Assembly: GCF_014842975.1 (NCBI RefSeq)
Contig: NZ_JACYXK010000025.1
Span: 1-64,000 of the forward strand
DNA from: Rhodanobacter sp. DHB23
GTDB lineage: Bacteria; Pseudomonadota; Gammaproteobacteria; Xanthomonadales; Rhodanobacteraceae
Length of the DNA: 64,000 nt
Reading direction: 5' to 3'
Both the position numbers and the translations under genes were made by a program. How positions within the stretch are numbered: position 1 is the first letter of the stretch; every line of letters starts with the position of its first letter. The notes under the pieces are model-generated. The model searched no databases. It was not told where the DNA came from and saw only the letters and a program-made list of their open reading frames with translations. Below, piece after piece: positions 1-64,000 of this stretch.

Positions 1-107
1 TGTTTGCTTTTGCGGCCTACCCTTGGACCGAACCCGCCACCCCGCCGCCGCCCTTCGCCTATCATCACTATTCCATCGGCCGCCACCGGCCCGCTCGGAG
101 CGCGCGC

Positions 108-791
108 TTGTTCGTACACGTCGATAATCGCAAGCGGAACCAATGGCAATGGGCCACCGTGCTTATCGTCAGCGTGTGCGTGCTTTGCTTCGTCTTGCTT
201 GCATTGATGCCGAATCAGCAGCGATTGGTCGCGTTGCAGGAATGGGGCACCGTCCCGGCGAATATCTTCGATGCGCATGAGCCGATCTGGCCGCAGCTGA
301 CGGATCCATCGCTGTTGCGACTGTTTACCGCCTTGTTCATCCACGTTACCTGGCTGCATCTGCTCAGCAACCTGTTGTTCCTGATGATCTTCGGCTTGCC
401 GGGCGAGCGGGCGCTGGGTTCGCTGCGCTTCCTGTTGCTGTTCGTGGCCGGCGGCATCGTCGCGAACCTGATCGGCGCCGTGTCGCTGGCAGGGGTGCGC
501 CTGCCCATCATTGGCTGCAGCGGTGCGGTGTCGGCGGTGGTGGGCACCTACTTTGCGTTGTTTCCGCGCGCACGCCTGGGCCTGGTGCTGCCGCTGGGCC
601 TTTACCTTGAATTCGTGCGGGTGCCGGCATTCCTGCTGATCGGCATCTGGGTGCTGTTGCAATTGCTCTTCAGCTACGCCGGCCCAAGTTACGGCGCCTA
701 CGTGTGGTGGGCGCACATCGGCGGTTTCGTGTTCGGCCTGGTGTTCGCCCTGGTTTCACGCGATGCGATCGCGAGGCGCCTGCGGCACTGA
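108..791 (+). CDS. Rhomboid family intramembrane serine protease
   Basis: Polytopic membrane protease, about 227 aa, expected to cleave transmembrane substrates within the inner membrane. The rhomboid active-site serine sits in GCSGAVSAVVG, and the catalytic-dyad histidine is in WWAHIGGFVFG near the C-terminus. Six or so hydrophobic segments are visible. The chosen start is TTG at 108, preceded by GGAG seven bases upstream. The same frame stays open to the left edge of the window (35 further codons), so an earlier start outside the window is possible and the gene may be 5'-truncated. It ends 3 bp before the stop of the convergent amidotransferase gene. Confidence 0.85.
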   Translation: MFVHVDNRKRNQWQWATVLIVSVCVLCFVLLALMPNQQRLVALQEWGTVPANIFDAHEPIWPQLTDPSLLRLFTALFIHVTWLHLLSNLLFLMIFGLPGERALGSLRFLLLFVAGGIVANLIGAVSLAGVRLPIIGCSGAVSAVVGTYFALFPRARLGLVLPLGLYLEFVRVPAFLLIGIWVLLQLLFSYAGPSYGAYVWWAHIGGFVFGLVFALVSRDAIARRLRH

Positions 792-794
792 GCG

Positions 795-1525
795 TCAGCG
801 ATGGCGGGCGCTGCGTGACAGTCCATGATGGCGTGCGAACCGCTGCAGGAAACCCCGGGCAATGGGGGTGGCGGCCACTTCGCGGTAGCTGCTGTGCGGA
901 TCGGATCCTTCGCGCTGCATGTCGGCACGTTTGCGCAGGATGTAGGCGCGCATCACATCGGCGCTGAATTCGGGATGGAACTGTGCGCTGAGCGCATACG
1001 GCCCGTAGCGCAGCAACTGGTGCGGGTCGCGCGCCGAACGAGCCAGCACCAGTGCTCCCGGAGGAGCCTCCAGCACGCTCTGCTCGTGCGTGGTATGGGC
1101 GCGGAAGCTCGCCGGCAAAGATGCAGCGAGCGCATCGCTGGCGGCAGTCTCCAGCTTCTCGATGGCATGCGTGCCGATTTCGCGGCCGCCGGGCAGGTAG
1201 TCCACCCGGCCGCCCAGCGCATGCGCCATCAGTTGATGGCCGTAGCACACGCCGAACAGCGGCAATTCCGCGTCCATGGCATTGCGGATCCATCCGGCCG
1301 TGCGTTCGCTCCATGCGGCGCGCTGGGTGACCATCGCCGCCGAGCCGGTAATCAACGCACCGGCAACCGTGCCGGGCGGCGGCAAGCTATCGCCAGCTTC
1401 CACGTCGACGACATGCAATCGTTGCTCCGGCAACTGCGCTCCCAGCCGGAACCAGTGCGGGAAATCGCCGTGACGGGCGCGGATGGCATCCGGTGCGCGA
1501 CCGGTGCGAATGATGAGGATGGGCT

Positions 1526-1529
<4 letters not shown>
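795..1529 (-). CDS. Class I glutamine amidotransferase-like protein
   Basis: A 244-aa stand-alone GATase1-domain protein that would hydrolyse glutamine and transfer ammonia. The nucleophile cysteine is in GVCYGHQ (GxCxGHQ motif), and the catalytic His-Glu pair is in FHPEF. No synthetase domain is attached, as in the GMP-synthase-like GATases often annotated simply as glutamine amidotransferase; the substrate cannot be deduced. Its ATG overlaps the TGA of the upstream GspE-type ATPase gene (ATGA), indicating translational coupling although no functional link is obvious. Confidence 0.82.
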
Positions 1530-3361
<1,832 letters not shown>

Positions 3362-3422
3362 CCGGATGACTCCCCCGTGGCGTCGCGCACGGCGGAAAAC
3401 CAGTGCGCAAGCGTGCTGCGGC

Positions 3423-3428
3423 TATACT
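3423..3428 (+). promoter_or_regulatory. Candidate -10 element of the glyQS promoter
   Basis: TATACT, preceded by TGCGGC, lies 30 bp upstream of the glyQ start codon in the short region divergent to the secretion ATPase gene. The -35 region has no good TTGACA match, so only the -10 is proposed. Confidence 0.4.
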
Positions 3429-3458
3429 AACCCGCTTTACCAAAGCCCACGGAAAGCC

Positions 3459-4366
<908 letters not shown>

Positions 4367-4370
<4 letters not shown>

Positions 4371-6520
4371 GCGCCGCCAAGTCGCTGCTGATCGAACTGG
4401 GCACCGAGGAATTGCCGCCGAAGGCGCTGGACGAACTGTCCGTCGCGTTCGCACGAGGCATCTGCGACGGGCTGGCCAGGCGCGGCATCGAGGCCGCGCT
4501 GGACAAGGCGAAGGCGTATTGCTCGCCGCGGCGCCTGGCCGTGCATGTCCCGCATGTGAGCGCGGTGCAGCCGGAGCAGGCGGTCGAGCGCCGCGGTCCG
4601 GCGGTCAATGCCGCTTTGGATGCGCAGGGCCAGCCCTCCAAGGCGCTCACCGGCTTCGCGCAGTCCTGTGGCGTCACCGTGGAGCAATTGGAAAAGCTCG
4701 AAACCGACAAGGGCGCGTGGTTCGTGTTCCGAGCGGTCAAGCCGGGCCAGTCGCTTGCGTCGTTGCTGCCGGAAATCGTGGACGAAGCGCTCAAGGGCCT
4801 GCCGATCCCGCGCCCCATGCGCTGGGCTGACCACGACTACGCCTTCGTGCGCCCCGCGCATTGGCTGGTGATGCTGCACGGCGCGGACATCATCGACGGC
4901 GCGGTGCTCGGCCTGGCCGGCGGGCGCCAGTCGCGCGGCCACCGCTTCATGCACCCGCATCCGGTGCACGTGGCCGACGCCGATGGCTGGCTCGATGCGA
5001 TGCGCAGCGCCAAGGTGCTGGCCGATCCCGCCGAACGCCGCCAGCGCGTACGCGACGAGGTGGCGCGTGCGGCGAAGGAAACCGGTGGCGTGCCACGACT
5101 CGACGAAGCCTTGCTCGACGAGATCGCCAACCTCACCGAGTGGCCGGTGGCGATCGCCTGCGACTTCGAACGCAGCTTCCTCGCCGTGCCGCAGGAAGCC
5201 CTGGTCACCACCATGGAGACCAACCAGAAGTTCGTGCCGGTGTTCGACGCGGACGACAAGCTCACCGGGCATTTCATCGGCATCGCCAACATCGAGTCGA
5301 AGCAGCCCGCGGAAATACGCAAGGGCTACGAGCGCGTGATCCGCCCGCGCTTCGCCGATGCGAAGTTCTTCTGGGACGAGGACCTGAAGACGCCGCTGGC
5401 GAGCTACCAGGAGCAACTCAAGAGCGTCACCTACCAGCAGGCGCTGGGCAGCCTGTGGGACAAGAGCGTGCGCGTGGCCGAACTGGCGCGCGTGATCGCC
5501 GGTCGCGTCGGCGTCGATGCCGGTGCCGCCACGCGAGCGGCAAGCCTGGCCAAGTGCGACTTGCTTACCCGCATGGTCGGCGAGTTCCCCGAACTGCAGG
5601 GCGTGATGGGCCGCTACTACGCCAGCCACGACGGCGAGCCGGTCGACGTGGCGATGGCGTTGGACAGTTATTACCAGCCGCGCTTCGCGCGTGATGGCAT
5701 CGCCGCCGACAAGGTGGGCCAGGTGCTGGCCGTGGCTGAGCGCCTCGACACGCTGGCCGGCATCTTCGCCGTGGGCATGAAGCCCAGTGGCAACAAGGAT
5801 CCATTCGCCTTGCGCCGCGCTGCGCTGGGCCTGGCGCGCACCCTGATCGAAGGCAGGCTGGAGATCGACCTGCGCGCCGCATTCGTCGAGGCGCTGGAGT
5901 TGTTGCCCGAAGCCGCCTTCGCGGCCGGCACGAAGCCCGGCAAGGACGGCAAGCCGCCCGTCATCGACGTCGGCCAGCGCCGTGCCGTGCTGGCCAGGGA
6001 ATTGGTTGACTTCGTACTGGACCGCTTGCGTGGCTACTACGCGGAACAGGGCTGCCTGTCCGAAGCCTACGAGGCCGTGCTCGCGGTACAGCCGGAAACG
6101 CTGCCCGATTTCGGTCGCCGCCTGCATGCCGTGGTCGAGTTCAGCCGCTTGCCGGAAGCAGCCAGCCTCGCCGCCGCGAACAAGCGCGTGGCGAACATCC
6201 TGCGCAAGCAGGCCGAGGAAGGCGGCGCGCCGGCACCAGCCCACGAGGTCGACCCCGCGCATTTCGAGAACGACGCCGAACGTTCGCTGGCCGATGCACT
6301 GGCCGCCGCGGGCAGGGAAACCGCCGAGCCGCTGCAGCGTGGCGACTACACCAGCGTGCTGAAGCGGCTCGCGCAGCTGCAGGCGCCGGTGGACGCCTTC
6401 TTCGAGCAGGTGCTGGTGAACGCCGAAAACCCGGCGGTACGCCGCAACCGCCTCGCCCTGCTGGGGCGGCTCAAGGCCGCGTTCGGCGCGGTGGCCGACA
6501 TCGCGTTGCTGCGCGAGTGA
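4367..6520 (+). CDS. glyS: Glycyl-tRNA synthetase beta subunit
   Basis: A 717-aa beta subunit that contributes tRNA recognition to the GlyQS tetramer. The N-terminus [18 protein letters not shown] and the segment [19 protein letters not shown] are diagnostic. The C-terminal part carries the DALR-like anticodon-binding region. Full family length with no disruption. It follows glyQ with an ATGA overlap and is followed by a strong intrinsic terminator at about 6596-6635. Confidence 0.97.
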
Positions 6521-6595
6521 CTCTTGCGGCCATTCCTGGCCGTTGGAATCAATCGGATCAACCGGCGGTCACCCATTGCTGCCGTACCCCTCGAA

Positions 6596-6635
6596 CAAAA
6601 ACGCGGCGCCCTTCGGGGGCGCCGCGTTTTGTTTG
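6596..6635. terminator. Bidirectional intrinsic terminator between glyS and the HTH gene
   Basis: The stem ACGCGGCGCC / GGCGCCGCGT with loop CTTCGGG is flanked by AAAA on the left and TTTT on the right. It can therefore terminate glyQS on the plus strand and the convergent HTH regulator gene on the minus strand. Confidence 0.85.
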
Positions 6636-6653
6636 AATCGCGAGTCGGAGGGC

Positions 6654-7232
6654 TCAGGCGATTTGTGGTGCCTTGGCCTGGCGGATGCGCTCGGACAGCT
6701 GGCGGTTGAACTTCAGCATGGCGGTGGCGTTCACGCTGGAGCCGTCGCTGCCCAGGATCTCGTAGAGATTGCTGAGCATGTCGGTGTTGTCGGCCAGCGT
6801 CATCGGGCTGTTTGCCAGTTCCAGCTCCGATTGCAGGATCTGCATGGCGGTATTCAACCGGCGCGGATCCACCGCAGCGACTTCGGCGCCAGCCTGGATG
6901 CTGCTATGGCCGCCGATACGGCCGCGGGCACGGTGCGTAACGGTTTCCGAGCTGTACTGGGCATCGTCGTTGCCGGCGGTGCTCGGGTCGATCTGCAGGG
7001 CGCCCTCGCCCGCGACCAGCCACACCAGCGAGATGCCCAGCGTGCGGGCCATGGTCACGCAGCGGGCGCGGGAAGGGTCGGTGTTGCCGTCGCGCCAACT
7101 GCGCACGACGCCTTCGGAGAAGCCGCACATACGTGCGATCTCGGTGGCGCTACCCACGCGCTGGATCAGCAACTTGATGCGGTCGGCGAAAGTCGACTGG
7201 AGCGGGTCGTGAGGGAGTTTCTGCGTGCTCAT
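6654..7232 (-). CDS. XRE-type helix-turn-helix regulator
   Basis: A 192-aa protein with an N-terminal helix-turn-helix domain (approximately residues 15-75: GSATEIARMCGFSEGVVRSW is the recognition region, followed by MARTLGISLVWLVAGEG, typical of XRE/CI-like folds). The C-terminal ~90 residues, from SSETVTHRARG on, are helical and of unrecognised function, perhaps oligomerisation. It lacks the Ser/Lys peptidase residues of LexA/CI repressors that I could identify. No phage genes surround it, so it looks like a resident regulator. Target unknown. Confidence 0.7.
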   Translation of the reverse strand: MSTQKLPHDPLQSTFADRIKLLIQRVGSATEIARMCGFSEGVVRSWRDGNTDPSRARCVTMARTLGISLVWLVAGEGALQIDPSTAGNDDAQYSSETVTHRARGRIGGHSSIQAGAEVAAVDPRRLNTAMQILQSELELANSPMTLADNTDMLSNLYEILGSDGSSVNATAMLKFNRQLSERIRQAKAPQIA

Positions 7233-7629
7233 GGCGATTGACCGTCTACGGGGCTGGGCTGGGGAGTTGTCGCAAGATCATGTGCATCTGCGCCGAAACG
7301 GCCGGATCCTGTGGGCAACGCCAGTATCGGATCAGGCTGCTTTCGCGCTGCTTTCCCGAGACTGACAGGGCCCTTGGCGACGCCATGTCGAGACCGTGGT
7401 TCTGCAACGAAACCTTACGCACGGCAGGCTAACGCCATCAAAAAGTTCCGGTTGACACGAACCTGCGCTCGTTTTGCCTGCGTTCACGTAAATTTGCGGG
7501 TGGATCCGCTTGACTTTCCCGTAACCCGGGTTTTCGGCTATTCTGGAAACTTCCCCCGCGACGAAACCAGGGCGCAAGTGCCGCCGGTTTCCGTGCACGA
7601 CCCCAATCCAGAATTACGAGGCTTACCCA
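7233..7629. promoter_or_regulatory. 397-bp divergent intergenic region, HTH gene / lipoprotein gene
   Basis: No convincing ORF. Toward the lipoprotein there is a possible -10 TATTCT at 7539-7544. A TTGACT lies at 7510-7515, but the 23-bp gap is too long for a standard sigma-70 promoter. It is locally AT-richer (around 7480-7550) than the rest of the window, consistent with a promoter. No clear operator was found for the HTH protein. Confidence 0.35.
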
Positions 7630-8496
7630 ATGCGCAAGATGGTTTTGTCGATGATGTCGATGGCCGTGCTGGCCTTGGCCGGTTGCGGCTCGTCGGCCCC
7701 GTCGCCGACGGAAGATGGCACGGCCGGCGCCAGTTCGGCGGCATCCGCCAACACCGCCAGCTCGGTGAGCGGCACCATCACGGTTCGCGGTGCGATCCAG
7801 CCGTCGCCGAATGCGCAGCTGGTGATCAACCTGATGGACGTTTCGCCCTCCGCGGCCGGTTCGGCGCCGGTGGCCAGCAAGACGGTGGCTTCGGGTGCCA
7901 CCTTCCCGTATTCGTTCCAGCTGGACTTCAAGCCCGGTGACATCAAGTCGGGCGACATGTACGTGGTGAAGGCGACCCTCACCGACGGTGCGCGTCATTA
8001 CTCCATGCCCATCCAGGCGCCGGTGCTCACCCAGGGCAACAAGAACACGGCCTCGATCGAGCTGCTGGCAGAGCAGACGCCCGCCGAGAAGGACCTGGCC
8101 GACTTCAACACGCTGATCAAGCAGATCGGCGGCATGAAGGTGAGCAGCGGCACCAAGCTTGAAGACAACGCTTCGCGCGGCTGGCAGGTGTTCCGCCAGG
8201 ACGGCGAAGTGAAAGTGATCCGCGAGCTGGTGGATTACGGCGACAAGGGCTTCACCAGCACCGATTTTGCCTACAAGAACGGCGCGCCGTGGGTGGCCGC
8301 GCAGCAGAAGAAGGCGAACAAGGATGCCGCGGCCAGCTCGATCACGCGCGCCAGCTGGACCGAGAATGGCATGCTGGTGCTGCACGAGCAGCAGGTCGGC
8401 GACAAGACCGGCGACCTGGACTCCGACAGCGCCAACAGCCTGCGCCAGCAGGCCTTGGCGATCTACAACCTCGCCGGTGGCAACAAGAAGAAGTAA
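7630..8496 (+). CDS. YbaY/YscW-like domain lipoprotein
   Basis: A 288-aa predicted lipoprotein: signal peptide with lipobox LALAGC (modified Cys19), then a low-complexity Ala/Ser linker. Residues ~45-135 resemble the YbaY/YscW beta-sandwich domain (SGTITVRG, QLVINLMDVS, FPYSFQLDF, YVVKATLTDGARHYSM). The C-terminal half, about residues 150-288, is not recognised. Proteins with this domain sit in the outer-membrane periplasmic leaflet; YbaY itself has no firmly assigned function, and YscW is a secretin pilotin. No secretin gene is nearby, so a pilot role is only a possibility. A terminator follows. Confidence 0.7.
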   Translation: MRKMVLSMMSMAVLALAGCGSSAPSPTEDGTAGASSAASANTASSVSGTITVRGAIQPSPNAQLVINLMDVSPSAAGSAPVASKTVASGATFPYSFQLDFKPGDIKSGDMYVVKATLTDGARHYSMPIQAPVLTQGNKNTASIELLAEQTPAEKDLADFNTLIKQIGGMKVSSGTKLEDNASRGWQVFRQDGEVKVIRELVDYGDKGFTSTDFAYKNGAPWVAAQQKKANKDAAASSITRASWTENGMLVLHEQQVGDKTGDLDSDSANSLRQQALAIYNLAGGNKKK

Positions 8497-8518
8497 CCGG
8501 CCTGCGAAGCCCGGGTAC

Positions 8519-8555
8519 GAAAAAGCCGAACCGCGAGGTTCGGCTTTTTCGTTTT
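8519..8555 (+). terminator. Intrinsic terminator after the YbaY-like lipoprotein gene
   Basis: The stem AAAAAGCCGAACC / GGTTCGGCTTTTT with a GCGA loop ends in TCGTTTT. It lies between convergent genes and could also act on the minus-strand autotransporter gene. Confidence 0.85.
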
Positions 8556-8624
8556 GGCTGACCCGTGCGTCCGTCCCTGGATGCGGAAGCCAGGCGGCCA
8601 TCCATGGCCTGCCTGCCGCTGGCG

Positions 8625-10643
8625 TCAGAAGTTGTACTTCAGGCCCAGGTTGAGGCTGTTGTACTTCTGGCTGTTGTCGCTGAAGTGGCCGCTGTAGCCC
8701 ACCCAGCCGCTGAGCTGCTGGCTGAACTGCGCGGACAGGCCGAGGTCGGCGGAGCCCCAGTTCTTGTCGGGCGTGAAGCCGGGCAGCGCGAAGTTGCCGT
8801 TCATGCTGTTGAGGCCGGCGGTGATGTCGCGTGCATCCGCCTTGCTGTCGTTGTTCCAGCCGATGTCGGCGTAAGGCGTCAGCACGATGCCGCCGGCCTG
8901 CCAATTGCCCTGCACACGCCAGCCCAGCGTGCCGATCAGCGCATTGCGCTGCTGGCGACCGAACCACATGGCGGTGCTGTCGTTGCCGTCCTCGCTGTAG
9001 CCGTCGACCTTGATCGATTCCCACTCGATGTTCGCGTAGGGGCCGGTACGCAGGCTGCCGACATCGAACCACCAGCCGCCGGTCAGGCCGCCGCCGAGGT
9101 GCGAGCCGTCCGCCTTGCCGGTTTCGCCGCGCGAAGCGGCGCCGATCTGGATGCGACGATCGATGTCGCTGAAATTGGACTGGCCGAAGTTCAGGTAGCC
9201 GCCGACATAGCCACCGCCCTGATGGTAGGTGAGGTAGCCCAGGCCGCTGATGTCCTGCAACTGGTAGCCGCCGCCACCGGCGAAGTCGGCATTGCTCTGG
9301 CCCACGCCCAGCGCGATGCCGGCCGAGAGGTTGTCGTTGATGCGCGCATCGGCGCCCAGCGTGAGGTTGACGTCGTTGCTGGTGGTCTTCGGCGAGTTGC
9401 TTTGCGCGTCGTAGCTCTGGTGCGCGTAGTTGACGTTGACGAAGGCGCGGGTGGCGCCGCCGTTGCTGTCGGCCAGCATCTCGTTGCGGATCGTGCTGGT
9501 CTGCTGCGTGGCGCTGGCCAGTGCGGTTTCACCCAGCAGCGAAATCTGGCCGGGAGCGTTGAGTTCGGACAACACCACCTGCGACAGCATCTCGTGCGCC
9601 GCGGTGGTGGGGTGCACGCCGTCGGCGAACAGATAGCTCTGGTCGGTGCCGGCCGCGTAGGTGTATGGAGCGCCCGAACCCGCCGGGCCGCACTGCACCG
9701 AACTGGAGCCGACGCCGCAGGCCGGCGTGGTGACGTTGCTGAACCCGTAGAGCGACGGGTTGGCGACCACTTCGTTGATCAGCGCGTAGGTGTTGACCGG
9801 GATGATGCCCTTGCCCAGCTGGCCCAGGCCGCTGTTGAGCGTGCTGTTGAAGATCACGCTGAGCCCGGTCAGCTGCGCCGCCGCCGTGGCGCCTTGTTCG
9901 GTGCCATCGGGCGTCACGCCGATGTTCGGCAGGTTGAATACCACCAGGTTCTTCACGCCGGCGGCCTGCAGCTCGCCGATCAGCTTCACTTCCTGCTGGG
10001 CGGCGGCGCCGATCGCGGCCTGCGCCTGGTCGGCGGTCATGAAGCTGGAGACGCCTGCCGCGGCGAGCACCTGCTGGCTCACGGCGGTGGTCACCTGCTG
10101 GGTGATGGTCGGCGTCAGCGCCTGGATCTGCGCGGCGGTGTAGCCGGCCTGTTCCAGCTGGGCGATCTGCGCGGCCACGTTCTGCTGGATCAGGGCCTGC
10201 GCGGTGGCGGCGGCCCCGGCCGAGGTGGCGGCATAGAAGATGTCGTTCGCGCCACCCCAGATCGTGTACAGGGCATGCGGATCGACGCTGCCGGCCGCGA
10301 GGTAGGTGTTCACCTGGCTCGTGATCGTCGGGACGGCCGCTGGCGTACCGGGCGAGTTGGTGAGGATGCCGGCGCCGCCCCAGGCGTAGTCGGTGCCGCC
10401 CGCGAGCGATGGCCCCAGCGTGTAGCCGAGGTCGCCGGCGAGGTCCTGCACGGCCACGTGGCCCGGATTGGTGGTGAACTCCATCGGCGGCTGCAGCGAT
10501 GGATTGCTCGCCAGCGAAATGTTGCCGGCGTCGCTCAAGCTGTCGCCGAACACGACGACCTTGCTGAAATCGGTGGCGCCGGCGGCGGTGCTGAAGAGCA
10601 GGGCGGTGGCGATGGCGCCGACCAGGTGACGGGTACGAAGCAT
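8625..10643 (-). CDS. GDSL esterase autotransporter (EstA-like)
   Basis: A 672-aa secreted lipase/esterase. Signal peptide residues 1-23. The SGNH/GDSL block I is VVVFGDSLSDAGN (nucleophile ~Ser35), block III is WGGANDIF, and the Asp-His block V is ADGVHPTTAAH. The C-terminal ~280 residues form an autotransporter beta-barrel ending in the canonical aromatic residue (LGLKYNF). It would be displayed on the cell surface and hydrolyse ester lipids. Start: ATG 10643 follows GGGGAG by seven bases; the ATG 15 bp upstream (10658) has no such spacing. Confidence 0.9.
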   Translation of the reverse strand: MLRTRHLVGAIATALLFSTAAGATDFSKVVVFGDSLSDAGNISLASNPSLQPPMEFTTNPGHVAVQDLAGDLGYTLGPSLAGGTDYAWGGAGILTNSPGTPAAVPTITSQVNTYLAAGSVDPHALYTIWGGANDIFYAATSAGAAATAQALIQQNVAAQIAQLEQAGYTAAQIQALTPTITQQVTTAVSQQVLAAAGVSSFMTADQAQAAIGAAAQQEVKLIGELQAAGVKNLVVFNLPNIGVTPDGTEQGATAAAQLTGLSVIFNSTLNSGLGQLGKGIIPVNTYALINEVVANPSLYGFSNVTTPACGVGSSSVQCGPAGSGAPYTYAAGTDQSYLFADGVHPTTAAHEMLSQVVLSELNAPGQISLLGETALASATQQTSTIRNEMLADSNGGATRAFVNVNYAHQSYDAQSNSPKTTSNDVNLTLGADARINDNLSAGIALGVGQSNADFAGGGGYQLQDISGLGYLTYHQGGGYVGGYLNFGQSNFSDIDRRIQIGAASRGETGKADGSHLGGGLTGGWWFDVGSLRTGPYANIEWESIKVDGYSEDGNDSTAMWFGRQQRNALIGTLGWRVQGNWQAGGIVLTPYADIGWNNDSKADARDITAGLNSMNGNFALPGFTPDKNWGSADLGLSAQFSQQLSGWVGYSGHFSDNSQKYNSLNLGLKYNF

Positions 10644-10701
10644 GGAAACACTCCCCATGGCCGGGATGGCCTTGTTAGCAGGACGTTACGGTACGGCATC
10701 C

Positions 10702-10752
10702 CATACGGAACCGCATGCTGCAGCGCATCGCTGCGGCAAGCGGTTCCGTATG
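10702..10752. repeat. 51-bp interrupted palindrome between tex and the autotransporter gene
   Basis: Perfect 13-bp arms (CATACGGAACCGC / GCGGTTCCGTATG) flank an inner stem GCTGCAGCG / CGCTGCGGC with one mismatch. The whole can fold into a single long hairpin. It sits 9 bp beyond the tex stop codon and 59 bp upstream of the autotransporter start. It has no T-tract and differs from the other repeat families in the window. It could be a REP-like unit, a processing site or a regulatory hairpin. Confidence 0.6.
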
Positions 10753-10760
10753 TCGGGATT

Positions 10761-13091
10761 TCAGCGCTTGATCGCGCGCGCCAGTGCGTCGGCGAAGGCG
10801 CTGTTGGCCGGGGCCGGCGCTGGCTTGGGCACGGCGCCGGGACGCGGACCGCGGCCGTCGCGCTGGCCGGGGCGGGCATCGCCGGCGGCGGGTTTGCCGC
10901 GCGCCTGGCCCGGCTCGTCGTCGAGGCGCATCGACAGGCCGATGCGCTGGCGCGGGATATCCACCTCCATCACCTTCACCTTGACGATATCGCCGGCCTT
11001 CACCGCGTCGCGCGGGTCCTTCACGAAGGTGTGCGACAGCGCGGAGACGTGCACGAGGCCGTCCTGGTGCACGCCGATGTCCACAAATGCGCCGAACGCA
11101 GCGACGTTGGTGACGCGGCCTTCGAGGATCATGCCGGGACGCAGGTCCTTCACGTCCTCCACGCCCTCGGCGAAGCTGGGCGCGACGAACTCGGGGCGCG
11201 GGTCGCGGCCGGGCTTTTCCAGTTCCTTGAGGATGTCGCGCACCGTGGGCACGCCGAACTTCTCGTCGGTGAACTGCTCGGGCTTGAGGCCGCGCAGGAA
11301 GCCGGTGTCGCCGATGATGTTGCGCACCTCGCGGCCGCACTGGGCGATGATGCGCTCCACCACCGGATAGGCTTCCGGGTGCACCGCGCTGGCATCCAGC
11401 GGGTTGTCGCCGTTGGGCACGCGCAGGAAGCCGGCGCATTGCTCGAATGCCTTGTCGCCCAGGCGCGGCACCTTGAGCAGCGCCCTGCGGTTGGCGAAGG
11501 CGCCGTTGGCGTCGCGATGCTTCACCACGTTCTCGGCCACGCTGGCGGAGAGGCCGGCCACGCGCGCCAGCAGCGCGGCGGAGGCGGTGTTCACGTCCAC
11601 ACCCACCGCGTTCACGCAGTCCTCGACCCTGGCGTCGAGCGCGCGTGCCAGCTTCACCTGGTTGACGTCGTGCTGGTACTGGCCCACGCCGATCGCCTTG
11701 GGCTCGATCTTCACCAGCTCGGCCAGCGGATCCTGCAGGCGGCGCGCGATGGAGACGGCGCCGCGCAGACTCACGTCCAGCTCGGGGAATTCCTTCGCGG
11801 CGGTTTCCGAGGCGGAATACACCGATGCGCCGGCCTCGCTCACCACGACCTTCGACAGCTTGTGTTCCGCGTGCGTTCTGGCCAGGCCCTTGATGAGCTC
11901 GCCGGCCAGCTTGTCGGTCTCGCGCGAAGCGGTGCCGTTGCCGATGGCGATGAGATCCACGTCGTGCCTCTGGCACAGGCGCGCCAGCGCGGCCAGCGAT
12001 TCGTTCCACTGGCGGCGCGGTTCGTGCGGATAGATGGTGTCGGTGGCCAGCAGCTTGCCGGTGGGATCGACCACGGCCACCTTGCAGCCGGTGCGGATGC
12101 CGGGGTCGAGGCCGAGCACGGTCCTGGCGCCGGCCGGCGCGGCCAGCATCAGGTCCTTGAGGTTGTCGCCGAACACGCGGATGGCCTCGTCCTCGGCGCC
12201 TTCGCGCACACGGCCGAACAGGTCCAGCGTGAGGTGCAGGTGCAGCTTCACGCGCCAGGTCAGGCGCACCGTCTCGCGCAGCCAGGCGTCGGCGGCGCGG
12301 CCACGATCGTGGATGCCGGCGTGCGCGGCCACGCGGCCTTCGCCCTCGGCGTGGCCCTGCTCGGCATCCAGCGCGGGTTGCAGGTCGAGTTCGATGATGC
12401 CTTCGTTGCGCGCGCGCATCAGTGCCAGCAGGCGATGCGAGGGGATCCTGGCGATGGCTTCGACGTGGTCGAAGTAGTCGCGGAACTTCGCGCCTTCGCT
12501 CTCCTTGCCTTCCACCACTTTCGCGCGGATCTGGCCCTTGTCCCACAGCCAGTCGCGCAGCTCGCCCACGAGATGCGCATCCTCGGCGATGGACTCCATC
12601 AGGATCGCGCGGGCGCCATCGAGCGCGGCGCGCACGTCGGCCACGCCCTTGTCGGCATCCACGAACTGCTCCGCGATGACTTCGGGCGGCAGCGTGGGAT
12701 CGTTGCGCAGACTGCTCGCCAGCGGCTCCAGCCCTGCCTCGCGTGCGATCTGCGCCTTGGTGCGGCGCTTGGGCTTGTAGGGAAGATAAAGGTCTTCCAG
12801 CGTGGCCTTGGTTTCGGCGGCGAGGATGTCGGCCTTCAGTGCATCGCTGAGCTTGCCCTGCTCCTCGACGCTGGCGAGGATCGCGGCGCGGCGTTCCTCC
12901 AGCTCGCGCAAGTAGCGCAGGCGCTCCTCCAGCGTGCGCAACTGGGTGTCGTCGAGGCCGCCGGTGACTTCCTTGCGGTAGCGCGCGATGAACGGCACGG
13001 TGGCGCCGCCGTCGAGCAGTTCCACCGCCGCGCGCACCTGCTCGGTCTTGGCGGCGATGTCCTGGGCAATGCGTTGTTCGATGCTGGGCAT
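10761..13091 (-). CDS. tex: Tex, RNA-binding transcriptional accessory protein
   Basis: A 776-aa cytoplasmic nucleic-acid-binding protein implicated in transcription (Spt6-like). The order is a helical N-terminal domain with [17 protein letters not shown] and [14 protein letters not shown], a YqgF-homologous RNase H-like domain ([17 protein letters not shown]), HhH repeats ([19 protein letters not shown]), and a C-terminal S1 domain ([20 protein letters not shown]). A Gly/Pro/Arg-rich tail follows. Start: ATG 13091 at [12 protein letters not shown] matches the family; the in-frame extension to 13172 covers the preceding terminator region and is unlikely. Confidence 0.95.
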
Positions 13092-13154
13092 GGGGTGGAG
13101 CACGTCCTTCGTGTGGAGCAGGCCGCCGATGATAGCAAGCGGGCTACACGGCCT

Positions 13155-13197
13155 CGGAAAAGAAAGCGGCACCGGAGCGGACTCCGGTGCCGCCTTT
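13155..13197 (-). terminator. Intrinsic terminator downstream of the RDD gene
   Basis: Read on the minus strand: GGCACCGGAG, loop TCCG, CTCCGGTGCC, then a T-rich run (CGCTTTCTTTTCC). It separates the GYF_2-RDD gene from tex, which lies downstream on the same strand. Confidence 0.8.
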
Positions 13198-13210
13198 GTG
13201 GATCAGCGGA

Positions 13211-14011
13211 TCAGGCGTTGAACGAACCGCCGTTGCCAGCCGGCGCGGTGGATGTGTCCTTGAACTCGCTGGCGCGGCCGTTGAGCACCAAGGCTTTTGC
13301 CGCCATGTCATGCCAGCCTTGCTTGCGCGCAGTCCATGCAGTGGCGATGTAGGAGAAGAAGGGGATGAGTCCAATGAAGGGTATCTGGACTGCGTTTAGC
13401 AGCCTGACTGCATTGCGGATTGCGCAACGTGCAAAACCGGGTGCGTGTCCCTCCATGTCCGTGACACGGATTCCAAGCGCCAATTTTCCAAGGGTTGCTT
13501 GCCACTTCGAGCCTTCGAGCAAGACGTAATAAGTGAATCCAATGGCCATGACGATTATGCCGGGCACAAGCGTGGTGTTCTTCAGTGCTGCCGACGCAGC
13601 TTTCATGGCTTCTGGTGCGGGGCCGCTCTGCATCAAGGTCATAAAATGCATGAAAGCGTCAATCACACCTGTCTTCGCGTAGATGATGGTGCTTGGAACA
13701 AGCAGGACCAGAAAGTCGATTATCCAGGCAGCAAACCGCTTCCAGAAGCCGGCGTAGTCCTCCAATGCTGCTGCCGTGGTCTGCGGTAGCGATTGCAGTG
13801 GAGCGGCAGATGTCGAAAAGGAATTATCTGTTGCCACTGCCGCATCATGTATCGCATCGGGATAAAGCACCGACAGCGGTTGCCAGTCGGCCAACCCTTC
13901 GCGCCACGCGAGGTCGCTGCCGCTGACCTGCCCGTTGCGCAGCCACGCGCGCACGTCCTCTTCCTTGTACGGGCCGTGGCGTTCGCCGTTGCGTCCGATC
14001 CAGATTTCCAT
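13211..14011 (-). CDS. GYF_2-RDD domain membrane protein
   Basis: A 266-aa protein with an N-terminal GYF_2 domain (residues ~1-55: MEIWIGRNGERHGPYKEED, then WREGLADWQPLS). A linker follows, then an RDD domain (from DYAGFWKRFAAWIIDFLVLL, with three to four hydrophobic helices and the second signature GKLALGIRVTDMEG). RDD proteins are integral membrane proteins of poorly defined transport or assembly function; GYF_2 usually binds peptides. The start is ATG 14011. Upstream in-frame codons run into a palindromic repeat and belong to noncoding DNA. Confidence 0.85.
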   Translation of the reverse strand: MEIWIGRNGERHGPYKEEDVRAWLRNGQVSGSDLAWREGLADWQPLSVLYPDAIHDAAVATDNSFSTSAAPLQSLPQTTAAALEDYAGFWKRFAAWIIDFLVLLVPSTIIYAKTGVIDAFMHFMTLMQSGPAPEAMKAASAALKNTTLVPGIIVMAIGFTYYVLLEGSKWQATLGKLALGIRVTDMEGHAPGFARCAIRNAVRLLNAVQIPFIGLIPFFSYIATAWTARKQGWHDMAAKALVLNGRASEFKDTSTAPAGNGGSFNA

Positions 14012-14078
14012 TGCATGCACTCCCCGGTGGTGAATGCGGCGATGATGCCATGCCGTTTGCGGAATGTGGGTTGGAACT

Positions 14079-14148
14079 GTAGGCGCACCCTGTGCGCGAT
14101 TGCTCTTGGCTCCGATCAAGCACCAGAGCCATCGCGCACAGGGTGCGC

Positions 14149-14152
<4 letters not shown>
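14079..14152. repeat. 75-bp REP-like palindrome, family A copy 1
   Basis: Arms GTAGGCGCACCCTGTGCGCG / CGCGCACAGGGTGCGCCTAC enclose a GATTGCTCTTGG...CCAGAGCCAT core. Three further copies lie at 21540, 22829 and 27607. On the minus strand its first bases supply the TAG stop codon of mnmG. Confidence 0.9.
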
Positions 14153-16023
<1,871 letters not shown>

Positions 16024-16112
16024 GATGCGCAAGGCTCTGAAAGCAGAGGGGCTTATGGTACCGCGCAGGACGGGTCACGGCTTGGCATGCAACCTGCTTT
16101 GATCACGTCGCA

Positions 16113-16226
16113 CTTTCATGGGCACCGGCTGCGCGGTTCGCGCGCCGGGACCGGGCGGACAGGGGCCTGGTCGCGTGCCGTGAAAGGAAGCCAGACGGCG
16201 CCCCTCGGGGCGCCGTCGTTTTTTTG
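16113..16226 (+). ncRNA. Candidate structured small RNA with intrinsic terminator
   Basis: A closing stem CTTTCA...GGCAC / GTGCC...TGAAAG (16113-16125 with 16175-16186) encloses two smaller hairpins (GCGCG-GTT-CGCGC; GACC...GGTC). It is followed by a strong terminator, GACGGCGCCCC / GGGGCGCCGTC then seven T (16196-16226). No ORF accounts for it, and nothing upstream on the plus strand needs this terminator because mnmG is divergent. No -35/-10 was found, and the RNA family was not recognised. Confidence 0.4.
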
Positions 16227-16234
16227 CGTGCCGG

Positions 16235-16340
16235 GAAAAGCGAAACCCCGCATGGAAGCGGGGTTTCATCGTTTAGATCTGGCGCCCGGCGGTCTCAGGA
16301 ACAGGGGGAATCCAGGATGACCGTATTGCCGGGCGCCAGA
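16235..16340 (-). ncRNA. Candidate small RNA: C-rich-loop hairpin plus terminator
   Basis: On the minus strand a perfect 13-bp stem, TCTGGCGCCCGGC / GCCGGGCGCCAGA (16328-16340 with 16278-16290), carries a 37-nt loop containing GGATTCCCCCTGTTCC. A second hairpin, GAAACCCCGC / GCGGGGTTTC (16242-16267), is followed by GCTTTTCCCG and resembles an intrinsic terminator. C-rich single-stranded loops recall the Xanthomonas sX13-type small RNAs, but I did not establish homology. The element converges on the plus-strand candidate RNA. Confidence 0.35.
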
Positions 16341-16459
16341 AACCTTGCAACTCGTAACCGTCTGGCTGTCTTGTCGTCAGACCGTGGGTCGATGATCACC
16401 GCAAGAAGGTGAACCCGTGGTGACTGCAGCGCAACTTTCTGCCGAGGCAGGACAGCTGC

Positions 16460-16474
16460 TGACGCGTTGCGTCA
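16460..16474. promoter_or_regulatory. Inverted repeat upstream of a sigma-54-type promoter
   Basis: TGACGC-GTT-GCGTCA is a perfect 6-bp inverted repeat with a 3-bp spacer. It is centred about 80 bp upstream of the start site predicted from the -24/-12 element. That distance suits an enhancer-binding-protein site; the cognate activator is unknown. Confidence 0.35.
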
Positions 16475-16500
16475 GTTTCATGCAGCCCCCGGAAGCGCAA

Positions 16501-16516
16501 TGTGATTGCCATCACA
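16501..16516. promoter_or_regulatory. CRP/Clp/FNR-type site
   Basis: TGTGATTGCCATCACA matches the CRP consensus TGTGA-N6-TCACA exactly; Clp of Xanthomonads recognises the same sequence. It lies 4 bp upstream of the GG of the -24 element of the following sigma-54-type promoter, so bound CRP/Clp would abut or occlude sigma-54 polymerase. Confidence 0.65.
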
Positions 16517-16518
16517 TT

Positions 16519-16535
16519 TTGGCACGGCCAATGCA
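16519..16535 (+). promoter_or_regulatory. Sigma-54 (-24/-12) promoter of the 61-aa protein gene
   Basis: TTGGCACGGCCAATGCA matches TTGGCACG-N4-TTGCA with one mismatch in the -12 part, and has the invariant GG-N10-GC spacing. The predicted start site, about 16546, gives a 23-nt leader that contains GGGAGAG before the ATG. Confidence 0.65.
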
Positions 16536-16568
16536 TTGCTCCTGGCAACAAAAACCGGGAGAGCAGCC

Positions 16569-16754
16569 ATGGGCATGAACATCGACTTCGAGAAGTTCTT
16601 TCCGCATCACGACCTGCTGATCGAGATCGGCCGCATCGAGATGGCAATGGAAACCCTGGACGAGCGCGCCGAAAGCGAGCGCGTGATGTTGAAGCCGCGG
16701 CTGGAGTCGCGCATGGTGCGCCTGCGCACCGCGCTGAAGAGCCTGCCGGTGTGA
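16569..16754 (+). CDS. Small 61-aa protein of unknown function, sigma-54-type promoter
   Basis: MGMNIDFEKFFPHHDLLIEI begins a charged, helical, probably cytoplasmic protein with no membrane segment and no motif I recognise; the rest is Glu/Arg-rich (ETLDERAESERVMLK). The start at 16569 is fixed by GGGAGAG five bases upstream and by the promoter position; a longer frame to 16506 would start before transcription. A stable terminator follows. The isolated, strongly signposted transcription unit argues it is a real gene rather than noise. Confidence 0.7.
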   Translation: MGMNIDFEKFFPHHDLLIEIGRIEMAMETLDERAESERVMLKPRLESRMVRLRTALKSLPV

Positions 16755-16819
16755 ACTGAAACCTGCCTCACGCGGAAGTGCGCACCTTGCGTGCGGTTTC
16801 CTCGGCACTTCCACGCGAA

Positions 16820-16853
16820 AGAAACGGCGGCCCTGGCCGCCGTTTCCGTTTTC
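16820..16853. terminator. Terminator between the 61-aa protein gene and pepN
   Basis: GAAACGGCGGCC / GGCCGCCGTTTC with a CT loop and CGTTTT on the right, and an A-containing left flank. It serves the plus-strand small gene and partly the convergent pepN. Confidence 0.8.
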
Positions 16854-19503
16854 AGCCCTTGAGCATGTTGCCCACGATCTCGGCGAGGTTGCGCGAGAGC
16901 GTGCCGCGGGCCGCCAGCGAAGCCAGCGCGGCATGGGCTGCCTCGCGGCGCCGAGGCTCCAGCCGCTGCCAGCCGTTGAACGCGGTGGCGAGGCGGGCCG
17001 CGATCTGCGGGTTCAGCGCATCCAGTGCCAGCAGGCGTTCGGCGTACAGCCGGTAGCCCGCGCCATCGGCGCGGTGGAAGCCGGAGGGGTTGCCGTTGGC
17101 CCAGGTGCCCAGCAGGGCGCGGGCGCGGTTCGGGTTCTTCAGGGTGAAGGCGGGGTCGGCCTCCAGCGCCTGCACCCGCGCCAGCGCGCCAGCGCCGGGC
17201 AACTGGGCCTGCAGGGCGAACCACTTGTCCAATGCCAGCGGGTCGTTTGCGTAGCGCTCGCGGTAGTGCGCGAGCGGCTCGGCGCTACGCGCGGCGTCGT
17301 GGCGGGCCAGCACGCCGAGTGCGGCAAGGCGGTCGGTCATGCTCGGCGCATCGCGGTATTGCGCGGCGGCATGCTGGCAGGCGGTGGCGGGCGCCAGCAG
17401 GGCCAGCAGTTGCAGCACGCGCTGTTTCAGGCTGCGGTGGCCCTGGCTGATGGCGTCGATGCCTGCCGTGGATTGGGCGGCCAGCGCGCGATAGCGCGTC
17501 TCCAGCTTGTCGACGCCGATGCGCGCGGCCAGGCGCTGCTGCAATTGCTGGCGCAGCGCGTGGATGCGCGCCGGGTCGACCACCGGCTCGCGTTCCGCCA
17601 GCTCGATCTCGCCCGGTGGGACAAGCAGGTCGGCCAGCAGGGCGGCATCGAGCCGCGCATCGTCGAACAGGGCGGCCAGCGCGTCGCACCAGGCATCCAC
17701 GGCGCCGTTGTCGGCGCCGTCGCGCAACGCGTCGCAGGCGCGCAGGGCGAGCTGCTGGCCGGCCTCCCAGCGGTTGAAACCGTCGGGATCGTGGCCCAGC
17801 AGCAGGGCGAGTTCGGCGGGCGTGTAGTCGCATTCGAGCACCGCAGGCGCGGAGAAGCCGCGCAGCAGGGAGGGCACCGGGCGCTCGGCCACGTCGTGGA
17901 ACACGAAGCGCTGTTCAGCGTGGTCGAGCACCACCACCAGCTCGGTTTCGCCGTTGGCCACCTGACCGTCCAGATGCAAGGGCAGCATGCGGCCGTCGGC
18001 ATCAAACAGCGCCAGCTTCACCGGGATCGGCAGTAGCTGTTTGAGTGGCTGCTGGTGGCTGGCGGGCGTGTGTTGCGACAGCGTGAGCGCGTACTCGCGC
18101 CGCGCGGCGTCGTATTCGCCGCGGGCCTTCAGCCGCGGCGTGCCGGACTGGCCGTACCACGCAAGGTAGGGCGTGAGGTCGGCGTGGTTGGCTTCGCCCA
18201 GCGCGGCGAGGAAATCCTCGATGGTGGCGGCGCGGCCGTCGTTGCGGCTGAAGTACAGGTCGGTGCCGCGGCGGAAGCCTTCCGCGCCCAGCTTGCCGGC
18301 CAGCATGCGCACCAGCTCGGCGCCCTTCTCGTACACGGTGGCGGTGTAGAAGTTGTTGATCTCGCGGTATTCGGCGGGACGCACCGGATGCGCCAGCGGG
18401 CCGGCGTCCTCGGGGAACTGCGCGCGGCGCAGCAGGGCCACGTCCTCGATGCGCTTCAGCGGCGCCGAGTTCATGTCGGCGGAGAAGCATTGCTCGCGAT
18501 ACACGGTGAAGCCTTCCTTGAGGCTCAACTGGAACCAGTCGCGGCAGGTGACGCGGTTGCCGCTCCAGTTGTGGAAATACTCGTGAGCGACCACCGCTTC
18601 CACGCGGCGGTATTCGTCGTCCGTGCTGGAGTCGGCATCGGCCAGCAGGCACTTGGTGTTGAAGATGTTGAGGCCCTTGTTCTCCATCGCGCCCATGTTG
18701 AAATCGTGCGTGGCGACGACGTGGAAGACATCGAGGTCGTAGTTGCGGCCGTAGGCCTGTTCGTCCCAGCGCATCGAGCGCACCAGGGCGTCCATCGCGT
18801 AGTGGCAGCAGTCGATGGCGTCGGCCTCGGCCCAGATCTTCAGCTGCACGTCGCGGCCGTCGGCGGTGCGGTAATCCTGTTCGATCTTTTCCAGCCGGCC
18901 GGCGACCAGCGCGAACAGATAGGCAGGCTTCGGGTGCGGGTCGACGAAGCGTGCCCAATGGCGGCCGCCGTCGAGTTCGCCGGCACCATCGGGATTGCCG
19001 CCGGCCAGCAGCACCGGGAAGCGCGCGCGGTCGGCGCGCAGGGTCACGACATAGATCGCCTGCACATCGGGGCGGTCAGGGAAGAAGGTGATGTGGCGGA
19101 AGCCCTGCGCCTCGCACTGGGTGAGCAGGAAGCCCGTCTCGGCGGGGCCGGAGAGGTACAGGCCTTCCAGCGCGGTGTTCGCGGCGGGATGCACGCGCAC
19201 GCGCGTTTCCAGCACGCTGCCGTCGCGTGCGCCGCGCACTTCGAGGCCGCCGTCGACCAGGCGCCAGGTGTCGGGCGCCAGCGGCTGGCCATCGAGCGAG
19301 ATGGAGAGCAGCTCGAGGTCTTCGCCGTCGAGCCGCAACGGTTCGTCCTGCGCGGGATCGCGGCGCAGCAGCAGCCTGGCGCCCACCTCGGTGGTGGCTA
19401 TGCCCAGCTCGAAATCCAGTTCCACGCGCTCCACGCGCCAGGCAGGTGCGCGGTAATCGGCAAGGCGGATTGGCAGGCTGGCGGCGTCGGGTCGTGCGTT
19501 CAT
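16852..19503 (-). CDS. pepN: Aminopeptidase N
   Basis: An 883-aa M1-family zinc aminopeptidase acting in the cytoplasm on peptide N-termini. The exopeptidase motif is GAMEN, and the zinc site is HEYFHNW with the third ligand Glu exactly 18 residues after the second His (LSLKEG). Length and the C-terminal helical DUF3458-type regions match E. coli PepN. The gene overlaps the terminator region at its 3' end. It is divergent from the galM-like gene. Confidence 0.96.
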   Translation of the reverse strand: MNARPDAASLPIRLADYRAPAWRVERVELDFELGIATTEVGARLLLRRDPAQDEPLRLDGEDLELLSISLDGQPLAPDTWRLVDGGLEVRGARDGSVLETRVRVHPAANTALEGLYLSGPAETGFLLTQCEAQGFRHITFFPDRPDVQAIYVVTLRADRARFPVLLAGGNPDGAGELDGGRHWARFVDPHPKPAYLFALVAGRLEKIEQDYRTADGRDVQLKIWAEADAIDCCHYAMDALVRSMRWDEQAYGRNYDLDVFHVVATHDFNMGAMENKGLNIFNTKCLLADADSSTDDEYRRVEAVVAHEYFHNWSGNRVTCRDWFQLSLKEGFTVYREQCFSADMNSAPLKRIEDVALLRRAQFPEDAGPLAHPVRPAEYREINNFYTATVYEKGAELVRMLAGKLGAEGFRRGTDLYFSRNDGRAATIEDFLAALGEANHADLTPYLAWYGQSGTPRLKARGEYDAARREYALTLSQHTPASHQQPLKQLLPIPVKLALFDADGRMLPLHLDGQVANGETELVVVLDHAEQRFVFHDVAERPVPSLLRGFSAPAVLECDYTPAELALLLGHDPDGFNRWEAGQQLALRACDALRDGADNGAVDAWCDALAALFDDARLDAALLADLLVPPGEIELAEREPVVDPARIHALRQQLQQRLAARIGVDKLETRYRALAAQSTAGIDAISQGHRSLKQRVLQLLALLAPATACQHAAAQYRDAPSMTDRLAALGVLARHDAARSAEPLAHYRERYANDPLALDKWFALQAQLPGAGALARVQALEADPAFTLKNPNRARALLGTWANGNPSGFHRADGAGYRLYAERLLALDALNPQIAARLATAFNGWQRLEPRRREAAHAALASLAARGTLSRNLAEIVGNMLKG

Positions 19504-19583
19504 GCGGGCAGGGGAATCGGGTGCGGGGGACAGATCAGGCTAACATGGGGAATCTTGTCCCCGCCTTTCAACCGGAGCTTGCA

Positions 19584-20582
19584 ATGACGCGTTTCCGTGC
19601 CGTCGAGGCCATGCTGGGCACGCAGCCCGTGGTGCAACTGGAAGATGTCGAAGGCGGCCGTCGCGTGCGTATCGCGCGACTCGGCGCGGCGTTGTTGAAC
19701 TTCGAGGCGAACGAGGACGGCAACTGGTTCGACTACGCCGATGGCTACCGAGACGACGCGGAAATCGTTGCGCGCTCCGGTTCGCGCTTCGCGATCATGG
19801 TGCCTTTCGGCGGCCGCATCGCCGATGCGCGCTACGACTTCGACGGCCAGGCGCAGGACCTGCAGCCTGGCGTGGTGGGCGAGGCGCGCGCCAGTCGCCA
19901 TGGCTTCGTGCGCGGCACCACGTTCGATCTCGCCGCGCTTGCCGCGGACGGCCAGGGGGCGCGGGCGACGCTGGCCACCGGCGTGATCCGTCCGCAGCCG
20001 GGCTATCCGCATTCGATCGACCTGGCGGTGACGTTCGCTCTGGACGCCGCCGGCCTCACGCTGGAGGTCGCGATGCGCAACGTGGGCGACAGCGCGGCGC
20101 CATGCTTCTTCGGCTGGCATCCGTATTTCCGGCTGGCCGATGCGCTGGTGGATGGCTGGGAAATGCAGATCCCCGGCGAAGGCCTGATCCGCACCGGCGC
20201 CGACCTGATCGCGTTGCCCGGAGCCGCCGCCTATGTGGCGCTGGATGATGCACCGGCAATGGATTTCCGCGAGCTGCGCGTGATCGGCGACCAGATCCTC
20301 GACCAGAGCTACAACGAATTGCAGCCCGATGCCGACGGGCGTATCCGCACCCACCTGCGCGACCCGGCCAGCGGCCGCGCGCTGGTGGTCTGGCAGGAGC
20401 ACGGGCTGATGCACGCCTTCACCTCCGACACGATCAGCCGCGACGTGCGCCGCGCCATCGCGCTGGAGCCGATGGAGTGCATGGCGAACGCGTTCAACCG
20501 AGCCGAATGCGCGGATGCGGTCCGTCTGCTGCCGGGCGCGGAGCGTCGCTACCGCTGCGGCGTGGAGCTCGTGCAGGCATGA
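19584..20582 (+). CDS. Aldose 1-epimerase family protein
   Basis: A 332-aa galactose-mutarotase-fold protein that would interconvert anomers of an aldose or act on a hexose-6-phosphate. The motif GWHPYF contains the family histidine, and the overall beta-supersandwich pattern is evident (FGGRIADARY, SRHGFVRG, ALEPMECMANAFN). The sugar specificity is not readable. Start: ATG 19584 with GGAG seven bases upstream; the longer in-frame ORF reads antisense to pepN. Its TGA overlaps the start of the dehydratase gene (ATGA). Confidence 0.8.
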   Translation: MTRFRAVEAMLGTQPVVQLEDVEGGRRVRIARLGAALLNFEANEDGNWFDYADGYRDDAEIVARSGSRFAIMVPFGGRIADARYDFDGQAQDLQPGVVGEARASRHGFVRGTTFDLAALAADGQGARATLATGVIRPQPGYPHSIDLAVTFALDAAGLTLEVAMRNVGDSAAPCFFGWHPYFRLADALVDGWEMQIPGEGLIRTGADLIALPGAAAYVALDDAPAMDFRELRVIGDQILDQSYNELQPDADGRIRTHLRDPASGRALVVWQEHGLMHAFTSDTISRDVRRAIALEPMECMANAFNRAECADAVRLLPGAERRYRCGVELVQA

Positions 20583-21526
20583 ACGCGCTGCCCGATATCG
20601 ATGCCATCCGCGACGCCGCCGCGCGCATCGCGCCGCACGCGGTGGTGACCCCGGTGTTGCGCAGCGCGGTGCTGGATGCGCTGGCCGGCGCCGAACTCCA
20701 CTTCAAGTGCGAGAACCTGCAGCGCGGCGGCGCATTCAAGTTCCGCGGCGCGTGCAACGCGGTATGGTCGCTGGCGGACGAAGAGGCCGCGCGCGGCGTG
20801 GTCACGCACTCCTCCGGCAACCACGGCAACGCGCTGGCACTGGCCGCCGTAACGCGTGGCATCCAGGCGCACGTGGTGGTGCCCGAAGGCGCGGTACAGG
20901 CCAAGCTGGACGCCATCGCGCGCGCCGGCGGCACATTGCATCGCTGCGCGCCCACGCAAGCTGCGCGCGAGGCGATGTGTGCCGAGGTGCAGGCGCAGAC
21001 GGGCGCCGCGCTGGTGCATCCCTATGCGGATGCGCGGGTGATGGCGGGACAGGGCACCATCGCGCTGGAACTGCTGCGGCAGGCGCCGCAACTCGATGCG
21101 CTGATCACGCCCGTTGGCGGCGGTGGCCTGGCCGCTGGCGTGGCGATTGCCGCGCATGCGCTCAGGCCGGAGCTGGCGCTGTTCGCCGCCGAACCGGCCG
21201 GCGCCGACGATGCAGCGCGCTCGCTGGCCGCGGGTGCGCGCATCGGCAGCATGGCGCCGGACACGGTGTGCGACGGCCTGCGTGCGCTGATGGGCGAACC
21301 GAATTTCGACGCCCTGCGTACGCATCGCGTGGAAGTCGTCACGGTGAGCGATGTGGAAACCGTCGCCGCGATGCGCCTGCTGTGGGGCGAGCTGAAACAG
21401 GTGGTGGAAGTGTCCAGCGCCACCGTGCTGGCGGCGATACTCAAGCAGCCGCGGCATTTCGCCGGCAAGCGCATCGGCATGGTGCTCACCGGCGGCAACG
21501 TCGATCTCGACGCGTTGCCGTGGTGA
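20579..21526 (+). CDS. Serine/threonine dehydratase-like (serine racemase family) PLP enzyme
   Basis: A 315-aa fold-type II PLP enzyme. The Schiff-base lysine is in GAFKFRGA, the substrate loop is SSGNHGNALA, and the phosphate-binding loop is PVGGGGLAAG. The length and lack of an ACT domain fit catabolic threonine dehydratase or serine racemase/dehydratase rather than biosynthetic IlvA. It is translationally coupled to the epimerase-like gene, a pairing whose logic is unclear. A palindromic repeat at 21540 separates it from the convergent desaturase gene. Confidence 0.82.
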   Translation: MNALPDIDAIRDAAARIAPHAVVTPVLRSAVLDALAGAELHFKCENLQRGGAFKFRGACNAVWSLADEEAARGVVTHSSGNHGNALALAAVTRGIQAHVVVPEGAVQAKLDAIARAGGTLHRCAPTQAAREAMCAEVQAQTGAALVHPYADARVMAGQGTIALELLRQAPQLDALITPVGGGGLAAGVAIAAHALRPELALFAAEPAGADDAARSLAAGARIGSMAPDTVCDGLRALMGEPNFDALRTHRVEVVTVSDVETVAAMRLLWGELKQVVEVSSATVLAAILKQPRHFAGKRIGMVLTGGNVDLDALPW

Positions 21527-21539
21527 CGTTCCGCTTCCC

Positions 21540-21617
21540 GTAGGAGCGCCCCTGTGCGCGATGGCCTTGTGCTCCGATCGAAGCGTCAGAGCTTTCGCGC
21601 ACAGGGTGCGCTCCTAC
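21540..21617. repeat. REP-like palindrome, family A copy 2
   Basis: GTAGGAGCGCCCCTGTGCGCG pairs with CGCGCACAGGGTGCGCTCCTAC; one arm has a 1-base deletion. The core ATGGCCTTGTGCTCCGATCG resembles the other three copies. It fills the gap between convergent dehydratase and desaturase genes, where it may act as a terminator-like structure. Confidence 0.9.
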
Positions 21618-21621
21618 AGGC

Positions 21622-22731
21622 TTACGCGGCGGCGGATTCCTCGGCGGTTGCCGCGACGTCGGGCTGGGTGGCGCCACCCGGCAGGTGATGCGCCAGCGCA
21701 TGCAAGTCGAGCTGGGCTACCGGGACCGGGCGCAGGGTCACCGGATCGAACGCCACCTCGCCCGGCCGCCAGCCTTCCCGCTGGAACACCGTGCAGAGGA
21801 AACGCTTCGTCGAATGCCAGTGCAGGCCGAGCAGGCCGTAATTGTTGTCCGCGTCCACCATCGGATCGCCCACGCCGGTGGGGCGCGGCGGCTCGCCGTA
21901 CAGCGCGGTGCCGAAGATGACGTCCCAGATCGATAGCACCTGGCCGAAGTTGCAGTTGTGCAGCTTGGGACGCTCGGGATCGACCAGCATGTGGTGCAGC
22001 CGGTGGAACTTCGGATCGACCAGCAGCCGTTCGAACACGCGTCCGAATCCGAACCGCGTGTTGGTGTGCGAGAAGTTCTGCACCAGCTCGCCCAGCAGCA
22101 TCAGCCACGCGAATTCGTCGGGGTCCACGCCCATCGCCAGGCCGACCACGGCGAGGATCATCGACTGGATGAAGCCGTCGATCAGGTTGCCGCGGTCGTT
22201 GGTCCAGCAACTCATCTGCCGCGTGCTGTGATGCATGCTGTGCAGCGCCCACCACCACGGCAGCGCGTGCTGGGTGCGGTGCATCCAGTAGTACACGAAG
22301 TCGTAGACCACGTAGTACGCGCCGAACAGCAGGTAGGGATGGCCGTTGAACCATGGCACCAGGGTGGTCAGCGCCAGCGGCGAGCCGGTACTGGAGATGT
22401 CCGTGCCGCCGCCGCCGAGCAGGTTGCTGAACGGCATCAGGATCAGATAGGTGAACAGCGGGAAGATGCCCACCAGCATCATCACCGTGTAGTTGCGGTC
22501 CACCAGGGTGAGCTTGCGGTCGGTCCATTGCTCGGCCGGGAAGAAGGTTTCCAGCGGCCGGAACAGGACGCCGATGATGCTGATCTGCAGCACGGCGATC
22601 AGCAACGAGGCGGCGATGTCGCGCGGGTCGCCGGACAGCTTGCCCAGGTGCAGCAGGTCGAGTGCTGGCGCCACCGCATGGCTGCTCAGCCAGTCGACGA
22701 GGCGGGACCACAATTCAGGTAGCGAGAACAT
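21622..22731 (-). CDS. Sterol desaturase / fatty acid hydroxylase family protein
   Basis: A 369-aa integral membrane di-iron enzyme. The histidine clusters are HRTQH (HxxxH), HSMHH (HxxHH) and HRLHH (HxxHH), in the family order. Four or more hydrophobic helices precede and surround them. It would hydroxylate or desaturate a lipid at the inner membrane; the substrate is unknown. The start ATG 22731 is preferred over the TTG at 22737. The short Ala/Glu C-terminal tail ends five bases before a palindromic repeat. Confidence 0.85.
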   Translation of the reverse strand: MFSLPELWSRLVDWLSSHAVAPALDLLHLGKLSGDPRDIAASLLIAVLQISIIGVLFRPLETFFPAEQWTDRKLTLVDRNYTVMMLVGIFPLFTYLILMPFSNLLGGGGTDISSTGSPLALTTLVPWFNGHPYLLFGAYYVVYDFVYYWMHRTQHALPWWWALHSMHHSTRQMSCWTNDRGNLIDGFIQSMILAVVGLAMGVDPDEFAWLMLLGELVQNFSHTNTRFGFGRVFERLLVDPKFHRLHHMLVDPERPKLHNCNFGQVLSIWDVIFGTALYGEPPRPTGVGDPMVDADNNYGLLGLHWHSTKRFLCTVFQREGWRPGEVAFDPVTLRPVPVAQLDLHALAHHLPGGATQPDVAATAEESAAA

Positions 22732-22828
22732 CGGCAATTTCGCGGGGAATGGCAGCGCGCATGATACCGCCGCGGTTTCGGCATCGCGCTGAATGCCGCC
22801 GCGCGAATTTGCGGGGTCGTGCCTCGCA

Positions 22829-22901
22829 TAGGAGCACCTTGTGCGCGATGGCCTTTGCTCTGATCAGTCATCAAAGCCATCGCGCACAGGGTGCGCTCCT
22901 A
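22829..22901. repeat. REP-like palindrome, family A copy 3
   Basis: TAGGAGCACCTTGTGCGCGATGGC... pairs with ...GCCATCGCGCACAGGGTGCGCTCCTA. It lies between the desaturase 5' end and the DMT exporter 3' end. On the minus strand its first bases provide the exporter's TAG stop. Confidence 0.9.
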
Positions 22902-23783
22902 CCGGCGTCGCAGGCGCACGCCGCTCACCGCGCAGAGGCCCAGCAGCACGAAGCCGATGCCGACCCATTCCATCGGCCTGGGCTCCTCGCGCAGGATTCC
23001 CCACGCCAGCAGCACGCCCACGATGGGCACGCCGAGGCTGCTCACGCTGGCCAGCGTGGTGGGCAGCCGGCGCAGCACGATGGACCACAGCCACCACGCC
23101 AGGCTGGACGCCATCATCACGCTGTACGCCAGCCCGGCGATGAAGGCGCCACTCCATGCGATGGGCCGCTGCGGCACCGCCAGCGCCACGATGCCCAGCG
23201 CCACGCCGCCGGCCAGCATCTGCCACGCGGTCAGGTTGAGCGCGGACACCGCATGCAGCCGGAACAGCCGCTTGCTCAGCACCGTGCCCGTGGCCCAGGC
23301 CGCGCCGCCCGCGACGGCCAGCAGCGTGCTCGCCGCGTTGCCCAGGCCGCGCCACGGTTCGATGATGCAGACGAGGCCCAGCGCGGCCAGCGCCAGGCCC
23401 AGCCAGTGCCGTCCCGTGGGCCGTTCGCGCAGGATCAGCCACGCCAGCAGCACGGCCCAGAACGGCATGGTGTAGGCCAGCAACGCCACATGGCCCGCGC
23501 CACCGCTCACCAGCGCCCATTGCTCCAGTCCCTGGAACGCGGCGGTCTGGCACAGGCCGATCAGGAGGGTGGGCAGCAGCGGTGGCGGCTTCAGCGGCTG
23601 GCGGGCCAGCATCAGCGCGGCGAACAGCACCGTGGCGCCCAGCAGGTAGCGCATTGCCGCGAAATCGAACGGCCCTGCGAACGCCAGCACCTGCTTCATC
23701 ACCACCCAGCTGTAGGCCCACAGCAGGATCGTGGCGAGCAGCGCCAGCACTGCGCCGCGTTGCGGGGCGGGTTGGTCGGACAT
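22899..23783 (-). CDS. EamA/DMT-family transporter
   Basis: A 294-aa inner-membrane protein with ten predicted helices arranged as two EamA repeats (first from AVLALLATILLWAYSWVVMK, second from GGAAWATGTVLSKRLF). This is the standard drug/metabolite exporter architecture. The substrate, possibly an amino acid or drug, cannot be inferred. Its stop codon TAG coincides with the edge of the palindromic repeat. Convergence or coupling with tag is absent; the two genes are divergent. Confidence 0.85.
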   Translation of the reverse strand: MSDQPAPQRGAVLALLATILLWAYSWVVMKQVLAFAGPFDFAAMRYLLGATVLFAALMLARQPLKPPPLLPTLLIGLCQTAAFQGLEQWALVSGGAGHVALLAYTMPFWAVLLAWLILRERPTGRHWLGLALAALGLVCIIEPWRGLGNAASTLLAVAGGAAWATGTVLSKRLFRLHAVSALNLTAWQMLAGGVALGIVALAVPQRPIAWSGAFIAGLAYSVMMASSLAWWLWSIVLRRLPTTLASVSSLGVPIVGVLLAWGILREEPRPMEWVGIGFVLLGLCAVSGVRLRRR

Positions 23784-23883
23784 GGGCGGAGCCGCGCGGG
23801 AAAGGCGCGAGTGTATTGCCTACGGCTGCCGGCCGGCGTTCACTGTGCGCTTCGCGCCGAGCGCGCCCCGCCGGGACCACCGC

Positions 23884-24459
23884 ATGCAACGTTGCCACTG
23901 GGCATCTGCCGACGACGCGCCGATGTGCGCCTACCACGACACCGAATGGGGCGTGCCGCTGCACGACGACAACCGGTTGTTCGAGTTCCTCTGCCTGGAG
24001 GGCGCGCAGGCCGGGCTGTCCTGGCGCACCGTGCTGCTCAAGCGCGACAACTACCGCAAGGCCTTCCACGGTTTCGACATCGCCCGCGTGGCGGCGATGA
24101 AGGATCGCGAGCTGGAAAAGCTGCTGCTCGACCCCGGCATCATCCGCAACCGGCTCAAGGTGGCGTCGGTGCGCGACAACGCCATCGCCGCGCAGAAGGT
24201 GATCGCCGAATCCGGCAGCCTCGATGCGTACCTGTGGTCGTTCGTGGACGGCAAGCCGTTGCTCAATCGCTGGAAGGACAGGAGCGAAGTGCCGGCCAGC
24301 ACGCCGCTCTCCGACCGCATGAGCAAGGCGCTGAAGAAGCGCGGCTTCCGCTTTGTCGGCACCACCATCTGCTACTCGCTGATGCAGGCGACGGGGATGA
24401 TCAACGACCACCTCGTCGGGTGCTTCCGGCACAAGGCCTGCACCGTCGATCAGCGCTAG
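23884..24459 (+). CDS. tag: DNA-3-methyladenine glycosylase I
   Basis: A 191-aa HhH-type base-excision enzyme removing 3-methyladenine from alkylated DNA. The structural zinc ligands are visible: Cys4 (MQRCHW), His18 (YHDTEWGVP), and the C-terminal HLVGC pair. The core FEFLCLEGAQAGLSW carries the conserved catalytic-pocket Glu. Start: ATG 23884, matching the family N-terminus. It converges on truC with a 13-bp gap. Confidence 0.95.
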   Translation: MQRCHWASADDAPMCAYHDTEWGVPLHDDNRLFEFLCLEGAQAGLSWRTVLLKRDNYRKAFHGFDIARVAAMKDRELEKLLLDPGIIRNRLKVASVRDNAIAAQKVIAESGSLDAYLWSFVDGKPLLNRWKDRSEVPASTPLSDRMSKALKKRGFRFVGTTICYSLMQATGMINDHLVGCFRHKACTVDQR

Positions 24460-24472
24460 GCCGGCATCACCG

Positions 24473-25180
24473 CTACGGCAGGGTATTGGCCCAGTCGAAG
24501 CGTTCGAGCAGGCCGGCGTACTCGCGATCCAGCGGCGCCTGCAGCGTCATCGCCGCGCCGCTCACCGGGTGCCTGAAGTCCAGCTTCCACGCATGCAGCA
24601 GCATGCGGTGGCAGGCGAAGTGCTGCTTGTAGAGGCGGTTGTGGTCGCTGCGGCCGTGCTGGCAATCGCCGATCACCGGGTGGTGGATGTGGGCGAGGTG
24701 CTTGCGGATCTGGCGGAAGCGGCCGCTTTCCGGTTCGGCCAGCAGCAGGGCATAGCGTTGTTGCGGGTAGCGGCCGAGTGCTATCGGCACTTCGACGGTG
24801 GCGAGGCCGCGATAGTGCGTGCGCGCCTCGCGGCGCGGGCCGGTTTCGCGCGCGCCGGGCAGCGCGTAGTCGATCACGCCTTCGGTTGGTTCGGGCCAGC
24901 CGCGCACCACGACCAGGTACTGCTTGCGCACGTCGCGGCCCATGAACTGTTCGCCCAGCGCGGCGGCGACTTCGCTGGAGCGCGCCACCAGCAGCACGCC
25001 GCTGGTGGCGCGATCGAGCCGGTGTGCGAGGTACACGTTGCCGCCGACCTGTTCGCGCAGCACGTCCACCAGGTACTGCTCGGCGTCGTTCACCATCGCG
25101 GAGCGATGCACGGGCAGGCCCGCGGGCTTGTTCACCGCGATGAAGGCGTCGTCCTGGTGGAGGATTTCGATGGGGGTCAT
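24473..25180 (-). CDS. truC: RluA-family pseudouridine synthase, TruC-like
   Basis: A 235-aa RNA-modifying enzyme; TruC makes pseudouridine 65 in tRNA. The catalytic aspartate is in HRLDRATSGVLL, and the early motif is VNKPAGLPVHRS. The single-domain layout without S4, the ESGRFRQIRKHLAHIHHPVIGD block and the C-terminal FRHPVSG favour TruC over RluA/C/D. ATG 25180 is followed immediately by the conserved N-terminus. A REP-like element lies just upstream. Confidence 0.85.
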   Translation of the reverse strand: MTPIEILHQDDAFIAVNKPAGLPVHRSAMVNDAEQYLVDVLREQVGGNVYLAHRLDRATSGVLLVARSSEVAAALGEQFMGRDVRKQYLVVVRGWPEPTEGVIDYALPGARETGPRREARTHYRGLATVEVPIALGRYPQQRYALLLAEPESGRFRQIRKHLAHIHHPVIGDCQHGRSDHNRLYKQHFACHRMLLHAWKLDFRHPVSGAAMTLQAPLDREYAGLLERFDWANTLP

Positions 25181-25199
25181 GGTGGGGGGGGCAATGGGG

Positions 25200-25256
25200 T
25201 AGGAGCGGCTTCAGCCGCGATGGCCAAATGTCGAATCGCGGCTGAGGCCACTCCTG
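25200..25256. repeat. REP-like palindrome, family B
   Basis: TAGGAGCGGCTTCAGCCGCGAT...ATCGCGGCTGAGGCCACTCCT: a 57-bp inverted repeat of the Pseudomonas/Xanthomonad REP type. The TAGGAGC head is shared with family A but the body differs. It lies between truC (5' end) and ubiB (3' end). Confidence 0.85.
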
Positions 25257-25264
25257 CGCCGACC

Positions 25265-26917
25265 CTATCGGTGTTTGCGCGACCAGCCGAAGACGAACGC
25301 TGCGAGCCCGGCCGCGCCCATGCCCAGCGGCAGCCAGGCGCCGTGTTGCGGCGCCAGCGCCCACAACAGGGTGGCGCAGAGGATCAGCGTGGCGCCGAAC
25401 GCGCTGCACGCGATCATCCGCAGCAGCCGGCGCAGGAGATGGCGCTGGTGGCTGAGCGTGTCCACGTCGGCGAGCAGTCGGTGCTCGCCCTGGGCGATGC
25501 GTTCCAGCGAGTCGCGCACCAGTTCGGGCAGCTGCGGCGCGAGGTGGAACCACTCGGGCAGCCGCCTGCGCACTTCGCGCAAGGTGCGCAGCGGGCTGTA
25601 GCGTTCGCGCAGGATGCGCTTCAGCACCGGATGCGCCACCGCCCAGATGTCGATCCCGGGATCGAGCATGCGGCCCACGCCCTCGATGTTGAGCAGGGTC
25701 TTCTGCAGCAGGATCAGCTGCGGCTGCAGGGTCAGCTCGAAGCGGCGTGCGGTCTGGAACAGCTTCACCACCAGCTCGGCCAGCGAGATCTGCGACAGCG
25801 GGCGGGTGAAGTAGGGCTCGCACACCGTGCGCACGGCCGCTTCCAGCTCGTCCAGTCGCACGGTGGACGGCATCCAGCCGGCGTCCACGTGCAGCTTGGC
25901 GATGCGCGCGTAGTCGCGCTCGAACAGCGCGATGAAGTTCTGCGCCAGCCAGTACTGGTCGGCCTCGGGCAGCGAACCCATGATGCCGAAGTCCAGCGCG
26001 ATGAAGCGCGGCTCGCTGGGGCGCGCGGGATCCACCCAGATGTTGCCGGGGTGGGCGTCGGCGTGGAAGAAGTTGTCGCGGAACACCTGCTCGTAGAACA
26101 CCCGCACGCCCTTGGCGGCCAGCGCCTTGCGGTCGATGCCGGCGGCATCGATCGCGGCGATGTCGTCGCTGCTGATGCCGTGCACGCGTTCCAGCGTGAG
26201 CACGCGTTGCGCGGTCAGGTCCCAGTGCACCTCGGGCACGTACAGGTCGACGCCGCTGGCGAAGTTGCGCCGCAGCAGGCTGGCGCTGGCGCCTTCGCGC
26301 TGCAGGTCCAGCTCGTTCTCCAGCATCTTCTCGACTTCGGCCACCACGTCCAGCGGGCGGATCTTGTCGGCGCTGGGATGCCAGCGGTTTGCCAGCGCAC
26401 CCAGCGACTGCAGCAGCTTCACGTCGCGCGCGATCTGCGCGTCGATGCCGGGGCGCAGCACCTTCACCACCACGGCGCGGCCGTCGGACAGGGTGGCGGC
26501 GTGCACCTGGGCGATGGAGGCGGAAGCCAGCGGCGTTTCGTCGAAATGGGCGTACAGGCGGCTGACCGGTGCCTTCAGCTCGCGCTCGACGATGGCGCGT
26601 GCCGCGCTGCCGGGGAAGGGCGGCACCTGGTCCTGCAGCAGCGCCAGCTCGTCGGCGATGTCCTCGGGCACGAGGTCGCGGCGGGTGGACAGCACCTGGC
26701 CGGCCTTGACGAAGATCGGCCCCAGCTCGGTGAGCGCGAGGCGCAACCGTGCACCGCGCGGCAGTTCGCGCACGTCCACGGCGGGACGGCCCAGCAGCGG
26801 GCGCACCAGCTTCAGCGGACGGAACAGGTGGGCGGCGTCCACCAGCTCGTCGAGCCGGTAGCGCAGCAGCACGGCGGCGACGCGCAGCAGGCGTGGAACG
26901 ACGGCCAGCGAGGTCAC
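25265..26917 (-). CDS. ubiB: UbiB, ABC1/ADCK-type kinase-like protein for ubiquinone synthesis
   Basis: A 550-aa atypical kinase-like protein required for ubiquinone biosynthesis in Proteobacteria. The KxGQ motif is in [19 protein letters not shown], and the Ala-rich nucleotide loop is [11 protein letters not shown]. The catalytic region reads [10 protein letters not shown], followed by DFGIMG. Two C-terminal transmembrane helices end the protein. The start is a GTG at 26917 overlapping the ubiJ TGA (GTGA); the longer frame runs into ubiJ and is not used. Confidence 0.92.
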
Positions 26918-27576
26918 GCGGATGTTCCTTTCAGGCGCGCGGCCAGCCGGGCGAGGCGTGCCTCCAGCCGATCGCTGCGCTCGCGCAGGCTGTCCACGCC
27001 GTCGAGGAAGGCCTCCGCCTCGCCGGGCGCCAGTGCGAGGCGCGACTCGTCGCGCAGCCACGCGGCGCCGTCCTCGGTGAGGTGGCTGGCGGTTTCCTTC
27101 GCGTGCGCCAGCGCCTTGCGCACGGCGCGCGCCAGCGGCACGCCGAGCACGTCGCCGAAGCTGCGCGCGAAGGCTTCCTCGAAATCGGGGGCAAACTGCG
27201 AGGCAAGCTTCTCCAGGCGGCGCGCCAGATCGGCGTCACCGGCGATCTCCACCTTGCCTGGCGCCACGCCATCGTCGCCGCGGCGCAGTGCCATTGCCAG
27301 CAGGCTGCCGGGCGTGGCGGCCACGCGCAGCGTGCTGGCCGCGGCCTCGCTTTCGTCCGGCGGGCCGACCTTGAGACGATCGCCTTCCACGGTCACGGCC
27401 AAGGCCAGCTCCGGCCCGCGCAGGTGCAGCAGCACGCGGCGGCCGTTGAGGGCTGCCAGCTTCTGCTGCGTATCGGGGTCGAGCGACAGCGCGTGGCTGA
27501 GCGCGGTTTCCAGCGCGCGTCCGGCCAGCTTGCGCAGTGGCGTGGGCAGCCAGGCGTTGGGTGTGGGAGAGGTCAT
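26914..27576 (-). CDS. ubiJ: UbiJ, SCP2-domain accessory factor for ubiquinone synthesis
   Basis: A 220-aa cytoplasmic protein with an SCP2/sterol-carrier-like N-terminal domain ([34 protein letters not shown]) and a C-terminal coiled coil. UbiJ binds ubiquinone intermediates and organises the Ubi complex. Coupling to ubiB by a GTGA overlap mirrors the usual ubiE-ubiJ-ubiB order, but ubiE is not in the window. The start ATG 27576 is 31 bp from a palindromic repeat; an in-frame extension through the repeat is discounted. Confidence 0.85.
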
Positions 27577-27606
27577 CCGTCGATTGTAGCGGCGCGACCG
27601 CCGCCT

Positions 27607-27680
27607 GTAGGCGCACCCTGTGCGCGATGGCTCTGGTGCTTGATCGAAGCGGGAGCCATCGCGCACAGGGTGCGCTCCTA
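27607..27680. repeat. REP-like palindrome, family A copy 4
   Basis: GTAGGCGCACCCTGTGCGCG...CGCGCACAGGGTGCGCTCCTA with core ATGGCTCTGGTGCTTGATCG, almost identical to copy 1. It lies between ubiJ and trmL. On the minus strand it contributes the TAG stop of trmL. Confidence 0.9.
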
Positions 27681-28145
27681 TGCGAGCGCGCCGTCAAAGC
27701 CGAGTTGCCGCCATGCCTCGTACACCGCGACGGCCACGGTATTGGACAGGTTGAGGCTGCGGCTGTCCGGCTGCATCGGCAGGCGCAGGCGCTGCGCCTC
27801 GGGGAGGGCGTCCAGCACCTCGCCCGGCAGTCCGGCGGTTTCGCAGCCGAACAGCAGCGCGTCGCCGTCGGCATAGCGGGCATCGACGTGGCGCACGCGG
27901 CCGCGCGTGGTGAAGGCGAACACGCGCGGCTGGCCGATGCTGGCGAGGCAATCGTCGAGGCTGTCGTGCACCGCCACGCGGGCGTACTCGTGGTAATCCA
28001 GCCCGGCGCGGCGCAGGCGTGCGTCGTCGAGCTCGAAACCCAGCGGGCGGACCAGGTGCAGCGCGGCGCCGGTGTTGGCACACAGCCGGATGGCGTTGCC
28101 GGTGTTCGGCGGAATCTCGGGGCGGAACAGGATGACGTGCAGCAT
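27678..28145 (-). CDS. trmL: tRNA (cytidine/uridine-34 2'-O)-methyltransferase TrmL
   Basis: A 155-aa SPOUT methyltransferase acting on the wobble base of tRNA-Leu. The N-terminus [20 protein letters not shown] and the SAM-knot motif [20 protein letters not shown] are diagnostic. Length is typical. Its TAG stop is built from the repeat at 27607-27680. It lies 49 bp downstream of two small membrane-protein genes on the same strand and could be co-transcribed with them from their sigma-54 promoter. Confidence 0.95.
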
Positions 28146-28194
28146 CCGGTGATTATCGCGTGCGCATGGCTGCGCAGGCGAGCTGGCGATGCGA

Positions 28195-28365
28195 TCAGCC
28201 GCGCGGCAGCGGGCAGGTCGTGGCCGTCGTGGCGCAGGCGGCGCTCGTGGTCGCCAGCGCGTGGTTGGCGGCCGGGCGTGCGATCAGCATCGAACCCAGC
28301 ACCGAAGCGCAGACCAGCAGGCAGGCGGCGAACAGGCCGCCGAGCATCAGGGTTTCGTGTTTCAT
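28195..28365 (-). CDS. Small membrane protein (56 aa), paralogue of its upstream neighbour
   Basis: [19 protein letters not shown] starts a protein with one transmembrane helix (roughly residues 6-29) and a short tail containing two cysteines and ending CPLPRG. It aligns with the upstream 67-aa gene (MK-x-E-x-LML-x2-LF-x-ACLLVC...VLG-x-ML; both end CP..LP.G or CPLPRG). AAGGAATAA precedes the ATG. The tandem similarity and ribosome site support translation. No known family was recognised. Confidence 0.65.
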
Positions 28366-28398
28366 GGCGTTATTCCTTCAATCGCGATGTGGAGAGGT

Positions 28399-28602
28399 TC
28401 AGCCCGGCAGGCGCGGGCAGATCACGCCGTCGGCCGGCAGTGCACATTGCGCGGGGCTGGCCAGCAGGCCGTTGGCGACGTTGCCGCCGGTGGCCAGTCC
28501 GACCGATGCGGGGAGCGGCTTCAGCATCGTGCCCAGCACCAGTACGCAAACCAGCAGGCAGGCGACGAACAGGCTGCTCAACATCAGGTTCTCGTATTTC
28601 AT
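28399..28602 (-). CDS. Small membrane protein (67 aa) behind a sigma-54 promoter
   Basis: MKYENLMLSSLFVACLLVC begins a single-helix membrane protein, followed by a tail with two cysteines (PAQC ... VICPRLPG). A CGGAGA ribosome site precedes ATG 28602, which lies about 35 nt after the start site predicted from the -24/-12 promoter. A paralogue follows 33 bp downstream. The helix-then-cysteine-tail layout suggests the tail faces the periplasm, but topology is inferred. No known family recognised. Confidence 0.7.
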   Translation of the reverse strand: MKYENLMLSSLFVACLLVCVLVLGTMLKPLPASVGLATGGNVANGLLASPAQCALPADGVICPRLPG

Positions 28603-28647
28603 GGCATGTCTCCGATTGGGGTGGTTGTCCTTGTGCGATGTAGGGAG

Positions 28648-28664
28648 AGCAATCCGCGTGCCAA
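28648..28664 (-). promoter_or_regulatory. Consensus sigma-54 promoter for the tandem small membrane proteins
   Basis: On the minus strand: TTGGCACGCGGATTGCT, a full match to TTGGCACG-N4-TTGCT with GG-N10-GC spacing. The predicted start is about 28637. Both small genes and perhaps trmL lie downstream. Confidence 0.75.
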
Positions 28665-28731
28665 GCCGAGAAGTGCTTGCAAGTTATTGAGAAAACTTGA
28701 TTTTCATGAATGGCTTGGTGCCCGGGTCGCT

Positions 28732-28743
28732 TGTCCGCGGACA
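28732..28743. promoter_or_regulatory. Palindrome TGTCCGCGGACA, candidate enhancer-binding site
   Basis: A 12-bp perfect palindrome, followed by two more GGACAG half-sites in the next 25 bp. It lies about 95-105 bp upstream of the predicted sigma-54 start, the usual position for an activator. It also lies upstream of the M16 peptidase gene on the other strand, so it could serve that promoter instead. Confidence 0.35.
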
Positions 28744-28853
28744 GTCGGACAGGCAAACCGGACAGCCGGCCGCAGGCGTGCCTTTGGTCATCTGGCAAGA
28801 ATTTGCGACCTCCCGTAGGCTGGTCCGACACCCAACCCGAAAGGAGCACCACG

Positions 28854-31727
28854 ATGGGAAGCAAGCCCCTGGCCGCGCTGATCGCGGGCCTGTTGAGCGC
28901 CTCGGCCGGCCTCGCGCCGAACGTCGCGATGGCCGCCGCGCAAACCGCGCCGGCCACGCAGCAGGTTCCGGACATCGCCTACACCCGTTTCACCCTGCCG
29001 AACGGCCTCACCGTGATCGTGCACGAGGACCACAAGGCGCCGGTGGTGGCGGTGAGCATCTGGTACCACATCGGTTCGGCCGACGAGCCGAAGGGCAAGA
29101 CCGGCTTCGCCCATCTGTTCGAGCACCTGATGTTCTCGGGTTCGGAGCACCACAAGGGCACCTACTTCCAGCCGTTCGAACTGGCTGGCGCCACCGACAT
29201 GAACGGCACCACCTGGTTCGACCGCACCAACTATTTCGAGACCGTGCCGACCACCGCGCTGGACATGGCGTTGTGGATGGAATCCGACCGCATGGGCCAC
29301 CTGCTCGACGCGATCGGCCAGAAGGAACTCGACACCCAGCGCGGCGTGGTGCAGAACGAGAAGCGCCAGGGCGAGAACCGCCCCTATGGCCGCGTGGACG
29401 AGAACATCCTCGCCGAGACCTATCCCGCCAACCATCCCTACCAGCACGACACCATCGGCTCGATGGCCGACTTGAACGCGGCCTCGCTGGACGACGTGAA
29501 GGGCTGGTTCCACGCCAACTACGGCGCCGCCAACACCACCCTGGTGCTGGCCGGCGACATCACGCTGGCCGAGGCGCGCGCGAAGGCGCTGAAGTATTTC
29601 GGCGACATCCCCGCCGGCCAGCCGGTGGCGCACCAGCAGCCGTGGATCACCCCGCTGGCCAAGTCCACCCGCGGCGTGCAGCACGACCACGTGGCGCAGC
29701 CACGCATCTACCGCACCTGGGTGGTGCCGCAGCTCGGCAGCGACGCGGCGATCCAGCTCGACCTCGCCAGCACCGTGCTGGGCGGCGGCAAGACTTCGCG
29801 GCTGTACCAGCGGCTGGTCTACCAGGACAAGCTGGTGGACGACGTCTCCGCCGGCATCGCGCCGTTCGCGCTGGCCAGCCAGTTCCAGATCCAGGCCGAC
29901 GTGAAGCAGGGCGTTGATCCGGCCAGGGTGGAAGCGGCCATCGACGCGGTGCTCAAGGACTTCCTCGCCAACGGCCCCACCGCCGACGAACTCGACCGCG
30001 CCAGGATCGGCAACCGCGCGCAGTTCATCCGCGGGCTGGAGAAGGTGGGCGGCTTCGGCGGCAAGGCGGTGATCCTCGCCGAGGGCCAGGTCTATCGCGG
30101 CGATCCCGGTGCCTACAGGCATGACCTCGAACGTGCCGATGCGGCCACGCCGGCCAGCGTCAAGGCCGCGTCCGACGAGTGGCTCAGCAAGGGCGACTAC
30201 CAGCTCACCGTGCTGCCTGCCGGCAAGGGTTTCGACCCGGCCGCCGAGGACGCGGCGGTGAAGCCGCTGGGCGATGCCGCCGGCAAGCCGCAGCCCAGGC
30301 TGCCGGCCGCGCATGCCTATAGCGTGACCAGGAGCGACGTGGACCGCGCCAAGGGCGTGCCGCAGGTCGATTCGTTCCCGTCGTTGAGCTTCCCGAAGCT
30401 CGAGCGCGGCAAGCTGAGCAACGGCATCGAAGTGGTGCTCGCCCAGCGCCACGCCATTCCGGTGACGCAGGTGCAACTGCTGTTCGACGCCGGCTACGCC
30501 GCCGACCAGGGCGGCAAGCTCGGCACGGCAAGCTTCGCCTCGCGCCTGATGAACGAGAGCACCACCAGGATGGATTCGGTCGCCGTGGCCGAAGCGCGCC
30601 AGCGCCTCGGCGCGATCACCAGCGTTGGTTGCGGCCTGGACAGCTGCAGCGCCTCGCTCAACGCGCTCAACGACCAGCTCAAGCCCTCGCTGGCGCTGTT
30701 CGCCGACATCGTGCGCGATCCCGCGTTCAATGCCGCCGACATCGACCGCGTGCGCGGCCAGTGGCTGGCCGACATCGCGCAGGAGAAGACCCAGCCCACC
30801 GGCCTCGCGCTGCGCACCCTGCCGCCGCTGCTGTACGGCGCCAACCACGCCTACGGCATCCCGTTCACCGGCAGCGGCACCGAGGCCAGCATCGAGTCGC
30901 TCACCGCGGACGACCTGCGCACGTTCCAGCACGACTGGCTGCGCCCGGACAACGTGAAGATCCTCGTGGCCGGCGACACCACGCTGGACAAGATCATTCC
31001 CGAACTGAACGCCGCCTTCGGCGACTGGAAGGCGCCGGCCGGCGCGGTGCCGCACAAGAACATCGCGCAGGTGGCCGCGCAATCCAGGCCGCGCGTGTTC
31101 CTGATCAACCGTTCCGATGCGCCGCAGTCGCTGATCATGGCCGGCCTGCTCGCACCGTCCACGCGTGCGCCGGACAACCTCGCCGTGCAGGTGGCGAACG
31201 GCGCCTTCGGCGGCACCTTCACCTCGCGCCTCAACATGAACCTGCGCGAGGACAAGCGCTGGGCCTACGGCGCGCAGAGCTTCCTGATGGACGCCCAGGG
31301 CCAGCGCCCGATGCTGTTCTACGCGCCGGTGCAGACCGACAAGACCGCGCCGTCGGCCGAGGAGGTGCTGAAGGAGGCGCGTGCCGTGATCGGCGACCGG
31401 CCGCTGACCGACGCCGAGATCGCCAAGATCAAGGACAGCCGCATCCGCGCCTTGCCGGGCAGCTACGAGACCACCTCCGCGGTGCTCGGCGCGCTGGACG
31501 GCATCGTCGAGTACGGTCGCCCCGACGATTACGTGCAGACGCTGAAGCCGCGGCTGGAAGCCATCACGCAGGCCGACGCCGAGGCCGCGATCAAGGAGAT
31601 CGTGCAGCCTGCGGCGATGACCTGGGTGATCGTGGGCGACCTCAAGCAGATCGAGGCGCCGGTGCGCGCACTGAACCTCGGCGACGTGCAGGTGCTCGAC
31701 GCCGACGGCAAGCCGGTATCGAAGTAG
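28854..31727 (+). CDS. M16 family zinc metallopeptidase (pitrilysin-like)
   Basis: A 957-aa exported protease with a signal peptide (about residues 1-27, ending AMAAAQ). The N-terminal M16 domain has the inverted zinc motif HLFEH (87-91) and the distal glutamate in the GVVQNEKRQGENRPYG region. A second, inactive M16 repeat occupies the C-terminal half, so the protein is a fused two-domain enzyme. It probably degrades peptides in the periplasm. Start ATG 28854 has AAGGAG eight bases upstream. A REP-like hairpin and a terminator follow. Confidence 0.92.
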   Translation: MGSKPLAALIAGLLSASAGLAPNVAMAAAQTAPATQQVPDIAYTRFTLPNGLTVIVHEDHKAPVVAVSIWYHIGSADEPKGKTGFAHLFEHLMFSGSEHHKGTYFQPFELAGATDMNGTTWFDRTNYFETVPTTALDMALWMESDRMGHLLDAIGQKELDTQRGVVQNEKRQGENRPYGRVDENILAETYPANHPYQHDTIGSMADLNAASLDDVKGWFHANYGAANTTLVLAGDITLAEARAKALKYFGDIPAGQPVAHQQPWITPLAKSTRGVQHDHVAQPRIYRTWVVPQLGSDAAIQLDLASTVLGGGKTSRLYQRLVYQDKLVDDVSAGIAPFALASQFQIQADVKQGVDPARVEAAIDAVLKDFLANGPTADELDRARIGNRAQFIRGLEKVGGFGGKAVILAEGQVYRGDPGAYRHDLERADAATPASVKAASDEWLSKGDYQLTVLPAGKGFDPAAEDAAVKPLGDAAGKPQPRLPAAHAYSVTRSDVDRAKGVPQVDSFPSLSFPKLERGKLSNGIEVVLAQRHAIPVTQVQLLFDAGYAADQGGKLGTASFASRLMNESTTRMDSVAVAEARQRLGAITSVGCGLDSCSASLNALNDQLKPSLALFADIVRDPAFNAADIDRVRGQWLADIAQEKTQPTGLALRTLPPLLYGANHAYGIPFTGSGTEASIESLTADDLRTFQHDWLRPDNVKILVAGDTTLDKIIPELNAAFGDWKAPAGAVPHKNIAQVAAQSRPRVFLINRSDAPQSLIMAGLLAPSTRAPDNLAVQVANGAFGGTFTSRLNMNLREDKRWAYGAQSFLMDAQGQRPMLFYAPVQTDKTAPSAEEVLKEARAVIGDRPLTDAEIAKIKDSRIRALPGSYETTSAVLGALDGIVEYGRPDDYVQTLKPRLEAITQADAEAAIKEIVQPAAMTWVIVGDLKQIEAPVRALNLGDVQVLDADGKPVSK

Positions 31728-31734
31728 CGGTTCC

Positions 31735-31764
31735 CCGTCGTTCCGGCCTGCGCCGGGACGACGG
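31735..31764. repeat. REP-like hairpin, family D
   Basis: CCGTCGTTCCGGC-CTGC-GCCGGGACGACGG: 13-bp arms with one G.T mismatch. It is of the CGTC-ATTCC-GGC type widespread in Xanthomonads. It begins 7 bp after the M16 peptidase stop. Confidence 0.75.
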
Positions 31765-31857
31765 GCTGGAGACGGTGCGCATTCGGCCACCGGGTGCGGC
31801 CTGGCGGGCGGAGCAGGCGCCCATACAGGCGCGATCCAGCCTCGCGCGCTAGCATGA

Positions 31858-31890
31858 GAGGCCGGGCGGCATGCCGCCCGGCCTTTCTTC
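31858..31890 (+). terminator. Intrinsic terminator after the M16 peptidase gene
   Basis: GCCGGGCGGC-AT-GCCGCCCGGC followed by CTTTCTTC. It precedes the DUF4156-like lipoprotein gene. Confidence 0.75.
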
Positions 31891-31912
31891 ATCCCGACAT
31901 CGGAGTCGACCC

Positions 31913-32314
31913 ATGCGCAAGACCGTGTTGCTGATCGTTCCCACGCTGCTGCTCGGCGCCTGCACCTGGGGCATCAACCCCACGCCGGCCTCGCAGAACG
32001 TGCGCACGGCGTGGAACGGCGACGTTTCCGGCTGCCACGACCTCGGCAAGATCACGGTCTCGGTGATGGACCACGTCGGTCCGGTGGACCGCAACGACAT
32101 CAAGGTGCGCGACGAACTGCAGGTGATGGCGCGCAACGAGGCCGCCACCATGCATGCGGACACCATCAAGCCGCTGGCCGATCCCAGCGATGGTTCGCAG
32201 CCCTGGGGGGCCTACCAGTGCGGCACGCGCGTCCCGCAGCCCGGTGCCGCGCCGGGGCAGTCCCAGCCGCCGGCCAACGGTGGCGCGCAGACCTTCCCGG
32301 TCAAGGGCAACTGA
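31913..32314 (+). CDS. DUF4156-like lipoprotein
   Basis: A 133-aa predicted outer-membrane lipoprotein: signal peptide with LLLGAC (modified Cys17). The mature part, CTWGINPTPASQNVRTAW then SGCHDLGKITVSV and VRDELQVMARNEAATMHADT, resembles the YjeI/DUF4156 family: a conserved Cys, a Leu-Gly-x-Ile strand and a Glu-Leu-x-x-x-Ala-Arg-Asn helix. Function unknown. A Pro/Gly-rich tail ends it. Start ATG 31913 rather than the leaderless longer frame. A terminator follows at 32344. Confidence 0.7.
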   Translation: MRKTVLLIVPTLLLGACTWGINPTPASQNVRTAWNGDVSGCHDLGKITVSVMDHVGPVDRNDIKVRDELQVMARNEAATMHADTIKPLADPSDGSQPWGAYQCGTRVPQPGAAPGQSQPPANGGAQTFPVKGN

Positions 32315-32343
32315 GTTACGACCAGTTGCACCAGGAAAGCAAC

Positions 32344-32367
32344 GAAGGGCGCCGATGGCGCCCTTCG
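32344..32367 (+). terminator. Terminator-like hairpin after the DUF4156-like gene
   Basis: GAAGGGCGCC-GAT-GGCGCCCTTC followed by GCATTTGTG. The T-run is short, so termination may be partial. Confidence 0.6.
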
Positions 32368-32405
32368 CATTTGTGGGCATTGGCGTCCTGCCCGCATCGG
32401 GGTGC

Positions 32406-32463
32406 TTGCAGGTCGCCCGTTCGGGGCATAAAATTCATTTCCATATATTTCATATATGAAATA
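32406..32463 (+). promoter_or_regulatory. Promoter and palindromic operator of the MarR-efflux operon
   Basis: -35 TTGCAG (32406-32411), 17-bp spacer, -10 TAAAAT (32429-32434), predicted start about 32441. Immediately downstream is a perfect 18-bp palindrome, TATTTCATATATGAAATA (32446-32463), strikingly AT-rich in a GC-rich genome. This is the expected geometry for autorepression by the MarR protein encoded 30 bp further on. Confidence 0.75.
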
Positions 32464-32492
32464 CAAACAAAGACAATAAAACGCGCCCAGCC

Positions 32493-32987
32493 ATGAGCAG
32501 CTTCGCCCCCACCGAACAGCGCCTTGCCGTCACCTGCCGGCGCCAGCCCGCGTTCCCGCGCGAGCCGGCGGTGCTGGTGCGGCTGGTGAAGCACCTGCAC
32601 AAGCGGGTGCACGACGCCGCCAACGCCACGCTCAAGCCGTGGGGCATCAGCCACCCGGAGTACAACATCCTGATGATGCTGTACGGCACCGAGGGCTATG
32701 CGCTGAATCCATCGCAGCTGGCCGAGGCGGCGGGCGAGAAGTCGGCCAACATCACGCGGCTTGCAGACAGCCTGTGCGACAAGGGGCTGATCGAGCGCAC
32801 CGCCAGCGACGAGGACCGGCGCAAGGTCAGCCTGAGCCTGAGCCGCGCGGGACTGGCGATGATCGACGAGTTCATGCCATCGGTCTGCGCGCTGCTGGAA
32901 CGCCAGACCGCCGGCATGAAACCCGCCGAGACGGCGCAGCTGGAGCGCCTGCTGAAGAAGTTCCTCAACCAGTTGGAGCAGGACTGA
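32493..32987 (+). CDS. MarR-family transcriptional regulator of the efflux operon
   Basis: A 164-aa winged-helix repressor: LNPSQLAEAAGEKSANITRL is the recognition helix region, and DEDRRKVSLSLSRAG is the wing, diagnostic of MarR/EmrR. It is the first gene of a five-gene operon (3 bp to the next gene) and is preceded by a palindromic operator overlapping its own transcription start. It would sense an aromatic or phenolic ligand and derepress efflux. The ligand is inferred from the family, not from the sequence. Confidence 0.92.
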   Translation: MSSFAPTEQRLAVTCRRQPAFPREPAVLVRLVKHLHKRVHDAANATLKPWGISHPEYNILMMLYGTEGYALNPSQLAEAAGEKSANITRLADSLCDKGLIERTASDEDRRKVSLSLSRAGLAMIDEFMPSVCALLERQTAGMKPAETAQLERLLKKFLNQLEQD

Positions 32988-32990
32988 GCG

Positions 32991-35096
32991 ATGACAGGGG
33001 CATCGACCATCCCGGAACCTTCGCTGCGCCGCTGGCCCACGCTGGCGGAGCTGTTCGCGGGCGAGGGGCGTACCTGGCTGTTCGTGGCCAAGACCCTGCT
33101 CGCGGTCTACCTGGCCGCCTGGCTGGCGATGTGGCTGCGGCTGGAGGCACCGTCCACCGCGATGATCACGGTGGGCATCGTGATGCATCCGCAGAGCGGC
33201 ATGGTGCTGGCCAAGAGCTTCTACCGCGCGATCGGCACGCTGTGCGGCAGCACGTTCGGGCTGGCTCTGCTGTGCGCCTTCCCGCAGCAGCGCGAACTGT
33301 TCCTGCCCTGCCTGTCGCTGTGGCTGGCGCTGTGCGCCGGCGGCGCCACGCTGTACCGCAACTTCATGTCCTACGGTTTCGTGCTGGCCGGCTACACCGC
33401 GGCGATCGTGGCGTTGCCGGCAACGGCCAATCCGCTCGGCGTGTTCGATTCCGCATTGATGCGCGTGAGCGAAGTGATGCTGGGCATCGTGGTGTCCGCC
33501 GTGGTCAGCGACCTGGTGTTGCCGGACCGGCTTCGGCTGGTACTGCGGCAGAGCGCGCGCGCGCATTTCGCCAACTTCATCGACTTCGTGCGCGGCTCGA
33601 CCGGCGGCAGCATCCCGCGCGCGGCGATGGAGCAGGCGCACCTGCGCTTCGTGCGCGCGGCGGTCCAGCTGGAGGACATGCGCGCCTCGGTGATCTTCGA
33701 GGACCCGGAAATCCGCGCGCGCAGCACGCGCATGCGCCTGCTCAACCAGCACAACATGGCGGCGGCGACCAGCTTCCAGTCGCTGCACCACCTGATCAAC
33801 CGCTTGCAGCGCGAAGGCCGTGCCGCCGAGGCCGACGCGCTGATCGCGCTGTACCGGCCGATCGGCGCGGCGCTGGAAACGGCACCTGCCGAGCTGCACG
33901 ACCCCGCGGTGCTGGCGCCGCGCCTGCGCGAATGCGCGCGGCAGCTGCCGGCGCTGGAGGCGTCGCTGCGCGCGGGCCTGCAGCCGGGCCACGCGCAACT
34001 GGCGTTCGACACCGGCGCCACCTTGCTGAAGCGCTTCCTCGACGAGTTGTGCGGTTACGTCGAAGTGGAGCTGGCGCTGCGCGCGCACGTGCAGCGCGGC
34101 GCCGTGGAGCGTGTGCATTTCCGCCGCGGCCACGACGCCACCGGCGCCGCGGTGGCGGTGCTGCGCACCTTCCTCACCATGAGCGTGCTGAGCGTGTTCT
34201 GGATCGCCAGCGGCTGGCCGTATGGCTCCAGCGCGATGCTGCTGGCCACCATCTTCAGTGGCCTGCTCGCGGCGACGCCGAACCCGCTGGCCTCCGCGTT
34301 CAACATGCTGATCGGCTTTGCCGCGGGCTCGGTGGCCGGCCTGTTGGCGACGTTCTGGCTGCTGCCAGGCAGCGACGGTTTCATGATGCTGATCGCGGCG
34401 AGCCTGCCGTTGCTGCTGATCGGGCCGTGGCTCAGCGCACACCCCGGCACCGCCAATATCGGCAGCGGCTACGCGCTGGCCATCATCTCCATCCTCGCCT
34501 TGAAGAATTCGATGGTGTACGACTTCGCCACCGCGTTGAACGAAACCGTCGCGCAGCTCGCGGGCGTGGGCTTGGCCGCGGCGGCCTTCGTGTTCGTGCC
34601 GCGCGTCACCGGCAGCGGCTGGCAGCGTCGCCGGCAGTTCCGCCGCTTGCGCGAGCAGGTGGTGGAAGCCGCCACCGCGCCGCTGGATGGCCTGTCGTGG
34701 CGCTTCGAAAGCGCCAGCCGCGACCTGTTCCACCAGGTGATCACGCATACCCGCCCGGGCAGCCGCCAGTCGCGCGCCTTGCTGAGCTGGGCGCTGGCAG
34801 TGCAGGAGAGCGGGCGCGCGCTGATCGAGTTGCGCGAGCAGTTGCGTGTCGGCGACGTGCCGGCGGCGGCGCGCGCGGCGGCCGAGCATGCGGTGCAGGC
34901 CGTGGCGCAGCTGTACCAGCAGCCGGACGAAGCGCGCCGGCAGCACGCCGAGGATGAGGTGCGTGCCGCGATCGAAACCTGCGCCGACGCCCCGGCGCTG
35001 CGCCCGCACCTGTACCAGTTGCTGGGCGCCTTGCGCGACGACGAATCGCCGCTGGCCGCCGCCACGGCCAATGAGGAACCGACCCATGCCCCATGA
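32991..35096 (+). CDS. FUSC-family inner membrane efflux protein (AaeB-like)
   Basis: A 701-aa inner-membrane protein with two clusters of hydrophobic helices (approximately residues 25-170 and 385-530), each followed by a cytoplasmic domain. This is the duplicated FUSC architecture of AaeB/p-hydroxybenzoate efflux subunits. The N-terminal signature is FVAKTLLAVYLAAWLAMWLR with the HPQSGMVLAKSFYRAIGT loop. It would pump aromatic acids or fusaric-acid-like compounds with the adjacent DUF1656, HlyD-type and outer-membrane subunits. It starts three bases after the marR stop. Confidence 0.88.
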   Translation: MTGASTIPEPSLRRWPTLAELFAGEGRTWLFVAKTLLAVYLAAWLAMWLRLEAPSTAMITVGIVMHPQSGMVLAKSFYRAIGTLCGSTFGLALLCAFPQQRELFLPCLSLWLALCAGGATLYRNFMSYGFVLAGYTAAIVALPATANPLGVFDSALMRVSEVMLGIVVSAVVSDLVLPDRLRLVLRQSARAHFANFIDFVRGSTGGSIPRAAMEQAHLRFVRAAVQLEDMRASVIFEDPEIRARSTRMRLLNQHNMAAATSFQSLHHLINRLQREGRAAEADALIALYRPIGAALETAPAELHDPAVLAPRLRECARQLPALEASLRAGLQPGHAQLAFDTGATLLKRFLDELCGYVEVELALRAHVQRGAVERVHFRRGHDATGAAVAVLRTFLTMSVLSVFWIASGWPYGSSAMLLATIFSGLLAATPNPLASAFNMLIGFAAGSVAGLLATFWLLPGSDGFMMLIAASLPLLLIGPWLSAHPGTANIGSGYALAIISILALKNSMVYDFATALNETVAQLAGVGLAAAAFVFVPRVTGSGWQRRRQFRRLREQVVEAATAPLDGLSWRFESASRDLFHQVITHTRPGSRQSRALLSWALAVQESGRALIELREQLRVGDVPAAARAAAEHAVQAVAQLYQQPDEARRQHAEDEVRAAIETCADAPALRPHLYQLLGALRDDESPLAAATANEEPTHAP

Positions 35097-35286
35097 GCTT
35101 TCCATCGGCGGCGTGCTGGTGCCCGGCCTGCTGCCGATCTTCCTGGTCTGCCTGCCGCTGATGCTGCTGGTGGACGCGTTGATCGGCCGCTATGGCCTGC
35201 ATCGCTACGTGTGGCATCCGCCGCTGTTCCGCCTTGCCCTGTTTGCCTGCCTGTTCGCCGCGGGCGGACTGCTGTTTTTACGTTGA
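35086..35286 (+). CDS. DUF1656 small membrane protein (AaeX-like)
   Basis: A 66-aa protein with two transmembrane helices (GLLPIFLVCLPLMLLVDALI and LALFACLFAAGGLLF) and the linking RYGLHRYVWHPPLF typical of DUF1656. Members sit between FUSC and HlyD-type genes in AaeAB-like efflux operons, and are presumed accessory. It overlaps the FUSC gene by 11 bp and lies 7 bp before the HlyD-type gene. Confidence 0.88.
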   Translation: MPHELSIGGVLVPGLLPIFLVCLPLMLLVDALIGRYGLHRYVWHPPLFRLALFACLFAAGGLLFLR

Positions 35287-35293
35287 GACCGTC

Positions 35294-36325
35294 ATGAACA
35301 AGACTTCGATCTTGCGCTTCCTGATCACCGCTTTCGTGGTGCTGGTCGCCTTCCTGCTCGGCCACCTGTTGTGGTCGCACTACCTGTATTCGCCGTGGAC
35401 GCGCGATGGCCGCGTGCGCGCCGACGTGGTGAAGGTGGCGCCGGACGTGGCCGGCCTGGTCACCGAGCTGCACGTGGACGACAACCAGTTCGTGCACCGC
35501 GGCGACGTGCTGCTGGTGATCGACCCCTCGCGCTATCAACTCGCATTGGCGCAGGCCCGCGCCAACCTCGGCGCCGCCGGCGCCGGCGTGCATGCTGCCG
35601 AGGCGAACATCGCCGCGGCCACCGCCGCCGTGGCCGCGCGCAAGACGGACTACGCGATGTACCAGGCGCAGGCCAAGCGGCGCATGCAGGTGCCCGCGGG
35701 CAGCGTGGTGTCCAGCGAGACGCGCGACAATTCGATCGCCACCGCCGAGGCCGCGGAAGCGGCATGGCACCAGGCCGAAGCCGCGCTGAAGCAGGCGCAG
35801 GCGGCGCACGACCAAGCGCTGTCGGCGCAGGCGCAGGCCCAGGTGGCGGTGCAGAACGCCGAGCTCAACCTCGAACGCACGCAGGTGCGCGCACCGGTGG
35901 ACGGCTATGCCACCAACGTGCAGGTGCGCGTGGGCGACTTCGCCAATGCGGGCGCGCAGCAGCTCGCATTGGTCGACAGCCACAGCTACTACATCTACGG
36001 CTATTTCGAGGAAACCAAGCTGCCGCAAGTGCGCATGGGTGACCCGGTGGACGTGCGCCTGATGGCCGGTGGCATCCAGCTCAAGGGCCGCATCGACAGC
36101 ATCGCGCGCGGCATCGCCGACCGCGACAACCCCGGCAGTCCGGACCAGCTTCCCGACGTGAACCCCGTCTTCAACTGGGTGCGCCTCGCGCAGCGGATCC
36201 CGGTGCGCATCCGCATCGACCCCGCGCAGATGCCCAAGGGCAGCGTGCTGGTGGCCGGCATGACCGCGACCATCACCGTGCATCCGCGTGACGACGACCG
36301 TAGCGCGCAGCAGGCGCAGCCATGA
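35294..36325 (+). CDS. HlyD/EmrA-type membrane fusion subunit of the efflux system
   Basis: A 343-aa periplasmic adaptor with one N-terminal transmembrane anchor (LRFLITAFVVLVAFLLGHLL). A first lipoyl half follows (VAPDVAGLVTELHVDDNQFV), then a long Ala/Gln-rich coiled coil (residues ~75-190), the second lipoyl half (TQVRAPVDGYATNVQVRVGD) and a beta-barrel. It would bridge the FUSC protein to the outer-membrane factor. The next gene begins within its stop codon (ATGA). Confidence 0.92.
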   Translation: MNKTSILRFLITAFVVLVAFLLGHLLWSHYLYSPWTRDGRVRADVVKVAPDVAGLVTELHVDDNQFVHRGDVLLVIDPSRYQLALAQARANLGAAGAGVHAAEANIAAATAAVAARKTDYAMYQAQAKRRMQVPAGSVVSSETRDNSIATAEAAEAAWHQAEAALKQAQAAHDQALSAQAQAQVAVQNAELNLERTQVRAPVDGYATNVQVRVGDFANAGAQQLALVDSHSYYIYGYFEETKLPQVRMGDPVDVRLMAGGIQLKGRIDSIARGIADRDNPGSPDQLPDVNPVFNWVRLAQRIPVRIRIDPAQMPKGSVLVAGMTATITVHPRDDDRSAQQAQP

Positions 36326-37782
36326 CGTGTGCGCTGCGAACGCTTGCCCTCGCGGCGTCGATGCTGGCGCTGGCCGCGTGTGCTTCCACCCGCGGACTGC
36401 ACCCCAGCGGCCACGAGATTGCGCCGGACGGCCTGCAGGCGCGGCAAAGCCTCGCCGGCGTGCAGGTGAGTCCGGCCGCGTGGCCGCAGCAGGACTGGTG
36501 GCATTCGCTGGGCGACGCACAGCTCGACGCGCTGATCGATGAAGCGCTGCGCGACAACCCCGGCCTCGCCGTCGCCGATGCGCGAGCGCAACTGGCGCAG
36601 TCCGAAGCGCAGGCGCTGGACGCCGCGCGCGATCCCAACGTGGAAGCCAGCTACGCCGCCACCGGCGCACGGCTTTCCGAGAAGGAAGTCGGCCTGGTGC
36701 TGCCGGAGGTCGTCGGCACGTTCGCGTGGATGCAGAGCGCGGGAGTGGATTTCTCCTGGAACGTCGACCTGTGGGGCGGCCAGCGCGCCGCGTGGGAAGC
36801 CGCGCTGGGCCGCAGCCGCGCCGCGGAAGTGGATCGCCGCACCGCGCGCATCCAGCTCTCGGCAAACGTGGCGCTGGCCTGGATCCAGTTGCGCCAGGCC
36901 TTCGTGTTGCGCGACATCGCGCAGCGCGACGTCGAGCGTGCGGATCGCATCGCCGCGCTCACCCATACCCTGGTCGCCAGCGGCATGGGCCTGCCCGACA
37001 ACCTGCTGCAGGCGCGCGCCGAGGCAGGCACCGCGCACCAGCACCTGACCGCCGCCGAGGCGCAGATCGACAGTGCGCGCATCACGCTCGCCGTGCTGCT
37101 CGGCAAGGGGCCGGACCGTGGCCTGCAGATCGCCGCGCCCAGCGAGTTCAAGCCGGTGTCGCTGGCGGTGCCGCCCGACCTCACCGCCAACCTGCTGGGT
37201 CGTCGCCCCGACCTGGTCGCCGCGCGCTGGCGCGTGGAAGCCGCCGCGCAGGACATCAAGGCGGCCAAGGCGCAGTTCATGCCCAACCTCAACATCAGCG
37301 CAATGGCTGGTTTCCTCGCGCTGGGCGACAACGTGCCCTTGTTCCAGCTGCCCGCGCGCACCTACAGCGTCGGCCCCGCGCTGTCGCTGCCGCTGTTCGA
37401 CGGCAAGCGCCTGCGCGCCGGCCTCAACGCGCACGATGCGCTGTACGACGAGACGGTGGCCAACTACAACCAGACGCTGGTGCGCGCGGTGAACCAGGTG
37501 GCCGACCTGCTCAGCCTGTCGCGTGCCGTGCAGAGCCAACTGCAGACGCAGCAGGACGTGCTGCACAACGCGCAACGCGCCTACGACAACGCGCAGATCG
37601 GCTACCAGGCCGGGCTGGGCACGGAGTTGAACACCCTGGTCGCGCGCCACGTGCTGCTCGTGGCCGAACAGAACCAGGCGGTGCTGCAGAGCCGCCAGGC
37701 CGAGTTGGCCGTGCGCATGGTCGAGGCGCTGGGCGGCGGCTTCAAGGATGAGGCATTACCGGCAACGGGCGCCCGACAATAG
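36322..37782 (+). CDS. NodT-family outer-membrane efflux lipoprotein
   Basis: A 486-aa TolC-like outer-membrane factor: signal peptide and lipobox LALAAC (Cys20), then two OEP repeats. The signatures are WWHSLGDAQLDALIDEAL near the N-terminus and LGRRPDLVAARWRVEAAAQD in the middle, standard for NodT/OprM channels. It completes the MarR-controlled tripartite pump and is the last gene of that operon. No intrinsic terminator was found immediately after it. Confidence 0.92.
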   Translation: MTCALRTLALAASMLALAACASTRGLHPSGHEIAPDGLQARQSLAGVQVSPAAWPQQDWWHSLGDAQLDALIDEALRDNPGLAVADARAQLAQSEAQALDAARDPNVEASYAATGARLSEKEVGLVLPEVVGTFAWMQSAGVDFSWNVDLWGGQRAAWEAALGRSRAAEVDRRTARIQLSANVALAWIQLRQAFVLRDIAQRDVERADRIAALTHTLVASGMGLPDNLLQARAEAGTAHQHLTAAEAQIDSARITLAVLLGKGPDRGLQIAAPSEFKPVSLAVPPDLTANLLGRRPDLVAARWRVEAAAQDIKAAKAQFMPNLNISAMAGFLALGDNVPLFQLPARTYSVGPALSLPLFDGKRLRAGLNAHDALYDETVANYNQTLVRAVNQVADLLSLSRAVQSQLQTQQDVLHNAQRAYDNAQIGYQAGLGTELNTLVARHVLLVAEQNQAVLQSRQAELAVRMVEALGGGFKDEALPATGARQ

Positions 37783-37921
37783 GCGCCATGCAGCGCAGCT
37801 GCCGGACCGGTTCGCCACGATCCATCGAAGGACGTGTCGCCGACGACGCGGCACGGCGCCCTGGATCGCTGGCTCGCCGCGGTGGCCGCTGCGCACATGC
37901 GGCGGCACGTGGTGGATCGCC

Positions 37922-37950
37922 TGTAAGGTTTTCGCGGCGGTCACGGACTA
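37922..37950 (+). promoter_or_regulatory. Candidate ECF-sigma promoter for the operon at 37986
   Basis: GTAAGG-N15-CGGACTA, reminiscent of the GTAAC-N15/16-CGAA promoters of some ECF sigma groups. It would give a leader of about 30 nt carrying GAGG before ATG 37986. The preceding 140 bp, from the outer-membrane factor stop, contain no credible gene. Assignment to the adjacent sigma factor is inferential. Confidence 0.35.
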
Positions 37951-37985
37951 GGGAAGGGTCGTCATCACGCCACGAGGCCACTGCC

Positions 37986-38720
37986 ATGTCCGCCATCCCC
38001 GAACGCCTGCCCGCCACTGCCGTACTACCTGCGAGTCTCGGCTTGCGCTAGTGCCTCGATGGCCTGCGCCTGTGGCGACGCGTGCCGCTCAGGCTGTTCC
38101 TGCTGTGCTTCGCGCAGCTGCTGGTGGAAACCCTCCTGCAGTTGATCCCGTGGGTCGGCGTGACGTTGTCGAAACTGGCGGTGCCGGTGCTGCTGATGGG
38201 CATCCTGCTGGGGCTGGACGAACAGGCGCGGGGCGGGCGCCTGCGCTGGTCCAGTCTGCTGGACGGCCTGCGCCATCGCCCGTTCATGCCGGTGCTGGCG
38301 CTGGCGGCGCTGTGGGGCCTGGGCGTGTTTGCGGTGCAGCAGGCCGTGGCATGGCTGGTGTACGGTTGGCCGGCGGTGGATGCGGCGTGGCTGGGGCATG
38401 CCATGGCCCATCGCGAGCTGATGACGGCGACGTTCGAACGGGTGTTGCTGGTGCCCGGGGTGGTGCCGGCCATCCTGCTGATGCTGGCGCCATGCCTGTT
38501 CCTGTTCGACGGGCAGTCACCGTGGCGGGCGGTTTGCAACAGCGTGCGGATGGCGTGCCGCCATGCCGCGCCGTTCGGGGTGTTCCTGCTGGTGAACCTG
38601 GGTGTGTTCCTGCTGATGCTGGCGAAGTCCTGGACGTTCGCGCTGCTGTTGTTCCTTTCGCCGTGGTCGATGGCGTGCAGCTACGCGGTATGGCGCGACC
38701 TGTGCCGGGCGGAAGGCTGA
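37986..38720 (+). pseudogene. Multi-helix membrane protein gene interrupted by an in-frame amber codon
   Basis: ATG 37986 (after GAGG) opens MSAIPERLPATAVLPASLGL, then codon 22 is TAG (38049-38051). The same frame continues unbroken to 38720 as CLDGLRLWRRVPLRLFLLCF and about five further helices (e.g. LPWSMACSYAVWRDL-type end). Homologues of such BPSS1780-like proteins commonly have a Trp at this place before the first helix, and TGG to TAG is one substitution. The continuation could still be translated from GTG 38082, but that codon has no ribosome site. Pseudogene, sequencing error or real restart are all possible. The gene heads the ECF sigma operon. Confidence 0.6.
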
Positions 38721-38726
38721 GACGGA

Positions 38727-39221
38727 ATGCGCGAGGGGGAATTCGCCGCGTTGCTGCACGGGCATGCGGGGCTGCTGTCGCGCATCGCGGCAAGCTACGA
38801 AGCCGATCCCTCGTTGCGCGACGACCTGCTGCAGGACATCGCGCTGGCGCTCTGGAAGGCGCTGCCGGCATGGCGGGGCGAGGCGGCGTTGAAGACCTTC
38901 GTGGCGCGCGTGGCGCACAACCGCGGCGCCAGCCACGTGATCGGCCGCACGCGGCGGCCGGCGGCGCAAGGACTGGATGATGACCTCGCCGATCCGGCTC
39001 ACGGCCCGGAATCGCACGCGCAGCTCGAACAGAAACGCCTGCGCCTGCAGGACGCGGTGCGCGCCCTGCCGCTGACGCTGCGGCAGGCGGTGACACTGGC
39101 GCTGGAAGGTTTCAGCCAGCAGGAGATCGCACTGGCGCTGGGCATCAGCGCCAACAACGTGGCGGTGCGCCTGAACCGGGCGCGCAAGGCGTTGAAGGAC
39201 GCACTGGGAGAATCGGCATGA
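38727..39221 (+). CDS. ECF-type RNA polymerase sigma factor
   Basis: A 164-aa sigma-70-family protein. Region 2 is LRDDLLQDIALALWKALPAW and the DNA-melting segment AALKTFVARVAHNRGASHV. Region 4 is LPLTLRQAVTLALEGFSQQE with the HTH ALALGISANNVAVRLNRARK. It lacks regions 1.1 and 3, so it is extracytoplasmic-function class. It is translationally coupled (ATGA) to the downstream membrane protein gene, a likely partner or anti-sigma factor, and lies 6 bp after the interrupted membrane gene. Confidence 0.88.
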   Translation: MREGEFAALLHGHAGLLSRIAASYEADPSLRDDLLQDIALALWKALPAWRGEAALKTFVARVAHNRGASHVIGRTRRPAAQGLDDDLADPAHGPESHAQLEQKRLRLQDAVRALPLTLRQAVTLALEGFSQQEIALALGISANNVAVRLNRARKALKDALGESA

Positions 39222-39808
39222 ATCCAAGCGATGACTGGGTGCGCTGGGGCGACCATTGGCAGCGGCAACCCACGGTCGATGCGGACCGGCTGCGCCGCCG
39301 GGTGCAGCGCAAGCGGCGGCAGATGCAGGTGGTGCTTGGCTTCGAGTGCTGTGCCGCGCTGTTCGCCATCGGCCAGGTATTGCACCTGCTGCTCGACCCG
39401 GGCCTCGGCTTGCGCTGGAAGGTCTGGGCCGGTCTGGCATTGTTGCTGGTGGCGGCGTCGGTGTACCTGTCGTTGCGCGTGCGTCGCGGCACCTGGCAGG
39501 CGACGGCCGATGGCATGCCCGAGCTGTTGCGGCTGACCGCAGCGCGCGCGCGCGCGGGCATCCGGTTGGCGTGGCTGAACATCGCCAGCATTCCGCTGCT
39601 GATCGCGTTCACGCTACTGGTGGCAGCGCCCTGGCTGGTGCCATCGCGCTGGCGGCACGATCCAGCACTTGAACATTTGCTGCTACTTCAAGTGGAGATC
39701 AACGGTGTCGTCCTCGTGCCGTTGCTGGTGTTCTTCGTCGTCTACATCCGGCGGCAGCGACGGCGCCTGCGTCACGTGGAGGCCCTGCTGCGGGATTACG
39801 CGGAGTGA
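39218..39808 (+). CDS. Membrane protein, putative anti-sigma partner
   Basis: A 196-aa protein with a cytoplasmic N-terminus (about 35 residues, MNPSDDWVRWGDHWQRQP), two helices (residues ~38-58 and 68-86) and two further helices toward the C-terminus (IASIPLLIAFTLLVAAPWLV; VVLVPLLVFFVVYI). No zinc-binding anti-sigma HxxxCxxC motif is present. The assignment as anti-sigma factor rests only on the ATGA overlap with the ECF gene and on common gene order. Function otherwise unknown. Confidence 0.6.
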   Translation: MNPSDDWVRWGDHWQRQPTVDADRLRRRVQRKRRQMQVVLGFECCAALFAIGQVLHLLLDPGLGLRWKVWAGLALLLVAASVYLSLRVRRGTWQATADGMPELLRLTAARARAGIRLAWLNIASIPLLIAFTLLVAAPWLVPSRWRHDPALEHLLLLQVEINGVVLVPLLVFFVVYIRRQRRRLRHVEALLRDYAE

Positions 39809-39885
39809 CGTGGCGGATAATCTGGCCAGGGCATGAAGGCAAGCCTGGCTGCTTTCATGGCCTGCCTTTGCGTATCCTCTGATCC

Positions 39886-41283
39886 ATGAACATGCTGATC
39901 AACGCGCCGCGGCGCATCGCGCGCCGCCTCGTCTCGCCGCTGCGCCCGAAATCGCGGGCGTGGCTGCAGGCGTTGCCGGGTTTTGCCGTACCCGCGGACG
40001 CCATCGGGGCCCTGCACGGGCCGCAGGCCTTGCATCAGGCGCTGCTGGCGCAGATCGCGCAGGCCACGCGGCGCATCGTGATCGTGGCGCTCTACCTGCA
40101 GGACGACGACGCGGGCCGTGAGGTGATGGATGCGCTCTACGCGGCGCGTGCGCGGCAGCCCGGGCTGGAGGTCGACGTCTACGTGGACTGGCATCGCGCC
40201 CAGCGCGGCCTGATCGGCAAGCAGAAAAGCCCGGGCAACGCGGCGATGTACCGCGACCTCGCGCAGCGCCACGGCGGCGGCGTGCGCGTGTGGGGCGTGC
40301 CGGTGCAGAACCGCGAACTGTTCGGCGTGCTGCACCTCAAGGGCTTCGTGTTCGACGACACCGTGCTGTACAGCGGCGCCAGCCTCAACGACGTCTACCT
40401 GGCGAAGCACGGGCGCTACCGGCTCGACCGCTGCCATCGCATCCGCGATGCGGCACTCGCCGACAGCATGGCGGCCTTCGTGCAACGGCAGTTCCGCGAC
40501 AGCGAGGCGGTGCGCCGGCTCGACCTGCCCGACCCACCGCCCACGCGTGCCCTGCTGCCGTCGATCCGCGCGTTCCGCCAGCACCTGCAGCAGGCGAGTT
40601 ATGTGGTGCCGGTGCCGGTATTGGCGGATGGCGCGGTGGCCGTCACGCCGCTGAAGGGCTTCGGCCGTGCCGACAACGCGCTCAATGACACCATGCTCGC
40701 CTTGCTGCGCGGCGCGCGGCGCAGCATCGTGCTGCTCACGCCGTACTTCAACCTGCCGGGGCCGGTGCGCGCGGCGATCGGGCAGGCGCTGCGGCGCGGT
40801 TGCACGGTCGAGATCATGGTGGGCGACAAGACCGCCAACGATTTCTACATGCCGCCCACGCAGCCGTTCCGCACCATCGGCCTGCTGCCCTACCTCTACG
40901 AGAACAACCTGCGCCGCTTCGCGCGCACGCATGCGCGCCAGCTCGCCAGCGGCCAGTTGAACCTGTGGCTGTGGCGCGACGGCGACAACAGCTACCACCT
41001 CAAGGGCCTGTTCGTGGACGACGACTGCGCCCTGCTCACCGGCCACAACCTCAACCCGCGTGCCTGGGCGCTGGATCTCGAAAACGGCCTGCTGCTGCGC
41101 GATCCCACGCACCGCCTGCATGCGATGCACGAAGCGGAGTGGGCGGCCTTGCGTCAGCACGCCACGCGATTGGCTGATTATCACGCACTGGAAAGTGCAC
41201 GCAGCTATCCGCCGGAAGTGCGGCGCCTGCTGCGGCGGCTGAGTCGGGTGCGGCTGGATCGGCTGGTGAACCGCCTGCTCTGA
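39886..41283 (+). CDS. pssA: CDP-diacylglycerol-serine O-phosphatidyltransferase (PLD type)
   Basis: A 465-aa enzyme making phosphatidylserine, the precursor of phosphatidylethanolamine, at the inner-membrane surface. It has two HKD motifs (GVLHLKGFVFDD and NSYHLKGLFVDDD) and E. coli PssA-like stretches such as YVDWHRAQRGLIG, YSGASLNDVYL, TPYFNLPGPV and GDKTANDFYMP. Length close to E. coli PssA (451). The basic C-terminus fits a peripheral membrane enzyme. It converges on bioC with a 9-bp gap. Confidence 0.95.
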   Translation: MNMLINAPRRIARRLVSPLRPKSRAWLQALPGFAVPADAIGALHGPQALHQALLAQIAQATRRIVIVALYLQDDDAGREVMDALYAARARQPGLEVDVYVDWHRAQRGLIGKQKSPGNAAMYRDLAQRHGGGVRVWGVPVQNRELFGVLHLKGFVFDDTVLYSGASLNDVYLAKHGRYRLDRCHRIRDAALADSMAAFVQRQFRDSEAVRRLDLPDPPPTRALLPSIRAFRQHLQQASYVVPVPVLADGAVAVTPLKGFGRADNALNDTMLALLRGARRSIVLLTPYFNLPGPVRAAIGQALRRGCTVEIMVGDKTANDFYMPPTQPFRTIGLLPYLYENNLRRFARTHARQLASGQLNLWLWRDGDNSYHLKGLFVDDDCALLTGHNLNPRAWALDLENGLLLRDPTHRLHAMHEAEWAALRQHATRLADYHALESARSYPPEVRRLLRRLSRVRLDRLVNRLL

Positions 41284-41292
41284 ACCGAGCGC

Positions 41293-42174
41293 TCAGCGGC
41301 GCCGCGAACCGCGCAGGCTGTCGATGGAGAAGCTGGCCATCTCGCCGCCGCCGGCCATGCGCCGCGATTGCCCCGGCGGCGGACCCCAGGCGTGCGCGGT
41401 GACCACTTCCCAGGTGGCGGGAATGCGGCCGTCCACGCGCATCGCCTCGTAGGCGGCGAGCATGGCGCGGTAATGCGACTTGCCGGTGAGGTGGCGTTCG
41501 CGTGCGGCGTCGGCGTGGGTGGCGCCCAGTCCGCGCAGTTCCTCCAGCAGCTTGCGCGGTTCGCTGTAGGTGAGCGTGTAACGCTCCACGTCCAGCACCG
41601 GGTCGCGCAGGCCGGCGTTGAGCATCGCGTTGCCGATGTCGTGCATGTCGAGGAAGCGGCTGACGTGGGAATGGCCGTCCGCCGCCGCCCAGGCCGCGCG
41701 CAGTTCCTTCAGCGTGTCGGGGCCGAAGGTGGTGAAGGCGAGCAGGCCGCCGGGCTTGAGCACGCGCGCGCATTCGCCGAACAGCGCGGCGAGGTCGGTG
41801 ATCCACTGGAAGCACAGGTTGGAGTGCAGCAGATCCACGCTGTGGTCGGGGAAGGGCAGCGCGGTGGCCTCGGCGCAGACGCGGCGGAACGGCTTGAGCC
41901 AGCCGCTGTGCGCCTTGGCCGCGCGCAGCATCGGCAGTGCGAGGTCGACCGCGATCACCTCGGCCTTGGCGTAGCGCTGCTTCAGCAGCGCGCTGCCGCG
42001 GCCGGTGCCGGCGCCCACGTCGAGCACGCGTGCGGGCGTTTCCAGATAGAAGTCCAGGCGCTCCAGCAGCGACTGCTGCACTTCGCGCTGCAGCGCATCG
42101 TGCTGCTCGTAGCTGCGCGCGGCGCGGCCGAAGTTGCGGCGGATGCGTTCGCGGTCGAGGTGGAAGTCACTCAT
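41293..42174 (-). CDS. bioC: Malonyl-ACP O-methyltransferase
   Basis: A 293-aa SAM-dependent methyltransferase that esterifies malonyl-ACP to start pimelate synthesis for biotin. The SAM site is VLDVGAGTGRGS, and DLLHSNLCFQWITDL and RVLKPGGLLAFTTFGPDTL are BioC hallmarks. N-terminal FGRAARSYEQHDALQREV also fits. The start at 42174 overlaps the bioH end by 8 bp. Two further in-frame starts lie 15 and 30 bp upstream because a 15-bp sequence is repeated there. It is the last gene of the operon. Confidence 0.93.
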   Translation of the reverse strand: MSDFHLDRERIRRNFGRAARSYEQHDALQREVQQSLLERLDFYLETPARVLDVGAGTGRGSALLKQRYAKAEVIAVDLALPMLRAAKAHSGWLKPFRRVCAEATALPFPDHSVDLLHSNLCFQWITDLAALFGECARVLKPGGLLAFTTFGPDTLKELRAAWAAADGHSHVSRFLDMHDIGNAMLNAGLRDPVLDVERYTLTYSEPRKLLEELRGLGATHADAARERHLTGKSHYRAMLAAYEAMRVDGRIPATWEVVTAHAWGPPPGQSRRMAGGGEMASFSIDSLRGSRRR

Positions 42175-42970
42175 TGGGGCTGCACTCATGGGAGCCGCAC
42201 TCACGGAAGCTGTCCAGCAAGGGCTGCAGCGCCTGCGCCACTTCGCCGGCGTAGGAGAAGAACGGCGCGTGGCCGGCGTGTTCAATCTGCACGAAGCGGC
42301 CATGCGCCTGCCGTGCCGACCACTCCATTGCCTGTGGCGGCACCAGCCGGTCGCGGCGGCCGGCGATCCACACGCTGGGCTGGCGCAGCTCGGGCAGGCG
42401 CGCACGCAGGTCGCGGGTTTCCAGGATGCGGATGCCTTCCTGCAGCACGCGCAGGTCCGGCTCACCGCGTGCGAAGGCCAGTTCGCGCAGATGGCGCAGC
42501 TCGCCGCGCGGATCGGCGCTGCCCATCGCCTCCAGCGCGAGGAAGCGCTCGATGGTGGCGTGGTAGTCGGTTTCAAGATCCAGTGCGAGCTGACGCACCA
42601 GCGTGGCGTCGCCGCCCCACGGCCAGCTTTCGTCACGCGTGAACTTCGGCGTGGCGCAGATCATCGCAAGGCCGCGCACGTGTTGCGGCTGCTCCAGTGC
42701 GCCGGTGAGCGCAATCAATCCACCCAGCGACCAGCCCAGCCAGATTGCCGGCGGCGTGGCCTGCGCGATCGTGGCGGCGCAAGCGGAAGGCTCCAGCGGC
42801 AGCTGCGATTCGCGCGAGCGGCCGTGGCCGGGCAGGTCCACCACATGCATCGTGCAGCGATCCGCCAGCGCGTCGACCAGTGGCTCCAGCACGCCGCCGT
42901 GCATCGCCCAGCCGTGCAGCAGTACCAGGGGGACCGGGCCGCTGCCGAGCTTTTCGATATGCAGGTTCAT
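42167..42970 (-). CDS. bioH: Pimeloyl-ACP methyl ester carboxylesterase
   Basis: A 267-aa alpha/beta-hydrolase that removes the BioC methyl group after two elongation rounds. The nucleophile elbow is GWSLGG, the oxyanion loop is [10 protein letters not shown], and the His is in HAGHAPFF. Ser-Asp-His triad spacing is normal. The ATG (42970) overlaps the trhO stop (ATGA), so coupling to trhO is retained although the trhO 3' end contains repeats. Confidence 0.92.
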
Positions 42971-43878
42971 ACCCCGCCCCAATGGGGTGAAGCGCCTTTT
43001 GCGTTCGCCTCCTCTCCCCTCCGGGGAGAGGATTGAGGTGAGGGGCGGGTGCTCGCGGGAGAGCTGCTCGGAGCCGGCCTTGATGTGGGTTCATCGCAAG
43101 AGCCTTCCCTCTTCCCCGACCCCTCTCCCGCTTGCGGGAGAGGGGAGACGGTTGCAGGGAGTAGATCGGCGCCCACCGCCCCGCGCCCGTCGAACACGAA
43201 GCAGTCGCCCTGCCAGTGCGCGCCGTCGGTGAGTTCCAGGTACTTGAGTATCCCGCCTTCGAGCTGGTGCACGTGCTCGATGCCCAGCTCCTGCATATGC
43301 AGTGCGGCCTTCTCGCAGCGGATGCCGCCGGTGCAGTACGACACCACGGTCTTGCCCGCGTAGCGCGCGCGGTCGGCGGCGATAGCTCCGGGGAAGGCGG
43401 TGAAGCTGGCGAGGCGGTAGTCCACGGCCTGCGTGAACTTGCCCACCGCGGTTTCGTAATCGTTGCGCGTGTCCAGCATCAGCACTTCGCGGCCGTCGTC
43501 GTCGCGGCCCTGGTCCAGCCAGCGCTTCAGCGTGGATGCGTCCACCGCCGGCGCGCGGCCACCCTCGGGGCGGATCGCCGGCTGGCGCATGGTGATGATT
43601 TCCTTCTTCAGCCGCACGCGCAGGCGGCCGAACGGCACCTCGCCGGACAGGGATTCCTTCGCTTCCAGTCCGGCGAAGCGCGGGTCGCTGCGCAACCACG
43701 CCATGAACGTATCCACCGCCTCGCGCTGGCCGGCGAGGAACAGGTTGATGCCCTCGGGCGCGAGCAGCACGGTGCCCTTCAACGCCAGCGCGGCGGCGCG
43801 TTCGAGCACGCGTTCGCGCAGCGCGGGCAGGTCGTCCAGCGCGACGAAGCGGTAGGCGGAGAGGTTGACGATGTTCAT
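42967..43878 (-). CDS. trhO: tRNA uridine(34) hydroxylase TrhO (YceA-type rhodanese)
   Basis: A 303-aa rhodanese-fold enzyme that oxygen-dependently hydroxylates U34 of tRNA. The catalytic-loop cysteines are in [12 protein letters not shown]. The family body runs from [16 protein letters not shown] to about [12 protein letters not shown]. The last ~65 residues, from [11 protein letters not shown] on, are encoded by palindromic repeats (43011-43145) and resemble no TrhO, so the C-terminus has been extended in frame. It lies between bioF and bioH, an unusual place. Start ATG 43878. Confidence 0.88.
43011..43145. repeat. Composite CCTCTCCC palindrome, family C copy 1, inside the trhO 3' end
   Basis: CCTCTCCCCTCCGGGGAGAGG (43011-43031, broken as CCTCTCCCC/GGGGAGAGG arms) and CCCCTCTCCCGC-TT-GCGGGAGAGGGG (43120-43145) flank 90 bp. 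Both units are translated as the extended TrhO tail. Confidence 0.85.
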
Positions 43879-43906
43879 GCGGAAAAGGCGGCGAAACGAC
43901 CCGCCA

Positions 43907-45109
43907 TTATACGGGGCCGCCCGTGGCGACCGGTTTCGGCAGCGTGGCCAGCGCATCCAGCAACTGGTCGATGTGCTCGTCCTCGTGCGCCGCCGAGAGC
44001 GTGATGCGTAGCCGCGCCTGGCCCTGCGGCACCGTGGGCGGGCGGATCGCGGTGACCAGCACGCCACGTTGTTCCAGCGCCAGCGCGGCCTCCAGCGCGG
44101 CCTGCGCATCGCCCAGCAGCAACGGCTGGATCGCGCTGGGCGAGACCATCAGCGGCAGGCCGAGCTGCGCGGCGCCGACGCGGAAGCGGGCGATCAGCGA
44201 CTGCAATTTTTCGCGGCGCCAGCTGTCGTTGCGTGCGATCTCCACGGCGGCACAGGTCGCCGCGGCCAGCGCGGGCGCCATCGCGGTGGTGTAGACATAC
44301 GGCCGCGCGAACTGCAGCAGGCCGTCGATCAGCGCGGCGGAACCGGCCACGAAGGCGCCGCTGCAGCCCAATGCCTTGCCCAAGGTGGCCATCAGCACCG
44401 GCACATCGTTCTGGCCGAGGCCGGCGGCACGCACACTGCCCGCACCATCCGCGCCCAGCACGCCGAGACCGTGCGCGTCGTCCACCATCAGCGTGGCGTG
44501 TTCGCGCGTGCACAGTGCGGCGAGCGCGGCGAGTGGCGCCACGTCGCCGTCCATGCTGAACACGCCATCGGTGGCGAGCAGGGCGGCGGCTTGTGGGCGG
44601 CTGCGCAACTGGCGCGCGGCGGCTTCCACGTCGGCATGCGGGTAGCGCTTCAGTTCGGCGCCGGCGAGTTGCGCGCCATCCAGCAGGCAGGCGTGGTTGA
44701 GCTTGTCCTGCACGCATACGTCGTCGCGCGCGAGCAGCGCTTGCATCGCGCCGAGGTTGGCCATGTAGCCGGTGGAGAACAGCAGCGCACGCTCGCGCCC
44801 GGTCCATTCGGCCAGCGCCTCTTCCAGTTGCGCGTGCTCGCGGCGATGGCCGCAGATCAGGTGCGCCGAACCGCTGCCCACGCCCTCGTCATCCGCCGTG
44901 CGCTTCAGTGCGGCGATCAGTTGCGGATGTTGCGCAAGACCCAAGTAGTCGTTGCTGCAAAAGCCGAGCAGGCGTCGGCCCCCGCTTTCCAGCCACGGTC
45001 CTTCCACATGCTCGATGGTGCGCAGGCGACGGCGAAGGCCGGCGTGTTCGCGTTCGGACGCCTGGATGGCCAGGCGGTGGAGAAGGTCGGGGCGGGACGA
45101 GCCGGTCAT
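43907..45109 (-). CDS. bioF: 8-amino-7-oxononanoate synthase
   Basis: A 400-aa PLP enzyme condensing pimeloyl-ACP (or -CoA) with alanine. The lysine is in [14 protein letters not shown], the substrate/PLP region is [10 protein letters not shown], and the glycine loop [11 protein letters not shown] is present. N-terminal [16 protein letters not shown] is typical. The start ATG 45109 is selected; eight in-frame codons upstream run into a family C repeat. It lies 69 bp after bioB and 28 bp before trhO. Confidence 0.94.
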
Positions 45110-45133
45110 GGACAAAAAGCGACCCCTCCCCAA

Positions 45134-45157
45134 CCCTCCCCTGCAAGCAGGGGAGGG
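45134..45157. repeat. Family C palindrome, copy 2, between bioB and bioF
   Basis: CCCTCCCCTGC-AA-GCAGGGGAGGG, preceded by CGACCCCTCCCCAA. Perfect 11-bp arms without a T-tract. Confidence 0.85.
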
Positions 45158-45178
45158 GGATTGGCGCGCAGAATTGCT

Positions 45179-46222
45179 TCAGGCCGCGGCACTGCACCCG
45201 CACCCATGCCCGCAGCCTACCGGCGCGGCTTCCATGATGTCCGCATGCACCGTGCCCGCTTCCTCCACGACTTCCATCGCGTGCAGGTCGAGGCGGCGGA
45301 ACAGCGCGCGGTCGTGCTCGGTGTCGGGGTTGCCGGTGGTGAGCAGCTTCTCGCCGTAGAAGATCGAGCCGGCGCCGGCGTGGAAGCACAGCGCCTGCAC
45401 CGCGTCATCCATCTGCTGGCGACCGGCGGAGAGACGCACGATGGACAGCGGCATCAGGATGCGCGCCACCGCGATGGTGCGCACGAACTCGAACGGATCG
45501 AGCTTTTCCGCATTGCCCAGTGGCGTGCCCGGCACAGGGACCAGCTGGTTGATCGGCACCGAATGCGGATGCTCGGGCAGGTTGGCCAGCGCCTGCAGCA
45601 GGCCGGCGCGCTGCGCGCGCGTCTCGCCCATGCCGACGATGCCGCCGCAGCAGGTCTTCAGGCCGGCATCGCGCACCTGTTCCAGCGTCTGCAGGCGATC
45701 CTGGTATTCGCGGGTGTGGATGATCTCGCCGTAGAACTCCGGCGCGGTGTCGATGTTGTGGTTGTAGTAGTCGAGGCCGGCGTCCTTGAGCTGCTGCGCG
45801 TGGCCGTCGCCGAGCAGGCCCAGGGTGGCGCAGGTTTCCAGGCCCAGGTCCTTCACTGCGCGCACGATCTCGGCGACCTTGGGGATGTCGCGGTCCTTCG
45901 GCCCGCGCCACGCCGCGCCCATGCAGAAGCGGCTGGCGCCGGCGGCCTTGGCGGCCCTGGCGCGCGCCAGCACGTCGTCGACCTCCATCAGCTTCTGCGC
46001 CGCGACGCCGGTGTCGTAGCGCGCCGCCTGCGGGCAGTAGGCGCAGTCCTCGGGGCAGCCGCCGGTCTTGATCGAGAGCAGGGTGGACACCTGCACCGCG
46101 TTCGCGTCGTGGTGCGTGCGGTGCACGGTGTGCGCGCGATGCAGCAGTTCGTTGAACGGCAGCGCGAACAGCGCGGCGACTTCGTCGCGGCTCCAGTCGT
46201 GGCGGATCAGGGCTTCGGGCAT
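45179..46222 (-). CDS. bioB: Biotin synthase
   Basis: A 347-aa radical-SAM enzyme inserting sulfur into dethiobiotin. The 4Fe-4S triad is in [19 protein letters not shown], and the cluster ligand sets further include [13 protein letters not shown] and [13 protein letters not shown]. The extra C-terminal tail [12 protein letters not shown] is a Cys/Gly-rich feature seen in some proteobacterial BioB. First gene of the bioB-bioF-trhO-bioH-bioC operon, divergent from comF. Confidence 0.96.
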
Positions 46223-46272
46223 GGGGAGGCTCCGTGGCAGAGGCCGCGAAGTGTGGGCGGCCCGCCGATGGG

Positions 46273-46305
46273 CGTCAACCGTTCGCCTGGGTATCGAGGT
46301 TGACG
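46273..46305. promoter_or_regulatory. Candidate BirA-type biotin operator in the bioB-comF gap
   Basis: CGTCAACC-N17-GGTTGACG: perfect 8-bp inverted arms. E. coli BirA sites are TGTAAACC-N16-GGTTTACA, so half-site and spacing are similar but not identical. Each arm contains a TTGAC -35-like element, one per strand, so the site would overlap divergent promoters as E. coli bioO does. It lies 50 bp from the bioB start. Confidence 0.5.
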
Positions 46306-46344
46306 AGGGCTGCGGCTACCATCGCCTCATCCGGCGAGGAAAGC

Positions 46345-47073
46345 ATGGTGATGATTCGCAAGGACGCATGGCTCCAACCGTGGCGAGGGTTGCAGCGCTG
46401 GCTGTTGCCGCTGCACTGCCTGCTCTGCGGCGCCCGCGGCGAGCGCGGCATGGACCTGTGCACGGCCTGCGCCGCGGAACTTCCGCGCAACCGCTGTTGC
46501 TGCGCGCGTTGCGCCCTGCCATTGCCCGTGCCTGCCGCGCTGTGCGGCGAATGCCAGCGCCACGCGCCGCCGTGGGACGCGGCGTGGGCGCCGTTCCGCT
46601 ACGGCTGGCCGCTGGACCGGCTGGAGTCGCGCTTCAAGTTCGGCCGCGACCTCGCCGCCGGCCGCGCGTTGGCCACGCTGTGGCAACGCGAGGACATGCC
46701 GCTGCCGAAGCCCGGGCTGCTGTTGCCGGTGCCGCTGCATCGCGCGCGCCTGCGCCGGCGCGGCTACAACCAGGCGCTGGAACTGGCCAGGCCGCTGGCG
46801 CGCCAGCTCGCCGTGCCGCTGCGCCACGACGTGCTGCTGCGCAGCCGCGGCACCGCGGCGCAGACCGAACTCGATGCCGTCGCCCGCCGCCGCAACGTGC
46901 GCGGCGCCTTCGCCGTGCGCCACGGCATCGCGTTGCCCGTGCACGTGGCGGTCCTCGACGACGTGATGACCACCGGCGCCACCCTGGCCGAATGCGCGCG
47001 CGTGCTGAAGCGCGCCGGCGTGCAGCGGGTGGATGTGTGGGCGCTGGCGCGGGCACCGTCGCCACGCGGTTGA
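46345..47073 (+). CDS. comF: ComF-family phosphoribosyltransferase-like competence protein
   Basis: A 242-aa protein with an N-terminal double zinc-finger region (CLLC, CTAC, CCCARC, CGEC) and a C-terminal PRTase domain containing the PRPP loop VLDDVMTTGATLAE. The central signature is RRRGYNQALELARPLA. ComF proteins act in the cytoplasm during DNA uptake, though enzymatic activity is not proven. Start ATG 46345 has GAGGAAAG upstream; ATG 46351 is a possible second start. Divergent from bioB. Confidence 0.9.
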   Translation: MVMIRKDAWLQPWRGLQRWLLPLHCLLCGARGERGMDLCTACAAELPRNRCCCARCALPLPVPAALCGECQRHAPPWDAAWAPFRYGWPLDRLESRFKFGRDLAAGRALATLWQREDMPLPKPGLLLPVPLHRARLRRRGYNQALELARPLARQLAVPLRHDVLLRSRGTAAQTELDAVARRRNVRGAFAVRHGIALPVHVAVLDDVMTTGATLAECARVLKRAGVQRVDVWALARAPSPRG

Positions 47074-47275
47074 CCGCGGCTTTCCGGAGGCCGCCGTCGC
47101 TGGCGGTTTCGAGCGGTCAATGCGGCGCGGGCGGGAGTCGCCGTCGATGATGACGGCAAGGCACGCCGTGGCGGCCGCGTCTCCGTGGGCATCCCGATCG
47201 CCTGCGGAAAGCCGGATGCCTGTTCCGGGCAGCTAGTATGTGGAAGACGGGGGCCAATGATGGAGGGTGTTCATC

Positions 47276-48598
47276 ATGTCGCTGTGTGACTGCATCCGCA
47301 GGACGGTGTTCGTGGCGTCGCTGGGGCTTGGCCTGTCCACGCCGGTGCTGGCGTCGTCGCCGACGTCACCGACGCCGGCCGAGATCGCGCAGGCAAAGTC
47401 CGTCTTCGCGGATGCGCAGCACGTCTCTGCGAGGGACGCCGGCCGCCTGTGGGGCATGCCGCTCTACGGCCGGATGCTGCTGGTGATCCCCGCCACGCGG
47501 GCGGTCATCGCCAACCAGCCGGATCCGCAGCACCTGCTCCAGCCCGAGGACGGGGTCTATGTCGGCAGGCTGCCCGAGGACGTGGTCCTTTCCGACGCCC
47601 CCACGGAATGGGAAGGCGTGCGCTGGACCCAGCTGCGCTTGCCGATGCTGCCCCGGGACGCAGGCGCGCGCTCGATAACGCTGGCGCACGAGATGTTCCA
47701 TCGCATCCAGCCGGAGCTTCACCTGGCGGCGAACGCCACGGCCAACCCGCAGCTCGATACGGAGCAGGGGCGGCTGTGGTTGCAGCTGGAGTGGCGCGCG
47801 CTGGCCGCCGCCCTGATCGAATCGGGCCCGGCGCAGACGCAGGCCATCCGCGACGCGCTGGCTTTCCGCAGCCGTCGCCACGCGCTGTTCCCCGGCTCGG
47901 CGGCGACGGAGGCCGCCATGGATATCGTGGAGGGCACGGCGCAGTACACCGGCATCGCGGCTGCGGAGCCGGATGCCGCGGCGGCGCGCTGGTACACGGC
48001 AGCCGACCTGGTCCACCCCGACACCGGGGTTTCCTTCTTGCGCATTTCCGCCTTCATGTCGGGACCGGCCTATGGCCTGCTGCTGGACGAACGCCTGCCC
48101 GGGTGGCGCAAGGCGCTGGACGAGCATGCCGACCTTGGCGCGATGCTGGCATCGACGCTGCACGACGAAGCGCAGGAGTCGGCCGACTCGCGTGCAGCGG
48201 GGTACGGTGCGAGCGGGTTGCGCGTGGAGCTGGCCGATCGCGCCGCCCGCGAACAAGCCATGCAGGCGCAATACCGTGCTTCGCTGGTCGATGGACCCAC
48301 GCTCTCGCTGACTGCGCTGGGGCGCTTCAGTTTCAATCCCAGCACCGCCGTGGCGCTGGGTGCGGACGGCATCGTCTACCTCACGTTCCACGCCATCGCA
48401 CGCTGGGGCACCCTGGACGTGAAAGCGGGCGGAGTACTGGTGTCGCCGGACTTCAGCCATGCCGCGCTGCCTGTCCCGACGGCGATCAAGGGCCCGCATC
48501 TCGAAGGCAACGGCTGGACCCTCGACCTGGCGCCGGGCTGGTCCGCCGTGCCGGCAGCGAAGTCCGGGAACTACGTGCTGACGCAGCAGACCCGCTGA
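47276..48598 (+). CDS. Exported HExxH-motif protein of unknown function
   Basis: A 440-aa protein with a signal peptide (about residues 1-29, ending VLASSP). It contains HEMFH (138-142) and, 77 residues later, DIVEGTAQY with Glu219: an HExxH...E arrangement like gluzincin metallopeptidases. Later sequence is beta-rich and not recognised. A secreted or periplasmic zinc peptidase is the natural reading, but activity and family are inferences. Start ATG 47276 is chosen because GGAGG lies nine bases upstream; the GTG at 47267 abuts it. Confidence 0.6.
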   Translation: MSLCDCIRRTVFVASLGLGLSTPVLASSPTSPTPAEIAQAKSVFADAQHVSARDAGRLWGMPLYGRMLLVIPATRAVIANQPDPQHLLQPEDGVYVGRLPEDVVLSDAPTEWEGVRWTQLRLPMLPRDAGARSITLAHEMFHRIQPELHLAANATANPQLDTEQGRLWLQLEWRALAAALIESGPAQTQAIRDALAFRSRRHALFPGSAATEAAMDIVEGTAQYTGIAAAEPDAAAARWYTAADLVHPDTGVSFLRISAFMSGPAYGLLLDERLPGWRKALDEHADLGAMLASTLHDEAQESADSRAAGYGASGLRVELADRAAREQAMQAQYRASLVDGPTLSLTALGRFSFNPSTAVALGADGIVYLTFHAIARWGTLDVKAGGVLVSPDFSHAALPVPTAIKGPHLEGNGWTLDLAPGWSAVPAAKSGNYVLTQQTR

Positions 48599-48623
48599 TC
48601 GCCACCGCCAATCCGGCGCCTGC

Positions 48624-49637
48624 TCACTTCACCGCCAGCGCCAGCGCGATGCCGATCCACACCGCCAGTCCCCACCAGTTGTTGTGGCGGAAGGCGGCGA
48701 GGCAGGGGCCGCGTTCGCGCTTGCGGATCAGCCACAGCTGGTAGGCGAACAGGCCGGTCGCCACCAGCAGGCTCAGCCAGTACGGCCAACCCAGCTGCGC
48801 GCGCTGGCCCACGAACAGCATCGCCAGCAGCAGGGTGGCCATCAGCACGCCGAGGATGGGCAGGTCGGCGTCGCCGAACAGGATCGCGGTGGATTTCGCG
48901 CCGGCCTTGAGGTCGTCCTCGCGGTCCACCATCGCGTACTCGGTGTCGTACACCACCGACCACAGGATGTTGGCGATGAACAGCAGCCAGCCCAGTGGCG
49001 GCACCGTACCCGCCACCGCCGCGAACGCCATCGGTATCGACCAGCCGAACGCCGCGCCCAGCACCACCTGCGGCAGGGAGGTCCAGCGCTTGGTGAAGGG
49101 GTAGAGCGCGGCCAGCGCCGCGCCGACGAAGGAGAGTTCGATGGTGAGCTTGTTGGTGAACAGCACCAGCACGAAGGCGAACGCCAGCAACGCGCCGAAC
49201 ACCACCAGCGCCTCGCGCGGCGTCACCCGGCCGCTGGCGATCGGCCGCCCCGCGGTGCGTTCCACCTGCGGGTCCAGCTTGCGGTCGGCGAAATCGTTGA
49301 TCGCGCAACCCGCCGCGCGCATCGCGAACACGCCCAGGGTGAAGATCGCCAGCGGTTTCAGCGGTGGCCAGTCGCCCGCCGCCAGCCACAGCGCCCACCA
49401 CGTCGGCCACAGCAGCAGCAGCGCGCCGATCGGCCGGTCCATGCGGGTCAGCACCAGGTAGTCGCGCAGCTTTTCCCGATGCCGTGCCGGCAGCTTGCGC
49501 AGCAGCCAGTCCAGCACCCCGTTGGCACGCGTGGAGCTGTCGGCAGGGCGCACGGGGGCAACCGGCGCCTTCGCGGTGCGTGGCGAAGGCGAGGGGGCCG
49601 GTTTGCGCCGCTGGCGTTTGCGTGGGGTGGAGGCCAT
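48624..49637 (-). CDS. ubiA: 4-hydroxybenzoate octaprenyltransferase
   Basis: A 337-aa inner-membrane prenyltransferase of ubiquinone synthesis. The two Asp-rich motifs are NDFADRKLD and [12 protein letters not shown], with about eight helices. Preceding residues 1-45 form an extra basic, Pro/Arg-rich N-terminal extension not needed for the family ([18 protein letters not shown]). The catalytic body starts near [20 protein letters not shown]. Alone on the minus strand, converging with the HExxH gene. Confidence 0.92.
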
Positions 49638-49809
49638 CGGGCAAGTTTAGCGTGGCCTGTGCCGGGTCATGCCGTGACGGCTTGCGCAAAGCTTGCGGTG
49701 GGCGTCGTGTGTGGGAAGATCGCGGCTCGACATGCGTGCCGCCCGGACAGTGCTGCATGGTGTCCGCTTCATCTCTCCGCATCCGGCATCCACCACTCGA
49801 AGGCAGGTT

Positions 49810-50172
49810 ATGTTGGCAACGATCTCCGTAGTCGTGGTGCTGCTGGTGGCCATGCTGCACGGCTATTTCCTGGTGCTGGAAATGTTCCTGTGGGACAAGC
49901 CGGCCGGGTTGCGGGCCTTCGGCCAGTCGAAGGAGCGGGCGGCGGCCACCAAGGTGCTCGCCGCAAACCAGGGCCTGTACAACGGTTTCATCGCCGCGGG
50001 GTTGCTGTGGGGCGTGATCCAGGGCGCGGCGGGCTACGAGTTCAAGTTGTACTTCCTGTCGTGCGTCGTCGTCGCGGGCGTCTATGGCGCCGTGACGGCG
50101 AGCCGCAGGATCCTCTACGTGCAGGCGCTGCCCGGCCTGCTTGGGCTGTTGCTGGTGCTTTTCTCGCGCTGA
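49810..50172 (+). CDS. DUF1304 membrane protein
   Basis: A 120-aa protein with four hydrophobic helices (residues ~5-22, 50-66, 72-92 and 97-115). The conserved block LHGYFLVLEMFLWDKP and LAANQGLYNGFIAAGLLWG is characteristic of DUF1304. Function unknown. Start ATG 49810 (MLATISVVVVLLVAM); upstream in-frame codons lack similarity. It precedes the TfoX-N gene on the same strand by 46 bp. Confidence 0.8.
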   Translation: MLATISVVVVLLVAMLHGYFLVLEMFLWDKPAGLRAFGQSKERAAATKVLAANQGLYNGFIAAGLLWGVIQGAAGYEFKLYFLSCVVVAGVYGAVTASRRILYVQALPGLLGLLLVLFSR

Positions 50173-50218
50173 GCGGCGGCAGGCGACACGACCCGATCCA
50201 GGCTGAGGTTTCCCGCGC

Positions 50219-50563
50219 ATGGCCACCGACAGCGGCTTCATCGAATACGTGGGCGAGCAGGTCGCGCTCGGCGACCGGTTCACACACAAGAAGATGTTCG
50301 GCGAGTACGCGCTGTACGTCGACGGCAAGGTGGTCGCCTTCGCCTGCGACAACAGCCTGTTCGTGAAGCCTTCCGCGGCGGCGTCGACGCTGGCGCCGAA
50401 GTTGCCGCAGCGCCCACCGTATCCCGGCGCCAAGGACTATCCGGTGGCCGACGAGCTGCTGGATGATTCGGACGCGATCCGCCGCCTGCTGCTCGAAACC
50501 GCGGCGCTGATGCCGGTGCCGAAACCCCGGAAACCGGTGGCGGCAGGCAAGCGCGGCAAATAG
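50219..50563 (+). CDS. TfoX N-terminal domain protein
   Basis: A 114-aa protein consisting of a TfoX/Sxy N-terminal domain (MFGEYALYVDGKVVAFACDN, LFVKPS). It lacks the C-terminal TfoX domain of the full competence regulator, so an independent role is likely. The Lys/Pro-rich tail (KPVAAGKRGK) is not conserved. ATG 50219 follows a GAGG-like sequence. Convergent with phnN. Confidence 0.82.
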   Translation: MATDSGFIEYVGEQVALGDRFTHKKMFGEYALYVDGKVVAFACDNSLFVKPSAAASTLAPKLPQRPPYPGAKDYPVADELLDDSDAIRRLLLETAALMPVPKPRKPVAAGKRGK

Positions 50564-50604
50564 CCTGCGCGCGACTCGCCTTGCGCTGAGGCCGGCGAAT
50601 GTCC

Positions 50605-51192
50605 TTACCGCACCAGCGCGGGAGCGGGTGCATGTTGCCGCCCGACCAGCGAGTCGGGCCGGATCGCCTGCAGCAAACTCGATCCGGCTTCCGCGAGGCA
50701 ACCGTCGTTGTGGATGACGATGCTGTCTGGCGGAGCCGGATAGGCATCCAGTCGCGCGATGCGCGCGGCGATCCCGGCTTCCGATTCGCGTCCACGCGCG
50801 GCGAGGCGGCGGGCGATCGTCTCGGGTCTTGCGGTGATCAACACGGGGCGCAAGGCGGGAAAGCGCTCGCATGCCAGCGCCAACGCGCCGCGCGAGCCAT
50901 TCACCAGCACATCGGCGCCGTGCGCCAGCCAGTGCCCCACTTCGCTGCCGATGCCGTAATGCAGGCCGTGCGCTTCCCAAGTCAGTGCGAACAGGCCGCG
51001 CTGCTCGCGCGCGTGGAACTCGGCCATGCTCAGCGCGACATGGTTCTCGCCGCCGGCATGCGCGGGCCGGGTGATGTAGCGGTGCGCGCACAGCACGCCC
51101 AGCGGCACGCCGTGTTCGCGCACCCACGCCAGCACGCTGTCCTTGCCCACGCCGGACGGTCCCATCACGTAATACAGGCAGCCCGCGCTCAT
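50605..51192 (-). CDS. phnN: Ribose 1,5-bisphosphokinase
   Basis: A 195-aa P-loop kinase that phosphorylates ribose 1,5-bisphosphate to PRPP, the salvage step of C-P lyase. Walker A is MGPSGVGKDS. The guanylate-kinase-like core includes HRYITRPAHAGGENHVALS and VLVNGSRGAL, typical of PhnN. Coupled to the DUF1045 gene (ATGA). Third gene of the minus-strand half of the phn locus. Confidence 0.9.
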   Translation of the reverse strand: MSAGCLYYVMGPSGVGKDSVLAWVREHGVPLGVLCAHRYITRPAHAGGENHVALSMAEFHAREQRGLFALTWEAHGLHYGIGSEVGHWLAHGADVLVNGSRGALALACERFPALRPVLITARPETIARRLAARGRESEAGIAARIARLDAYPAPPDSIVIHNDGCLAEAGSSLLQAIRPDSLVGRQHAPAPALVR

Positions 51193-51845
51193 GCCGCCGC
51201 TCCCGCGCCGAACGGAATCCGTTCGAGCGACTCGAACGGCTGGCCGGGCGCTGGTTCCCGGCAGATGACCAACGCATCGATGCGCGCGACCGGTCGGTCG
51301 GCCAGCCTTGGCGCGAACCATGCGCGCATCGCGTGTGTCTCGGTGTCGCTGGCCGGCGCGGATACCGTCATGTGGAAGCGGTAGCGATCGAGTACGTAGG
51401 GATAGCCGTACTGGCGGAACAGCGCGAGCTCCGCGGCGTCGAGATGCGGCACGCGCCGCTGCCAGCTGGCCTCGCTGTTCGGCGCGCGCAGCGGGTTGAG
51501 GCGGCGCACGCAGTGTTCGGCCAGGCGATGGACGTCTTGTTCGTCGCCACACGGCCGCAGCGCGAGAAAGCCCGCGAGGCTGTCCAGTTGCATGGGGAGT
51601 TCGATGACGCTGGCGTGTCGCGCGATATCGGCGACTTCGCGGCGCAGCTCGTCGTAGCCGGCCGCCTCGGCCAGCGCGAACGGCGCGCACAGCGTGGCGT
51701 GCCAGCCGTAGCGGCGCACGTTGGCGGTCAAGGTGCGCCAACGCTCCGGCGCGATGCCCGCGATGTGTCTGGCGGACAGCCATTCGCGCCCGAGGAGGTC
51801 CAGCCCGCTGCCCGCGGGCGGGCAGAAATACACGGCATAACGCAT
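51189..51845 (-). CDS. DUF1045 protein of phosphonate loci, 2H phosphoesterase-like
   Basis: A 218-aa cytoplasmic protein. Two HxT motifs (YGWHATLCAPF and YRFHMTVSAP) about 110 residues apart define a 2H phosphoesterase fold; a cyclic phosphate or nucleotide would be the expected class of substrate. DUF1045 genes recur beside phnN/phnF in other phn clusters, and here the gene is coupled to both (TGATG with phnF, ATGA with phnN). Its role could substitute for PhnP, a cyclic phosphodiesterase that is absent here, but this is inference. Confidence 0.75.
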   Translation of the reverse strand: MRYAVYFCPPAGSGLDLLGREWLSARHIAGIAPERWRTLTANVRRYGWHATLCAPFALAEAAGYDELRREVADIARHASVIELPMQLDSLAGFLALRPCGDEQDVHRLAEHCVRRLNPLRAPNSEASWQRRVPHLDAAELALFRQYGYPYVLDRYRFHMTVSAPASDTETHAMRAWFAPRLADRPVARIDALVICREPAPGQPFESLERIPFGAGAAA

Positions 51846-52576
51846 CAGTGGCCCGCCATCAGCACGAGTTGCACCCAGTCGCCGGAGAAGCGCGTGATGC
51901 CGTATTGCACCGGCATGCCGCGCGTGTCGACGTTGATCGATTGCACGTGGAGCACGGGCCGGCTTGCCGGCTGCTTCATCAGGCGCGCGGTGTTGGCGTC
52001 GGGCAGGCGTGCGGAAACCCGGGTGTGCTTGCGCTCGTAGTCGGCCACGCCGAATTCGGCCAGCGCGCGGGTGACCGAGCGCAGCCGGCGGTACACGGCG
52101 GGGAAGTCGGGAAAGCGTGCGACGGGGAAGTAGGCGGTGCTGTAGTCGACGACATGGCCGTCGGCATGGTCCAGCGTCTCGATGCGGTAGACGTATTCGT
52201 GGCGGCCCAGGCCCAGTGCCTGCGCGACCTTCGGCGGCGCGATCTCGCGCGCTTCCTCCAGGAATTCCATGTCGGCTTCGACATTGAGGTTGCGCATGTT
52301 CTGCGCGAAGCGCGTGCGGCGGCTGATGAGGTAATCCATCGTCTGCTCCTGCACGAAGCTGCCGCGCCCCTGTTCGGTGCGCACCAGGTTGCGTTCCTCC
52401 AGCGCGGCGATGGCGCGGCGCACGGTGTGGCGGTTGACGTCGAAGCGCGCGGCCAGCTCCTGCGCCGACGGCAGTTGCGCGCCCTGGCGCGGCTGCCCCT
52501 TGAGGATCTCCGACGCGAGGATGCCGCTGATCTGGCTCCACAGCGCGACGCCACGTCCGCGTTCGATTTCGCTCAT
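51845..52576 (-). CDS. phnF: Phosphonate utilisation repressor, GntR/HutC type
   Basis: A 243-aa regulator: N-terminal GntR winged helix (RQGAQLPSAQELAARFDVNR then RAIAALEERNLVRTEQGRG) and a UbiC-type effector domain (from MDYLISRRTRFAQNMRNLN). PhnF represses phn operons in other bacteria. It is divergent from phnG, and a perfect inverted repeat sits between the genes. A methylphosphonate-derived or phosphate-starvation effector is inferred. Confidence 0.9.
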   Translation of the reverse strand: MSEIERGRGVALWSQISGILASEILKGQPRQGAQLPSAQELAARFDVNRHTVRRAIAALEERNLVRTEQGRGSFVQEQTMDYLISRRTRFAQNMRNLNVEADMEFLEEAREIAPPKVAQALGLGRHEYVYRIETLDHADGHVVDYSTAYFPVARFPDFPAVYRRLRSVTRALAEFGVADYERKHTRVSARLPDANTARLMKQPASRPVLHVQSINVDTRGMPVQYGITRFSGDWVQLVLMAGH

Positions 52577-52669
52577 ACCACGTCCTCAACCTGTCTATTC
52601 ACCGTCATGGCAACGGCACGCTGGCCTGCTGCAATGGCTCACAAGGGGCGCCGTGCAGGCGCCGCTGCC

Positions 52670-52687
52670 TGTCTAGATAACTAGACA
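52670..52687. promoter_or_regulatory. PhnF operator between phnF and phnG
   Basis: TGTCTAGATAACTAGACA: perfect 7-bp arms TGTCTAG/CTAGACA around ATAA, in the divergent phnF-phnG gap, 25 bp before the phnG start. The half-site is of GntR/HutC type. A lone CTGTCTAT at about 52593-52600 may be a second, weak site. Confidence 0.7.
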
Positions 52688-52712
52688 TTTGTGACAAGCC
52701 GAGGAACACCCG

Positions 52713-53159
52713 ATGGACACCTCCCCCCACCTGGCGCGCCCGCACTGGATGTCGCTGCTGGCGCAGGCCGATCCGGCCGAGCTGGTGCAGGCGATGGGCG
52801 CCTTCGCGCCGCCGGCCGACACCGCGTGGCTGCGTCCGGCGCAGACCGGCCTGTACATGTTGCGCGGCCGGGTCGGCGGCACCGGCCCGCAGTTCAATTT
52901 CGGCGAGATCACCGTCACCCGCTGCAGCGTGCAGGCCGGCGGCCACATCGGCCATGCCTGGGTGCGCGGCAGCGATACGCGCCACGCCGAGCTGGCGGCG
53001 CTGGCCGATGCGATGCTGCAGGATGCCGACAGGCATGCGTCGCTGCGCATGCAGGTGGTCGAACCGCTGCGCCGTGCGCTGGACCGTCGTCGCGACGAGG
53101 CCAGCCGCAAGGCCGCCGCGAGCAAGGTGGAGTTCTTCACCGTGGTGCGGGGCGAATGA
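52713..53159 (+). CDS. phnG: C-P lyase core subunit PhnG
   Basis: A 148-aa subunit of the PhnGHIJ core complex, which couples methylphosphonate to ATP's ribose. The signature is VRPxxTGLxMLRGRVGGTGP-like, here AQTGLYMLRGRVGGTGPQF, followed by FNFGEITVTRCSVQ and GHIGHAWVRGSD. Start ATG 52713, directly after the operator. Its TGA overlaps the phnH ATG. Confidence 0.92.
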   Translation: MDTSPHLARPHWMSLLAQADPAELVQAMGAFAPPADTAWLRPAQTGLYMLRGRVGGTGPQFNFGEITVTRCSVQAGGHIGHAWVRGSDTRHAELAALADAMLQDADRHASLRMQVVEPLRRALDRRRDEASRKAAASKVEFFTVVRGE

Positions 53160-53743
53160 TGCTGGCCGCCTTTGCCGATCCCGTGTTCGACAGCCAGCGC
53201 AGCTTCCGCGAGTTGCTGCAGGCGATGGCGCGCCCCGCCATGCCGCGCCCGTTGCCGGTGTTGCCGCCCGCGCCCGCGCCGGTCGCGCCGGCCGCGATGG
53301 CGATCATGCTGACGCTTTGCGATGCGACCACGGCCGTCTGGCTGCAGCAGCCGGAAGACGAGGCGATCCGCCACCTGCGTTTCCATGCCGGCCTGAAGCT
53401 GGCAGACCGGCCGCAGGATGCCGACTTCGCGCTGGTCACCGATCCCGCGTCGATGCCGCCGCTGGATGCGTTCGCGCGCGGCGACATGCGCTATCCGGAT
53501 CGCTCCGCCAGCCTGATCATCCAGGTCGCGGCGATAAATCCCGCACCCGTAGACGGGGCGCATGAGTTCGCCGGCCCGGGCATCCGCGAAACCGAAACCG
53601 TCGCCATCGACGGCTTGCCTGCCGACTTCTGGCAGCAGCGTGCCGCACTCGCCGCGCTGCTTCCGCTCGGCATCGACCTGTTCTTCGTCGCCGGGCAGCA
53701 GGTGCTGGCCCTGCCGCGCACGACGCGCCTGCTGGAGGGCTGA
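53156..53743 (+). CDS. phnH: C-P lyase core subunit PhnH
   Basis: A 195-aa PLP-enzyme-fold subunit without catalytic lysine, structurally part of PhnGHIJ. N-terminal DPVFDSQRSFRELLQAMARP is the family mark. Start ATG 53156 (coupled to phnG); ATG 53159 is adjacent. The phnI ATG follows the TGA immediately. Confidence 0.9.
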   Translation: MMLAAFADPVFDSQRSFRELLQAMARPAMPRPLPVLPPAPAPVAPAAMAIMLTLCDATTAVWLQQPEDEAIRHLRFHAGLKLADRPQDADFALVTDPASMPPLDAFARGDMRYPDRSASLIIQVAAINPAPVDGAHEFAGPGIRETETVAIDGLPADFWQQRAALAALLPLGIDLFFVAGQQVLALPRTTRLLEG

Positions 53744-54943
53744 ATGTACGTTGCCGTGAAAGGCGGCGAGCAGGCGATCGCCCGCTCGCTGGAACTGCTG
53801 GCCGAGGCGCGCCGCGGCGACGCCGCCGTGCCCGAACTGGAACTCGCGCAGATCCGCGGGCAACTGCGCCTGGGCGTGGCGCGCGTGATGCAGGAGGGCT
53901 CGCTGTACGACGAGGAGCTGGCCGCGCTGGCGATCCGCCAGGCCGCCGGCGACATGCTGGAAGCGATCTTCCTGCTGCGCGCCTATCGCACCACCCTGCC
54001 GCGCTTCGGCTACACGCTGCCGCTGGACACCACCGCGATGCGCGTACGCCGTCGCGTCTCGGGCACCTTCAAGGACATTCCGGGCGGGCAGGTGCTGGGT
54101 CCCACCTACGACTACACGCAGCGCCTGCTGGATTTCGATACCGCGGTCGCAGCAGAGGTGGCGCCGGCCGATGTGCCGTTGCCGTCGGACATGCCGCGCG
54201 TGCTGGACCTGCTGGATGCGGAGGCGCTGATCGAGCGGATCGAACCGGGCAGCGATCCGGAACCGGTCGACCTCACCCGCGAACCGCTGATGTTCCCGGC
54301 CGACCGCGCGACCCGCCTGCAGAACCTGTCGCGCGGCGACGAAGGCTTCCTGCTCGGCATGGCGTATTCGACCCAGCGCGGCTATGCCGAAAGCCATCCG
54401 TTCGCGGGCGAGATCCGCATGGGCGAAGTGGATGTGGTGATTTGTCCGGAAGAGCTGGGCTTCGTCATCGAGATCGGCAGCATCGTGCTGACCGAATGCC
54501 AGATGATCAACCAGTTCCACGGCGGCAACGGCGTGCCGCCGCAGTTCACCCGCGGCTACGGCCTGACCATGGGCGAAGGCGAGCGCAAGGCGATGGCCAT
54601 GGCGCTGGTGGATCGCGCGTTGCGCTGCGACGAGCTCGCCGAGCCGAACCATGCGCCCGCGCAGAACCAAGAGTTCGTGCTGTCGCATTCGGACAGCGTG
54701 GAAGCCTCCGGTTTCGTGCAGCACCTGAAGCTGCCGCATTACGTGGATTTCCAGGCGGAGCTGTCGCTGCTGCGCACGCTCGCGGCACAGCATGCGCGAC
54801 ACGCTCCTCCCCCTGCGCCGCAGGGGGAGGCTGGGAGGGGGTGCTCTGGCTCTGAAGGCACCTCATTGCAAGATGGCTTGACCCCTCCCCAACCCTCCCC
54901 TGCTTCACAGGGGAGGGAGCCGACCGAGGTGTGCGGAACATGA
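53744..54943 (+). CDS. phnI: C-P lyase core subunit PhnI, with a repeat-encoded C-terminal tail
   Basis: A 399-aa subunit that, with PhnG/H/L, forms the ribosyl-triphosphate linkage. Key stretches are MYVAVKGGEQAIARSLELL, LVTEC-type ECQMINQFHGGNGVPPQFTR and the FTRGYGLTMGEGERKAMAM block. The normal PhnI ends near QHARHAPP; the last ~45 residues (PQGEAGRGCSGSEG... PASQGREPTEVCGT) are encoded by palindromic repeats (54806-54917) inserted in frame. The TGA still overlaps the phnJ ATG. Confidence 0.9.
   Translation: MYVAVKGGEQAIARSLELLAEARRGDAAVPELELAQIRGQLRLGVARVMQEGSLYDEELAALAIRQAAGDMLEAIFLLRAYRTTLPRFGYTLPLDTTAMRVRRRVSGTFKDIPGGQVLGPTYDYTQRLLDFDTAVAAEVAPADVPLPSDMPRVLDLLDAEALIERIEPGSDPEPVDLTREPLMFPADRATRLQNLSRGDEGFLLGMAYSTQRGYAESHPFAGEIRMGEVDVVICPEELGFVIEIGSIVLTECQMINQFHGGNGVPPQFTRGYGLTMGEGERKAMAMALVDRALRCDELAEPNHAPAQNQEFVLSHSDSVEASGFVQHLKLPHYVDFQAELSLLRTLAAQHARHAPPPAPQGEAGRGCSGSEGTSLQDGLTPPQPSPASQGREPTEVCGT
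54806..54917. repeat. Composite family C palindrome, copy 3, inside the phnI 3' end
   Basis: CCTCCCCCTGCG-C-CGCAGGGGGAGG (54806-54830) and CCCTCCCCTG-CTTCA-CAGGGGAGGG (54893-54917), 60 bp apart. Both are translated in frame as the tail of PhnI. Confidence 0.85.
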
Positions 54944-55773
54944 CCTACAACTTTGCCTTCCTCGACGAAGACACCAAGCGCATGTTGCGCCGCGCGCTGC
55001 TGAAGGCCGTGGCGATTCCCGGCTACCAGGTGCCGTTCGGCAGCCGCGAGATGCCCTTGCCGTACGGCTGGGGCACCGGTGGCATCCAGGTCACCGCGGC
55101 CCTGCTCGGGCCCGACGACGTGCTGAAGGTGATCGACCAGGGCGCGGACGACACCACCAATGCGGTGAACATCCGCCGCTTCTTCCACCGCGTCGCGGGC
55201 GTGGCCACCACCGAGCACACGGCAGAGGCCACCCTGATCCAGACCCGCCACCGCATTCCTGAAACATCGCTACGCGAAGATCAGATCCTTGTATTCCAGG
55301 TGCCCGAGCCCGAGCCGTTGCGCACCTTGGAACCGCGCGAAGCCGAGACGCGCACCCTGCACGCACTGGCCGACTATGGATTGATGCACGTGAAGTTGTA
55401 CGAGGACATTGCCCAGTACGGACACATCGCCACCAGCTACGACTATCCCGTGCTGGTCGACGGGCGCTTCCTCACTTCGCCGTCGCCGATCCCGAAGTTC
55501 GACAACCCCAAGCTCGACCGTTCGCCGGCGCTGATGCTGTTCGGCGCCGGACGCGAGAAGCGGCTGTACGCGATCCCGCCGTACACGCGCGTGGAAAGCC
55601 TGGCCTTCGACGACCATCCGTTCGAGATCCAGCGCTGGGAGCATCGCTGCGAGCTGTGCGGCTCCGGCGAAAGCTATCTGGACGAGGTCGTCGTGGACGA
55701 TCGCGGCACGCGCATGTTCGTCTGCTCGGATACCGATTTCTGCAGCGGTCGCCGCACGGAGGCGCAAGCATGA
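54940..55773 (+). CDS. phnJ: C-P lyase catalytic subunit PhnJ
   Basis: A 277-aa radical-SAM enzyme that cleaves the carbon-phosphorus bond of ribosyl methylphosphonate. The cluster ligands are CELCGSGESY, then CSDTDFC near the C-terminus. The core YNFAFLDEDTKRMLRRALLK and YGWGTGGIQVTAALLGPDD are typical. Start ATG 54940 has GAGGTG nine bases upstream (before an alternative GTG at 54931). Stop overlaps phnK. Confidence 0.95.
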   Translation: MTYNFAFLDEDTKRMLRRALLKAVAIPGYQVPFGSREMPLPYGWGTGGIQVTAALLGPDDVLKVIDQGADDTTNAVNIRRFFHRVAGVATTEHTAEATLIQTRHRIPETSLREDQILVFQVPEPEPLRTLEPREAETRTLHALADYGLMHVKLYEDIAQYGHIATSYDYPVLVDGRFLTSPSPIPKFDNPKLDRSPALMLFGAGREKRLYAIPPYTRVESLAFDDHPFEIQRWEHRCELCGSGESYLDEVVVDDRGTRMFVCSDTDFCSGRRTEAQA

Positions 55774-56540
55774 GCGCGCTGCTGCAAGTACGCGGGCTGG
55801 GCCGCCATTACGGCCAGCGCATCGGTTGCGAGGACGTGAGCTTCGACCTGCATCCGGGCGAGCTGCTGTGCATCGTGGGCGAATCGGGTTCCGGCAAGTC
55901 GACCCTGCTCAACACGGTGGCCGCGCAACAGGCGCCGTCTGCCGGCTCGGCGTGCTATCGCCAGCGCAGCGGCGGCTGGCTCGAGCTGGGCGCGCTGGGC
56001 GAAGCCGACCGCCGCCGCCTGGCGCGCGAGGAGTGGGGTTTCGTCACGCAGAATCCGCGCGATGGCCTGCGCCTCAACGTGAGCGCCGGCGCCAATGTCG
56101 CCGAACGCCTGATGGCGCTGGGCATGCGCAACTACGCCCAGTTGCGCGACATCGCGCGGGGCTGGCTGGAGCGGGTGGAGATCGATCCTGCGCGCATCGA
56201 CGACGCGCCGACCAGCTTTTCCGGCGGCATGCAGCAGCGCCTGCAGATCGCGCGCACCCTGGTGACGCAACCGCGATTGGTGTTCATGGACGAGCCCACC
56301 GCCGGTCTCGACGTCTCGGTGCAGGCGCGCATCCTCGACCTGCTGCGCCGGCTGGTGAACGAACTCGGCCTGGCCGCGGTGATGGTGACGCACGACCTGG
56401 CCGTGGCCCGCCTGCTCGCCGCCCGCACCCTGGTGATGCAGGGCGGGCGCGTGGTCGAAACCGGGCTCACCGACCAGATCCTCGACGACCCGCAACATCC
56501 CTACACGCAACTGCTCGTTTCCTCGGTGCTGACCACATGA
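55770..56540 (+). CDS. phnK: ABC-type ATPase PhnK of the C-P lyase complex
   Basis: A 256-aa ABC ATPase with Walker A GESGSGKSTL, signature FSGGMQQRLQIAR, and Walker B LVFMDEPTAGLD. In PhnGHIJ complexes PhnK docks on PhnJ and drives turnover; it is not a transporter subunit. Conserved RDGLRLNVSAGANVAERLMA is PhnK-specific. ATGA overlaps with both neighbours. Confidence 0.92.
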   Translation: MSALLQVRGLGRHYGQRIGCEDVSFDLHPGELLCIVGESGSGKSTLLNTVAAQQAPSAGSACYRQRSGGWLELGALGEADRRRLAREEWGFVTQNPRDGLRLNVSAGANVAERLMALGMRNYAQLRDIARGWLERVEIDPARIDDAPTSFSGGMQQRLQIARTLVTQPRLVFMDEPTAGLDVSVQARILDLLRRLVNELGLAAVMVTHDLAVARLLAARTLVMQGGRVVETGLTDQILDDPQHPYTQLLVSSVLTT

Positions 56541-57238
56541 CCGCTGACCTGATGCTCGAACTGCGCGACATTGGCAAGTCGTTCGAACTGCACCACCAGC
56601 ACGGCGCGCGCCTGGACGTGCTGCGCGGGCTGGACCTGCGCCTGCACGCGGGCGAATGCGTGGTGCTGTCCGGCCCCTCCGGCGCGGGCAAGAGCACGCT
56701 GCTGCGCGTGATCTACGCCAACTACCGCTTGAGCTTCGGCGCGGTGCACCTGCGCCACGCCGGGCGCTGGCTCGACCTGGCCAGGGCCACGCCGCACGAG
56801 GTGCTGGAGGTGCGCCGCCACACGCTCGGCTACGTCAGCCAGTTCCTGCGCGTGATCCCGCGCGTGCCTGCGCTGGACATCGTCGCCGAGCCGCTGCTGC
56901 AGGCGGGCATGGGCGAAGGGGAGGCGCGTCGTCGCGCCGGCGACCTGCTGCACCGACTGAACGTGCCGGAGCGCCTGTGGCTGCTGCCGCCGGGCACCTT
57001 TTCCGGTGGCGAACAGCAACGCGTGAACATCGCGCGCGGCTTGATCGTGCGCCGCCCGATCCTGCTGCTGGACGAACCCACCGCGTCGCTGGATGCCGCG
57101 AACCGCGATGTGGTGGCGCAACTGCTCGCCGAAGCACGTGCCGACGGTTCGGCGGTGCTCGGCATCTTCCACGACGAAGACATGCGCGACCGCGTTGCCA
57201 CGCGCCTGTTCCCGATGCAGGCGCTTGAAGCTGCCTGA
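56537..57238 (+). CDS. phnL: ABC-type ATPase PhnL of the C-P lyase complex
   Basis: A 233-aa ABC ATPase. Walker A GPSGAGKSTLL, signature FSGGEQQRVNIARG, Walker B LLLDEPTASLD. PhnL acts with PhnI, PhnG and PhnH in forming ribose 1-methylphosphonate 5-triphosphate. A 38-bp gap separates it from phnM. Confidence 0.92.
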   Translation: MTADLMLELRDIGKSFELHHQHGARLDVLRGLDLRLHAGECVVLSGPSGAGKSTLLRVIYANYRLSFGAVHLRHAGRWLDLARATPHEVLEVRRHTLGYVSQFLRVIPRVPALDIVAEPLLQAGMGEGEARRRAGDLLHRLNVPERLWLLPPGTFSGGEQQRVNIARGLIVRRPILLLDEPTASLDAANRDVVAQLLAEARADGSAVLGIFHDEDMRDRVATRLFPMQALEAA

Positions 57239-57276
57239 TCCCCTTTGAACCCGCAGACCCTGGCGTCGAGACCACC

Positions 57277-58419
57277 ATGAACGATTTAGCTTTGACCAAT
57301 GCGCGCATCGTGCTCGACGATGGCGTCATCCACGGCACCCTGATCGCCCGCAACGGCATGATCCGGCTGGTGGAGGAAGGATCGACGCAGGCGCCGGGCG
57401 CCATCGACTGCGAAGGCGATTACGTCATCCCGGGCTTGATCGAGCTGCACACCGACAATCTCGAAAAACACCTGATGCCGCGCGCCGGCGTGTTGTGGCC
57501 CTCGATCCCCGCCGTGCTGACGCATGACGCCCAGGTGGTCGCCGCCGGCATCACCACGGTATTCGACGCGCTGTCGGTGGGCGACGTGGAAGAGGAAAGC
57601 GTGCGCATCGATACCTTGCGCAGCACCTACGACGCCATCCTCGATGGCCAGTCCAGCGGCGCATTGCGCGCCGACCACTGGATCCACCTGCGTTGCGAGC
57701 TGGCCTATCCGCGCCTGCTGGAAACGCTGGAACCGCTGATGGACCACGGCAGCGTGCGGTTGGTCTCGCTGATGGACCACACCCCGGGCCAGCGCCAGTA
57801 CCGCGACCTCGCGCAATACCGCAAGTACTACAGCAAGAACCACATGAGCTGGACCGAAGACGAGTTCGCCGAGGTGGTGAAGCGCCGCACCGAACAGCAG
57901 GCGCAATACAGCGCCCGGCATGAAAGCGCCGTGCTGGCCATGGCCCACGGCCGCGACGTGGTGCTGGCCAGCCACGACGACACCGATGCGCGGCAGGTGG
58001 AACACGCACAACGCATCGGCGTGACGATCTCCGAATTCCCGACCACGCAGGAAGCCGCCGACGCGGCGCATGCGCATGGGCTCACCACGATCATGGGTGC
58101 GCCGAACGTCGTGCGCGGCGGCTCGCACTCGGGCAACGTCGCGGCGCTGGAGCTGGCGCGCACCCACCGCCTGGACATGCTGTCGTCCGACTACGTCCCG
58201 GCCAGCCTGCTGCACGGCGCCTTCCTGCTGCATGCGCAGGCCGGCTGGTCGATGCCCAGGGCGATGGCGACGGTGAGCCGCAATCCGGCGAAGGCGCTGG
58301 GTTTCGACGACCGCGGCTCGCTGAAGGCCGGCATGCGCGCCGATGTGGTGCGCATGCGCGAGGTGGCTGGCCTGCCGATCGTGCGTAATGTCTGGGTGGG
58401 CGGGCAGCGCGCGTTCTGA
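57277..58419 (+). CDS. phnM: Ribose 1-methylphosphonate 5-triphosphate diphosphatase
   Basis: A 380-aa amidohydrolase-fold enzyme releasing pyrophosphate to give the PhnJ substrate. Metal-site region GLIELHTDNLEKHLMPR, then MDHTPGQRQY, LASHDDTDARQVEHA and GGSHSGN. The PhnM-specific segment is NHMSWTEDEFAEVV. The preceding gap has no strong ribosome site, so translation may depend on readthrough from phnL or weak initiation. Terminator follows. Confidence 0.94.
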   Translation: MNDLALTNARIVLDDGVIHGTLIARNGMIRLVEEGSTQAPGAIDCEGDYVIPGLIELHTDNLEKHLMPRAGVLWPSIPAVLTHDAQVVAAGITTVFDALSVGDVEEESVRIDTLRSTYDAILDGQSSGALRADHWIHLRCELAYPRLLETLEPLMDHGSVRLVSLMDHTPGQRQYRDLAQYRKYYSKNHMSWTEDEFAEVVKRRTEQQAQYSARHESAVLAMAHGRDVVLASHDDTDARQVEHAQRIGVTISEFPTTQEAADAAHAHGLTTIMGAPNVVRGGSHSGNVAALELARTHRLDMLSSDYVPASLLHGAFLLHAQAGWSMPRAMATVSRNPAKALGFDDRGSLKAGMRADVVRMREVAGLPIVRNVWVGGQRAF

Positions 58420-58478
58420 GCTTGTTCCATCGCTTGCCTTGCAGGCGGCGGCATGACGGCAAGCTGCAATGGGCATCG

Positions 58479-58514
58479 TGGAAAGCAGGGGTCAAACCCT
58501 GCTTTTTCATTTTC
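58479..58514 (+). terminator. Terminator after phnM
   Basis: AAAGCAGGG-GTCAAA-CCCTGCTTT followed by TTCATTTT (arms about 58482-58506). Confidence 0.8.
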
Positions 58515-58839
58515 GATCGCCGCGTCCGCAGGTGCCGCCGTTGCACGACAACGGCGGATCGTTGGCCCGCGCGAACGGCCGCGCGAAACCCATCGCGTCG
58601 CGCAATTTCATGCGCGTTTCCGCGCGAAATGCATGCCCTGTTCGCGCGCGCGAAAGATCTCCCGAAGCCGCGCGCATCCGCGGCGCAATGCACACCGGCA
58701 AAGACGATAGACAGCCGACGAACTTGGCTAGGCCAAGTCACAGGCGTTTCATCGCCGCTCCCTAGCCTTCCCCGGGTTGCAGCATCAGGCCTTTGTGCCG
58801 GCACTTTTCCGTTAATACACCCTTGAGGGGGATGCCATC
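58515..58839 (+). promoter_or_regulatory. Long leader region of the TonB receptor gene with a palindrome
   Basis: 325 bp without a credible gene. Contains several CGCGCGAAA direct repeats around 58563-58665 and an ACTTGGC-TAG-GCCAAGT perfect inverted repeat at 58722-58738. A possible -10 TAATAC lies at 58813-58818, but no matching -35. It is presumably where the nutrient-responsive control of the receptor acts; the regulator is unknown. Confidence 0.4.
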
Positions 58840-61509
58840 TTGAAGATCAATCCAATCACCTGCGCGGTACTGGCCGCGCTCGCGGTAAGTCGCGTGTCCC
58901 ATGCCGACACCACCACGCCGCCGGCTCCGGCGGCCCAGCCCGCCGCGGCGGTCACCCAACCGTCGCAGCCGACGCCGTCCGCCAACTCCGGCGCGGCCAA
59001 CACGCCCAGCACGGCCAACGCAGCCACGCTCGGCACGGTCAACGTGACCGCGCAGCACACCGTGCAGGACATCCAGCAGGTGCCGATCACGATCCAGGCC
59101 TTCACCGGCGCCACGCTGCAGCAGCTGAACGTCCAGGATTTCCAGGACATCATCAAGTACCTGCCCAACGTGACCTTCGCGACGAACGGTCCGGGCCAGG
59201 GCAACATCTACATGCGCGGCCTCAGCACCGGCTTCCTCGGCAACCAGTCCAGCGCATCGATCGCGCCGTTCCCGAACGTCGCGGTGTACCTCGACGACCA
59301 GTCGATGCAGTTCCCGGCGCGCAACCTCGACATCTACATGGTCGACATGGAGCGCCTCGAGGTGCTCGAAGGTCCGCAGGGCACGCTGTTCGGCGGTGGC
59401 GCCGAGGCGGGCGCCGTGCGCTACATCACCAACAAGCCCGACCTCGACAAGGTCAGCGGCAGCGCCGAGGCCAGCGCCGGTGCCACCGCCGGTGGCGGCC
59501 CGAACAATTCCGCCAACGCGGTGCTGAACTTCCCGATCATCCCCGGCACGCTGGCCGTGCGCGGCGTGATCTACAACGACCACCAGGGCGGCTACATCGA
59601 CAACGTGCTGAGCACGTTCACGCGCCAGCCCACCGATGGCGGCGGCGCGATGGCGCCTTACGTGGCCGCCGGCAGCGCCGCGGGCACCAACAATTATTCC
59701 GTGGCGCAGAACAACTGGAACCCGGTCGACTACCAGGGCGCACGCCTGTCCGCGCTGTGGAAGATCAACGACGACTGGAACTTCCTGATCGCCGAGAGCT
59801 ACCAGAACCTGGACGCGAACGGCCAGTCCTCGACCTACCCGGTCGGCACGGATGGCCAGAAGCTCGGCACCGACCAGATCACCTCGTTCGTGCCGGCCTG
59901 GAACAACGACCACTTCACCAACACCTCGTGGACCTTGAACGGCCAGGTCGGCGACCTCTCGCTGGTGTACACCGGCGGCTACACCAACCGCCGCATCAGC
60001 GAGCAGCAGGATTACACCAACTACTCGCGCAGCGCGGGCGGCATGTACTACCAGTGCACCGGCACCTCGGCCGGCCTGTCCAGCGCCGGCAAGCCGATCT
60101 GCTATTCGCCAGTCGGTTACTGGAATGACCACGTCAACAGCACGCACCAGAGCCACGAGCTGCGCCTGATGACACCGGAAGACGGTCGCCTGCGCGCCAT
60201 CGGCGGCCTGTACTACGAAGATTTCAACATCGACGACCACATGGACTTCAACTACAAGACGATCCCGTCTTGTACGCCCGCGAACCTCGCCGCGGCGCTG
60301 GCCGGTGGCTATCCCTGCGTGGCCGATGCGGAATCCTCACCGGGCGTGGTGATGCCCGACAACACCGCGTTCGGTGAAGTCGAGCACCGCGGCTACAAGC
60401 AGGAAGCGGTGTTCGGCTCGGTGTCGTACGACATCGTCCCGGACGTGCTGACCGTGACCGCCGGCACGCGCTACTACCACTATTCCGAATGGCAGACCGG
60501 CACGGAGTTCTACACCACTACCGCGCAGGTGAACGTGCCCAACGGTACCTACGTGGGCAACGACTCGGTGATGAACTACCACCAGGACTACCACGGCTTC
60601 AAGAGCCGCGCGAACCTGCTGTGGAACATCACGCCGGACATGATGCTGTACTACACCTTCTCGCAGGGCTTCCGCCCTGGCGGCTTCAACCGCACCACCT
60701 CCGATGTGGCCAAGCTCGACGGCGTGGCGCAGTACAAGAAGCCGACCAGCTACGCGCCCGACACGTTGACCAACAACGAGATCGGCTTCAAGTCCACGTT
60801 CTTCGACGACCGCCTGCTGCTCAACGCCTCGATCTACGACATGCGTTGGGACAACGTGCAGATGCAGTTCTTCAACCCGTTGGTGCTGGGCAACACCACC
60901 TTCGCGGTCAACGGGCCGAACTACAAGGTGGACGGCGGCGAGCTGCAGTTCCAGGCGCGCATCACCGACGGCCTGTCGCTGATGGGCTCGGCGTCGCTCA
61001 ACCACGCCAAGCAGACCAACTCGCCCTGCCTGGTCGACAACATCCCGGGCTCCGCCGCCTACAACTCGTGCATCGTCGAGACCGGTGCAGTGGGCGCGGT
61101 GTCGTCGTTCGCCAACCCGTTCGGCGAAGTCGGCAGCGTGCCGGCCTTCTCGCCGCGCTCGCAGTACAACCTGCGCCTGCGCTACGACTGGACGCTGGTG
61201 GACAACTACAAGGCGTTCTGGCAGGTCGGCGCCAGCCACATGGGTTCGATGTACAACCAGCCGGCCACCTATCCGAGCGGCGACGGCGTGACCGACATCA
61301 CCACGGTGGAGCTGCGCTACCTGCAGGCCGCCTACACCACTTACGACGCGTCGATCGGCGTGGCCAAGGACAACTGGAACATGTCGATCTTCGGCACCAA
61401 CCTCGGCAACAGCCACGCCAGCACGTTCACCTCGTCGGCCGAATTCATCGAGTCGCAGGTGCCGATCCATCCGCGCGTGATCGGCTTGAAGGTGGGCTTC
61501 AAGTTCTGA
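58840..61509 (+). CDS. TonB-dependent receptor
   Basis: An 889-aa outer-membrane active transporter. The start is TTG at 58840 (GGGGG eight bases upstream; the ATG at 58832 terminates after 3 codons). Signal peptide of about 22 residues, then a Pro/Ala/Gln-rich linker and the plug domain (IQQVPITIQAFTGATLQQLN, MRGLSTG, LEVLEGPQGTLFGGGAEAGA). A 22-strand-type barrel ends in VIGLKVGFKF. The substrate is unknown; no adjacent TonB/ExbB or CAZyme gene indicates it. The TPR-sulfotransferase gene follows after a terminator. Confidence 0.92.
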   Translation: MKINPITCAVLAALAVSRVSHADTTTPPAPAAQPAAAVTQPSQPTPSANSGAANTPSTANAATLGTVNVTAQHTVQDIQQVPITIQAFTGATLQQLNVQDFQDIIKYLPNVTFATNGPGQGNIYMRGLSTGFLGNQSSASIAPFPNVAVYLDDQSMQFPARNLDIYMVDMERLEVLEGPQGTLFGGGAEAGAVRYITNKPDLDKVSGSAEASAGATAGGGPNNSANAVLNFPIIPGTLAVRGVIYNDHQGGYIDNVLSTFTRQPTDGGGAMAPYVAAGSAAGTNNYSVAQNNWNPVDYQGARLSALWKINDDWNFLIAESYQNLDANGQSSTYPVGTDGQKLGTDQITSFVPAWNNDHFTNTSWTLNGQVGDLSLVYTGGYTNRRISEQQDYTNYSRSAGGMYYQCTGTSAGLSSAGKPICYSPVGYWNDHVNSTHQSHELRLMTPEDGRLRAIGGLYYEDFNIDDHMDFNYKTIPSCTPANLAAALAGGYPCVADAESSPGVVMPDNTAFGEVEHRGYKQEAVFGSVSYDIVPDVLTVTAGTRYYHYSEWQTGTEFYTTTAQVNVPNGTYVGNDSVMNYHQDYHGFKSRANLLWNITPDMMLYYTFSQGFRPGGFNRTTSDVAKLDGVAQYKKPTSYAPDTLTNNEIGFKSTFFDDRLLLNASIYDMRWDNVQMQFFNPLVLGNTTFAVNGPNYKVDGGELQFQARITDGLSLMGSASLNHAKQTNSPCLVDNIPGSAAYNSCIVETGAVGAVSSFANPFGEVGSVPAFSPRSQYNLRLRYDWTLVDNYKAFWQVGASHMGSMYNQPATYPSGDGVTDITTVELRYLQAAYTTYDASIGVAKDNWNMSIFGTNLGNSHASTFTSSAEFIESQVPIHPRVIGLKVGFKF

Positions 61510-61540
61510 CCTGCTTGTCTCCCCGGGCAGGACAGTAGAA

Positions 61541-61572
61541 TTGGGATGGGCGCAAGCCCATCCCGTTTTTTC
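61541..61572 (+). terminator. Terminator after the TonB receptor gene
   Basis: GGGATGGGC-GCAA-GCCCATCCC followed by GTTTTTT. Strong intrinsic terminator; the next gene starts 16 bp later, so attenuation or readthrough could also connect them. Confidence 0.85.
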
Positions 61573-61587
61573 GAGATCGTATCCGTG

Positions 61588-63600
61588 ATGAATGCCAAGG
61601 CAGCCGATCCGCTCGCGACGCCGGTGGAACACGCGATCCGGCGCGCGCAGCAGCTGCAATCGGAAGGCCGCCACGAGCAAGCCTTGCAGGCGGCCGAAGC
61701 GCTTGCCGCTGAGATGCCTGAGCATCGCGACGTGCTCTACCTCATCGCCAGGAGCCAGCGTTACCTCGGCATGACCGATGCCGCGCTGCAGACGCTGGCA
61801 CGGATGGAACAGTGGCACCCCCATTTCAGCCGCCTGCACGAGGAGCGCGGCCACTGCCATGTCGTCAAGCGCGATGCGCCGCGCGCGATCGACGCCCTGC
61901 TGCGTGCGGTCAACACCAACCCCGCGCTGCCTTCGAGCTGGAACCTGCTCGAAGGCCTGTACCGCATGACCGGCGACGCCGCCAATGCCGCGACCGCCGC
62001 GGCGCATGTCGCCACGCTCAAGAAGCTGGCGCCGGAAGTGGTGCGCGCCACCAGCCTGTTCTCGGATGGCGACCTGGAGCCCGCCGAGCACACCATCCGT
62101 CCCTACCTGCTGCGGGTCGGCAATGACGTGGAAGGCATGCGCCTGCTCGCGCGCATCGGCCTGGCTCGCGACGTGCTGGACGACGCCGAGTTGCTGCTCG
62201 AAGCCGTGCTCAAGCTGGCGCCCGACTACCACATGGCGCGCTTCGATTACGCGCAGGTGCTGTTCGCGCGGCACCTGTACCAGCGCGCCTGCGCGGAGGC
62301 GGAAAAGTTGCTTGCGATCGATCCGCAACATCTCGACTACCGTGCACTCTACGCCAGCGCCAGCGTGGGCCTTGGCGAACACGAACGCGCCATCGCCTTG
62401 TATCGCGAACTCCTGCGCGACATGCCGGACGCGGCCGACCTGCACCTGTCGCTCGCGCATGCGCTGAAGACGCAAGGGCGGCAGGCCGAGGCCATCGAGG
62501 CCTACCGCGCCGCCACGGCGGCGCGCGCCGACTTCGGCGATGCGTACTGGAGCCTCGCCAACCTCAAGACCTATCGTTTTTCGGACGACGAGATCGCGCG
62601 CATGCAAGCCGGGGAAGCATCGCCGGCCACATCGCTCGCCGACCGCTATCACCTGTGCTTTGCGCTGGGCAAGGCGCTCGAAGACCGCGGCGACTTCACA
62701 GTATCGTGGCAGCACTACGAACGCGGCAATGCGCTCAAGCGTTCCGAGAGCCGCTACCGCCCGGAGATTTTCGAGACAAACACGCGCAGGCAGATCGAGG
62801 TCTGCACGCGCGAATTATTTGCCAGCCGCGCGGGTGCCGGCGATGCCAGCGCGGAGCCCATCTTCATCGTCGGCCTGCCACGTGCCGGCTCCACGCTGAT
62901 CGAACAGATCCTCGCCTCGCATTCGCAGGTCGAGGGCACGCAGGAGCTGGGTGACATCCCGCGCATCGCGCTCGACCTGCAGGGCCGCGATCCCGATCTC
63001 GACGACCCACGCTATCCCGGCGTGCTGGCCGAGCTGCCGCCCGACGAATTCCGCCGGCTGGGTGCGAAGTACCTGCGCGACACGCGCGTCTACCGCAGCG
63101 GCAAGCCGTATTTCATCGACAAGATGCCGAACAACTTCCGACACCTCGGCCTGATCCACCTGATGCTGCCCAACGCGAAGATCATCGACGCGCGGCGCGA
63201 GCCGATGGCCTGCTGCTTCAGCAACTTCAAGCAGCTGTTCGCCAGCGGCCAGGAGTTCACCTATGGCATCGGTGACATCGCACGCTACTACCGCACCTAC
63301 CTCGAGCTGATGCGGCACTGGGACGAGGTGCTGCCGGGTCGCGTGCTGCGCGTGCATCACGAGGACGTGGTGGACGACCTGGAAGGCAGCGTGCGCTGCA
63401 TCCTGGATTTCTGCGGCCTGCCGTTCGAACCGGGCTGCCTGGAGTTCCACAGGACCGCGCGCAGCGTGCGCACGGCCAGTTCCGAACAGGTACGCCGCCC
63501 GATCTTCCGCGACGGCATCGACCAGTGGACGAACTACGCCGCCGAGCTGGCACCGCTCAGGGAGATGCTTGGCGATGCGCTGCTGCGCTATCGCGAGTGA
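61588..63600 (+). CDS. TPR-repeat sulfotransferase family protein
   Basis: A 670-aa cytoplasmic protein: N-terminal TPR repeats (residues ~15-330; e.g. EGRHEQALQAAEALAAEMPE, GEHERAIALYRELLRDMPDA) and a C-terminal sulfotransferase domain. The domain has a PAPS-binding loop in IFIVGLPRAGSTLIEQILAS and the 3'-phosphate site near IIDARREPMACCFSNF. Such genes often follow TonB receptors in Xanthomonads and Caulobacter relatives. The sulfated acceptor is unknown. Start ATG 61588. Confidence 0.88.
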   Translation: MNAKAADPLATPVEHAIRRAQQLQSEGRHEQALQAAEALAAEMPEHRDVLYLIARSQRYLGMTDAALQTLARMEQWHPHFSRLHEERGHCHVVKRDAPRAIDALLRAVNTNPALPSSWNLLEGLYRMTGDAANAATAAAHVATLKKLAPEVVRATSLFSDGDLEPAEHTIRPYLLRVGNDVEGMRLLARIGLARDVLDDAELLLEAVLKLAPDYHMARFDYAQVLFARHLYQRACAEAEKLLAIDPQHLDYRALYASASVGLGEHERAIALYRELLRDMPDAADLHLSLAHALKTQGRQAEAIEAYRAATAARADFGDAYWSLANLKTYRFSDDEIARMQAGEASPATSLADRYHLCFALGKALEDRGDFTVSWQHYERGNALKRSESRYRPEIFETNTRRQIEVCTRELFASRAGAGDASAEPIFIVGLPRAGSTLIEQILASHSQVEGTQELGDIPRIALDLQGRDPDLDDPRYPGVLAELPPDEFRRLGAKYLRDTRVYRSGKPYFIDKMPNNFRHLGLIHLMLPNAKIIDARREPMACCFSNFKQLFASGQEFTYGIGDIARYYRTYLELMRHWDEVLPGRVLRVHHEDVVDDLEGSVRCILDFCGLPFEPGCLEFHRTARSVRTASSEQVRRPIFRDGIDQWTNYAAELAPLREMLGDALLRYRE

Positions 63601-63646
63601 TCGCCGCTACTGCGGTCCGCGCCAGTCTTGCCGGCAGTGACTTTTC

Positions 63647-63784
63647 CCTTCTCCCGTCGGGAGAAGGTGGCCCAGAGGGCCGGATGAGGGTTCGGGCGAA
63701 GCGAGGCATCACAGCCATCTCGAAACTTGCAGTCCGCTCCAAGCCCGAACCCTCACCCCAACCCCTCTCCCGTCGGGAGAGGGG
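63647..63784. repeat. Large composite family C palindrome, copy 4
   Basis: CCTTCTCCCG-T-CGGGAGAAGG (63647-63667) and CCCCTCTCCCG-T-CGGGAGAGGGG (63762-63784) flank an inner inverted pair GAGGGTTCGGGC / GCCCGAACCCTC (about 63686 and 63743). The whole 138 bp can form one cruciform. It fills the gap between the TPR-sulfotransferase gene and the gene at the right edge. Confidence 0.85.
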
Positions 63785-63870
63785 CTTCAAGCCACTGAGC
63801 CCTGCCGCCCATCCGGTTGCTGGATGATGGTCGGGACAGGCGAGCGTTTCCGGTTTTCCTTGCAGGTACT

Positions 63871-64000
63871 TCAAGCCACCGCCGGCAACGCAATCGGCGC
63901 GCGCGCGCGTCGCGCCTTCTCGTGGAAGTAGAGCGCCGACACCAGCGTGATCAACATGCCGATGCCCGACAGTGTCATCACCGTGTCGGCGTAGAACGAG
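63871..64000 (-). CDS. Membrane protein C-terminus, cut by the window edge
   Basis: The last 42 codons of a minus-strand gene: ...SFYADTVMTLSGIGMLITLV then SALYFHEKARRARAPIALPA, ending TGA at 63871. One hydrophobic helix followed by a basic cytoplasmic tail, as at the end of a polytopic transporter; MFS is possible but cannot be shown. The 5' end lies outside the window. Confidence 0.6.
   Translation of the reverse strand, partial: SFYADTVMTLSGIGMLITLVSALYFHEKARRARAPIALPAVA

Follow-up and report, generated by a model that had tools for sequence, protein, structure and literature searches.

Two small single-helix proteins of Rhodanobacter as predicted members of an exporter-centered sigma-54 regulon

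The window analyzed here, a 64,000-nucleotide stretch of the Rhodanobacter sp. DHB23 genome, contains two very small genes in tandem behind a sigma-54 promoter, and this arrangement raises the question of what kind of proteins they encode and which regulatory system they serve. The evidence presented below makes ORF1 and ORF2 well-supported members, on sequence grounds, of a sigma-54 regulon centered on an exporter operon.

Two small genes and their promoter

ORF1 (28399-28602, minus strand; 67 aa, 67 codons) and its paralogue ORF2 (28195-28365, minus strand; 56 aa, 56 codons) share the N-terminal start MK-x-E-x-LML..LF-x-ACLLVC. ORF1 is predicted to form a single membrane helix, with the top 19-residue hydropathy window (2.78) beginning at residue 6, followed by a tail with CALPADGVICPR; the tail of ORF2 is shorter and less constrained. 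Cysteines are present in both tails, and the tandem paralogues with two-cysteine tails described in the earlier note are found as such in the window. An M16 peptidase gene is the divergent neighbor of their promoter region, and a trmL-type SpoU methylase gene (27678-28145, minus strand; PF00588) follows ORF2.

The sigma-54 promoter TTGGCACGCGGATTGCT (28648-28664, minus strand) lies 45 bases from the start codon of ORF1. It is a perfect -24/-12 match to TGGCACG-N4-TTGC with GG-N10-GC spacing, as the earlier note had claimed, and has no other exact copy across the 3.97 Mb genome. The palindrome TGTCCGCGGACA (28732-28743), a probable activator site and putative enhancer, was also recognized in that note; it is present and conserved, but at 68 bp upstream of the TGGC it is somewhat nearer than the 'about 100 bp' given there. 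Two additional TGTCCG half-sites on the minus strand lie 8 bp (28746-28751) and 21 bp (28759-28764) upstream of the palindrome, and the second of these is found in all 26 of the promoter-keeping loci described below. Between enhancer and promoter, an IHF-like site TCTCAATAACTTG (28680-28692, minus strand) agrees in eight of nine letters with the IHF consensus. When spacers were scored against this consensus, 40 of 91 reached at least 8 on either strand, compared to 4.6 expected from shuffles that preserve base composition only, with related spacers being non-independent. The genome has one rpoN gene, and its eleven PF00158 matches, marking sigma-54 activators, include six in which the full domain is covered. 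A third exact palindrome (C29:83244-83255, L031) sits between genes labeled by eye as isoaspartate methyltransferase-like and TetR-like; no box was found by the strict pattern within the surrounding 3 kb.

A conservation scan across 84,980 species genomes returned 27 loci, among them a Hymenobacter locus (L028) that was judged a chance match and excluded; the remaining 26 relatives and the window make up the 27 loci compared. Upstream of the small genes, 26 of these 27 keep both the box and the core of the palindrome, GTCCGCGGAC, with a gap of 65-69 bp, which is the conservation that the earlier note had proposed to look for. The exception, a metagenome bin (L023), has neither box nor palindrome and counts against the explanation proposed below. 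The mean majority-base frequency is 0.90 in the box versus 0.56 in the spacer (25 loci, anchored on the box). ORF1 relatives occur in 26 loci; two small genes are present in each of the Rhodanobacter-titled loci and in L025 and L026, with the second gene of L003 reading as 24 aa only, and the Dyella loci have one.

Substitution patterns indicate that the small ORFs are under purifying selection. Estimates were made by the Nei-Gojobori method on pooled pairs, without a significance test, in 16 Dyella loci and in seven Rhodanobacter-type loci (the window, L002, L004-L007 and L026); L003, L023, L025 and L027 fall outside both groups. The dN/dS of ORF1 is 0.18 in the Dyella loci, and the Rhodanobacter-type values are 0.46 for ORF1 and 0.57 for ORF2; all of these are below 1, and a value near 1 is what the earlier note had named as speaking against its proposal. 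Constraint in Dyella ORF1 is stronger on the helix than on the tail (pN/pS 0.11 versus 0.30), and likewise in ORF2 the helix stands at 0.44 and the tail, near neutral, at 0.88. In Rhodanobacter-type ORF1 this is not so, with 0.58 for the helix versus 0.52 for the tail, which counts against the explanation proposed below.

These ratios bear on the reading that the short ORFs are leaders or spurious and that what the promoter drives is trmL and other genes further down. A trmL-like ORF does lie behind 18 of the 38 small genes read, and a weak scan of 27600-28900, in which fewer than one of each would be expected by chance, found no terminator-like or sigma-70-like site; between the small genes and trmL, terminator-like sites number 0 versus 0.8 in shuffles. 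Cotranscription of trmL with the small genes by read-through is possible. However, dN/dS is below 1, and the helix is encoded at unlinked loci too, the other 20 of the 38 small genes having no trmL behind them, and we regard leader or spurious ORFs as very improbable.

The small proteins appear to be single-helix inner-membrane proteins of a family new to Pfam and NCBIfam, in keeping with the undescribed family that the earlier note had postulated, and their sigma-54 box and enhancer are conserved. No Pfam model reached its cut-off with ORF1, ORF2 or the two relatives scanned, no NCBIfam model did so with ORF1 or ORF2, and the small proteins have no curated-model match to the MgrB family. A class-wide draw of 274 genomes, in which the 273 other than our own took in few from its order, gave a match in the own genome only, among the 21 entries listed. 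The family consensus is M-K-x-E-x-L-x-L-x2-L-F-x-A-C-x3-C-x6-M with one hydrophobic helix, and only E4, L8 and M26 are invariant among 19 diverse members. The membrane helix is common to all members, and tail length runs from zero to about 45 residues. The tail CALPxDGVxCPR with its two cysteines belongs to the trmL-linked ORF1 type, and the members of 28-52 aa were read without a cysteine tail; contrary to what the earlier note had implied, a tail with two cysteines does not characterize the family, and it was rejected as the functional core. A lipoprotein would have an invariant lipobox cysteine, and this assignment was rejected: some members have S or T in place of the first cysteine of the helix, and the preceding residue varies. 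A common helix with variable tails is consistent with contact between the helix and another membrane protein.

A promoter pattern across the family

The earlier note did not recognize that this promoter is part of a regulon extending through the family, with an exporter operon at its core; the last genes of that operon encode its own NtrC-type regulator and kinase. The regulon pattern was defined as GTCCGCGGAC, followed after 60-78 bp by TGGCAY-N5-TTGC. It occurs in 113 of the 147 genomes of the home family, and the reversed-pattern control gave 0 in each, which shows that the pattern is found more often than by chance. Across the order it is present in 65 of 299 genomes, every one of them from the home family.

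The first gene was read behind 90 sites, made up of 30 loci from the family scan and 60 more taken in listed order, and not a random sample. It encodes a small protein of 28-73 aa with the common helix at 38 sites, the HlyD-type adaptor of a MacB/FtsX-type exporter operon at 27, an S33-type hydrolase at 14 and an FtsX-type permease at four; L123 was classed by hand as an adaptor, and the permease gene L093 is in another frame by one matching. The other seven are three DUF4440-type proteins, two proteins of about 320 aa, one trypsin-like protein and one further protein, with the DUF4440 and trypsin labels each taken from one scanned example. The hydrolases at these 14 sites show 65-72% identity, across 315-350 residues, with the hydrolase inside our own exporter operon, which matches the S33 family PF12146. 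Our own genome has three sites: the one in the window, one at the exporter operon on C13, and one before a 32 aa small-protein paralogue at C21:619870-622885 (L076), which is followed by a gene for a CarboxypepD_reg-domain protein.

At an E-value of 0.01, small-protein matches occur in 86 of the 147 family genomes, with up to ten per genome. All 82 genomes with a match at 1.8e-8 or better have the pattern, and 81 of them have an orthologue of the exporter-linked regulator. Among the 34 family genomes without the exact pattern, small-protein matches were found in two only, both weak (G032 and G099). These 34 genomes, most of which have the regulator, count against the explanation proposed below. 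In two of the genomes without an exact palindrome, from two genera (G004 and G026), a box lies 55-57 bp before the adaptor match, and the exporter promoters have TGTCC-type sites in a different arrangement.

The exporter cluster, its regulator and its kinase

On C13 this promoter type stands before a cluster of co-oriented genes spanning about 40 kb (C13:31756-71978; L085, L197, L086). The cluster has genes for one periplasmic adaptor and one LolD/MacB-type ATPase, 24 FtsX/MacB-like permease ORFs and a gene for one S33-type hydrolase, and ends with an NtrC-type response regulator (C13:33768-35105) and a kinase; it may be read as a single transcript. The permease ORFs form 12 alternating pairs of two types, with 35-100% identity to two Pfam-tested ones; the count of 24 includes ORF 57579-60152, and about 1.6 kb after the ATPase gene are not accounted for. 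We found no description of an exporter with 12 permease pairs under two-component control in the open-access literature searched. The cluster resembles the darobactin exporter DarC/DarD and the duplicated ADOP permeases of NCBIfam in having a related ATPase, adaptor and permease halves. However, all three models fall below their curated cut-offs; the adaptor passes the general RND_mfp model only, and the best NCBIfam match of the ATPase, DarD (NF038007), scores 252.9 bits, below the cut-off of 375.

The response regulator has receiver, sigma-54 AAA+ and Fis-type HTH domains. The TGTC half-sites led us to consider the PEP-CTERM/PrsR regulon, and both identities were rejected: the regulator scores 351.1 bits against the PrsR model TIGR02915 (cut-off 502.6), and the kinase 58.7 bits against the PrsK model TIGR02916 (cut-off 300). 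An identity with GlrR/QseF was likewise rejected (292.3 versus 763 bits, NF011695). GlrR/QseF is similar in being a sigma-54 response regulator with TGTC/GACA inverted repeats, and the published account gives TGTC-N10-GACA as the site in its regulon (glmY; PMC4987338). The sites described here have a shorter TGTC-N4-GACA, another regulator and other targets.

Linkage of regulator and site was assessed in 40 genomes, 39 with completely listed sites and our own. In all 34 genomes with a site on the regulator's contig, a same-strand site is found 5-37 kb upstream of the regulator, compared to a roughly estimated chance expectation of 0.02 per genome; the regulator is on a site-free contig in five genomes and absent from one (G023). 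This linkage, together with the family-wide pattern and the classes of first genes, underlies the assignment of ORF1 and ORF2 to one arm of the regulon. Orthologues of the regulator are found in 139 of the 147 family genomes, versus 86 of 147 for the small proteins, which implies that the system can exist without them. Regulator orthologues also occur in several other families of the order, and this counts against the explanation proposed below; the two exporter loci read from another family have no such site, and the pattern was confined to the home family among the 299 genomes scanned from the order.

These data also bear on whether the promoters answer to a different sigma-54 activator. G023 counts in favor of that alternative, having a small gene with a box (C1:2504432-2504712; L103, L199) and no regulator orthologue. 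However, its palindrome CGTCCGCGGACG is degenerate, as expected after loss of the activator, and its small gene is possibly an orphan target. A paralogous system with a wider TGTCCG palindrome also favors another activator; against it stands the linkage in 34 of 34 genomes, and we consider it unlikely. The paralogous exporter (C17:872-12677; L065, L091) has its own regulator, 45% identical, and its sigma-54 box has the palindrome TGTCCG-TTTG-CGGACA 93 bp upstream; the spacing of the half-sites may separate the C13 and C17 systems.

Hydropathy peaks place about 21-27 residues between the two membrane helices of the kinase, the figure varying with the window chosen. Bce modules carry an OmpR-type regulator, and the exporter-linked regulator is not of that type. 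The kinase shares with BceS the very short outer loop, and the cluster shares with the BceAB-BceS system FtsX-type permeases and a co-encoded kinase, in modules that, according to PMC10314905, couple a kinase to an FtsX-type transporter. It differs from them in its adaptor-containing operon, its many paired permeases, its NtrC-type regulator and its sigma-54 promoters. By analogy, Bce modules would be the nearest model for a kinase that reads a membrane partner.

A proposed role for the small proteins

We propose, as a probable reading, that ORF1 and ORF2 belong to the sigma-54 regulon of the exporter-linked NtrC-type regulator and that their products act by the helix on the exporter or the kinase. 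The short-loop kinase would act as a membrane sensor of peptide or envelope stress, perhaps via the permeases, and phosphorylate the response regulator, which would then bind the TGTCCG sites and, helped by bending at the IHF-like site, activate the sigma-54 polymerase. Its targets would include its own exporter operon, giving autoregulation, and the unlinked genes for small proteins and hydrolases. The small proteins would insert as single helices, N-terminus in and tail out, with the helix acting on the kinase, in the way MgrB acts on PhoQ, or on the permeases; their most likely role is that of single-helix regulators or subunits, of either the exporter or the kinase.

One branch of this explanation, which we hold to be possible, makes the small proteins MgrB-like feedback regulators, induced by the regulator and damping the sensor kinase through helix contacts. 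Like MgrB, the feedback protein of PhoP/PhoQ, they are small single-helix inner-membrane proteins probably made under two-component control, and two cysteines are found in the tail of the trmL-linked ORF1 type; MgrB requires two periplasmic cysteines and the helix (PMC8404706). The differences are that there is no sequence match to MgrB, that a sigma-54 box stands in place of PhoP control, and that there are several paralogues, up to ten matches per genome, many of them, including the members of 28-52 aa, missing the tail and its cysteines.

Equally tentative is the reading in which the small proteins are accessory subunits of the FtsX/MacB-like permeases that tune pump assembly or substrate choice, for which AcrZ on AcrB is the comparison case. 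They share their promoter type with the exporter operon, the helix is the part common to all members, and both permeases (24 in our own operon) and small proteins are multiplied. However, none of the three small-protein matches in our genome is inside the exporter operon. A speculative extension, which we think unlikely to be correct, has one ATPase and one adaptor serving interchangeable permease pairs, with the small proteins (28-73 aa), scattered over the chromosome under the same sigma-54 regulator, selecting or gating the active pairs or letting the kinase read them. Were it true, such pairs would make up a modular exporter tuned by micro-subunits.

The exporter also invites the suggestion that the small proteins are precursors of secreted peptides, darobactin- or bacteriocin-like, which leave by it. 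DarD is the best NCBIfam match of its ATPase, albeit below the cut-off, and peptidase-like hydrolases lie behind the same promoter type. The common part is nevertheless a membrane helix, with tails from none to about 45 residues, which speaks against a secreted peptide; moreover the ORF2 tail drifts, and no obvious modification enzyme was seen by eye among downstream ORFs within about 0.7 kb. We consider secreted precursors improbable, and retain the action of the helix on exporter or kinase as the preferred explanation.

In a published survey, sigma-54 is connected with control of the cell exterior (PMC3162934), and the abstract does not name the present regulon or the small proteins; we recognized no description of either among the papers listed from the open-access literature searched. 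The small-protein family can now be given a likely regulatory context, together with a candidate activator, a DNA site and co-regulated genes, and deletion can be used to test the role of its members. One promoter type has repeatedly acquired single-helix proteins as its targets, and the regulator they would share with a giant exporter-like cluster offers a clear clue to their function.
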